Shown here: positions 1 through 30,380 of the stretch, piece after piece
Numbering within the stretch: position 1 is the stretch's first letter
Layout: each line of letters begins with the position of its first letter
Translations under genes and position numbers: made by a program
DNA from: a virus
Virus record (IMG/VR): IMGVR_UViG_3300013004_005298
Span: 1-30,380 of that record
DNA length: 30,380 nucleotides
Direction: 5' to 3' (one strand)
Notes under the pieces: generated by a model
What the model was told of the DNA's origin: nothing
The model's database searches: none
What the model saw: the letters and a program-made list of their open reading frames with translations, nothing else

Positions 1-16
1 ACCTGACCCCCTGATT

Positions 17-121
17 TCATCCAGCGGGGATTAGATCCGGGCCGTAGTTCCGCCGCTCGCTCATCCCCAGACTGGCCTGAAGATGGGCAACCGCTTCCCG
101 CATCGCGGCAGGCGTCACCAT
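17..121 (-). pseudogene. IS3 transposase OrfB remnant (34 codons)
   Basis: Translation from the ATG ending at 121 gives an N-terminus typical of IS3 OrfB (MVTPAAMREAVAHLQASLG, then MSERR). It then runs into NYGPDLIPAG and a stop at 17-19, right beside the left inverted repeat. The DDE integrase core, normally about 250 residues, is missing. The break after SERR marks an internal deletion joining the start of orfB to the left end of the element. Non-functional as a transposase. Confidence 0.85.
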
Positions 122-381
122 TTTTTTGACAGCAGATCCTTCAATGCCGCGTTGTCCAGCATCGTGTCGGCCAGCAGCCGCTTGAGCTTGGTGTTCTCCT
201 CCTCCAGCGCCCGAAGACGCTTGGCCTCCGACACCTCCAGGCCGCCAAACTTGGCCTTCCAGTTGTAGATCGTCGCCTCCGACACGCCGTGCCGACGGGC
301 CAGCTCGCCCGTCTTTGCGCCAGCCTCGGCCTCCTTCAAAAGCCCGATGATCTGCTCTTCCGTAAACCTCGTTCGCTTCAT
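115..381 (-). CDS. IS3-family transposase OrfA
   Basis: This 88-aa protein begins MKRTRFTEEQIIGLLKEAEAG, the usual opening of OrfA in the IS407-like branch of IS3. A helix-turn-helix follows at about residues 8-50 (LARRHGVSEATIYNWKAKFGG), then a leucine-zipper-like helix at about 55-80 (LRALEEENTKLKRLLADTML). OrfA binds the inverted repeats and, when fused to OrfB by -1 frameshifting, gives the active transposase. The length is normal for the family and the gene looks intact. Because OrfB is almost entirely deleted, the protein could at most bind IS ends or interfere with related elements. Identification is secure from sequence pattern. Confidence 0.93.
   Translation of the reverse strand: MKRTRFTEEQIIGLLKEAEAGAKTGELARRHGVSEATIYNWKAKFGGLEVSEAKRLRALEEENTKLKRLLADTMLDNAALKDLLSKKW
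121..127 (-). other. Programmed -1 frameshift site of the IS (A7)
   Basis: On the minus strand the end of orfA reads TCA AAA AAA TGG TGA. Seven consecutive A residues form an X XXY YYZ slippery heptamer in the orfA frame. A -1 slip places the ribosome on ATG GTG ACG, the orfB frame. This is the classical IS3 mechanism, here a relic because orfB is gone. Confidence 0.75.
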
Positions 382-446
382 CGTCCGTCCTCTCCAAGGG
401 CCGAACTCTAATCCATCGTGGAGGAAAATCAGGGGGTCAGGTCAGC

Positions 447-557
447 CTCAGAAAAGGGTGGGAGGAAACGCTCAAAAAAGCTGGCTACATTCTGAAGGGG
501 CATCGGATGGTTAGGCTAAAAGATGCTGAAACCCGAACCCAACCGAGCAGTCTCTGA
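447..557 (+). pseudogene. Possible C-terminal remnant of a gene cut by the IS
   Basis: Directly outside the right end of the IS, a plus-strand frame reads LRKGWEETLKKAGYILKGH, continues RMVRLKDAETRTQPSSL and stops at 555-557. The composition is protein-like (amphipathic, charged) rather than shadow-like. The frame has no start of its own here and would run into the IS end. It overlaps the 3' end of the convergent minus-strand gene by about 47 bp. I do not recognise the family. It may be the end of a gene interrupted by the insertion, or chance. Confidence 0.25.
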
Positions 558-984
558 TGATGTTTGCGTAACTCAACATGAATTCCTCACGAGTTTCAGG
601 CTTCAGAGCGCCAGTTTCGATAAGATAGTCGTATCCCCCACTTGCATATTGATTAAGAAGCTTAACACCATTGTCCGTTAAGCCAGTCTCGCCGGGCGCA
701 ACAATTCGACTAATAACTTCCCTAACTGCAGATTTTTCTGTCAAATCGATACGAGCTTTTTGTAACTCAGCAATTATAACAAGTCCTATAATAAGATTTT
801 TATAGGGCTTAAAATCGGAAATGAAATAATCCACAACATCCTTGCTCGCTTCCCCCGCAGGTTCGTTTCGCCTCCGTGCCATGAGGCCAACAAGGGCGCA
901 ATAATAGTAAATATCGAATTTTGGCCCCTTATCGACTTTTTTGAACCACTTCTCAGCATCCGAGCGCAAACGAAAGTAGGCCAT
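511..984 (-). CDS. Small protein, last gene of the defence-like operon
   Basis: A 157-aa protein starting MAYFRLRSDAEKWFKKVDKG. An in-frame GTG six bases upstream (to 990) overlaps the ATPase stop as GTGA and could also serve as start. I prefer the ATG at 984 because a GAGG sits about 10 bases before it. The sequence looks mostly helical, with an aromatic-rich segment (FDIYYYCALVGLMARRR, about residues 22-38), a hydrophobic helix (LIIGLVIIAEL) and a C-terminal part around GLTDNGVKLLNQYASGGYDYL. I do not recognise a family. Small partners of DndD-type ATPases, such as DndE, are known, but I see no convincing DndE motif. Its position directly after the ATPase gene suggests a subunit of the same complex. 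It carries no obvious catalytic motif. Confidence 0.8.
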   Translation of the reverse strand: MAYFRLRSDAEKWFKKVDKGPKFDIYYYCALVGLMARRRNEPAGEASKDVVDYFISDFKPYKNLIIGLVIIAELQKARIDLTEKSAVREVISRIVAPGETGLTDNGVKLLNQYASGGYDYLIETGALKPETREEFMLSYANIIRDCSVGFGFQHLLA

Positions 985-986
985 GA

Positions 987-2984
987 TCACTCGCCCTCGT
1001 AGTTGAAGTCGTGGAAATATTTCTGGCCGCTCACCACGACTGAGTTATCAGTTTGCACAACCCCCTCGCCTGGTAGGTTTTTGAGCAGGGCACTTGTCCC
1101 TTCAGTTTTCCGGAAGAGGGTCAGATACTTAATCTGCTTTCCGGCCTCTTCTAAAGCAGTTACAAAACCAGGCCGCTCGGTATCCAAGGTGAAGGCAACG
1201 AATTGAGCGCACAATGAAGGAATAAGCCTACCAATCTTGGCACGAGGCTCAGTGCTAAGCTTACCCGCGGGGCTATCTACAACAAGGGGAAAATCATGGT
1301 TCCCTCGGTTCAGAATGCTCATCAGAAAGACATAGCCTACAGATAGAGTCTGCCCCTCACTCGCACGCTTTTGGTTTGCTAGGGTCAGAGAGCTGTCAAT
1401 GCTCTCAATTTGCAAGACATCATTGACCAGGACATCTTTCAACCGCTGATTACAGACATCTAGCAACTCAGATTTGATGTTCATCTGAGCCTTATCATTC
1501 GCACTTCGGAGAATTTGCTGAAGGAGATTTGTCCGGTCTTTAAGATCGACAGTTTCGGTTATTTCTGAAATCCGTTGCTCGACCTCTTTCAGCTTTCGCG
1601 TGAGAAGTGGTATCGACAAAGATTTTAAAACCTCATTGTCGTCCTTCCTCGAAGACAATCGGTCGTCTTCCGGATCTTTGTCATTGAGTGCAATTAAGCC
1701 GATAAATTCAGATTCGCGTTGCTTGGCATTCGCCAGCTGCTTCTTCCATTCTTCCAGCTTGTCGTCGCCCGCTTTGATTAACTGATTTTCTAGAGAAGCA
1801 ATCTGTTGGCTCGCTTTCTTCAGGCGAATGCGAGACTGCTCCAGATCCTGACTGATACCTTTTTGCGCTTCATAAGGATCAATGTCGCTGCTATTTGAAA
1901 TATAGCGCTCAATGTCAGATTTGATCTCGTTGATAACGCCAATTTGCTTTTCGCCCAAAAATTGCTTCGAGCGGAGACGGATCTGCGCGATGGATTCTTC
2001 ATCCATTTGACGACCGCAAATGCACTCCTTTTCCTGCAAAATTTCCTCAAAAAATTGAGCAGACGTATTTTCAGGGAGCCTAAGTCTATCTAGATTTTCC
2101 TTCAAATAATTGAGGGATTTGCCGACAATCGGATGCAACGCATTGGGATTTCTCAACGCCTGGGCCAGCATTGATGAAAATTTTTCGACATCAGCTTCTG
2201 CTTGCACCTTGTCGTTATACGCTTCCGTATGAAGGTCGCGCGTTGTCGTGTCATCGCTAATCCGGTCGCGAATACGCTGTTCGTTTTTTGCAATATCTGC
2301 CTGAACCGTCTCAAGCTCAGACACAGCCTTAGCTCGGTTCTTTTCTAAAACATCCTTGCGGTTAGAAATGGCCTTTTGAAGATCGGTATACTTCTTTAGC
2401 CCAGATCCAGTTGTGACTGTGGCCGTTTTTGTCTCTCTATCCCAAGCTGCTGCAGCCACCTGCTCGATTTCATCAAGTAGGTACAGCTGACACAGAGCAT
2501 CAATGGCGAACTCAGCTTGCGCCTGTTCTGGATCAAGCAGACCTTTTGCTAATTCACCGTCGAAAATGAAAAGATCCAAGAAGCGTTTATCTAAGAATCT
2601 TCTCACCTCCATGGGAGGGCCCCAATGCATAATCATACCGCCAGTATCTGGCGATGTGGTCCTGTATCTTACACTACCATCGTCATAATCTAGCTCTATT
2701 TCAATGGTTAAGGGGCGCCCATCAATGACCAATTTTGCTGCAAAGACACCAGAGGGACGCGGATCATTGTGCCGTCTAAACTCACGAACTTCATCAGCTG
2801 ACCAGCTCGAAGCACGCCCATGTAGGCATGCCTTCAAGAGCTTAGTGGTAGTCGTTTTCCCGGTACCAGTTGATGCCTGGATCAGGGATATTGGAGAGAC
2901 ACCGCCAGACTGACTACGTAAGTCAATATCAACGTCGGGACAGCGGAGGCCCTCACTCCGCCAGCCTGCAAGCTCAATCTTCAT
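987..2984 (-). CDS. DndD-like SMC/Rad50-type ATPase
   Basis: A 665-aa protein with split ABC-ATPase halves separated by a long coiled coil. Walker A is ASTGTGKTTTT (about residues 37-47). FIFDGELAKGLL (about 139-150) is the FDGE-type motif common in DndD and related RecN/SbcC-like ATPases. Coiled-coil sequence fills roughly 195-505, with a CICG knuckle at 321-324, where Rad50-type hooks often sit. The ABC signature TLSVGY lies at about 546-551 and the Walker B strand PLVVDSPAG at about 566-574, with Ser where many ABC ATPases have the catalytic Glu. DndD takes part in DNA phosphorothioation, but no dndA, dndB or dndC is present, so a sulfur role is not supported. It is likely a DNA-sensing or DNA-remodelling motor. 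It overlaps the 67-aa gene by 11 nt at its start and the last operon gene at its stop. Confidence 0.85.
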   Translation of the reverse strand: MKIELAGWRSEGLRCPDVDIDLRSQSGGVSPISLIQASTGTGKTTTTKLLKACLHGRASSWSADEVREFRRHNDPRPSGVFAAKLVIDGRPLTIEIELDYDDGSVRYRTTSPDTGGMIMHWGPPMEVRRFLDKRFLDLFIFDGELAKGLLDPEQAQAEFAIDALCQLYLLDEIEQVAAAAWDRETKTATVTTGSGLKKYTDLQKAISNRKDVLEKNRAKAVSELETVQADIAKNEQRIRDRISDDTTTRDLHTEAYNDKVQAEADVEKFSSMLAQALRNPNALHPIVGKSLNYLKENLDRLRLPENTSAQFFEEILQEKECICGRQMDEESIAQIRLRSKQFLGEKQIGVINEIKSDIERYISNSSDIDPYEAQKGISQDLEQSRIRLKKASQQIASLENQLIKAGDDKLEEWKKQLANAKQRESEFIGLIALNDKDPEDDRLSSRKDDNEVLKSLSIPLLTRKLKEVEQRISEITETVDLKDRTNLLQQILRSANDKAQMNIKSELLDVCNQRLKDVLVNDVLQIESIDSSLTLANQKRASEGQTLSVGYVFLMSILNRGNHDFPLVVDSPAGKLSTEPRAKIGRLIPSLCAQFVAFTLDTERPGFVTALEEAGKQIKYLTLFRKTEGTSALLKNLPGEGVVQTDNSVVVSGQKYFHDFNYEGE

Positions 2985-3177
2985 TTGATCGCCCCTTTAC
3001 GATGAGCGTGCTCAAAACCAGCCTCAAGGATTGCTCATTATCATCGACGGTCAATTCGCCGCCGCTTAGCTCTGTTAGCCAGCCAATGAGACGTCTAGCT
3101 GTTGCATCTGGCTGACCAGCCTCCTTTACAGCCTCGAATACCGCCGCTTCAAGCGCTGGGTCAATTTGGGCGCTCAC
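2974..3177 (-). CDS. 67-aa operon protein of unknown function
   Basis: Begins at a GTG that overlaps the helicase stop (GTGA) and ends 11 nt inside the ATPase gene, so translation is probably coupled at both ends. The protein is short, acidic and apparently all-helical (LEAAVFEAVKEAG, then ARRLIGWLTELSGGEL). It has no cysteine cluster, membrane segment or recognisable enzymatic motif. Its place between helicase and ATPase suggests an adaptor between the two machines. I do not recognise the family. That both overlaps preserve the frame argues that it is a real gene. Confidence 0.75.
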   Translation of the reverse strand: MSAQIDPALEAAVFEAVKEAGQPDATARRLIGWLTELSGGELTVDDNEQSLRLVLSTLIVKGRSNED

Positions 3178-5171
3178 ACTTCATCCCCTCTGCGAATCGT
3201 CGATAAGTTGGTCAACCAGGCGCACCTTTCCTGATCGGCGTCGGGAACACCACCCCCGTCCTTTGTGGGACGTACAAAATCCAGCACTCTTGCGCGCTTC
3301 TCGGGCCGTGATGGATCGAGCCTTAAACACCTTCCTATCCTCTGAATTGTCTCCAGCTTTGCGCTGGCTGACGCAAATAGCACGACATTTTCAAGAGCCT
3401 GAATGTCTATCCCTTGCGAAATCCTGTGACAGGTTACCAGACAGTCGAACTCTCCTCTTGCAAACCGCAAAAGATCAGCCCGGTCGTCATCCGCATAGTA
3501 AGTACGGTATCTATTTGTATATCGGTCAATTATTTCGAGAACCCGCCTCCCATATTCAATCGTTTCGACAAAAATTATGCAGTTCTTTAGAACATCTGGG
3601 TTAGATTGCAGATATTTATGAAATACATCCGGCTTAGCTTCAGCCGTTTTGTAAACCTTAGAATATTCAATCCAAACTTCTTCCTTGGACATCGGATTTC
3701 CGGCATGCTGTCGCGCTGCCTTTTTCCTTTGAACATCCCGCAATCTATCCCGATCATTTTGGGTTAGCTCGTAGCCAAGAGGAATATAGTCAAATTCACA
3801 AAGAACGCCCCGCGAGATAGCGCGCTCAAGTGGAAATTCAAAAATAGTGGGGCCTAGTTCGGACGCGATAAATGCATTTCCGCCATCATCGTACGCCCGC
3901 TCCGGAGTTGCACTCAGTCCTAATTTCCATCCAAACCTAGAGTGTCCTCCCTTCAAAGAATCTACTAGGGCCGGCTGACCAAGGCCGTGCACTTCATCAT
4001 GTATAATAAGCATTCTATCTCGAACGTCTGGCAAAATCTGCTTCAAAGCTTTACCAAGTTGTGTTCTTGAAATTACCAAAACCGAAGGATGGACTGTGCG
4101 AGCATAATCGGCCATTTCATGATGCCGCCCAAAATGCCTATAAATTATCCATTCGCGCCGCGATGAATCTAGAGCCCATTCGCCCAGCTCAATGCTCCAT
4201 TGTTCGAGAAGATCAGTGCCATCTGTTGTGACTATAGCCCGATCAATCTTCCCCGAATTTATAAGATTATCGAGTATCTTAATTGATGTCCGCGTCTTAC
4301 CGGTCCCAGTCGCCATTTCCAGAATGCCAGCCCGCTGCTTAAGGAATGCATCCACGGCCTCCTCTTGGTGCCTCCATCGCGGGTCGGTTACGACAGCCTC
4401 CCGAACTACTGGTTCTTGCATTTCTGGCCTCACAGACGGCGCGCGTGCGCGGAGTTTTTTTAGGACGATATCTGATGGCGCGAGGACATTTAGTCCTTGA
4501 GCCTTGTTGCCCCAGGCTTCATCAAACTGAGCTGCTTTGTCGTCAACGCGCCCCGCATCACCGGGCACCCAATCGCGATATACATCTATAGTTTCATAGT
4601 TTTGTGCATGCCCCCGGTATGTCTCATTGGCTGAACCAATAAATGCGACACGCTCGCCGGAGGGGAAATCGAAAACACCATACTTTGCATGAAATAGATC
4701 AGCGCCTTGCACATGGGATGGAAAAGCAAATTTAATCTCCAGCCTTTCATTTGCCAGTAACCAAGCAAATATCTCAGCACGGACTTTCAAGTCAGACGTA
4801 TTTTCGGCATATTGTGAAATCTTATCTAAAATATTGTCGCATATTTGTTGACGGTATTCTTGCCTATTTTCCTGCCCACCCAACTCTTGGAGGGTTTTTA
4901 CATCTGAAACCGACAGCTCAGGCGAAGCAATTAACTGAATTTTTAATCCATCATCCGCCACCAAATGTGGCAAAGCACTAACCCAAGTTACAAGAGCGGA
5001 GCTGGAAAAATATCCAGCCGCTCTCCTATAACGAACCGCCTCCTTCAGGCAGGGCGCAAAAAACTCTACGCCGAGAGTGCTGGAACCTGAGCGATAGTGG
5101 CCAAGCAATTCTAAAATCCGCTGGCTTAATTGGGTTTGTGTGGCAGGCGATGACATGCTGGGACCGCTCAC
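3174..5171 (-). CDS. PLD-nuclease / superfamily 2 helicase fusion
   Basis: A 665-aa protein. The N-terminal part (about residues 30-220) is a phospholipase-D-like domain: the HxK core is in LFHAKYGVF (H161, K163) and the Asn-containing strand is FIGSANET (about 178-184). One HKD-type half usually acts as a dimer. The C-terminal part is a DEAD/DEAH-family motor: WRHQEEAV (about 266-273), Walker A MATGTGKT (286-293), DEVH box (392-395), SATP (420-423), SQGIDI (about 585-590) and QRIGRCLR (610-617). Related fusions occur as the restriction component in dnd-associated and other defence loci. The start is GTG at 5171; an ATG five codons in is an alternative. It lies 7 nt after the upstream gene and overlaps the next by 4. 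The likely role is tracking along and cutting foreign nucleic acid. Confidence 0.88.
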   Translation of the reverse strand: MSGPSMSSPATQTQLSQRILELLGHYRSGSSTLGVEFFAPCLKEAVRYRRAAGYFSSSALVTWVSALPHLVADDGLKIQLIASPELSVSDVKTLQELGGQENRQEYRQQICDNILDKISQYAENTSDLKVRAEIFAWLLANERLEIKFAFPSHVQGADLFHAKYGVFDFPSGERVAFIGSANETYRGHAQNYETIDVYRDWVPGDAGRVDDKAAQFDEAWGNKAQGLNVLAPSDIVLKKLRARAPSVRPEMQEPVVREAVVTDPRWRHQEEAVDAFLKQRAGILEMATGTGKTRTSIKILDNLINSGKIDRAIVTTDGTDLLEQWSIELGEWALDSSRREWIIYRHFGRHHEMADYARTVHPSVLVISRTQLGKALKQILPDVRDRMLIIHDEVHGLGQPALVDSLKGGHSRFGWKLGLSATPERAYDDGGNAFIASELGPTIFEFPLERAISRGVLCEFDYIPLGYELTQNDRDRLRDVQRKKAARQHAGNPMSKEEVWIEYSKVYKTAEAKPDVFHKYLQSNPDVLKNCIIFVETIEYGRRVLEIIDRYTNRYRTYYADDDRADLLRFARGEFDCLVTCHRISQGIDIQALENVVLFASASAKLETIQRIGRCLRLDPSRPEKRARVLDFVRPTKDGGGVPDADQERCAWLTNLSTIRRGDEV

Positions 5172-5178
5172 TTCCTGT

Positions 5179-8100
5179 TCATGGATCTAAGTGGTCTGAC
5201 GTGGCAAGATCGTCCATAATTTGATCCAGCATCTTTGCTTCGGTCAGCTGTCGAAACTCGAGAAGCAATTTGTCCAAATCGCTTAGATCTTCCTCGATGC
5301 TCAAAGCAGGATTAACCACTTCAGCCCCGTCAATCATCGACAACAGCAGGCGTTCATTCATCCAGCCGCCCATCGTTGCCCCACGCTCTCGCGCCTCCTG
5401 CATCAGTTGACGGCCCAAGGGGCTTTGCCAATTCAATTCCCCAAAATTGTGCAGTTCATCCTCAAGCTGGCTGACAATTTCGTTCAGGCGTGGCCCACGC
5501 ATTTGCAGCATCTGCCAATTGCTCGACGGATCAAATTGCAGTGCGCCAAGGGCGTTCATCATCGCAACCATCCCAGCCGAAATGTGGGCATCGGCTGTTC
5601 TGTTGAGTATGCGGTTCCCAACGATCCAATTAAATTTTCCAAAGGCTTTCGCCTCGAGACAGGCCGCAAGGAGACGACACATGTCAGGCAGTGCATAGCC
5701 CACCTCAGAGCGTGGCTCGAAATGCAGATGGAACTTACCGCCACGAACATCGATGATCTGTCTCCACTCAGCTTTTTCCTGATCGTGGACAGGCCATTCC
5801 TCAACTGAGGCGACTGTGAGAAGAGATTCGAACAACGCCGAATGAGCATGCCTTTTTGCCCATCTGCAGAGGGCATATTCTGCAGCTGGCGTCCAAAGCC
5901 TGAATGCACCCCACGGCTCTCCCGCTCGCCGGCCCAGCGCAAAAAGTCGTCCCTGCTCCTCATTAAGAAGATATGTTGGGGGCCTAAGCAATAGCTCGTC
6001 CTCACCGGGCATCGCCTGATGAAGGCCGTATACGCCCGGCAAGGCTCTTACAAAGACCTCGCGGTGCATCAGCATGGTTGGTCCAACGCTGGCGATCGAG
6101 CGATCTGATGGCAGTGTTTTTTGCGCCTCAGTGACAATATCCGTAAATTTCATCGGCCCTGTGCGCTCGAGGATCCCCTTGAGGAAGCCTGCCATGGTGA
6201 AGGTATCCTCCCCATCATCCCCTTCGAACGAAGACAGAGGTGCAAACTCAAACTCACTTGCGCCGCCCGAATTTTCCTTTGCGCCGAGACCAAACCACTC
6301 TGCATCATCCCCTTCCAGAAAAAGGTGAGGGTACCGAGACATAATCGCTGAAATATATCTAATTGAAATGGAGGGGCTGTTCACCTTTGCAGACAACCTC
6401 TGGACCAATTCAGCCACATCTATGGGGCGCGCATCTGATCCAAACATATTATGAAGTTCGACAACACGCCTCACGAGACGCGTTCCCCGGTCAGCCTCCA
6501 AGATGTACCCGCCGTAAAGCCGCTTACCAAGCTTCAACTCAACGACAACAGCCGTCAAATCGGCCTCAGAAAATAAACCTAGACGGGGGCAGGGCCTTGG
6601 CAGTGGCTTGCCCTTCAACTCATCCTCAATCGACGACGCAATGGCATCCAGCTCGGCAATGTCGGTCGCTTTGCTGCACCAGCCGCCTCCCCAGCGCCTT
6701 CCATAGTTGTCAAGCCACCCATCGAGGGTCACGCCTGCCACATCCGACAGAAAAATGAACTCTGCTGGCAGCCCCCTGACATTCTTAACATCATTTTGGC
6801 TGAGGTACCCCTTATCGCCACCTAGGCTGATCCAAGCCTTGTCGCCGAAGGCAAAAAGGCACTCCGCTATCGGCAGAAGTTTCGCGGTTACGGATAAAGC
6901 TCCGAGTGCCTTCTTCTCAATCTGGCGGATCCGCTCTCGGGTGACATTATGGTCCGCACTGATCTGCTCTAGAGTTTCAGCCTGCTGGCGACCGATCCCA
7001 TACCGTCTCTCGATCACCTCTCGAGAACGCGCTTTGAGCCCGGAAAGTAGCCGTTCTGCCATTTCATCGGGTGGAACAACTTCAGAGACAGCGAGATCTG
7101 AAATTTTGAAATTAGCAATGCCCTGCAGAGTGCCGATCAAATCCGCTGACAGCTCATCTGAAATGGGTGTCCGGATCAGAAGGAAATCTGCCGCTGCCTT
7201 GGATGCATCCTCTGCGACATATGCCGTTTGAAGGAACCTCACGATAAGATCTGAGCAGATCTTGGTGAGTTTCTCGAGGCTGGTACGACCAAGGTTTTTT
7301 TGCCGGGTCATTTCCCTGCGAATTTGAGGCCAGTCCAGGAACAGTTCACCGAGCGGGCGCCCCCCAAACTCTGATGCCTGAATTCCATTTGCCACTCGAG
7401 CGGGAGTACCGACAAACCCGCAAATTTGCTCAAGAGTGATGTCACTGAAAAGTTTGGCTAGGGCCTTCAAGAGAAGACCGCTCAGGCTGGCTGGATAAGG
7501 CTCTGAACTCTCGCCTGCCTTCACCTTCAGCGATTGCGCCGGGAACACTCGGGCCAAAATATCTTGAAGCTCGTGGATCGAAGTTCGGCCCATCCCCGAT
7601 ATTTTGCGACATTCAAGTTCTAGTTTGGCAAGATCGGATATTGCAGCGGCTACGGTCATCCCGGCAAGGTGGGAGCGTGAAATGCAATTCGTCAGCCGCA
7701 CGGAGGCGTCGGAGGACATGACGAACTCACTAAGCGTCGTAGTCTCCGGCGGGGTCAGCGGAAGCTCTCCGGAGACGAAACGCGTCTCTATACCACCTGA
7801 AAAATCAGCCCCTTCATTCGCCCCTTTTTCAGCAAATGCGTCAACGAGCCTAAGGAGCTCAGCGAGGGTTGTTCGTCCGAAATTGGGAACCTTGATGCAC
7901 GCATTCTCAAACTCGAGCCGGTTTTCAAGCGCCCACCGCAGGGTTGTAGAACGAAAATATTTATCGTCAGAGCAGTTGCTTAAGCGAGTACCCACAGTGC
8001 TCGCCTTGATCAACATTTCAATGGATTGATCATAAATCCCGATCGCCAACTCACCTTCACCGAGCTCTTCTAAAGGAGCAAGGTCCGACGCCGTCAAACT

Positions 8101-8580
8101 GGGCGCACTAGATGCACTGCCTTCAGCTACGTCCACAGGATATGAAATAGGTTCGATTTCAGCGCCAAAGACCGTATCTACAAAATGAATCGATTGAGTA
8201 GGCTCAAGCTCTTGTTTTGGGATCCCAAGGATTTCAGTTGAATCCAGAGTTGCCGCCAGCTCCGGCTCGTCAACTAATGGGCTTCCCTCCGTCTCCATCT
8301 CACCAAAGGCACTGGAGGAACTGGGAGCGAGGGTATTGACGCTATCAACTTGTTGATTGCGGAAGGCTCCCACCGCTCTTTTCACAAAATCCAGGAGTGT
8401 TCTTGACCTCATTGTTTTCCTTCGACCCAACTCTCTGATTACTTCTTGAACAAACTGCGGATTTTTATCGCTCTTGTGAAAAGCATCCTCTATTTCGTCA
8501 GCCTTCATACTGAATAGCGTTCTAAGTTCTTTGTCTGAAGGCATAAATTCCGCCAATCCCGTTATGGAAGAGCCGGCCAT
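5179..8580 (-). CDS. Large alpha-CTD-like / sigma-70 region 4 / winged-helix mosaic protein
   Basis: A 1133-aa protein built from transcription-type DNA-binding modules. Three helix-hairpin-helix repeats resembling the RNA polymerase alpha C-terminal domain end at NFGRTTLAELLRL (about 233-245), GMGRTSIHELQDIL (329-342) and NLGRTSLEKLTKI (429-441). A sigma-70 region 4 follows at about 505-562, with the almost canonical helix-turn-helix TLEQISADHNVTRERIRQIE. Two later segments, about 715-765 and 793-855, look like HARE-HTH/RNAP-delta winged helices. The C-terminal 270 residues are unassigned. I see no nuclease or ATPase motif. It starts 19 nt inside the WYL gene and ends 7 nt before the helicase gene. 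It may target the system to DNA, promoters or RNA polymerase; this is inference. Domain calls are firm for region 4 and good for the alpha-CTD-like repeats; the winged helices are tentative. Confidence 0.88.
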   Translation of the reverse strand: MAGSSITGLAEFMPSDKELRTLFSMKADEIEDAFHKSDKNPQFVQEVIRELGRRKTMRSRTLLDFVKRAVGAFRNQQVDSVNTLAPSSSSAFGEMETEGSPLVDEPELAATLDSTEILGIPKQELEPTQSIHFVDTVFGAEIEPISYPVDVAEGSASSAPSLTASDLAPLEELGEGELAIGIYDQSIEMLIKASTVGTRLSNCSDDKYFRSTTLRWALENRLEFENACIKVPNFGRTTLAELLRLVDAFAEKGANEGADFSGGIETRFVSGELPLTPPETTTLSEFVMSSDASVRLTNCISRSHLAGMTVAAAISDLAKLELECRKISGMGRTSIHELQDILARVFPAQSLKVKAGESSEPYPASLSGLLLKALAKLFSDITLEQICGFVGTPARVANGIQASEFGGRPLGELFLDWPQIRREMTRQKNLGRTSLEKLTKICSDLIVRFLQTAYVAEDASKAAADFLLIRTPISDELSADLIGTLQGIANFKISDLAVSEVVPPDEMAERLLSGLKARSREVIERRYGIGRQQAETLEQISADHNVTRERIRQIEKKALGALSVTAKLLPIAECLFAFGDKAWISLGGDKGYLSQNDVKNVRGLPAEFIFLSDVAGVTLDGWLDNYGRRWGGGWCSKATDIAELDAIASSIEDELKGKPLPRPCPRLGLFSEADLTAVVVELKLGKRLYGGYILEADRGTRLVRRVVELHNMFGSDARPIDVAELVQRLSAKVNSPSISIRYISAIMSRYPHLFLEGDDAEWFGLGAKENSGGASEFEFAPLSSFEGDDGEDTFTMAGFLKGILERTGPMKFTDIVTEAQKTLPSDRSIASVGPTMLMHREVFVRALPGVYGLHQAMPGEDELLLRPPTYLLNEEQGRLFALGRRAGEPWGAFRLWTPAAEYALCRWAKRHAHSALFESLLTVASVEEWPVHDQEKAEWRQIIDVRGGKFHLHFEPRSEVGYALPDMCRLLAACLEAKAFGKFNWIVGNRILNRTADAHISAGMVAMMNALGALQFDPSSNWQMLQMRGPRLNEIVSQLEDELHNFGELNWQSPLGRQLMQEARERGATMGGWMNERLLLSMIDGAEVVNPALSIEEDLSDLDKLLLEFRQLTEAKMLDQIMDDLATSDHLDP

Positions 8581-9542
8581 GAGAATGGAACTGTAGGCAT
8601 CATTTCCTGCAATTTTTGTGGTGATAAAACCTCAACTTCATCTCCCCATTTGACCAGATGCCAAGCCATTTCCAAAAGCCCCCCCGCCTTGAAATGCACA
8701 ATCAGCCTTCCTGCTTCATCTTCTTCAGCATCTTGACTCGGATGAAACACGAATTGCTTGGCCATTGGTGCGGCCACTTTAGAGAATCTCCAAACAACAT
8801 CGTATGGTTCTTCCTCAAAGATGCCGAATGAATTGGAAATAAATTCCCTTAAGGTGAAATTCTTATCCCGCTCAAAACTTTCGTCCTCCAGCTTCAAATT
8901 CGCTATGGCGGGGAGACTGTAAAAACGAACATCACTGCCCCCATTTGCGACACCAACGAGGTAGTGGCGATGCCCGTAGAGGAACCCGAGGGGCGATACA
9001 GTGCGTTCAAGAGCCTTGCCTCCCGCCCTTGAAGCATACCGAAACGTCACCTTCCTACATGACTTGATGGCAGTGCGCAGTGTCTCAATTGTTTGCGGAG
9101 AAATGAATGGCTTCGGCCCAGGCCGCAATGCGATCCCTTCAGCTTCGGTCAACGCCTCGAGATCCGGTTCGATGTGGGGCAAACTTCCTGTGGAGAGGGA
9201 ATTACGAATTTTGGCACCAAGCATGCGCAGGCCTTCGGCATGCGTTTGAAGGTTCGCTTTTCGCATCGCCTCCGCCGCCACCTCGAGATTGGCCAAATCA
9301 TCCGAGGTCACATCGACGAAAGTCTGGGCCGCGGTCCTGGGCAAAGCCCAACGCTTCGCTCGCTCACCCGTTTCAATTTTGCTGCCTTGGGGGAAGGCCC
9401 TCAAGACCGCGTCACGCATTCGGATGGCCGTTCGCCGGCTAACCTCGAACTTCTCCTCGATTTCAGCGATAGAAACACCGCCCTTCGCGGCTTGCATCTC
9501 AAGTGCAAGCTGTATCAGTCGTTCTGCCCTCCCGTAACGCAT
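8562..9542 (-). CDS. WYL-domain transcriptional regulator
   Basis: A 326-aa protein of standard length for the family. An N-terminal helix-turn-helix (SIAEIEEKFEVSRRTAIRMR, about residues 24-43) is followed by a WYL ligand-sensing domain (about 150-225), whose core reads RTVSPLGFLYGHRHYLVGV, with His in place of the family Trp. The C-terminal WCX extension (about 245-320) contains FVFHPSQ and WGDEVEVLSP. WYL regulators commonly head and repress defence operons and are thought to respond to nucleic-acid or nucleotide ligands. It is the first gene, and its stop lies inside the start of the next gene. The ATG at 9542 is the natural start, but its ribosome site is weak (GGGCGGGG). Autoregulation through the inverted repeat upstream is likely but unproven. 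Confidence 0.92.
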   Translation of the reverse strand: MRYGRAERLIQLALEMQAAKGGVSIAEIEEKFEVSRRTAIRMRDAVLRAFPQGSKIETGERAKRWALPRTAAQTFVDVTSDDLANLEVAAEAMRKANLQTHAEGLRMLGAKIRNSLSTGSLPHIEPDLEALTEAEGIALRPGPKPFISPQTIETLRTAIKSCRKVTFRYASRAGGKALERTVSPLGFLYGHRHYLVGVANGGSDVRFYSLPAIANLKLEDESFERDKNFTLREFISNSFGIFEEEPYDVVWRFSKVAAPMAKQFVFHPSQDAEEDEAGRLIVHFKAGGLLEMAWHLVKWGDEVEVLSPQKLQEMMPTVPFSWPALP

Positions 9543-9894
9543 AGGCCCCGCCCTTCTCGATCACCCTTATATCAGGCAATCGAAATTGGACGACTGATAA
9601 ATCCATGCACAAATGTCCTCATTTGGCATAGATAAGGTGGACTGAACCTCTTCATATGCGGCGCAGGCCTAGCGAACCGATCGACCCACAATCTATGCCA
9701 TTTGAGGACACTCATACCTCTGGCAGCCGTTACGGCTAGAGCAATTCCTCTCCATCCCAAGCCCACCATTTCTGGAGGAAAGATTGATCAATGCCGAATG
9801 CGTCAACCGATTCTCGATTTAAACTCTTGTTGTTACAGCGAGATTAATCTTCGTGACCACCAGTGAAGCCCTGTTTCCCCAACTATTCGCTTGA
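9543..9894. other. Intergenic region between defence-like operon and phage tail genes
   Basis: About 350 bases with no convincing gene; the short minus-strand frame at 9572-9769 has no protein-like character. It contains the inverted repeat at 9614-9710, a possible -10 (TATAAG on the minus strand near 9568) before the WYL gene without a clear -35, and a weak 5-bp hairpin AGCCG/CGGCT at 9725-9737. No strong terminator for the phage operon and no tRNA-like attachment site are seen. Confidence 0.6.
9614..9710. promoter_or_regulatory. Imperfect inverted repeat, candidate WYL operator
   Basis: Arm 1 at 9614-9633 reads TGTCCTCATTTGGCATAGAT. Arm 2 at 9691-9710 reads ATCTATGCCATTTGAGGACA, the reverse complement with 2 mismatches in 20. 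The arms are separated by 57 bases, and their centres are about 77 bp apart. Arm 1 ends about 72 bp upstream of the WYL start codon. The spacing is too long for a terminator, but it suits paired operator sites bound by a multimeric regulator with looping, or a recombination site. Binding by the WYL protein is inference. Confidence 0.55.
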
Positions 9895-10362
9895 TCACGC
9901 ATATCCCTCATGGAGCAGTTCGACCTGCCAATGTCGGGTTATGCCTCCGGCGGTTCCGCTGACCGTCCAGAAGCTCTGCCGGATGACATAGCCGATGTTA
10001 GTTAGACTGAAGGTTATCGCTGTTGAGTTCCCGCCGGACGCTACGCTTACGTACGAACCAGGCCCACCCGCGCCAGACCATGTCCAGACAGCAGACTGCG
10101 TACACTGGATGGTGATCAACGCCTGGCCAGCGCCGGCAGCCCAATCGCTCAGCATTACCGGCGAACCGCTCGACAGGCCGCCGCCGGGCGTGAATGCGAT
10201 CGACGACTTGCCATAAAGGTCGGACAGCTTGATCGCCCCGAAAGGCAAGCCAGCCAGATTGCGGACAGCGGTTTCACCAAGGGCTGTGATGGTGCCGGTC
10301 GCACGGCCGAGCTCGGTTCCGACATTGCCGAGAGAGATCGCACCCGTTGTTTGTAGGGTCAT
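9895..10362 (-). CDS. Phage tail/appendage protein, unknown function
   Basis: A 155-aa Gly/Ser/Thr-rich protein. Its start (TTGAISLGNVGTELGR, then LSDLYGKSS at about residues 46-54) resembles short proteins found at the end of tail-fibre clusters in many phages of Proteobacteria. The C-terminal half is beta-strand-like with aromatic residues (QSAVWTWSGAGGPGSYVSV). It overlaps the upstream fibre gene by 4 nt and is the last gene of the phage late region. A fibre tip, fibre accessory or baseplate decoration role is inferred from position. No enzymatic motif is visible. Confidence 0.7.
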   Translation of the reverse strand: MTLQTTGAISLGNVGTELGRATGTITALGETAVRNLAGLPFGAIKLSDLYGKSSIAFTPGGGLSSGSPVMLSDWAAGAGQALITIQCTQSAVWTWSGAGGPGSYVSVASGGNSTAITFSLTNIGYVIRQSFWTVSGTAGGITRHWQVELLHEGYA

Positions 10363-11240
10363 GGCTGGGGCTCCAGCTTGGCAATGGCGAGCGCCTGGCT
10401 TTGACTGTGGTCAGCAAGCTCTTTGACAGCTTCGATCAACAGACCAACCAAATTGCCGTAAGCGACGGACAGGAGCCCATCGTCATGGGTGTGGACGGCC
10501 TCAGGCACGATAGGCGCCAATTCTTGCGCCACCACGCCAAGCCCGCGGGCACCGCTATCGCGCCGTGTGAACGTCACCCCGCGAAGCTTGCGGACCTTGT
10601 CCAACGCGCCCGCGATGCTTTCGATGTCTACCTTAAGCCGCGCATCGGAAAACGCAGTTACATCGCCGGTAGCGGTGATCGATCCGGACACCGATATGCT
10701 TCCCGTAAAGCTGTCTCCCGCCTTGTTGGCCGGCGTAAACCCAAGCGCACTGGTCACGTCGCCAGACGTCATCGAGGAACCCGCCGTCACCCGCCCTTTG
10801 GCGTCTACGGTGACCTTAAGATAGGTCCCGGCTGTGGCCCCGTTGTTGGCTAGCGTTGCCGCGAACGACAAATTGCCAGAGCCATCGAAGCTGCCGCTAG
10901 TCCCGGTCACGTCGCCGGTCAGAGCAATGGTCCGCCCGGTTGCCCACCTAGTCGCTGTCGCAGCATTGCCGGTGCAAGACCCGGACGAGCCGGTGATAGA
11001 CCCACTGCTGGTGATGTAGCCGCTGGGGTTGGTGGCATTATAGGGCGTGAACCCCAGCGCTGTCGTCACCATGGCGGAGGTCAGGTTCCCAAAGCCCACC
11101 TGGACCACTGTGCCGCCTGCGGTCTTCGAGTAGAGCCGTTGATCGGCCAGGTTGACCGCCAGTTCGCCCGTCTGAAGCGAAGCAGCGGTTGGCACGCTGG
11201 ATGCGGTTGAAGACCGCTTGATCAGAATGCGGCTCGGCAT
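10359..11240 (-). CDS. Tail fibre protein with C-terminal S74 chaperone domain
   Basis: A 293-aa protein. The N-terminal segment (ILIKRSSTASSVPTAASLQ, then GELAVNLADQRLYSK) is the type found at the start of many tail fibres. A repeat-rich middle carries ALGFTP twice (61-66, 165-170). The C-terminal peptidase-S74 intramolecular chaperone begins at SDARLK, with the expected Ser198/Lys203 pair, and continues through GVVAQELAPIVPEAV. In phages this domain helps the fibre trimerise and then cleaves itself off. It is translationally coupled to the 513-aa fibre gene (1-nt overlap). Residues 90-153 resemble residues 86-153 of that neighbour. Confidence 0.85.
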   Translation of the reverse strand: MPSRILIKRSSTASSVPTAASLQTGELAVNLADQRLYSKTAGGTVVQVGFGNLTSAMVTTALGFTPYNATNPSGYITSSGSITGSSGSCTGNAATATRWATGRTIALTGDVTGTSGSFDGSGNLSFAATLANNGATAGTYLKVTVDAKGRVTAGSSMTSGDVTSALGFTPANKAGDSFTGSISVSGSITATGDVTAFSDARLKVDIESIAGALDKVRKLRGVTFTRRDSGARGLGVVAQELAPIVPEAVHTHDDGLLSVAYGNLVGLLIEAVKELADHSQSQALAIAKLEPQP

Positions 11241-12781
11241 CAGAACGAGCCCCCGTCTACGGTGATGCCGTCAATCGAGCCGCCGGTGATCGCTACATTG
11301 TTGGCCGCCTGCGTCGACATGGTGCCGAGGCCGGAAATATCCGTGTTGGGGATCGTGGCAGAAGCCGTGAACGCAGCGGTACCGTTGCCCTTCAGGTAAC
11401 CGGTCAGCGTGGCTGCGCCAGAGCCGCCTTTGGCCACGCCAAGCGTGCCACCGATATTGCCCAGCGTCAGGTTGGCTTCGTTGACGTCGATAGTCGGGTT
11501 ACCAGCCACGCCGTCACCATTGGTGACCGCAATCTTGGTCGAACCGGCGGTCAGCGTGCGGGCTGCCACCGTACCGGCTGCCGTGCGGGCAATGATCCCG
11601 TTTGCGGCAAGATTATGGAGCGCAAGCGCCTGGCCAGTCAGACCAACGGTGGTGGCGGCAACCGCGATCCCGGTGCCAGCGCCGACCTCCAGCGTGTTGC
11701 CGGTCTTGACCAGGCCGTTACCAGCAACAATCTGCCCGGCGCCGTTGAACTGCACAAAGCTGATCGCGGTGGTGCCCAGCGTGCCGCCTGCATCAACAGT
11801 GCACAAGAACCCTACGTCGGCGTTGACCGTGCCCTGTTCGGCGAACAGATAAGCTGCAACATGCTCATCCCAAATCGAGAGATCGAGCGCGCGCGCCCAG
11901 GTGCTGGCCGCAACGATGTAGACGCCGTTCGCGCTGGCAGTGGTCTGGTCTTTGACCAGCACACGGTCGCCGGCGACCAGCGCCACCCCGTCGATGGTCA
12001 TGGTGCCGGATAGCGCGGCAATGTTCGTGGTTGTGGCCGCCTTCACTGACGCCTTGGGATCGAGCCCTTGAACCGTCAGATCCACGTAGTTCTTGGTCGC
12101 AGCGTCCTGCGCCCCAGTCGGGTCAGCCAACCCGGTTATGCGCTGACTGTTAAGCCCCAGCGCAGCAGTGGGCGCGGCCAGTTGGTCGAGCCGGTTGGCG
12201 CGCACGCGGGCATCGGTGTAATAGAGGTTGGCGCCTTCAGAGACGTCGTTGGTCGAGAGCGTGATGGCACCAGTGCGCCCTGCAACCGAAGTTACCGGGA
12301 ACGTGATCGCGACGTTGCTGGCGGCCGTGACCCGGCCCTTGGCATCGACCGTGACCTGGCCGACCTGTGTCGCCGAACCATAGGAGCCAGCGGTGACGCC
12401 ACTATTCGCGAGCGTCGCTGCAATGGTCGCATTTGCGGTACCGTTGAACGAGGCGGTGCCGGTTACATCGCCAGAGAGACCCAGCGTACGAGACGTGGCC
12501 AACGCAGTCGCTGTGCCGGCATTGCCCGAGATCGAACCGGCAATCGTGCTCGAGAACGTCTTGACCCCAGCGATGGTCTGATCGCCGGACAGGCCAGCAA
12601 AAGCGCCCGGGCCGCCGATGGCGATGACCGAGGTCGCCGTACCGCCAGCCCCGCCGGTGCCCGTACCGTAGTAGAGGGTGTTGTCCTGCTCGTTGAATGC
12701 GAGCTCGGCATTGGCAAGCGATGCCGGAGCGCCGGCTGCGCCGCCTGCAGCGCGGCGTTTGATACGAAGCGTGTTGGCCAT
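11240..12781 (-). CDS. Long tail fibre / receptor-binding protein
   Basis: A 513-aa Gly/Ala/Thr-rich protein. It opens with the same kind of fibre N-terminus as its downstream neighbour ([19 protein letters not shown], then [17 protein letters not shown]). Next is a module with [19 protein letters not shown] and [11 protein letters not shown] (about 100-153). A central segment contains [37 protein letters not shown] and [15 protein letters not shown], all common in siphovirus and podovirus fibres. No S74 domain is present at its own C-terminus, which ends [14 protein letters not shown]; folding may depend on the neighbour. Its start overlaps the stop of the collagen-like gene by one nt. A receptor-binding role is inferred from family and position. 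Confidence 0.85.
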
Positions 12782-13041
12782 TAAAAATTACCTCCATCGA
12801 CCAGTCTGGCCGAATTCGTGTTGGTCCACCGGTTGACGGGGGATGAGAAAATCAGGACGTCGCCGCCCTCGGGCTGCGTGAGATCGACGTCAGACAGATC
12901 GTTGAGTGCGCTGAGTGGACCGGGTGGCCCCTGGGGACCCTGGGCGCCGATGGCGCCTGGGTTCCCGCGCGGACCAGCAATGCCCTGGGGCTCGATGACG
13001 ATGGTCTGCACCGTCTCCAGGATCTGGATCGTGCTCGTCAT
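12781..13041 (-). CDS. Collagen-like short phage tail protein
   Basis: An 86-aa protein. Residues about 20-43 form an uninterrupted Gly-X-Y run ([18 protein letters not shown], then GPPGP), that is eight collagen triplets. Short N- and C-terminal segments flank it; the tail reads [20 protein letters not shown]. Collagen-like stretches occur in phage fibre connectors, where they trimerise. It sits between an unrecognised tail protein (4-nt overlap) and the long fibre gene (1-nt overlap), which suits an adaptor between baseplate and fibre. Function is inferred. Confidence 0.75.
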
Positions 13042-13349
13042 TCGACATCGAACGTGAAGACCGGCAGGACCTCACGCTCCCCTTCACCGTTTTCGAGGCC
13101 GATAACCAACCAGACCCGGCCAGCCCCCGGTTTAAGATGGGCCGTCTGCTCGTCAGTCCACAGCACTTCGATTTCGCCGAAAGTTGGCGGCGAGCGAATG
13201 GTGATAGCCGGCACAGCGATGTTGGGGCTCTGATCGACAACAAGCGCCGAAAGCGCGGTCAGGTCTCGCCGATCACCTGCGGCGAGATCGGCATAGAGCG
13301 TGGCGCGCAGCCGTCTGGTGCCGCCACGGCGGATAGCTAGCCTGGTCAT
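13038..13349 (-). CDS. Small beta-rich tail-region protein, unknown
   Basis: A 103-aa protein beginning MTRLAIRRGGTRRLRATLYA. It is predominantly strand-forming, with a hydrophobic C-terminal region (VWLVIGLENGEGEREVLPVF). It may be an Ig-like baseplate or fibre-attachment domain, but I cannot name the family. It overlaps the collagen-like gene by 4 nt and heads the distal fibre cluster after the hairpin at 13374-13397. The role follows only from its neighbours. Confidence 0.65.
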   Translation of the reverse strand: MTRLAIRRGGTRRLRATLYADLAAGDRRDLTALSALVVDQSPNIAVPAITIRSPPTFGEIEVLWTDEQTAHLKPGAGRVWLVIGLENGEGEREVLPVFTFDVE

Positions 13350-13373
13350 GATTGCACCTGCCTCAGAAAGGGT

Positions 13374-13397
13374 TGGCGGAGGCCAAGACCTCCGCCA
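13374..13397. repeat. Perfect 9-bp hairpin after the small holin-like gene
   Basis: TGGCGGAGG (13374-13382) and CCTCCGCCA (13389-13397) pair across a 6-base loop, in the 65-nt gap between the 64-aa gene and the fibre cluster. On the minus strand it is followed by ACCCTTTC, a poor U-tract. It may be an attenuator or mRNA-processing/stability hairpin rather than a full terminator. Confidence 0.5.
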
Positions 13398-13414
13398 GTT
13401 GGGCTGAATTGGGA

Positions 13415-13609
13415 TCAGCCGATCCGAGTGGTCGCCGTCTTGCGGAACAGCACGCCGCCGATGCCGGTCAGCGCCAGAACCAGGGTCAGGACATCAGCTT
13501 GGCTGAGACCTTGCGGTAAAATGCCGATTGCTCCGGCCACGCCCCAGAGGCTGCCGATGACGCCGGTCCAGATGGCCTTCGAGGTCCACCACGGCTTCAA
13601 GTCTTCCAT
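13415..13609 (-). CDS. Small two-helix membrane protein, holin-like
   Basis: I start it at the ATG at 13609 (MEDLKPWWTSKAIWTGVIG, 64 aa), because GGAGA lies 7-8 bases upstream. The longer frame to 13690 would read through the terminator hairpin and a second inverted repeat. Two hydrophobic segments are visible, about residues 11-31 and 41-57 (VLTLVLALTGIGGVLF), and a short basic tail (RKTATTRIG) follows. Size, topology and position just after an endolysin gene suit a holin. It is separated from the endolysin by a rho-independent terminator, so it may have its own expression. Confidence 0.65.
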   Translation of the reverse strand: MEDLKPWWTSKAIWTGVIGSLWGVAGAIGILPQGLSQADVLTLVLALTGIGGVLFRKTATTRIG

Positions 13610-13621
13610 GTCAGTTCTCCA

Positions 13622-13646
13622 ATAAAAAGCCCGCCAAAAGGCGGGC
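13622..13646 (-). terminator. Rho-independent terminator after the endolysin gene
   Basis: On the minus strand GCCCGCC, TTTT and GGCGGGC are followed by TTTTTATT: a perfect 7-bp GC stem with a classic U-tract. The hairpin occupies 13629-13646. It would end most late transcripts after the endolysin and reduce expression of the downstream holin-like and fibre genes unless antitermination acts. Confidence 0.85.
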
Positions 13647-13653
13647 GGTTGAT

Positions 13654-13675
13654 CTTGCTTACCTGGGTAAGCAAG
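13654..13675. repeat. Perfect inverted repeat next to the terminator
   Basis: CTTGCTTAC (13654-13662) and GTAAGCAAG (13667-13675) form a 9-bp perfect stem with a 4-base loop, 15 bases beyond the endolysin stop and just before the terminator on the transcript. It could be a second stabilising hairpin or a dyad protein-binding site. Confidence 0.55.
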
Positions 13676-13690
13676 CGGGTGGCCGAGCAC

Positions 13691-14227
13691 TCAGGCTTCG
13701 TTGACTGAGAGTGCGCCGGTGGCGGCAAGCTGCATGGGTTTCGAGGTCACAGGCAGCTTGCGATAGGCCGGCCGCCGCACGGCAATGCAGCGATCCTTGG
13801 CAATCCGGGTGATGGTCACGCCGTCGGACTGGTTACCGCCGAGTACATGGTAGGCGCCGTAATCCTCGCCAACATAAAGCCCAACATGGCCCGAGGCCTG
13901 CCCGCGGCGGAACACGACCACGTCGCCGAGCTGCGCCTTATCGGCAGCCTTGCCGAACTTGGCCCAGTTGCGCGCCCAGAGCGGGTCTTCGACGACTGGC
14001 TTGCCGCCGCGCTTGGCGACCACTGCTATGAATAGGCCGCACCAGGGAATGCCATCCTCGAGATAGGTGCGCGCCATGCCGACCTCCTTGGCCCAGTCGA
14101 TGATCAGCGGATTACTGGCAGGGCCTGGACCCTCGAAGGTGCCGTAGAGCTTACGGGCTTCTGCCAGCATGCGGGGCAATGGGGACAGGTCATCGAGCCA
14201 GCAATAGGCCGGCGGCAAAGGGTTCAT
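13691..14227 (-). CDS. Endolysin, TIGR02594/CHAP-like cysteine peptidase family
   Basis: A 178-aa peptidoglycan hydrolase. The catalytic cysteine is in IPWCGLFIAVV (Cys63) and the catalytic histidine in ASGHVGLYVGED (His114), about 50 residues later, as in NlpC/P60/CHAP-type amidases or endopeptidases. ARNWAKFGKAA and GDVVVF between them are typical of the TIGR02594 family. There is no signal peptide, so release depends on a holin. GAAGGAG is not present, but a strong GAAGGAG-like site, GAAGGAGATACCCC, precedes the ATG. It lies between two holin-like genes. Confidence 0.85.
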   Translation of the reverse strand: MNPLPPAYCWLDDLSPLPRMLAEARKLYGTFEGPGPASNPLIIDWAKEVGMARTYLEDGIPWCGLFIAVVAKRGGKPVVEDPLWARNWAKFGKAADKAQLGDVVVFRRGQASGHVGLYVGEDYGAYHVLGGNQSDGVTITRIAKDRCIAVRRPAYRKLPVTSKPMQLAATGALSVNEA

Positions 14228-14247
14228 GGGGTATCTCCTTCAGGAGG

Positions 14248-14463
14248 TTAGCGGCCAGAAAAGCCCTTGAACGCAGCCGTGATCACCGCGATCGCGGCAA
14301 CAAGGGTCGAGAGCCATTTGACGAAGCGCACGACGCCAGTGGCCGTGTTCCAGGCCTCGAGCAGGTCCTTCAGTTCCTTGCGCACCGCCTTGAGCTCAGC
14401 TTGGACCGCTTCAAGGTCAGCGCGGATCAGCGCCATTTCCACAGCGGGGTCCTTGTTGGACAT
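14248..14463 (-). CDS. Holin-like protein with coiled coil and single TM helix
   Basis: A 71-aa protein. Residues about 10-40 form a charged amphipathic coiled coil (LEAVQAELKAVRKELKDLLE). A single hydrophobic helix follows (about 47-66, VKWLSTLVAAIAVITAAFKG), then a short basic end. GGAG lies about 9 bases upstream of the ATG, inside the end of the S74 fibre gene. This resembles small holin or hemolysin-XhlA-type lysis proteins, and the endolysin follows about 20 nt downstream. Which of the two holin-like genes triggers lysis, and whether one acts as antiholin, cannot be told from sequence. Confidence 0.65.
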   Translation of the reverse strand: MSNKDPAVEMALIRADLEAVQAELKAVRKELKDLLEAWNTATGVVRFVKWLSTLVAAIAVITAAFKGFSGR

Positions 14464-14465
14464 GC

Positions 14466-15602
14466 TCAGTCTCCGGGCGGGATTGGAGCGCCTCGCTGCG
14501 CTCGCAAGGCATCAAGTTCAGCCTTGAGGTCGGCTATGGCTTGAAACGCGACTGCGGTCAGTTTGGCGTAGTCAACGGCCATCTGGCCGTTTGGGCGAGT
14601 ACGAACTGCCAAAGGGAACACCCGCTCGACATCCTGGGCGATGACACCGAAGTCGGCCTTGCGCACAAACAGCCCGTCTTCGCCGCCGCGCGCCGCAATA
14701 TGATCATCGCGCCAGTCAAACAGCTTTCCTCCGATGCTACCCACAATATCAAGCGCACCAGCGATCGGCCGGACATGCTCTTTGAGCCGCGCATCGGAGG
14801 CAAAATAGGCTGTGATGTCACCGGTCGCACGGATCTCGCCGGCAATGCCCGGGGCAGTTATCCCGATGCCCAGCGAACCCACCTGATAATGGCCGGCGGT
14901 GTTGAGCGCATTGGCGGTACCTGCAACGGTCGCCGTGGTTGCGGCACTGGCACTTGCCGCACTCCCACTGATCGAGATGCCCCATGTGCCAGAAGCACCC
15001 ACACCGCTCCTCGATGGCACATCGAGATTGGCGCGCGCTTCGACCCCTGTTGTCCCGCCCGTGCCGCCGCCAGCAACAAGCACCGTGCCGGCGAGCTTGG
15101 AGGCGGCAAGCGACGTCAGCCAGGCAGGATCGGCATAACTGGCTGTGGAGAGCAGCGCGGCGCTGGATTGCGCGGGCGCACTGAGCCCAATCGTCCAGGC
15201 AGCGTACGTGCCGCTGCCACCAACTGCAGACACGTTGACGACAAGCGCGCCGGTGACGCTGGTGTAGGCGGTAATCTGACCGTGCATCCAGTTTGCGGGT
15301 GAGGCCGTGCTTGTAACCGTCACCCATTGCCCCACCACAAAGGCCTTGGCCGTCTGGACGGTGAGCGATTTGGATCCGGTGCCTGTGGCAAGCGAAGTGG
15401 TGCTGGTCGCGCTGGTGCCTGGCGCATTGGTGGCGGTCGCAGCACTTGCCGCGGCATTGCTGGCATAGCCGTTCACTTCGCTGGCGAGCGCATTAGCCTG
15501 AGTGGCAAAGTTCGGCAGCGCGAAAAGGAAGGCGTCAGCGCGCGCGTTGAAATTCGTCGCGTCCGCCCGGGTGGGCGGCGTCGGCAAAGCAGTTATCGGC
15601 AT
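14466..15602 (-). CDS. Tail fibre/spike protein with S74 chaperone domain
   Basis: A 378-aa protein. The N-terminus (LPTPPTRADATNFNARADAF, then NALASEVNGYA) is common in tail proteins of alphaproteobacterial prophages. An Ala/Ser/Thr-rich stalk follows (about 45-80), then a beta-rich segment with WMHGQITAYTSVTGALVVNV (about 105-124). The C-terminal S74 chaperone starts at SDARLK (Ser269, Lys274) and continues to DFGVIAQDVERVFPLAV, ending in a helical tail. The S74 part is expected to assist trimerisation and be released by self-cleavage. It follows the 297-aa tail protein by 19 nt and precedes the lysis genes. Confidence 0.85.
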   Translation of the reverse strand: MPITALPTPPTRADATNFNARADAFLFALPNFATQANALASEVNGYASNAAASAATATNAPGTSATSTTSLATGTGSKSLTVQTAKAFVVGQWVTVTSTASPANWMHGQITAYTSVTGALVVNVSAVGGSGTYAAWTIGLSAPAQSSAALLSTASYADPAWLTSLAASKLAGTVLVAGGGTGGTTGVEARANLDVPSRSGVGASGTWGISISGSAASASAATTATVAGTANALNTAGHYQVGSLGIGITAPGIAGEIRATGDITAYFASDARLKEHVRPIAGALDIVGSIGGKLFDWRDDHIAARGGEDGLFVRKADFGVIAQDVERVFPLAVRTRPNGQMAVDYAKLTAVAFQAIADLKAELDALRAQRGAPIPPGD

Positions 15603-15621
15603 GGGATACCCTCAGGGTGGA

Positions 15622-16515
15622 TCAGGTCAGGCCTTCAATAGTCAGGCTGCAGTAGCTGACTGTCGGGTAAGCAAGGTCGATCGAGAACTCTTTGTAGAAG
15701 CCGAAGACAGTCAGGCTCTCGAAGCTCTCCGATCCGATCCACAGGACCGGTGTTGCCCGGATGGCGGCAAGAGTGCGGTGCACATCGTCGATTGCTGAAG
15801 TTTGCATGACGACCCGGGCCGTCATCCGCTTGGCAAAGGCGCGCTCGACCACCGAGGTCACCCCAAACTGATCGATTTCTTTCCGGGAATAATCGATGAT
15901 CCCGAGATCGACCCCATGTTCGGTATCGCCAATGTCGAACTGACGCCCGACCAGCAATGTCCCGCAGGAGACCAGATCAGCAGGGTTGTCGCGGGTCATG
16001 CTGACGGTCAGCACGCCAGTCTCGTAGACAGGGATATCGAGGAACAGCAGGCTGCTTTTCTTGCCCAGCGGCTCGAAGAACCAAGCGAACCAGCTATCGA
16101 TCGCATTGCCGCCGGCATTGAAGCTCTGGGTCTTCGAATAGAGCTGCGTGCCCGAAACCGTGAGCGAAACCGTCGCGCTCTCCGCATCAGTGTCAATGAG
16201 CGCAACCCCGTCCGTGGCGCCTGGTGCGAGCACGACCTGCAAGCTTCCGGCCTGGGTCGTAGCTGTCCCCACCCGGTCATCGAACATAGCCCAGCGGTTG
16301 GTCGGTCCAAGATCCAGCCACTTGGTCGGATCGCTGGCCGGGTTCACGCCAGTAGAACCTGCCAACGCCTCATAGCGCCTATGGGTGACGGTCAGGATGA
16401 CCCGCGCGCCCACCGCATAGGCTGTACCGGCTGCCCAAACAGGGTGGTCGTTCTCAGCCGCGGTGCTGCTGGTCAGCATGGCATCCGTCAGCGTGGCAGG
16501 GCGGATCAGCTTCAT
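15622..16515 (-). CDS. Phage tail protein with chitin-binding-like module
   Basis: A 297-aa protein directly after the tape measure gene (4-nt overlap), the usual place for distal tail or tail-tip proteins. Residues about 25-52 (VWAAGTAYAVGARVILTV, then THRRYEAL) follow the W...Y..G..V......Y pattern of the carbohydrate-binding ChtBD3/CBM5-12 fold. TNRWAMFD follows at about 72-79. The remainder is beta-rich with no catalytic motif I recognise. Proteins of this layout occur in siphovirus prophages of Alphaproteobacteria. A role in tail-tip assembly or surface-glycan contact is inferred. Confidence 0.7.
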   Translation of the reverse strand: MKLIRPATLTDAMLTSSTAAENDHPVWAAGTAYAVGARVILTVTHRRYEALAGSTGVNPASDPTKWLDLGPTNRWAMFDDRVGTATTQAGSLQVVLAPGATDGVALIDTDAESATVSLTVSGTQLYSKTQSFNAGGNAIDSWFAWFFEPLGKKSSLLFLDIPVYETGVLTVSMTRDNPADLVSCGTLLVGRQFDIGDTEHGVDLGIIDYSRKEIDQFGVTSVVERAFAKRMTARVVMQTSAIDDVHRTLAAIRATPVLWIGSESFESLTVFGFYKEFSIDLAYPTVSYCSLTIEGLT

Positions 16516-19500
16516 GCCGCCGTCCTCACCGCGAGGGCATCACCGTCCGGCGTCACCCGTTCGAGGATACGGGCGGTCTTGCTAGTACCCGACGCGATCG
16601 TTGCTGCGGCGATCCGCTGTTCGCCGCGCAGGTCAGACACCTCCTGCTTGAGCGCTTTGAGTTCATCGATCATCGCGCTCTGGCCGTCGTTGGCCGGAAT
16701 GCTTGGCGTCCCCATCTGATTGGCAGTGAACTGATCCCACCAACTGGGCGTTGTGGCCGCGGATGTCGCAGCGCTGGGTTCCGTTCCGCTCGCCTGGCTG
16801 ATGATCGCCAGTGTCTGTTCGAGGCTCGCCGCGGTCAGGCCCTGAAGCCGGCCCAGATCTTCTGCCGACCGTGCGGTGTTGGCTGCGACCGCGAGCAGAG
16901 CCTGGCTCAAACCCGGCAGCGCGTTGGCCGCTTCCTGGTCACCCGCCCGCGCCAGCATCGAGGCGTTGTTAAACGCGCCCAGTGCCGCGGCATAGTTGGT
17001 CGGCGTATCGCTCATCACGCCCCGGATCCGCTTAATCTCCGCGATCAGTCCATCGGTTATTTGGGCCCATGCATTGCGGAGCTTATCCGCGGCATTGGCA
17101 GCATCCTCAGCGGCCTTTTGCTGATCTTCAAGCGCCCAGACCTGTTCCTGCAGCGCCTTGTTGGACATATCGATCTGGGCAAGGTCGAGCGCACGCAGCG
17201 CTGCAGTATCGCCCCGGAGTTCCAGCATCCGCCGCTCGAGTGACAACCGCTCATCGAGGATGGCAGCGGCACTAGCGGCATCCTGCGCCGCGCCGACCAG
17301 ATCGGCGAACGCCGGTGCCAACTGGATCAGCGCTGCGTAAGCGGCCTGTCCAGATGAGGTGGTAAGGTCCTGCGCTTCGACCAGCGCGCGGAACCCCGCG
17401 ATGCTACCGGGAAGCGCAAGCCCTAGGCTGTCAAAGACCCTGGCCATCTGCGCGGTCTGCGCTGACGCCTGTTCGGCCTTTGTGTAATAGAGAGCAAAAT
17501 ACTCACCTGTGGCAGACGCCATGTCGCCGGCCGAACCGAACAGGTCGAACAGATTCATCTTGGCGCTGACGCTCAGACCCTCAACTGAGGTGCCCAGAAG
17601 GCTGAGCGTAGTGGTCACCGCTTCGATGCTGGAGGCAATGCGTACCAGCGTCTCGAAATAGCCTTCACCAACCTTTTGGAACTGCTCGAGCCCTGGCACC
17701 GCAGTGCGGGCGAGATTGTCCGCGGCCGCGCCAAAGACTGCGGTCAGCTTTTCCTGGATCTCGGCCCCGGTCAGGCCCTTCAAATCGATCTTGCCGATGT
17801 TGACCACAAACCCGGAAAGGCGCGACTGCACCTCGCCAAGCGACATTCCCAGCGGGCCGGCAGCCGCCGAGATCGCGCCGTAGAAGCCTTCGAAGATCAG
17901 GCTGAACTGGCGCTCGAGTTCGGCGTCAGCCGCGGTGTACTGGACGCCGTAGCTCGAGCCTGTACTGATCCCGAGGAACTTCTTGGTCTTCTTGACGTCA
18001 GAATAATAGCTCGCGTCAAAACCGCCCGACATGATCGAACCGAGCGACTGCGCGCCGCCATAAATGCCCTGGCCGACGATGCTGGTCTTGGTGCCAAACA
18101 GAGCTGTGACGATGCTGCCAAGGACCTTGCCCAGACCGCCCAGCAGCTTGGCGCCCAAGAAGCCAATGGCAGCGCCAATCGGCCCCGCGATCGCCATCCC
18201 GATGCCGGCACCAATCAGCGAGCCTGTCTTGCCGCTGGCAAAGTTGGAGATGCCAGTCAGCATCGAATTGGCCGTGCCCAAAAGCCCGGTGAGTTTGGTG
18301 CCGGTCTGGATGCCGGCGGCAGACCACTCCATGCCATTGGTGCGGATGATGAGGTTGGTAAGCCCGCCAATGCTGGCCTCAATGCTTTTCAGCGAAGTCA
18401 GCATCGCAGCGGAATAGCGCATGGTCAGCGTGTCGACCTCGCGCAGATGATCGATAGCCTTGGCAATGCTCTCCGATTTGGCCGTGCTGTCGCCGAAGAC
18501 TGTACTGGTTCCATCATTGGCAGGCTTAGGCTTGGCCCCGCCGCCACCAAAGGCACCGCCAATTGCGATGCCGAGCGAGGCGATGACGCCTGCGGTGACC
18601 GCACCGGCGGCAATGTTGAGCGGGAAAGGCAGCGAGCGAATGGCGTTGACCACGGCTTCAACCGCCTTGATGCCCGTTGTAATAATCGAGTTGCCCTGTT
18701 CGACGCCGGCCCGCGCGGTGTCGGACACCGCCATGGCCGTATCCGAAGTGACCTTAGCGGCTGTCTGCGCGCCGATCAGGCCTATTTTCACAGCAGCGTT
18801 CTTGATGGCGATCGCCAGTTCAAAGGCGCGGAAGACCTTTTCAGCGGATGCCATGGCTTTGAAGCCGTCGGAGCCTTCCTTGAAGAAGCCCTTCGCCGCC
18901 GAGGCGAGGTTTCCATAGTGATTGATATCGGCCGAGGCTTGCGCCGTGCGCGCGTCCGCGTACTGGAACGAGGACCTCCCATATTCACGCTCGGCGTCGG
19001 CGACGCGGCTAGCAGCGGCTACCTGCGCAGAGGCAAAACGGGTGATCTCGACGGTGATGCCGCCAATCGCGCCGCCAACTGAACCGAAAGCATCGGCCAT
19101 GCCCTGAGCCGCAGCTTCGGTGGCCGAGACCATGTCATCGAGGCTTGCGAGGAAATGTTCCTGATCCGTTTGGGCAAAGTCAGCCTCCATCAGGCGGGTG
19201 CGCGCGGCCCGATATCGTTCCCAGGCTCCAGCGCCGCGTTCGAGCACAATCTGCTCGCGCTCCGCCTCAAGATTGGCGACTGCCTGCGCCCGCGCGGACT
19301 GGCCAAGCAGGGCAACCTGCTGTTCGAGCGGGCCGACTGCCTGGCGCAGGAACTCGGATGAAGCAAAAGCGCGGGTCGCCTGTTCCCAGGCTTCGCCAGC
19401 TTCAAGGATGGCGATGCGCGCTTGGTCGGTCGGGGCCTTGAGTGCCGCCATCGCGGCTTCCATCCGCTTGATCTCAAGCGGCGTCTTGCCGATTTTGGCG

Positions 19501-20699
19501 GTCTCGAGCGCAAGATTGGCGGCAAAGTCGCGGGCAGCCTGGAGTGCGCGTTCGGCTTCGGTCGTCTTGGGCCCTTTGGCGGCCTTGTCGGTCTTGTCCC
19601 CGCGGATCTCCTCCGCCTTGGCCGCTAGCCGAGCCTTGGCTGCGGCAATGCTGTTCTCTCGCCACTTGGCTGAGAAGGCATCCATCATGCCCATGGCATC
19701 GCCAAAGGCCGAGCTGAACTCGTCCCGAACCTGAGTACCCATCCGCGCGGTAGAGCCAGCAAAGCTGTTTTCCATGCGCGGGAGGGCCACGCTCTCGATG
19801 CGGGTGATGGTGGCAAGCCCGACGCGGTCGAGCACCGGATTCACCCACTCGGCGAGCCAGTTGAGCGCTGCGATCGCTTTGTTGGCGAGATACTCGGTCC
19901 CGCTGATCGCAAGGTTTGCAGCACCCACGGCGGCTTCGCCGACCACGCTGGGCAATGTTGCCCAGGTCACGCGGATCGCGTTGAACCCGCCGACCCAGCT
20001 GGCATAGATGAAGGCGATCGCGTATTTGCCAACCGTCATCACGGCCTCAAAGGCCATGACCGCCCAGTCCTTGAGGGTCGAGAATACAGGACCAAGGTTC
20101 AGACCATCCGAGGCGGTCTTCCAAAGCCCCTTCATGATATCGCCGACGGTTATCCCGACGGGCCCCAGCTTTTCCATTTCCTTCTTGGTGAGGCCGAGGC
20201 TTTGCGCATAGCGGTCGAGCTCGCCCGTCTGCTTCACGCTAGATTGGAACAGCTTGAATGCGCCAAACGCGATGCCGGCGGCGGTAGCGGCTGCGAGCAG
20301 ATAAGGGTTGGTCAGCGCGGCAGCGGTAGCACTGGCGGCAAGCCCGAGCAGCGCCCGGGCCATGCCGCCGATGCCGACACCGGCCTGCATTGCGATCTGC
20401 CCGATCTGCGTGCCCTGCTGCATGAACACGGTCATCGGTTTCTGCCCGGAGAACAGCCCGACCACCATGTCGTTTAGCTGGAAGACAAGGTTCTGGACAT
20501 GGTGCCCAGCGAGCTTGGCCGAGCCGCCCATGCGCGTGACACCGCCGCCTCCGACCGCATTGAGCGCCCGGTCTGCACGCGAGGCGCTGTCTGCCATGTC
20601 GCCCATCGCGCCTGCCACCGTGCGCTTCATGTCAGCCATCTCTTTCTGGAGCCGGGCGACGTTGGTGAGCATTTCGATTTCGAGGGTGCCTGCTTTCAC
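16512..20699 (-). CDS. Tail tape measure protein
   Basis: A 1395-aa protein, the largest in the phage. It has a lambda-H-like N-terminus, with coiled coil (VARLQKEMADMKRTVAGAMG) and the motif FQLNDMVVGLFSGQKPMTVF followed by MQQGTQIGQI (about residues 88-117). Several hydrophobic helices (about 125-165 and 690-720, and a Gly/Ala-rich stretch near 790-830) and long Ala/Gln-rich helices follow. It sets tail length and is ejected with the DNA. At roughly 0.15 nm per residue a tail of about 200 nm would be expected. The start is GTG, overlapping the chaperone T-frame stop (GTGA). Large plus-strand frames inside it are composition shadows. Confidence 0.93.
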   Translation of the reverse strand: MKAGTLEIEMLTNVARLQKEMADMKRTVAGAMGDMADSASRADRALNAVGGGGVTRMGGSAKLAGHHVQNLVFQLNDMVVGLFSGQKPMTVFMQQGTQIGQIAMQAGVGIGGMARALLGLAASATAAALTNPYLLAAATAAGIAFGAFKLFQSSVKQTGELDRYAQSLGLTKKEMEKLGPVGITVGDIMKGLWKTASDGLNLGPVFSTLKDWAVMAFEAVMTVGKYAIAFIYASWVGGFNAIRVTWATLPSVVGEAAVGAANLAISGTEYLANKAIAALNWLAEWVNPVLDRVGLATITRIESVALPRMENSFAGSTARMGTQVRDEFSSAFGDAMGMMDAFSAKWRENSIAAAKARLAAKAEEIRGDKTDKAAKGPKTTEAERALQAARDFAANLALETAKIGKTPLEIKRMEAAMAALKAPTDQARIAILEAGEAWEQATRAFASSEFLRQAVGPLEQQVALLGQSARAQAVANLEAEREQIVLERGAGAWERYRAARTRLMEADFAQTDQEHFLASLDDMVSATEAAAQGMADAFGSVGGAIGGITVEITRFASAQVAAASRVADAEREYGRSSFQYADARTAQASADINHYGNLASAAKGFFKEGSDGFKAMASAEKVFRAFELAIAIKNAAVKIGLIGAQTAAKVTSDTAMAVSDTARAGVEQGNSIITTGIKAVEAVVNAIRSLPFPLNIAAGAVTAGVIASLGIAIGGAFGGGGAKPKPANDGTSTVFGDSTAKSESIAKAIDHLREVDTLTMRYSAAMLTSLKSIEASIGGLTNLIIRTNGMEWSAAGIQTGTKLTGLLGTANSMLTGISNFASGKTGSLIGAGIGMAIAGPIGAAIGFLGAKLLGGLGKVLGSIVTALFGTKTSIVGQGIYGGAQSLGSIMSGGFDASYYSDVKKTKKFLGISTGSSYGVQYTAADAELERQFSLIFEGFYGAISAAAGPLGMSLGEVQSRLSGFVVNIGKIDLKGLTGAEIQEKLTAVFGAAADNLARTAVPGLEQFQKVGEGYFETLVRIASSIEAVTTTLSLLGTSVEGLSVSAKMNLFDLFGSAGDMASATGEYFALYYTKAEQASAQTAQMARVFDSLGLALPGSIAGFRALVEAQDLTTSSGQAAYAALIQLAPAFADLVGAAQDAASAAAILDERLSLERRMLELRGDTAALRALDLAQIDMSNKALQEQVWALEDQQKAAEDAANAADKLRNAWAQITDGLIAEIKRIRGVMSDTPTNYAAALGAFNNASMLARAGDQEAANALPGLSQALLAVAANTARSAEDLGRLQGLTAASLEQTLAIISQASGTEPSAATSAATTPSWWDQFTANQMGTPSIPANDGQSAMIDELKALKQEVSDLRGEQRIAAATIASGTSKTARILERVTPDGDALAVRTAA

Positions 20700-21175
20700 G
20701 TTGCTGGCTCCTTCGACATCATCAGCGCCCGGAAGGCGTTGGACACTTTGCGGGACACTTCATCGCGGTTGAGGACGGAGGTGGCAGTCCATGGCGGCGG
20801 ACAATCCGGCTCGCGGGCGCGGACAGTTTCCGCGACGAATTCGACCGAAAGGCGCCGCAGCAGGCGCACCAGCCAAGGCGGAAGGTCGAGCCCCATGCAG
20901 TGCTGCCACTGGCCGATAGTGGCCCATGAGATGGGGACTGCGCCCATCGCGCCGGGATCGGTTGGGCCCACTTCCATAATCCAATCGATTACCCATGGGG
21001 TGCGGATGGGCGGAAAGTCGGGGGTAAGATCGTCGATGACCATCCGCTGCAGCCGGGTCGGCGGATCGGTGTCAGCGTCGGGTTTGGCCTGCTTGGGTGA
21101 GCGCGGCTTGGGCGCCGTGCCCAGCCACGCCAGTTGCCGGACGTAGAGGCTCAGCTCTGCCCCGAGCTCTTCGTA
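20696..21175 (-). CDS. T portion of tail assembly chaperone GT (reached by -1 frameshift)
   Basis: Open frame with no start at its beginning. Upstream of the internal ATG at 21043 it stays open to 21187 and encodes protein-like sequence (YEELGAELSLYVRQLAWLG, then TAPKPRSPKQAKPD). It fits as the -1 continuation of the preceding gene, and the fused product would be about 290 aa. The part after 21043 (MVIDDLTPDFPPIRTPWVID) includes WATIGQWQHCMGLDLPPWL. As with lambda G/GT, the minor fusion recruits the tape measure and tail tube during assembly. It overlaps the tape measure start by 4 nt. Independent initiation at 21043 remains possible. Confidence 0.75.
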   Translation of the reverse strand, partial: YEELGAELSLYVRQLAWLGTAPKPRSPKQAKPDADTDPPTRLQRMVIDDLTPDFPPIRTPWVIDWIMEVGPTDPGAMGAVPISWATIGQWQHCMGLDLPPWLVRLLRRLSVEFVAETVRAREPDCPPPWTATSVLNRDEVSRKVSNAFRALMMSKEPAT

Positions 21176-21567
21176 AAATTTGCCCAGTCATTGATATGGG
21201 CGGCAACCTGGGTGGCGATGAACCCGATCGAGGGATCGGCATAGGCCTTGCGGAACAGCTCCTGGCCTTCCAGCCCCTCAGCGGGCGGATAGGTGAAGCC
21301 GTTGAAGCTGACCGTGCAGGCGGCCAGAAAATCGGCCTGTTCGGCGAGCTTCTCCTCAGCGGACTGATCCATCTTTCCGCGCTTTTTGATCTTGTCCATC
21401 AGCTGGTTCTGCTGACGTGCCTGCGCGCGTTGGTAGACCTTCGAGCCCGGGCCGTAGACCGTGATCGAGAGGCGCTTGCCCTTCTCGTCGAAAAGCGGGG
21501 CGTCGTCGCCGCCCACCAGTTCGAGGGTCGAGGTATCGGTGGCGGCGAGCGTCGTGATGTCGAACAT
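21151..21567 (-). CDS. Tail assembly chaperone (G-like)
   Basis: A 138-aa protein starting MFDITTLAATDTSTLELVGG. I choose this ATG (21567) because AAGGAG lies 7 bases upstream; an earlier in-frame ATG at 21594 lacks this. It carries DEKGKRLSITVYGPGSKVYQ and a charged helix (QNQLMDKIKKRGKMDQSAEEKL), typical of tail assembly chaperones in siphoviruses. The C-terminus (HINDWANFTKSSGQS) holds the slippery site and ends soon after it. It sits between tail tube and tape measure, as expected. The short form should be abundant and the frameshifted form minor. Confidence 0.82.
   Translation of the reverse strand: MFDITTLAATDTSTLELVGGDDAPLFDEKGKRLSITVYGPGSKVYQRAQARQQNQLMDKIKKRGKMDQSAEEKLAEQADFLAACTVSFNGFTYPPAEGLEGQELFRKAYADPSIGFIATQVAAHINDWANFTKSSGQS
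21175..21181 (-). other. -1 programmed frameshift site AAATTTT in the tail chaperone
   Basis: The minus-strand sequence near the end of the G-like gene is GCA AAT TTT ACG. A AAT TTT fits the X XXY YYZ slippery rule in the zero frame. A -1 slip gives AAA TTT TAC GAA GAG, entering the open frame that runs to 20696. Position and result match the conserved tail chaperone frameshift of long-tailed phages. Confidence 0.75.
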
Positions 21568-21618
21568 GCATGTTCTCCTTGGCAATTTGGGCATGATCTG
21601 GGAAAGGCCAGCCCGAGT

Positions 21619-21703
21619 GCGGGCGTGGCGGAATTGGTAGACGCACCAGATTTAGGTTCTGGCGCCGAACAGCGTGGGGGTTCGAGTCCCTTCGCCCGCA
21701 CCA
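21619..21703 (+). tRNA. tRNA-Leu (anticodon UAG)
   Basis: Acceptor stem GCGGGCG pairs with CGCCCGC (21693-21699), and CCA is encoded at 21701-21703. The D-arm is GCGGAATTGGTAGACGC, the anticodon stem CCAGA/TCTGG with loop TTTAGGT (anticodon TAG), the variable arm is long as expected for leucine, and the T-loop is TTCGAGT. It lies on the plus strand, antisense to the surrounding tail operon, and should read CTA and other CTN codons. Confidence 0.93.
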
Positions 21704-21718
21704 TGCCGATGTCGCGGC

Positions 21719-21804
21719 GCGGATGTGGCGGAATGGTAGACGCCCGAGACTTAAAATCTTGTGAGGGTATCCTCGTGCGGGTTCGAGTCCCGCCATCCGC
21801 ACCA
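21719..21804 (+). tRNA. tRNA-Leu (anticodon UAA)
   Basis: Acceptor GCGGATG pairs with CATCCGC (21794-21800), and CCA is encoded at 21802-21804. The D-arm is GCGGAATGGTAGACGC, the anticodon stem CGAGA/TCTTG (one G-T pair) with loop CTTAAAA (anticodon TAA), the variable arm is long, and the T-arm is GCGGG/CCCGC with loop TTCGAGT. It starts 15 bases after the first tRNA and presumably shares its transcript. It should read TTA and TTG codons. Confidence 0.93.
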
Positions 21805-21812
21805 TCAGCAAT

Positions 21813-22274
21813 TTAAGGCGCCAGGACCTCAACAATGCCTACACCGGCAGAATTGGTGGTGAGTTCCAGCGTCACGGTGGCCGTGGTGATCTGATCGACA
21901 GAGCCGACGTTGACCTTGAAGCTCATGACCTGCGCCTGGAAATAGTACTTGTCGCCGTTCTGGGTGGTGACAAGGAAGCTGTGGTCGGCGTCCGACAGCG
22001 ATGCGGACTTCAGCAAGATCTGGCCGGCATCATCGGTATCGAGCCCGAGCTGGATTTGCATCGTGCCCTGATTGAAGCTGCCCTTCTTCTTTACCACGCC
22101 GCGGCTGCCGACCGGGTTGAAGGTGACGAGGTTGAACTCGCGGCCGAACTCGCCAAGGTCGGATACTTCGCCCACCACCGTGGTGGTCAGGGCATTGTAG
22201 CCAGTAGCGTCAAAGGTAGCAGGCGTTAAAGCCGACACCCGCAAGGTGGTGCCGGCGGAAGTCCGAACGGGCAT
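21813..22274 (-). CDS. Major tail tube protein
   Basis: A 153-aa protein of the size and beta-rich character of siphovirus tail tube subunits. Typical stretches are YNALTTTVVGEVSDLGEFGR (about residues 25-44), GVVKKKGSFNQGTMQIQLGL (about 59-78) and the terminal beta segment TTATVTLELTTNSAGVGIVE. It polymerises into the hexameric-ring tube around the tape measure. It follows the DUF3168 gene by 26 nt. Its 3' end lies 8 bases beyond the second tRNA on the opposite strand, so a late transcript reading on to the chaperone gene contains the antisense of both tRNAs. Confidence 0.85.
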   Translation of the reverse strand: MPVRTSAGTTLRVSALTPATFDATGYNALTTTVVGEVSDLGEFGREFNLVTFNPVGSRGVVKKKGSFNQGTMQIQLGLDTDDAGQILLKSASLSDADHSFLVTTQNGDKYYFQAQVMSFKVNVGSVDQITTATVTLELTTNSAGVGIVEVLAP

Positions 22275-22300
22275 GGCAATGGGTCCTTATGAAGGTGAGG

Positions 22301-22708
22301 CTACAGGCGCGCCTCGTTGAATGAGACGCGGAAATCCTGCGTCTGCATGTGGATGCCGGTCTCCTCATCGAGGAAGTCTGGTCCGGCGGAATCTGTGTGG
22401 ACGGTCACGTCGGTGAGCCCGTCGATTGCGGGCATCTGGTCAGCAGCGGCCTTACGGATGGCCGCGAGCATGGCTTTGGTTTCGGGATAAATCCGCGCCA
22501 GCACCGTCACCTGCACGCGTTCGGTTACCCGGCGCTTGGAGCCTGGCGCAGGAACGTTGCGATCCACACTGCTGACCGACATCAGCGATATAGCCGGCAA
22601 GTCCGTGCCTTGCGGCAGCATTCCAGCGGCGATCCGCGCAACCGGGACAAGCGCCGTCAACCCGGTATCAGCCACCAGAAGCGAGCGGACCGCAATGACC
22701 CCGTTCAT
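22301..22708 (-). CDS. Tail terminator/completion protein, DUF3168
   Basis: A 135-aa protein with the DUF3168 pattern: an N-terminal helix (VIAVRSLLVADTGLTALVPV), then LPQGTDLPAISLMSVSS (about residues 31-47), a central strand ERVQVTVLARIYPETKAML and a C-terminal FRVSFNE. This family (SPP1 gp17-like) caps the tail tube and joins it to the head. Its start overlaps the gp10-like gene by 4 nt and the tail tube follows, as in HK97-type gene orders. Confidence 0.85.
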   Translation of the reverse strand: MNGVIAVRSLLVADTGLTALVPVARIAAGMLPQGTDLPAISLMSVSSVDRNVPAPGSKRRVTERVQVTVLARIYPETKAMLAAIRKAAADQMPAIDGLTDVTVHTDSAGPDFLDEETGIHMQTQDFRVSFNEARL

Positions 22709-23268
22709 TCGTCATCGACCTCAAGGGTCGGTGCCTTCAGGTCACCGATCTGCACGCGGTTGGCGATGTAAGCCCCCATCGCGTTGACGGCTTCCTCGGC
22801 CTTCTGGTCGAGAGCGGGGCGAAGAAACGGTTTGGCGGCGTGGCCGGGGTGCATAACCACGGCACCGACGAAGTTCTCGCCAATTTTGAGGCTGCCGCGC
22901 TTCAGCATCTTGTTGATCGTGCCGATGCCGACCTTGCGCGGGCCACGCCGGGTCCCGCGCACCGGCTTGTCAGCCTCGGAGACCGAAATCAGGTGCGGCG
23001 CGACGCCATATTCAATGAACAGGCCGAGATAGGAGCCCCGCCCGCGCAGTTTGACGTAGGACGAGAGCTTGGCGCCATCAGTTCGGGTGCCGATCCCGAT
23101 CGCGCGCTTCAATTGCCCGGTCTTCACCGGCACATTGGCCTTGGCCTGTTGCTGGATCACCTTGGCGCCAGCACGCAGGCCGCCGCGGATGATGTTGCGT
23201 TCGAGGTTCTTGGGCAGTTCATCAAGCAGCCGCAGCAATTCAGGGCCGCCCTTGAGCCGGATCGTCAT
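22705..23268 (-). CDS. HK97 gp10-type head-tail joining protein
   Basis: A 187-aa protein matching the HK97-gp10/tail-component family: LLDELPKNLERNIIRGGLRA (about residues 12-31), QAKANVPVKTGQLKRAI (about 41-57), then YLGLFIEYGVAPH and the conserved end HPGHAAKPFLRPALDQ. Members act at the head-tail interface or in tail completion. The basic middle segment (RGTRRGPRKVGIG) is an insertion seen in some members. It overlaps both neighbours by 4 nt. Confidence 0.87.
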   Translation of the reverse strand: MTIRLKGGPELLRLLDELPKNLERNIIRGGLRAGAKVIQQQAKANVPVKTGQLKRAIGIGTRTDGAKLSSYVKLRGRGSYLGLFIEYGVAPHLISVSEADKPVRGTRRGPRKVGIGTINKMLKRGSLKIGENFVGAVVMHPGHAAKPFLRPALDQKAEEAVNAMGAYIANRVQIGDLKAPTLEVDDE

Positions 23269-23618
23269 GTCGCGGCTCCTTCGCTCGTATATTCCTCGAC
23301 CATGAACTCCACGGCCTCACGCCGGCCCAGCAAGGCCGGGCCGGAAATGATCTGGTGTACGCGTGTATCGATGATGATCCGCATGTCCGCTGCAAGACCC
23401 GCTAGATAACGGATGCGGATACGCGCAGGCCTGCGGCCGATCTGGATACTGTCGGCCAGGCGCTCAGCCTTGGACGGGAGAATGTCCTTCACCTCGGCCC
23501 AGACGCAGGCATACTGTCCCCAAGTGACCTGTTCGGTTCCGTATTGCGGGTCCCGAGTGACCAACTTGCGCTCGATCCGGATCCGGGTGTCGAGCTTCGA
23601 GGCTAGATCCAGCGACAT
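23265..23618 (-). CDS. Head closure / head-tail adaptor protein
   Basis: A 117-aa protein with the phage head-tail adaptor pattern: LDTRIRIERKLVTRDPQYG (about residues 9-27), TWGQYACVWAEVKDI, then RRPARIRIRYLAGLAADMRI and the closing EFMVEEYTSEG. This small SH3-like barrel (SPP1 gp16-like) binds below the connector and closes the head after packaging. It overlaps the upstream connector gene by 16 nt and the gp10-like gene by 4. Confidence 0.87.
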   Translation of the reverse strand: MSLDLASKLDTRIRIERKLVTRDPQYGTEQVTWGQYACVWAEVKDILPSKAERLADSIQIGRRPARIRIRYLAGLAADMRIIIDTRVHQIISGPALLGRREAVEFMVEEYTSEGAAT

Positions 23619-24148
23619 TTGAGCTGACCCACGAGCGCATCGAAGGCAAGACAGGCTGCACCTTCACGGTTTTCAAAGAGTGATGCGGTTTTGACCAGGA
23701 TCGCGGCGCGGGCGATCGACAGATCAGGGTCGTTCTCATCAAACCCGGCCGACAGGGTGATTTGAATCAGGCCGTCTGCACTCACTTCCGGCCAGGATTT
23801 CCCGGATGCCGGGCGGATGCGGGTGAACCCGTGGCGCCGGCGGACGACATAGTCCGTCTCTGGTAGGGTTACTGTTGCCCTGTTGGGTGCAGCGTAGCGG
23901 ACCTCAGCCACCGTGCAGGGCCGGATGGGCACGGTGATTTCGTCTTCCCAGTCTTCCAGCTGCAGTTCGAGGACCTGTTCGCAAAGCTTCAGGCCAGTCT
24001 GCCGCTCAAGCTCGCCCTGGGCGGCATCCAGTTTGGAGCCGAGCAGGAGGTCCTCGTCGCGGCCATCAAGCCGGAGCTGTTGGCGTGCCTCTTCGAGCGT
24101 CACGGCACGGTCCTGGGGCGGCTCGATCGTGACGATCTCAGACATCAT
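23603..24148 (-). CDS. Head-tail connector protein (gp6-like)
   Basis: A 181-aa protein of the phage gp6-like connector family: EPPQDRAVTLEEARQQLRLD (about residues 8-27), the helix LLGSKLDAAQGELERQTGL (about 35-53), QVLELQLEDWEDEITVPIRP and YVVRRRHGFTRIRPASGK. The C-terminal helix (ARAAILVKTASLFENREG) is also typical. It forms a ring below the portal. An ATG three bases downstream is an equally possible start. It overlaps the 66-aa gene by 4 nt. Confidence 0.87.
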   Translation of the reverse strand: MMSEIVTIEPPQDRAVTLEEARQQLRLDGRDEDLLLGSKLDAAQGELERQTGLKLCEQVLELQLEDWEDEITVPIRPCTVAEVRYAAPNRATVTLPETDYVVRRRHGFTRIRPASGKSWPEVSADGLIQITLSAGFDENDPDLSIARAAILVKTASLFENREGAACLAFDALVGQLKCRWI

Positions 24149-24345
24149 TCCACCTTGGTGCGGTGCGTCGAGCCGGACTTACGCGTGACAGCAGCGGCCG
24201 GCGCACTCCCGCCGACCTCGACCGCAAGCCCGCGTTCGATCAGCTGTCGGCCGAAATGGTCGTCGAGCTCGAAGCTCTGGCCGGCCAGGATGTTGTGGGA
24301 GCTGACCGAGCTGATGTGCAGGGTATCGAGGGCTTTAAGGATCAT
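24145..24345 (-). CDS. 66-aa phage head-region protein, unknown
   Basis: A short protein beginning MILKALDTLHISSVSSHNIL. The middle (FELDDHFGRQLIERGLAVEV) looks like the small proteins that follow the capsid gene in many prophages and that end in a loosely folded, basic, Ala/Ser-rich tail, as here (AAAVTRKSGSTHRTKVE). A head-decoration or assembly accessory role is possible, but I cannot name the family. It is translationally coupled to the connector gene (4-nt overlap). Confidence 0.65.
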   Translation of the reverse strand: MILKALDTLHISSVSSHNILAGQSFELDDHFGRQLIERGLAVEVGGSAPAAAVTRKSGSTHRTKVE

Positions 24346-24370
24346 GGATCATCCCTTCCGTTGGATGAAA

Positions 24371-24390
24371 GGGCCGGAACGAGCCGGCCC
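24371..24390. repeat. GC-rich hairpin downstream of the capsid gene
   Basis: GGGCCGG (24371-24377) and CCGGCCC (24384-24390) form a perfect 7-bp stem with a 6-base loop, 9 bases after the capsid stop on the transcript. On the minus strand TTTC follows, a weak U-tract. It is a candidate attenuator or 3'-end stabiliser that would keep capsid mRNA more abundant than downstream genes. Confidence 0.55.
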
Positions 24391-24398
24391 CGTCACCA

Positions 24399-25631
24399 TC
24401 AGACCTTGGTTGCCGCGGTGGCGGCAGCAGCGAAATCGCCCTTCACGAAGGCCTCGGGCCGGTAGACCGCGAGCGCGAGACGCTCTTCGGCCAGCACCGT
24501 CACAAGGTTCTTGCGGAAGTTCTGGTCATCCTCGGTCGAGATCTCAACCATGGCATCCATGCGGTCGAAGATCTGCGCGCCCAGCTGGAAGGCGCCGGTC
24601 AGGAACTTGCCGGTGGCCATCGACTGGGTGGGCACAACAGGTTGGCCCCAAAGCGTCGGCGACAGGTTGCCCTGGGGATTGCCAATGATGAACTGGCCGG
24701 TGGTGTCCTTCAGCAGTTCGATCGCCGCCCAATCGGCCGGATGCAATACCATGCCGGTGGACATCAGTTCCGACAGTGCGGTCTGCAGCATGGCCAGGCG
24801 CAGGACATCGATCCGGGTCACCGGTGCCGGGACCGTAATCGGCGGCGCAAAGGCCGTCGCCTGCGTATAGATGCCGTGCAGATCCGTACCCGTGCCGCCG
24901 CCATTGAGCAGCTGGTTCTCTTCGACCAGCGCCAGACCATAGGTCAAGCGGCCGTCGATGTAGGACTGCAGCATCGGCACATCGTCAAGGATCTGGCGGG
25001 TTGCCAGAACCCAGTGAGCGATCGTGGTCACGCTGCTGGTCACGACATCGAACTTGATGTCGGTCTGCGGCTTGGCAGCGCCGCTGGTTTCAGACACCGA
25101 GGCAGCGGCGTTGGTGAAGCCACTTTCCTTGACGTACTGGACCGCGTTGCTGTTGGTGCGCCCAGGCGTCAGTAGGTCACGCACGGTCAGGCGGCGCTGC
25201 CCCGGCGTGACAATGCCTGGCTGACGGTCAGGGACGATCAGATCACCGGCCGAACCGTTGGCATCTGTGGTGAGCGCCGAAATGATCGCCTTCACCTCGA
25301 CGCTGGCACGGCCGCGAGCGGTCTTGCTGTTCAGGAATGGCTTGATGCTATCGGACGAGACGACACGTTCGCCGATGGTCTTGAACTGCGGGGCCGCGTC
25401 CTCTGCCACCCGCCGGGCGAGCTTCTGCTCGACCTCATCGAGGCGGGCTTTGGCTTCATTCAGCGCGGTCAGCGCCTCATCCGCCAGCTGCTTGGTTGCG
25501 GCGGAAAGTTCCTCGCCTTTGGCTGCCTTGCCAAGCGCCTCTTCAGCGATGGCTTTGACCTGGTCGTGGCGCGTGTCGAACGCGGCTTTCACTTCGCCGG
25601 CAAGCTGCTCGGCGCTTTTGGTATCAGTCAT
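24399..25631 (-). CDS. Major capsid protein, HK97 fold
   Basis: A 410-aa protein. Residues about 1-105 form a charged, coiled-coil delta/scaffold domain (EVKAAFDTRHDQVKAIAEEA, then ALTALNEAKARLDEVEQKLA) expected to be removed by the prohead protease. The mature HK97 fold follows: VPDRQPGIVTPGQRRLTVRD (about 150-169), TSSVTTIAHWVLATRQIL, LVEENQLLNGGGTGTDLHGI, VLHPADWAAIELLKDTTGQF and the terminal AEERLALAVYRPEAF. GGAG lies 7 bases before the ATG. No sign of truncation. Confidence 0.93.
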   Translation of the reverse strand: MTDTKSAEQLAGEVKAAFDTRHDQVKAIAEEALGKAAKGEELSAATKQLADEALTALNEAKARLDEVEQKLARRVAEDAAPQFKTIGERVVSSDSIKPFLNSKTARGRASVEVKAIISALTTDANGSAGDLIVPDRQPGIVTPGQRRLTVRDLLTPGRTNSNAVQYVKESGFTNAAASVSETSGAAKPQTDIKFDVVTSSVTTIAHWVLATRQILDDVPMLQSYIDGRLTYGLALVEENQLLNGGGTGTDLHGIYTQATAFAPPITVPAPVTRIDVLRLAMLQTALSELMSTGMVLHPADWAAIELLKDTTGQFIIGNPQGNLSPTLWGQPVVPTQSMATGKFLTGAFQLGAQIFDRMDAMVEISTEDDQNFRKNLVTVLAEERLALAVYRPEAFVKGDFAAAATAATKV

Positions 25632-25655
25632 GGGAATGCTCCGTAGGAGTTGGAG

Positions 25656-26315
25656 TCAGCCGCGAATTTGCGCGGCGAGAGCCGACAGGAAGTCGGTGGG
25701 GGACTCACTGCCGGACTCACTCCGGTGCAGCGATTTCAGGCCTTTGCCCGCGATTGCGGCAGCCTGGCTTTTCGAGAACCCTGCCTCACGCAGGAAGCTC
25801 TCAAACTCTGGAAGGGATGGCAGCACGCTGCCGTCGGTGACGGTTTTGACCGCAGTCACCTTGGCCTCGATATTCATGGGCATGGTGACGAGGCTGATCT
25901 CGCGAAGATCGATCTTCTTGAGGCGAAGCACACCGGCCTTGTAGGGATCAGGCGCAGCGCCGCCCTTGGGGATGGTGTAGCCGATCGAGAGGCCGCCAAG
26001 CGCGCCGTGCTTGAGCTTGCCGTAGGCCCGCTGAGCAACCGGATCGCCGTCCATGATCAGCTGGCCGCGCACGAACAGGCCGCGGTCATCCTCGAAGATA
26101 TCGCGCCACACGCCGATCGGCTCGCGCTGATCGTGCTGCCACAGCATCGGGATCGACCAACCCTCAGTGCGGGCCTTGCCGACACTTTCCCGAAATGCAC
26201 CGGGCTCAATCAGGTCGCCACCCTGGTCGACATTGCCAAAGGTCGAGGCATAGCCTTCGAACTGGCCGGTTTCCTGAAGGTCACTAGATTTGAGGGTCAG
26301 GGTGAGATGTTTCAT
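25656..26315 (-). CDS. HK97-family prohead protease
   Basis: A 219-aa serine protease of the U35/HK97 prohead family. FEGYASTFGNVDQGGDLIEP (about residues 19-38) is the family opening. The catalytic His lies in MLWQHDQREPIG (His61) and the Ser in GALGGLSIGY (Ser110). LREISLVTMPMNIEAKV is the conserved strand that follows. It cleaves capsid delta domains and then itself during maturation. It precedes the capsid gene by 24 nt and overlaps the portal stop by 4 nt. Confidence 0.93.
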   Translation of the reverse strand: MKHLTLTLKSSDLQETGQFEGYASTFGNVDQGGDLIEPGAFRESVGKARTEGWSIPMLWQHDQREPIGVWRDIFEDDRGLFVRGQLIMDGDPVAQRAYGKLKHGALGGLSIGYTIPKGGAAPDPYKAGVLRLKKIDLREISLVTMPMNIEAKVTAVKTVTDGSVLPSLPEFESFLREAGFSKSQAAAIAGKGLKSLHRSESGSESPTDFLSALAAQIRG

Positions 26316-27571
26316 TGTCTTGGCTCCGATGGGGCGTTCGCTTGCGTGGGCGGCAATGATCCGGCCCCGGTGCTGATTTGGGTGATGGGCATATTTTGCA
26401 TCTGCATGCGGGGGACATCGCCGCCCGAAACAGGCGCGAGGTTTTCCAGCGCGCGGACCTCGTTGATGGTCATCACGCCGTTGCTCAGCATCTGCTGGTA
26501 GAAGGAGGCGCGTGCGCCGCTGTCGCCGCGCAGCAGGCCTTCAAGGTTGAACTCGATAACGATCCCGGCCTGGCGATCGGCGGGGGACAGGAGCTGTTTG
26601 GAGAGCGCCTGTTCGATGCGTTTGAGGCGCCGGCGCAGCGTGAATTTCTGGAACCCCAGTGTCTGTTGTTCGAGCCCGGTGCCCCAACTGGTGGTCTTCT
26701 CGGTGTGGCCCACCATAAAGGGCGGCACGCCGAAGAACCGGCAGACTTCCTCGACCGAGAAGGCCCGGCTCTGGAGCATCTGCGCGTCTTCCGGGCTGAT
26801 CGAGAGCTGGACCCAGTCCATGCCCCGGTCGAGCAGCATTGGCCGGCCAGCATTGATCGCACCTGCGAATTTCTCCTGGAGCAATTCCTCTGCCTGTTTG
26901 CGCTGATCGAGGGTCAGCGTGTCAGCGGTCTTCAAGAGGCCCGAAGGCCGCACCCCGTTGCGAAAGGTATCGCCCGACGCCCGTTCGATGGCCTGTGCAA
27001 GCCCGAAGGTCTGGCGGCCGAACGAAAGGGTCGATAGCCCGCCCAGCGGATTGCCGCCAAAGCCCCGGATATGGAGCATGTTGTCTTGAGCAACGACCGA
27101 ACGCACGCCATTGTCAGACCACTCATATTGAAGGCTGCCGTCGCGCAGACGGCGCACCGTCATGATCTCGGGCGCGATGGGTACGCTGAGCGCCACAACC
27201 CGGCCGTTGCTACCCCGAATTATCTCGGCATAGGCATTGCCGCCAAGCTCAATGCAGGCGCAGATGAACTCCCAGAAATCGACCGCAGTCTGGTCGGCGT
27301 TCGGGCTGTCGTGCAGGATCCGGTAAAGTGGATGGTCAGTGGCGACCGTCCGCGCGCCGCTCCGTGTCCGGTAGACCATGAGCGGCAGCGAGGCGATTGT
27401 GCCGGCGAGCAGATTGACGCAGGCCCAGGCGGACGCCAGCCCCAGCACTGAGGTGGTTGAGACCATTTCGCCGGTTGTCGTTGTGCGGCCACCGACTGCC
27501 TGAGTAAGGCGTGGATCGGTCAGCCCGATGAAGCGCGCGACGTATCCGAGCGCCTTCTGGAATAGGTTCAT
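26312..27571 (-). CDS. Portal protein, HK97 family
   Basis: Starting at the ATG at 27571 (MNLFQKALGYVARFIGL), the protein is 419 aa. This start overlaps the terminase stop as ATGA, whereas a TTG seven codons earlier would be unusual. Family landmarks are SVLGLASAWACVNLLAGTIA, LPLMVYRT, FWEFICACIELGGNAYAEII, GVRPSGLLKTADTLTLDQRK, RAFSVEEVCRFFGVPPFMVG and KLKRIEQALSKQLL-like helices near the end. It forms the dodecameric DNA channel at one vertex and the docking site for terminase. Confidence 0.92.
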   Translation of the reverse strand: MNLFQKALGYVARFIGLTDPRLTQAVGGRTTTTGEMVSTTSVLGLASAWACVNLLAGTIASLPLMVYRTRSGARTVATDHPLYRILHDSPNADQTAVDFWEFICACIELGGNAYAEIIRGSNGRVVALSVPIAPEIMTVRRLRDGSLQYEWSDNGVRSVVAQDNMLHIRGFGGNPLGGLSTLSFGRQTFGLAQAIERASGDTFRNGVRPSGLLKTADTLTLDQRKQAEELLQEKFAGAINAGRPMLLDRGMDWVQLSISPEDAQMLQSRAFSVEEVCRFFGVPPFMVGHTEKTTSWGTGLEQQTLGFQKFTLRRRLKRIEQALSKQLLSPADRQAGIVIEFNLEGLLRGDSGARASFYQQMLSNGVMTINEVRALENLAPVSGGDVPRMQMQNMPITQISTGAGSLPPTQANAPSEPRQ

Positions 27572-29391
27572 GCGCGCAGGCTCTTCAGCCAATCATCGAT
27601 CGAGCCGGAGGTGTCGCCTGCCATTGCTGCCCCCACTGCCATGCACAGCGCGACGGCTGCGTCGATCTTGTTGATGGCCCGCTGCTTGGAGAGCCACTTG
27701 TTGTCCCAGCGGTCGGTCTCGGTGACCGCCGACATCATTGCGGAGATCAGCACCGGATTGCGTTTGAGCCGGATCCGGCCTTCCAGGATCAGTTCTTCGA
27801 GATGCCGCAGCGATCCTGGCATCCACAGGCCTTCGCTCATTCCGTCCTGAGGTTTGCCGCGTTTGGTGCCGCCTTGCGGATGCTCGATGAAATTGACCGA
27901 TAGCCCGAGTTCGGTGACTTCCTCTTCAAACCGGCGAAACGCATAGCGGTCGTAGGCCACGGTCTCGACGCGGTATTCGCTGTCCAGTTCAGCCAGCGCC
28001 TGCGCCACTTGGCGCAAGCTGATGTTCTCGCCTGGCGGCGCATTCAGAAATCCGCCAGCCACCCAAACGTCGTAAGGCTGCTTGTCACGTAGCACTCTGG
28101 CACTGAGCGTATCGCCCGGCGTCCAGACCTCGACCCAGGCATCAAAACAGGGCTTGCCGTCCTGTTCGCCGTTGCACTGGACAGCAGCCAATGCGGTCAG
28201 GTCTCGGTTCTGGCTCAGGTCCAGCCCGAGCCAGACCGACTGACCAGCTTTCGGTTCGAACTCGGCGAGCAGCGGTTCCAGCGTTGCCCGTGCCATCCAG
28301 GCTGTCTCGGCGTCGGTCCAGATGCAGAAGTGCAACCGTAGGATCCCGTTTAACTGCCCCGGGATGGCTTTGGCCTGAGCGACCACCTCTGAGAGGTATT
28401 GCTCCGTGATCGTGACGCCCAGGAGTGGGTTGGCCTTGATCCAGCAGCTCGGGTCGGTCAGCGGATCATCGCCCTCGTCGAGCGCACAGACATAGCTGAA
28501 CGTCGTGTCGTCCACGACCTGCCCGAGGTAAGTCGGATCCGTCACCGCATCGGGGTTGCCGGCTGCCACCCGGACACCGTGTTCGTGTTCCTCCCAGGCC
28601 ACTGAGTTGCGGTTGGAACCGCTGTTGGTGATCATGAACAGCAGCGGATCGCGGCGGAACTTGAAGCCGCGCTCTAGCATCTCGATGATCGAGCGATCCG
28701 GAAGCTCGTGGACCTCGTCAGCCAACACAAAGTATGGCCGCGGGCCGGAGCCCGTTTTGCCCGTGTCGCGCGACACCGGCCGGAAGAAACTACCCGATGG
28801 CAGATGCGCGATGTTGAACTCGCGGCCAGGCCCGCCGGAAAACTCCAGGCGCCGGGCCAGCGCCGGGGATTGCCGCACCATCTTCACCGCATCGCGGAAC
28901 AGAATGTTTGCCTGCTCCTTCTTTGCTGCCGCGGCATAGATTTGGGCGCCGGCTTCCTTGCAGGCGGTCATGCCGTAAACGCCAATGCCGCCAGCAATCG
29001 GCGATTTGCCGTTGCCTTTGCCCTGTTCAATGTAGGCGCGGCGGAACCGGCGTCTGCCATCCTTGCGCTTCCAGCCAAACAACGAGCCGATGATGAAGGC
29101 TTGGCTCGGTTCCAGCTGGAAAGGCTGGCCCTCGAACTGGCCCTCGGAAAGCTTCAGCACCTCCTCGAAGAAGGCAAATGCATGGTTTGCAGCCGTCTGG
29201 TCGAACCAGATGCCATCCTTGCGCGCGAGATCTGCAATGTGCCGGTGGCAGGCATTGCGGACGTGCGGTCCGGCGACGATCTCGCCCGCGACCACCGCCT
29301 GGGCATAAGCCAGCGTCCGGTCAGGCGAAGAAGCGGTCGGCGGGGTCGCCGCCTTCCTCTGGCGGCGCGGCCGCGATCCTGCTCCTGGCAC
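27568..29391 (-). CDS. Terminase large subunit
   Basis: A 607-aa packaging motor. ATPase landmarks are the Walker A variant IEQGKGNGKSPIAGG (about residues 121-135) and Walker B PYFVLADEVHEL (about 219-230), followed by FMITNSGSNRNSVAWEEHEH as coupling motif. The nuclease domain contains WLGLDLSQNRDLTAL (about 390-404) and an aspartate in INKIDAAVALCMAVGAA near the end. The annotated start is a GTG at 29391, giving a 71-nt overlap with the small subunit. No later ATG, GTG or TTG precedes the conserved LAYAQAVVAGEIVAGPHVRN. It transfers DNA into the prohead through the portal. Confidence 0.93.
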   Translation of the reverse strand: MPGAGSRPRRQRKAATPPTASSPDRTLAYAQAVVAGEIVAGPHVRNACHRHIADLARKDGIWFDQTAANHAFAFFEEVLKLSEGQFEGQPFQLEPSQAFIIGSLFGWKRKDGRRRFRRAYIEQGKGNGKSPIAGGIGVYGMTACKEAGAQIYAAAAKKEQANILFRDAVKMVRQSPALARRLEFSGGPGREFNIAHLPSGSFFRPVSRDTGKTGSGPRPYFVLADEVHELPDRSIIEMLERGFKFRRDPLLFMITNSGSNRNSVAWEEHEHGVRVAAGNPDAVTDPTYLGQVVDDTTFSYVCALDEGDDPLTDPSCWIKANPLLGVTITEQYLSEVVAQAKAIPGQLNGILRLHFCIWTDAETAWMARATLEPLLAEFEPKAGQSVWLGLDLSQNRDLTALAAVQCNGEQDGKPCFDAWVEVWTPGDTLSARVLRDKQPYDVWVAGGFLNAPPGENISLRQVAQALAELDSEYRVETVAYDRYAFRRFEEEVTELGLSVNFIEHPQGGTKRGKPQDGMSEGLWMPGSLRHLEELILEGRIRLKRNPVLISAMMSAVTETDRWDNKWLSKQRAINKIDAAVALCMAVGAAMAGDTSGSIDDWLKSLRA

Positions 29392-29803
29392 TGGGCGTCA
29401 TCCCGAATTCTGCGGCGTAACGCATCATGTCCGCCGCCGCCTTGTTGGCGGTGCCCACAAGCGGGTTCTGGATTGCGTTGCCGTTCGATGTTTTGATCAT
29501 GAGCCCGCCGGTCAGCTGGTCCTTCTCGGCCATCTTGGCGATCGCGCGCTCGGCCTGGACCCAGCGGCCGTAGGCCTGCGCGTAGGCCGCGAGTGCCGCC
29601 CGATCGATCTCGGAGAGAACGCCCAGATTGTAGAGCTCCGTTGCAACCCGGTTCCATTCCTCGACCGCGTCGGCCGTGAGGTGGACCGGCGGAGCGGGTA
29701 TCGCCGCTTTGGCCTTGGCCTCTTTGCGGTTCAGCGCCCGTTTGCCTGGATTGCCGATGACCAATTTGAGATGGGTGGGCTTGGGTTTTGTGCCGGGTTT
29801 CAT
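29321..29803 (-). CDS. Terminase small subunit, P27 family
   Basis: A 160-aa protein from the ATG at 29803 (MKPGTKPKPTHLKLVIGNPG), the typical P27 start, with AGGAAGG about 10 bases upstream; the longer frame to 29854 adds unlikely residues. Family landmarks are HLTADAVEEWNRVATELYNL, AALAAYAQAYGRWVQAERAI, KTSNGNAIQNPLVGTANKAA and MMRYAAEFGMTPSARSRI. It recognises the packaging site and recruits the large subunit. The C-terminal 24 codons overlap the large-subunit gene. Confidence 0.92.
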   Translation of the reverse strand: MKPGTKPKPTHLKLVIGNPGKRALNRKEAKAKAAIPAPPVHLTADAVEEWNRVATELYNLGVLSEIDRAALAAYAQAYGRWVQAERAIAKMAEKDQLTGGLMIKTSNGNAIQNPLVGTANKAAADMMRYAAEFGMTPSARSRIAAAPPEEGGDPADRFFA

Positions 29804-29889
29804 GGCCGAGCGCCTTCCTCTATGTCTCGCGCCTGACCGGTTCCAAGCCTCCAAAATCCGAGGACACGACGATATTTGAATTTCTGATC

Positions 29890-30306
29890 ATGGCCGCTGC
29901 CGCAGTGATTGCACCGCAAGGCACGACGTTTACTTGCACGCCGACCCGGGTCTGGGACGGCGATGGGCCGGTCTGGTGCGCCGAAGGTCCGCGTATCCGC
30001 CTGTCCGGCATCGCTGCGCGTGAAAGCGACGGTAGCTGCAGGTCCAATCAACCATGCCCGCGTGCCTCAGCGGAAGAAGCCCGAGATGCGCTGGTCAGGC
30101 TGATCGGCCGCCCGGTCGGCGTGTCGCGTGAAGGGCATATTCTTGTAAGCGGTCCGGCAATGCAGTGCCGTTCAGAAGGTGGTGCCGGTGGTTCGCGGAC
30201 GGCTGCCTGGTGCGTGTCCCCGAAATCCGGCGATGTCTCTTGCGCCATGGTCAGGGGTGGGTGGGCTCTGCGATGGGATCGGTACTGGCGGGGGCATCGC
30301 TGCTGA
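29890..30306 (+). CDS. Staphylococcal-nuclease-like (SNase) protein
   Basis: The only plus-strand protein gene I accept in the phage part. From the ATG at 29890 it gives 138 aa. TFTCTPTRVWDGDGPVWC, then GPRIRLSGIAARE, is the SNase pattern: the DGD metal site, RIRL with the catalytic-type Arg, and the Glu of AARE. It departs from the usual DGDT by having Gly. Five or more cysteines and the ending CAMVRGGWALRWDRYWRGHRC-like pattern (WDRYWRGHRC) suggest a disulfide-bearing variant. No signal peptide is obvious. It diverges from terminase with 86 bp between starts, and its last 56 bp overlap the convergent methyltransferase gene. Activity and role (host DNA breakdown, packaging or defence) are not shown. 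Confidence 0.75.
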   Translation: MAAAAVIAPQGTTFTCTPTRVWDGDGPVWCAEGPRIRLSGIAARESDGSCRSNQPCPRASAEEARDALVRLIGRPVGVSREGHILVSGPAMQCRSEGGAGGSRTAAWCVSPKSGDVSCAMVRGGWALRWDRYWRGHRC

Positions 30307-30380
30307 CGATCCCAGCGATGTCGTCGAATGTCCGACCATCTCCTTCGAGGGTCGCTGCCTTGCCGGTAAAATCCTGCCAG
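30251..30380 (-). CDS. Phage DNA methyltransferase, 3' end only (partial)
   Basis: Reading the minus strand from the window edge gives WQDFTGKAATLEGDGRTFDD, then IAGIVSSDAPASTDPIAEPT and a stop at 30251-30253. The W-Q-x-F-T-G-K-x-A-T motif is the usual C-terminus of phage ParB-domain/adenine-specific DNA methyltransferases encoded just upstream of terminase. The catalytic part lies beyond the window, so specificity cannot be judged. It is convergent with and overlaps the SNase-like gene by 56 bp. Confidence 0.65.
   Translation of the reverse strand, partial: WQDFTGKAATLEGDGRTFDDIAGIVSSDAPASTDPIAEPTHP

What the first reader, a model, noticed from the sequence alone, without database searches (positions are those of the whole stretch)
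511..9542. Unrecognised six-gene defence-like operon: WYL, sigma/alpha mosaic, PLD-helicase, 67-aa, DndD-like ATPase, 157-aa
All six genes are on one strand with overlaps or gaps of at most 7 nt, so they look like one functional unit. A WYL regulator, a PLD-helicase fusion and an SMC-type ATPase are each recurrent parts of anti-phage systems, but I know no named system with the large transcription-factor-like protein as central subunit. The operon is visibly more AT-rich than the phage next to it, which fits horizontal transfer. Function in defence is inference.
Basis: partly seen in the sequence, partly recalled or inferred. Interest (0 to 1): 0.88.

Follow-up and report, generated by a model that had tools for sequence, protein, structure and literature searches.

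The report
Phosphorothioation-linked Pbe defence operon, extended
The six-gene operon is a known kind of bacterial anti-virus system (PbeABCD) carrying two extra upstream genes, one of which, a large DNA-reading protein built from RNA-polymerase-like parts, turns out to be a recurring and little-noticed fifth partner of such systems.

Summary
In detail: six tightly packed minus-strand genes (511-9542), 50% GC beside a 62-63% GC phage. The claim "unrecognised system" is mostly wrong. The last four genes are a complete PbeABCD (CxC ABC-ATPase/DndE) module: PbeA (HKD nuclease-SF2 helicase; PADLOC PbeA E=1e-259), PbeB (Pfam Sp-CxC), PbeC (CxC zinc-hook ABC ATPase) and PbeD (predicted DndE-like fold). 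The module was described in 2019 and reannotated in 2024. The new part lies upstream. The 1133-aa protein (three alpha-CTD-like repeats plus sigma region 4, no sigma-2) is a recurrent Pbe partner. Relatives sit directly beside Pbe modules in dnd-linked (Rhizobium, Rhodobacterales plasmids) and methyltransferase-linked (Aurantiacibacter and three genomes) systems, but are absent from about two thirds of the Pbe loci examined. It is the fastest-evolving gene of the locus in two independent pairs, yet under purifying selection. The WYL gene was found only here. The operon lies beyond the last tail gene; none of about 40 close phage relatives carries it, so phage cargo is not shown. The contig ends in an IS3 element, so a dnd or methyltransferase partner cannot be excluded. 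Best reading: a Pbe restriction operon with a variable DNA-reader subunit, WYL-regulated. New variant of a known kind.

The parts
8562..9542 (-). WYL-WCX transcriptional regulator with N-terminal HTH; first gene of the operon, probable autoregulator
   Evidence: Pfam WYL 1.1e-11, WCX 1.7e-11, HTH_11 8e-4; no relative found at the other Pbe loci
5179..8580 (-). 1133-aa alpha-CTD/sigma-4 protein (called SIG here): three alpha-CTD-like repeats (about aa 196-245, 291-345, 393-450), sigma region 4 (511-562), C-terminal half of unknown fold
   Evidence: Pfam sigma70_r4 1.1e-11, RNA_pol_A_CTD 2.4e-5; repeats R1/R2 and R2/R3 align with 0 of 500 shuffles as good; PDB sequence match is to sigma 3.2/4 only
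3174..5171 (-). PbeA: HKD (PLD) nuclease fused to SF2 helicase; HxK and GSxN motifs, Walker A, DEVH, SAT and QRxGR all present
   Evidence: PADLOC PbeA 1.2e-259; 58% identical to Rhizobium PbeA
2974..3177 (-). PbeB: small CxC-system protein, 67 aa
   Evidence: Pfam PF20304 Sp-CxC, E 1.7e-8, above gathering cut-off
987..2984 (-). PbeC: CxC-clade ABC ATPase; Walker A GTGKTT, zinc-hook CICG, D-loop region VVDSPAG
   Evidence: PADLOC PbeC 3e-21 against DndD 7e-13; alignment with nine PbeC proteins
511..990 (-). PbeD: DndE-like partner of PbeC
   Evidence: Position and size; 46-48% identical to Rhizobium PbeD; AF2 model (pLDDT 75) whose best solved match is DndE 5wtu (Z 4.6), then TraY in the F relaxosome (Z 3.7)
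9614..9710 (.). 20-bp inverted repeat (18/20, arms 9614-9633 and 9691-9710) upstream of the WYL gene; candidate regulator operator
   Evidence: (0 of 300 shuffles as good)
115..381 (-). IS3-family OrfA at the contig end; not part of the system but bounds what can be seen
   Evidence: Pfam HTH_Tnp_1 6e-25

Best explanation
The operon is a PbeABCD (CxC ABC-ATPase/DndE) restriction module extended by a large DNA-reading accessory subunit (SIG) and placed under a WYL regulator. Inferred working: WYL holds the promoter in check by binding upstream, perhaps at the inverted repeat, and releases it on infection. PbeC (zinc-hook ABC ATPase) and PbeD (DndE-like ribbon-helix-helix DNA binder) load on and scan DNA. 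SIG, with its alpha-CTD repeats and sigma-4 domain but no sigma-2, cannot act as a sigma factor by itself and serves as a DNA-reader that helps pick or verify the target (promoter-like sequence or modification state). PbeA, a helicase with an HKD nuclease domain, then attacks or blocks replication of DNA judged foreign, with PbeB as small partner. Self DNA would be marked by a phosphorothioation or methylation module that in this contig is either beyond the IS3 end or missing. Shown: gene identities, motifs, recurrence of SIG with Pbe, its faster evolution. Inferred: defence activity here, the SIG role, WYL control, the self mark.
For: Four consecutive genes match PbeA, Sp-CxC (PbeB) and PbeC, with PbeD by position, size and predicted fold. 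Gene order A-B-C-D and protein sizes match the archaeal system (PbeB 66 aa, PbeD 152 aa; PMC6459918). The closest relatives, two Rhizobium plasmids, carry SIG-PbeA-B-C-D facing dndCDEA. SIG relatives also precede PbeABCD beside dndBCDEA in two Rhodobacterales plasmids and follow PbeD in four methyltransferase-linked Pbe loci. SIG is under purifying selection (dN/dS 0.21 and 0.18) but evolves about 2-11 times faster than the Pbe and Dnd genes of the same locus in two independent pairs, while its sigma-4 stays 94% identical; this fits a specificity subunit. Sequence matches to RNA polymerase sigma factors cover regions 3.2-4 only.
Against: No experiment. About two thirds of Pbe loci examined have no SIG, so it is not required in general. 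SIG could equally be a transcription regulator. Faster evolution can also mean weaker constraint. No modification gene is visible in the window. The C-terminal half of SIG gave no usable model (pLDDT 33), so a catalytic role is not excluded. In the tested archaeal system viral DNA was not visibly cleaved (PMC6459918).
Confidence: 0.55

Rival explanations
1. SIG is a transcription factor, not a subunit of the effector: it binds promoter elements (alpha-CTD on AT-rich DNA, sigma-4 on -35-like DNA) and tunes expression of the pbe and neighbouring modification genes, with WYL as a second regulator.
For: Both recognised domain types are promoter-contacting parts of RNA polymerase. SIG lies upstream of PbeA in the dnd-linked loci, a usual place for a regulator.
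Against: In four methyltransferase-linked loci SIG is the last gene, after PbeD. It is 437-1133 aa with several DNA-binding units, large for a local regulator. A WYL regulator is already present here. It is the fastest-evolving gene of the locus, which fits recognition of foreign targets better than regulation of its own promoter.
Confidence: 0.3
2. The operon is a solitary Pbe remnant without a modification partner: it sits at a prophage edge next to an IS element and may be inactive or act by a modification-independent route.
For: No dnd, ssp or methyltransferase gene recognised around the operon in the window. In the 2019 survey 320 of 553 pbeAC pairs lacked dndCD nearby (PMC6459918). IS3 OrfA lies next to PbeD.
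Against: All six frames are intact with conserved catalytic motifs. The contig simply ends in the IS, and in the nearest relatives the dnd genes start about 63 nt after PbeD, exactly the side that is cut off.
Confidence: 0.25
3. The six genes are a phage-carried (moron) defence module of this prophage that protects the lysogen against other phages.
For: It directly follows the last tail gene in the same orientation, a common place for lysogenic conversion genes; the record is classed as viral.
Against: About 40 close relatives of this phage lose similarity at or before window 9890 and none has any part of the operon; what follows the tail genes differs between relatives and often looks bacterial. 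Composition and codon use differ from the phage. No SIG relative in viral contigs or phage records.
Confidence: 0.2

Closest known systems
PbeABCD / CxC ABC-ATPase-DndE system (Haloterrigena jeotgali A29 DndCDEA-PbeABCD, Xiong 2019 PMC6459918; reannotated by Rakesh 2024 PMC10853773)
   Same: Same four genes in the same order with the same sizes: HKD-SF2 helicase, small Sp-CxC protein, CxC zinc-hook ABC ATPase, DndE-like protein
   Different: Two extra upstream genes (WYL, SIG) that the tested archaeal system is not described as having; no modification genes visible in the window
Rhizobium leguminosarum WSM1689 and Rhizobium sp. NXC14 plasmid loci (SIG-PbeABCD facing dndCDEA)
   Same: SIG then PbeA-B-C-D in the same order; PbeA 58%, PbeC 45%, PbeD 46-48%, SIG 33% identical
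   Different: SIG is shorter (764 aa, one alpha-CTD-like repeat by eye); the gene upstream is a RelA/SpoT-domain protein, not WYL; dndCDEA is adjacent
Methyltransferase-linked Pbe loci (Aurantiacibacter atlanticus plasmid; loci L196, L198, L203)
   Same: PbeA-B-C-D plus an alpha-CTD/sigma-4 protein in one operon
   Different: A DNA methyltransferase is the first gene and SIG is last, after PbeD; Pbe proteins are distant (PbeA about 28% identical)
MzaA of the MZA system (PADLOC, NCBIfam NF041931)
   Same: Large protein sharing the sigma region-4 block
   Different: The match covers only about 60-90 residues, far below the NCBIfam cut-off (57 against 800 bits); the partner genes of MZA are absent
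BREX with the WYL regulator BrxR
   Same: WYL regulator heading a multi-gene defence operon (general knowledge)
   Different: No PglZ, BrxC or methyltransferase; only the regulator type is shared

Membership tests
PbeABCD (CxC ABC-ATPase/DndE) system | PbeA: HKD endonuclease domain fused to SF2 helicase | tested here: met
   PADLOC PbeA 1.2e-259; HxK, GSxN, Walker A, DEVH and QRxGR conserved in the alignment
PbeABCD (CxC ABC-ATPase/DndE) system | PbeB: small Sp-CxC protein between PbeA and PbeC | tested here: met
   PF20304 1.7e-8, above the gathering score
PbeABCD (CxC ABC-ATPase/DndE) system | PbeC: ABC ATPase with CxC zinc hook | tested here: met
   CICG at the hook position, Walker A and D-loop region aligned with nine PbeC proteins; PADLOC PbeC ranks above DndD
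PbeABCD (CxC ABC-ATPase/DndE) system | PbeD: DndE-like double RHH protein | tested here: inconclusive
   Orthologous to PbeD of annotated loci; the model's best solved match is DndE at Z 4.6, then TraY, but a profile comparison with canonical DndE gives no similarity and Foldseek alone gave no significant hit
PbeABCD (CxC ABC-ATPase/DndE) system | Antiviral activity dependent on a DNA modification (phosphorothioation in the tested system) | not testable with these tools
   No modification genes recognised in the window; the contig ends in an IS3 element
Functional sigma-70 family sigma factor (for the 1133-aa protein) | Sigma region 2 for core RNA polymerase and -10 binding | tested here: not met
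   Pfam finds only region 4; PDB sequence matches cover sigma 3.2-4 only
MZA system | Full-length MzaA and the other MZA genes | tested here: not met
   NF041931 57 bits against cut-off 800; none of the other genes matched MZA components in PADLOC
Canonical Dnd modification (DndABCDE) or DndFGH | DndC sulfurtransferase / DndF-G-H proteins | tested here: not met
   No such match among the six proteins; genes beyond the contig end not testable

The most novel reading that the evidence does not exclude
The alpha-CTD/sigma-4 protein is a fifth Pbe subunit that decides what is attacked: it borrows the DNA-reading parts of RNA polymerase so that the nuclease recognises promoter-like or actively transcribed foreign DNA (or its modification state), and the same add-on was joined independently to phosphorothioation-linked and methylation-linked Pbe systems.
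Probability: 0.25. Interest if true: 0.72.

Novelty: new variant of a known kind. Interest (0 to 1): 0.42.

Why it matters
PbeABCD blocks virus replication, but how it finds its target is unknown. A recurrent, fast-evolving DNA-binding partner gives a concrete candidate for target choice, testable by a single deletion in Rhizobium or Rhodobacterales loci. If confirmed, it would add promoter-type DNA reading to the ways bacteria tell foreign DNA from their own, and it would correct annotation that calls these proteins sigma factors. The finding also shows that the window operon should be labelled Pbe rather than unknown.

Tried and rejected
Wholly new system: rejected, because four of six genes are PbeABCD. 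SIG as a true sigma factor: rejected, no region 2. SIG as MzaA: rejected, the match is limited to sigma-4. Genome-wide scan with the SIG alignment was swamped by RpoD-type sigma factors through the sigma-4 motif and gave no clear relative; with the C-terminal half only, 385 class-mates of G003 gave none, so I switched to PbeA as anchor. Viral contigs: no SIG relative; only one true divergent Pbe module, L093. HARE-HTH winged helix in the SIG C-terminus: only sub-threshold Pfam hits in 3 of 9 relatives, none in the window protein; left open. PbeD against canonical DndE by profile: no similarity; Foldseek alone: none. Literature: the 2012 HARE-HTH paper and the 2020 ABC-ATPase classification are not held.

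Full report
WHAT IS THERE. The six ORFs are present exactly as reported on the minus strand, with junctions of -19, +7, -4, -11 and -4 nt. The operon is 50.0% GC against 60-65% for the phage, and codon use differs (TTA and CTA make up 18% of leucine codons in the operon, 4% in the phage genes). The phage part is an HK97-type siphophage late region: large terminase, portal, protease, major head protein, connector, tape measure and tail-fibre genes.

IDENTITY OF GENES 3-6. PADLOC calls the 665-aa helicase PbeA with E=1.2e-259 and the ATPase PbeC with E=3e-21, ahead of DndD at 7e-13. The 67-aa protein is Pfam PF20304 'small protein from certain CxC ATPase-based DNA modification systems'. The ATPase has Walker A GTGKTT, the CICG zinc hook and the VVDSPAG motif aligned with nine other PbeC proteins. 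The 159-aa protein has no family hit but is 46-48% identical to the gene in the same place in Rhizobium plasmids. Its AF2 model (pLDDT 75, pTM 0.75) has, among 777 compared chains, DndE (5wtu, Z 4.6, rmsd 3.8, 90 residues) as best match and a chain of the F-plasmid relaxosome that I take to be TraY (Z 3.7) second, with only three rows above Z 2. These Z values are low in themselves, but the two top rows are precisely the two ribbon-helix-helix proteins that Rakesh et al. 2024 compare (PMC10853773). Foldseek alone and a profile comparison with canonical DndE gave nothing, so the DndE-like fold is supported, not proven. Together this is the PbeABCD module of Xiong et al. 2019 (PMC6459918), which Rakesh et al. 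reinterpret as the CxC ABC-ATPase/DndE system: PbeA the HKD nuclease-helicase, PbeB the small protein, PbeC the CxC ATPase, PbeD the DndE cognate.

THE 1133-AA PROTEIN. It has sigma region 4 at 511-562 and an alpha-CTD match at 282-343. Three alpha-CTD-like repeats align with each other: R1/R2 and R2/R3 beat all 500 shuffles; R1/R3 is weaker (6 of 500). PDB matches extend only over sigma 3.2-4, so sigma-2 is missing and it cannot be an ordinary sigma factor. The C-terminal half has no Pfam match; weak HARE-HTH-like hits appear in 3 of 9 relatives. AF2 with the three rows allowed gave pLDDT 33 and says nothing.

RECURRENCE. Searching plasmids with SIG, without reference to Pbe, and leaving out true sigma factors, gave Rhizobium WSM1689 and NXC14, Pontibrevibacter, Ruegeria, Aurantiacibacter and three Acidiphilium plasmids. 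All but the Acidiphilium group (one inspected) have SIG directly beside PbeABCD: upstream of PbeA with dndCDEA or dndBCDEA adjacent, or downstream of PbeD with a methyltransferase upstream of PbeA. In genome samples PbeA was found in 3 of 385, 8 of 397 and 4 of 369 genomes. Reading 13 of these neighbourhoods gave SIG in three more methyltransferase-linked loci (L196, L198 and the degraded L203) and none in the dnd- or ssp-linked ones. Over all Pbe loci examined, SIG is beside 9 of about 25. These are counts of a small sample, and some members are close relatives (L002/L003; L005/L006). The WYL gene was found only in the window. Some other Pbe loci carry a GmrSD-type gene instead (L192, L193, L200), so accessories vary.

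EVOLUTION OF SIG. In two independent pairs of loci SIG is the least conserved gene: 84% against 93-97% (dN/dS 0.21 against 0.04-0.08) in Rhizobium, and 73% against 86-97% (0.18 against 0.02-0.09 for the Pbe and Dnd genes) in Rhodobacterales. It is thus kept by selection but diverges quickly, while its sigma-4 part stays 94% identical. This is what a specificity subunit would show; relaxed constraint is an alternative. In the Rhodobacterales pair the unrelated 299-aa gene upstream has a similar ratio (0.17).

PHAGE CONTEXT. About 40 viral contigs closely related to this phage (roughly 72-87% nucleotide identity) match up to window 9890 at most and none beyond. What follows in them is different each time and often bacterial-looking by my reading of the translations. 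The operon is therefore at or just past the end of the prophage, and that it is phage cargo is not shown. The record ends next to an IS3-family OrfA at 115-381, so whether a dnd or methyltransferase module follows, as it does about 63 nt after PbeD in Rhizobium, cannot be known from this window.

HOW IT MOST LIKELY WORKS. Shown: gene identities, intact motifs, recurrent SIG-Pbe linkage, SIG divergence. From the literature: PbeABCD with DndCDEA lowers virus plating about 10^4-fold, all four pbe genes contribute, replication of the virus is stopped, and cleavage was not seen (PMC6459918); Rakesh et al. argue that cleavage by the HKD domain is likely (PMC10853773). Inferred: PbeC-PbeD scans DNA, SIG adds a DNA-reading step, PbeA executes, WYL regulates through the region carrying a 20-bp inverted repeat at 9614-9633/9691-9710.

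NOVELTY. Core system: known. SIG as a recurrent partner: in the 2019 paper the word sigma does not occur, and in the 2024 paper it occurs once, for a DndH variant. From memory, Aravind and Iyer 2012 described bacterial proteins combining alpha and sigma features with HARE-HTH, so the domain architecture itself is probably known; that paper and the 2020 ABC-ATPase paper were not available here, so prior mention of the linkage cannot be excluded. Hence 'new variant of a known kind', with moderate interest.

Noticed in passing
window 21619-21804: Two tRNA-Leu genes (anticodons TAG and TAA) on the plus strand, inside the minus-strand phage structural genes. They read CUA and UUA, codons scarce in the phage genes (3.5% and 0.4% of Leu) but common in the operon (9.1% and 8.8%). 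Many phage relatives lose similarity at about 21568, just before them.
   Followed up: partly
window 9614-9710: Near-perfect 20-bp inverted repeat with 57 nt between the arms, between the last tail gene and the WYL gene; folds into a very stable hairpin (-51 kcal/mol as RNA). Candidate WYL operator, or terminator.
   Followed up: partly
window 1-510: Contig ends at an IS3-family element directly next to PbeD; the Aurantiacibacter plasmid locus L177 also has an IS3 transposase directly after its Pbe-SIG operon (14012-15183).
   Followed up: no
L192 4547-6361, L193 4797-6770, L200 6644-8584: GmrSD-type restriction genes next to dnd-linked PbeABCD modules, suggesting interchangeable accessories.
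   Followed up: no
L004 8575-11199: Acidiphilium plasmid copy of the sigma-4 protein without Pbe, next to a RES/Xre toxin-antitoxin pair; possible solo or different role.
   Followed up: no
L203 8100-15130: A methyltransferase-PbeABCD-SIG locus broken into many frames, apparently decaying as a whole.
   Followed up: no
L093 4711-11343: A divergent PbeA/PbeC module on a viral contig, preceded by a 639-aa ORF with no Pfam or PADLOC match.
   Followed up: partly
L002 7548-8633 and L003 7683-8768: A RelA/SpoT-domain gene sits directly upstream of SIG in both Rhizobium loci, where the window has WYL.
   Followed up: no

Follow-up and report, generated by a model that had tools for sequence, protein, structure and literature searches.

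What does a protein assembled from RNA polymerase (RNAP) parts do beside a nuclease/helicase in a viral genome? The question is raised by the first third of a 30,380-nt stretch of DNA (IMG/VR virus record IMGVR_UViG_3300013004_005298, positions 1 to 30,380; hereafter, the window), in which a preliminary description had reported a 1133-aa open reading frame at positions 5179-8580. The frame was confirmed at exactly these coordinates; it starts with ATG and lies on the minus strand, running from 8580 to 5179. In its product, SIG, three units resembling the C-terminal domain of the RNAP alpha subunit (alpha-CTD) are located upstream of a sigma-70 region 4 (Table 1).

Table 1 Features of SIG and of the neighbouring genes, in window coordinates
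Feature	Position	Strand	Evidence
SIG, alpha-CTD/sigma region 4 composite protein, 1133 aa	5179..8580	-	
alpha-CTD-like unit 1, aa 188-252, TRLSNC ... NFGRTT	7825..8019	-	leave-out HMM, 22.6 bits
alpha-CTD-like unit 2, aa 283-348, SVRLTNC ... GMGRTS	7537..7734	-	leave-out HMM, 37.9 bits; Pfam RNA_pol_A_CTD, E=2.4e-5
alpha-CTD-like unit 3, aa 392-449, ARVANG ... NLGRTS	7234..7407	-	leave-out HMM, 21.9 bits
sigma-70 region 4, aa 511-562, all -35-contact residues	6895..7050	-	Pfam, E=1.1e-11; structure match
Predicted helix, aa 606-615, at the position of the RNAP beta-flap-tip helix	6736..6765	-	two models; inferred
Predicted winged-helix-like domain, aa 789-855	6016..6216	-	VIA-align Z 8.3-8.7 to winged helices; moderate model confidence
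WYL/WCX transcriptional regulator, first operon gene, 19-nt overlap with SIG	8562..9542	-	Pfam WYL, E=1.1e-11; WCX, E=1.7e-11
PbeA, HKD (PLD) nuclease domain fused to SF2 helicase	3174..5171	-	PADLOC, E=1.2e-259; Pfam PLDc_2, ResIII
PbeB, 67 aa, GTG start overlapping the PbeA stop	2974..3177	-	alignment to Rhizobium protein
PbeC, CxC-type ABC ATPase	987..2984	-	PADLOC, E=3e-21; ECICGR zinc-hook motif
PbeD	511..984	-	45% identity to same-position gene of other pbe operons
IS3-type transposase OrfA, ~88 aa, at contig end, adjoining the defence operon	115-381	-	

The matches to both kinds of module are far above chance. Region 4, already described as near-canonical and as containing the -35-contacting TRERIRQIE segment, is recognised by Pfam (PF04545), matches RpoD/SigA structures at E values of 1e-8 to 1e-6 and keeps the segment as VTRERIRQIE. 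Repetition of the alpha-CTD-like unit had likewise been anticipated. Pfam detects RNAP alpha-CTD in the middle unit only (aa 282-343), and an HMM trained on the units of relatives, with SIG itself excluded, finds all three at the scores given in Table 1, compared with 1.6 bits for the best of 100 shuffled sequences; the same HMM also recovers the E. coli RpoA CTD. Furthermore, a profile of 14 family units searched against the PDB matched RNAP alpha at E=1e-9, with alpha accounting for nearly all matches. Consistent with the preliminary description, region 4 is the only part of sigma that was recognised, neither region 2 nor a polymerase domain being found in Pfam or NCBIfam. Similarly, alpha is represented by CTD-like units, its N-terminal assembly domain not being found, and neither the N-terminal third nor the C-terminal half of SIG matched anything in the PDB by sequence. 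Classification of SIG as a sigma factor was rejected because region 2 is absent. The two HARE-HTH/delta-like winged helices proposed earlier fared less well: the HARE-HTH profile (PF05066) reached E=0.058 in one of 11 relatives and gave no match in SIG. What AlphaFold predicts is a winged-helix-like domain at approximately aa 789-855, and possibly another at approximately aa 700-764, the full-length model being weak in this part of the protein; the former, a probable winged helix, is the only assigned part of the C-terminal half, which is conserved across the family.

SIG is the second of six genes, all directed leftwards and either overlapping or separated by gaps of a few bases, in the order WYL regulator–SIG–PbeA–PbeB–PbeC–PbeD. 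The nuclease/helicase noted in the preliminary description turns out to be PbeA, the pbe operon to which it belongs is complete, and its HxKx4D and MATGTGKT motifs can be read in the sequence. PbeB aligns with a Rhizobium 'CxC ATPase DNA modification system associated small protein', and the ECICGR motif of PbeC is found in the middle of a coiled-coil region. PbeD is called a DndE cognate in the literature; its match to DndE by hhalign is not significant (E=0.09). The G+C content is ~50% across positions 1-9600 versus 62-64% in the adjoining phage genes, which encode terminase, portal, protease, major head protein, tape measure and tail fibres; the fall, from ~63% in positions 9600-30380, is sharp and lies just past the tail fibre genes. 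Because of this drop beside structural genes in an IMG/VR virus record, we conclude that the pbe operon is low-GC cargo that a tailed phage or prophage has picked up, represented here by an HK97-type contig. The structural region also contains two tRNA-Leu genes (tag and taa anticodons; 21619-21804), which lie on the plus strand, opposite to the structural genes.

The positions through which RNAP alpha and sigma touch UP and -35 DNA are well defined, and SIG keeps them: R265, N268, N294, G296 and S299 of alpha-CTD and T583, R584, E585, R588 and Q589 of sigma (E. coli numbering). Among 27 alpha-CTD units from 15 family members, R265 and G296 are invariant (27/27 each), and N268, N294 and S299 are present in 19, 20 and 20 units, respectively (S or T in 26 units at the last position). 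Mean identity is 84% at the DNA-contact positions versus 15% in the rest of the unit, a comparison in which positions 294-299 are partly fixed by the unit-finding pattern and the independent evidence comes from 265 and 268. Neither the 261 face (contacting sigma) nor the 287 face (contacting activators) is conserved among these 27 units. Within the third unit, R395, G431 and S434 are invariant in 11 relatives. As for region 4, SIG residues T547, R548, E549, R550, R552 and Q553 correspond to RpoD T583, R584, E585, R586, R588 and Q589, and all are invariant in the 11-member alignment except R548, which is R or K. Judging from this pattern, the DNA-reading residues are the part of the promoter-recognition surface that selection appears to have retained, in agreement with the earlier view of SIG as a mimic of such surfaces. 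That the conserved face is the DNA face, and not those usually bound by phage factors, argues against SIG being a decoy that would be mistaken for RNAP by a transcription factor of phage or host origin (such as an anti-sigma or an alpha-modifying phage protein) and would then trigger PbeA-PbeC. We regard such a decoy as improbable, even though phage proteins that take over transcription attack the very surfaces displayed by SIG and the alpha/sigma part is common even to subfamilies with differing C-terminal halves.

The full-length AlphaFold model of SIG is weak overall (mean pLDDT 54.8), and that of aa 276-640, built with nine sequences, is good (81.9). Modelled region 4 superposes on crystal structures of region 4 (3n97_A, 53/53 residues, rmsd 1.5 Å, Z 9.5); the structure-search lists were filled by sigma region 4, and the alpha-CTD fold rests on sequence profiles rather than on an independent structural match. 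The best matches in both models are chimeras engineered to join sigma region 4 to the tip of the RNAP beta-flap, namely, 8d5v_B (97/97 residues, rmsd 2.1 Å, Z 11.2) and 6ido_A (86/86 residues, rmsd 1.9 Å, Z 10.3), which span SIG residues ~501-622, compared with only ~501-571 for ordinary region 4 structures. A predicted SIG helix (near aa 606-615) would thus take the flap-tip position, and the region 4 groove may be self-filled. These models bear on another function raised in the preliminary description, sequestration of RNAP: SIG would bind the host enzyme through beta-flap or alpha contacts and sequester or hijack it, stopping phage or cell transcription. In favour of this, region 4 of sigma ordinarily holds on to the beta-flap and is itself touched by alpha-CTD. 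However, with no region 2, no conservation of the alpha 261 and 287 determinants and a predicted internal helix in place of the flap tip, sequestration of RNAP by SIG appears very unlikely.

The search for this domain order in other genomes, also advised earlier, was productive and yielded homologues that are mostly adjacent to pbe genes. They are found on Rhizobium, Rhodobacterales and Acidiphilium plasmids, in Rhizobiales, Acetobacteraceae, Rhizomicrobium and Mesorhizobium genomes, and in two further Pseudomonadota genomes, and carry from one (L002, L019) to three alpha-CTD units. A profile of the alpha3+sigma4 core returned mostly RpoD, plus two new family members. The family is rare: the profile of the C-terminal part matched one of 385 sampled alphaproteobacterial genomes, which was the seed genome itself. 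No SIG homologues were found in viral contigs and a phage collection, and 80 viral loci retrieved with a PbeA profile contained a single clear pbeA+pbeC pair and no SIG. In seven relatives (L002, L003, L008, L009, L010, L012 and L024), a gene with a RelA/SpoT domain (Pfam E=1.4e-9; 7548-8633 in L002) lies directly upstream of the SIG homologue; this juxtaposition of an alarmone-type enzyme and a promoter-reading protein may be meaningful. In L169, a gene of the DndB family (ParB-CTPase-like; 12151-13425) is found upstream of the alpha-CTD/region 4 gene.

In 12 of the 13 loci with sufficient flanking sequence (L002, L003, L005, L006, L008-L012, L019, L169 and the window), pbe genes adjoin the SIG homologue. 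Most of the paired loci also contain dnd phosphorothioation genes (dndCDE(A)); L019 has a methyltransferase in place of the dnd modification genes, and dndC of the L169 genome is located ~25 kb away on the same contig. The exception is an orphan homologue on Acidiphilium plasmids (L004, 8575-11199), which is embedded amid toxin-antitoxin genes without pbe genes nearby. Six other pbe loci examined are devoid of a SIG gene. Because SIG adjoins pbe genes in all but one of the 13 loci, yet other pbe operons lack it, its genomic association marks it as an optional but conserved component, in all likelihood, of a variant of the Pbe/CxC-ATPase defence.

The main rival to a targeting subunit is autoregulation, in which SIG would act as a transcription regulator of the defence island, sitting on pbe/dnd promoters through its UP/-35-like heads and repressing or tuning them together with the WYL protein. 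The recognised modules of SIG are all DNA-binding, an orphan copy exists, and the neighbours include the WYL gene here, the DndB-like gene in L169 and the RelA/SpoT-like gene in seven relatives. However, the sequences preceding the gene in relatives show no conspicuous conserved -35/UP-like site (in a simple consensus scan of the upstream regions of ten of them, no strong -35/-10 pair was found), and a protein of 750-1130 aa with a conserved C-terminal half of ~500 aa is large for a repressor. Moreover, the gene is not constant in position, being found before pbeA, after dndA or after pbeD, and such varying order is easier to reconcile with a component of the system than with something purely local. 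We consider regulation rather unlikely to be the function of SIG.

Our preferred reading, held tentatively, is that SIG is an optional conserved Pbe subunit that recognises promoter-like DNA, where it would load or license PbeA-PbeC; it builds on the domains and their kept DNA-contact residues, on the operon and on the repeated co-occurrence with pbeABCD. As to DNA preference, we infer that the alpha-CTD units would grip an A/T-rich minor groove (UP-like DNA) and that region 4 would read a -35-like (TTGACA-type) site in the major groove; within the window, TTGACA is scarce and scattered. By replacing the RNAP beta-flap tip, the internal helix would allow promoter-like DNA to be recognised without RNA polymerase, and the putative contact with Pbe would be made by the C-terminal half, which would link to, hold or license PbeA-PbeC at the site. 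Where the DNA does not carry the mark of the host (phosphorothioate, or a methyl group in one relative), the nuclease/helicase would begin to act or replication would be arrested, and the natural target would be phage DNA with strong early promoters. Recruitment of the nuclease/helicase to phage promoters, as envisaged in the preliminary description, is plausible given where the gene occurs in genomes and which residues are conserved. If host promoters were read too, self-protection would be needed; no DNA modification genes are visible within the window, where the contig ends at an IS3-type element. In one locus pair, SIG is 33.7% identical versus 57.9% for PbeA, 43.8% for PbeC and 45.1% for PbeD, and this faster divergence would fit a specificity subunit, but regulators show it too. 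Counting against a subunit role are the standard pbeABCD operons, which work or occur without SIG (PMC6459918), and the Acidiphilium orphan without pbe genes.

Because the DNA-touching residues are kept, the other polymerase machinery is absent and the setting is a defence operon, these observations suggest that an antiviral machine already known to target DNA has adopted promoter recognition as a means of selecting its site of action. Immunity guided by promoters, in which a modification-linked nuclease system would find its targets by their UP and -35 architecture, using alpha-CTD/region 4 heads and its own beta-flap substitute, is possible but somewhat doubtful. If true, a dedicated promoter-reading subunit would provide a testable answer as to where one Pbe/CxC branch acts and would represent an unusual reuse of the promoter-recognition parts of RNA polymerase outside transcription; phages depending on the host polymerase cannot easily give up conserved promoter features.

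Comparison with known systems places the locus closest in gene content to PbeABCD, with PbeA, PbeB, PbeC and PbeD in canonical order here and SIG relatives beside dndCDE(A). PbeABCD is described as pbeA-D plus modification genes, later reinterpreted as a CxC ABC-ATPase system (PMC6459918; PMC10853773); it is described with four genes, whereas here a 3.4-kb alpha-CTD/region 4 gene and a WYL gene precede pbeA. PbeABCD was reported to stop viral replication with no visible cleavage (PMC6459918), whereas nuclease action has been argued instead for Pbe/CxC systems (PMC10853773). MzaA of the MZA system (NCBIfam NF041931) is also defence-associated and matches SIG in sigma-70 region 4 only (E=1.5e-15). 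Identification of SIG as MzaA was rejected: the match scores 57 bits versus a curated cut-off of 800, is confined to positions 645-702 of 726, and the partner genes are different. The complex of RNAP alpha-CTD and sigma-70 region 4 on UP/-35 DNA (PDB 3n97) shares the two DNA-reading folds and their contact residues with SIG, which by contrast combines up to three alpha-CTD units with region 4 in one chain and has no RNAP core-binding parts. A sigma-like HTH in a phosphorothioate-linked nuclease system is mentioned in the available excerpts of PMC10853773, there only inside some DndH proteins, as an insert within DndH of DndFGH, whereas SIG is a protein in its own right, carries alpha-CTD units and is encoded in a pbe operon. 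A literature text search found no published description of a SIG subunit, although an earlier mention of the architecture is possible. In RefSeq, homologues of SIG are named 'sigma factor-like helix-turn-helix DNA-binding protein'.
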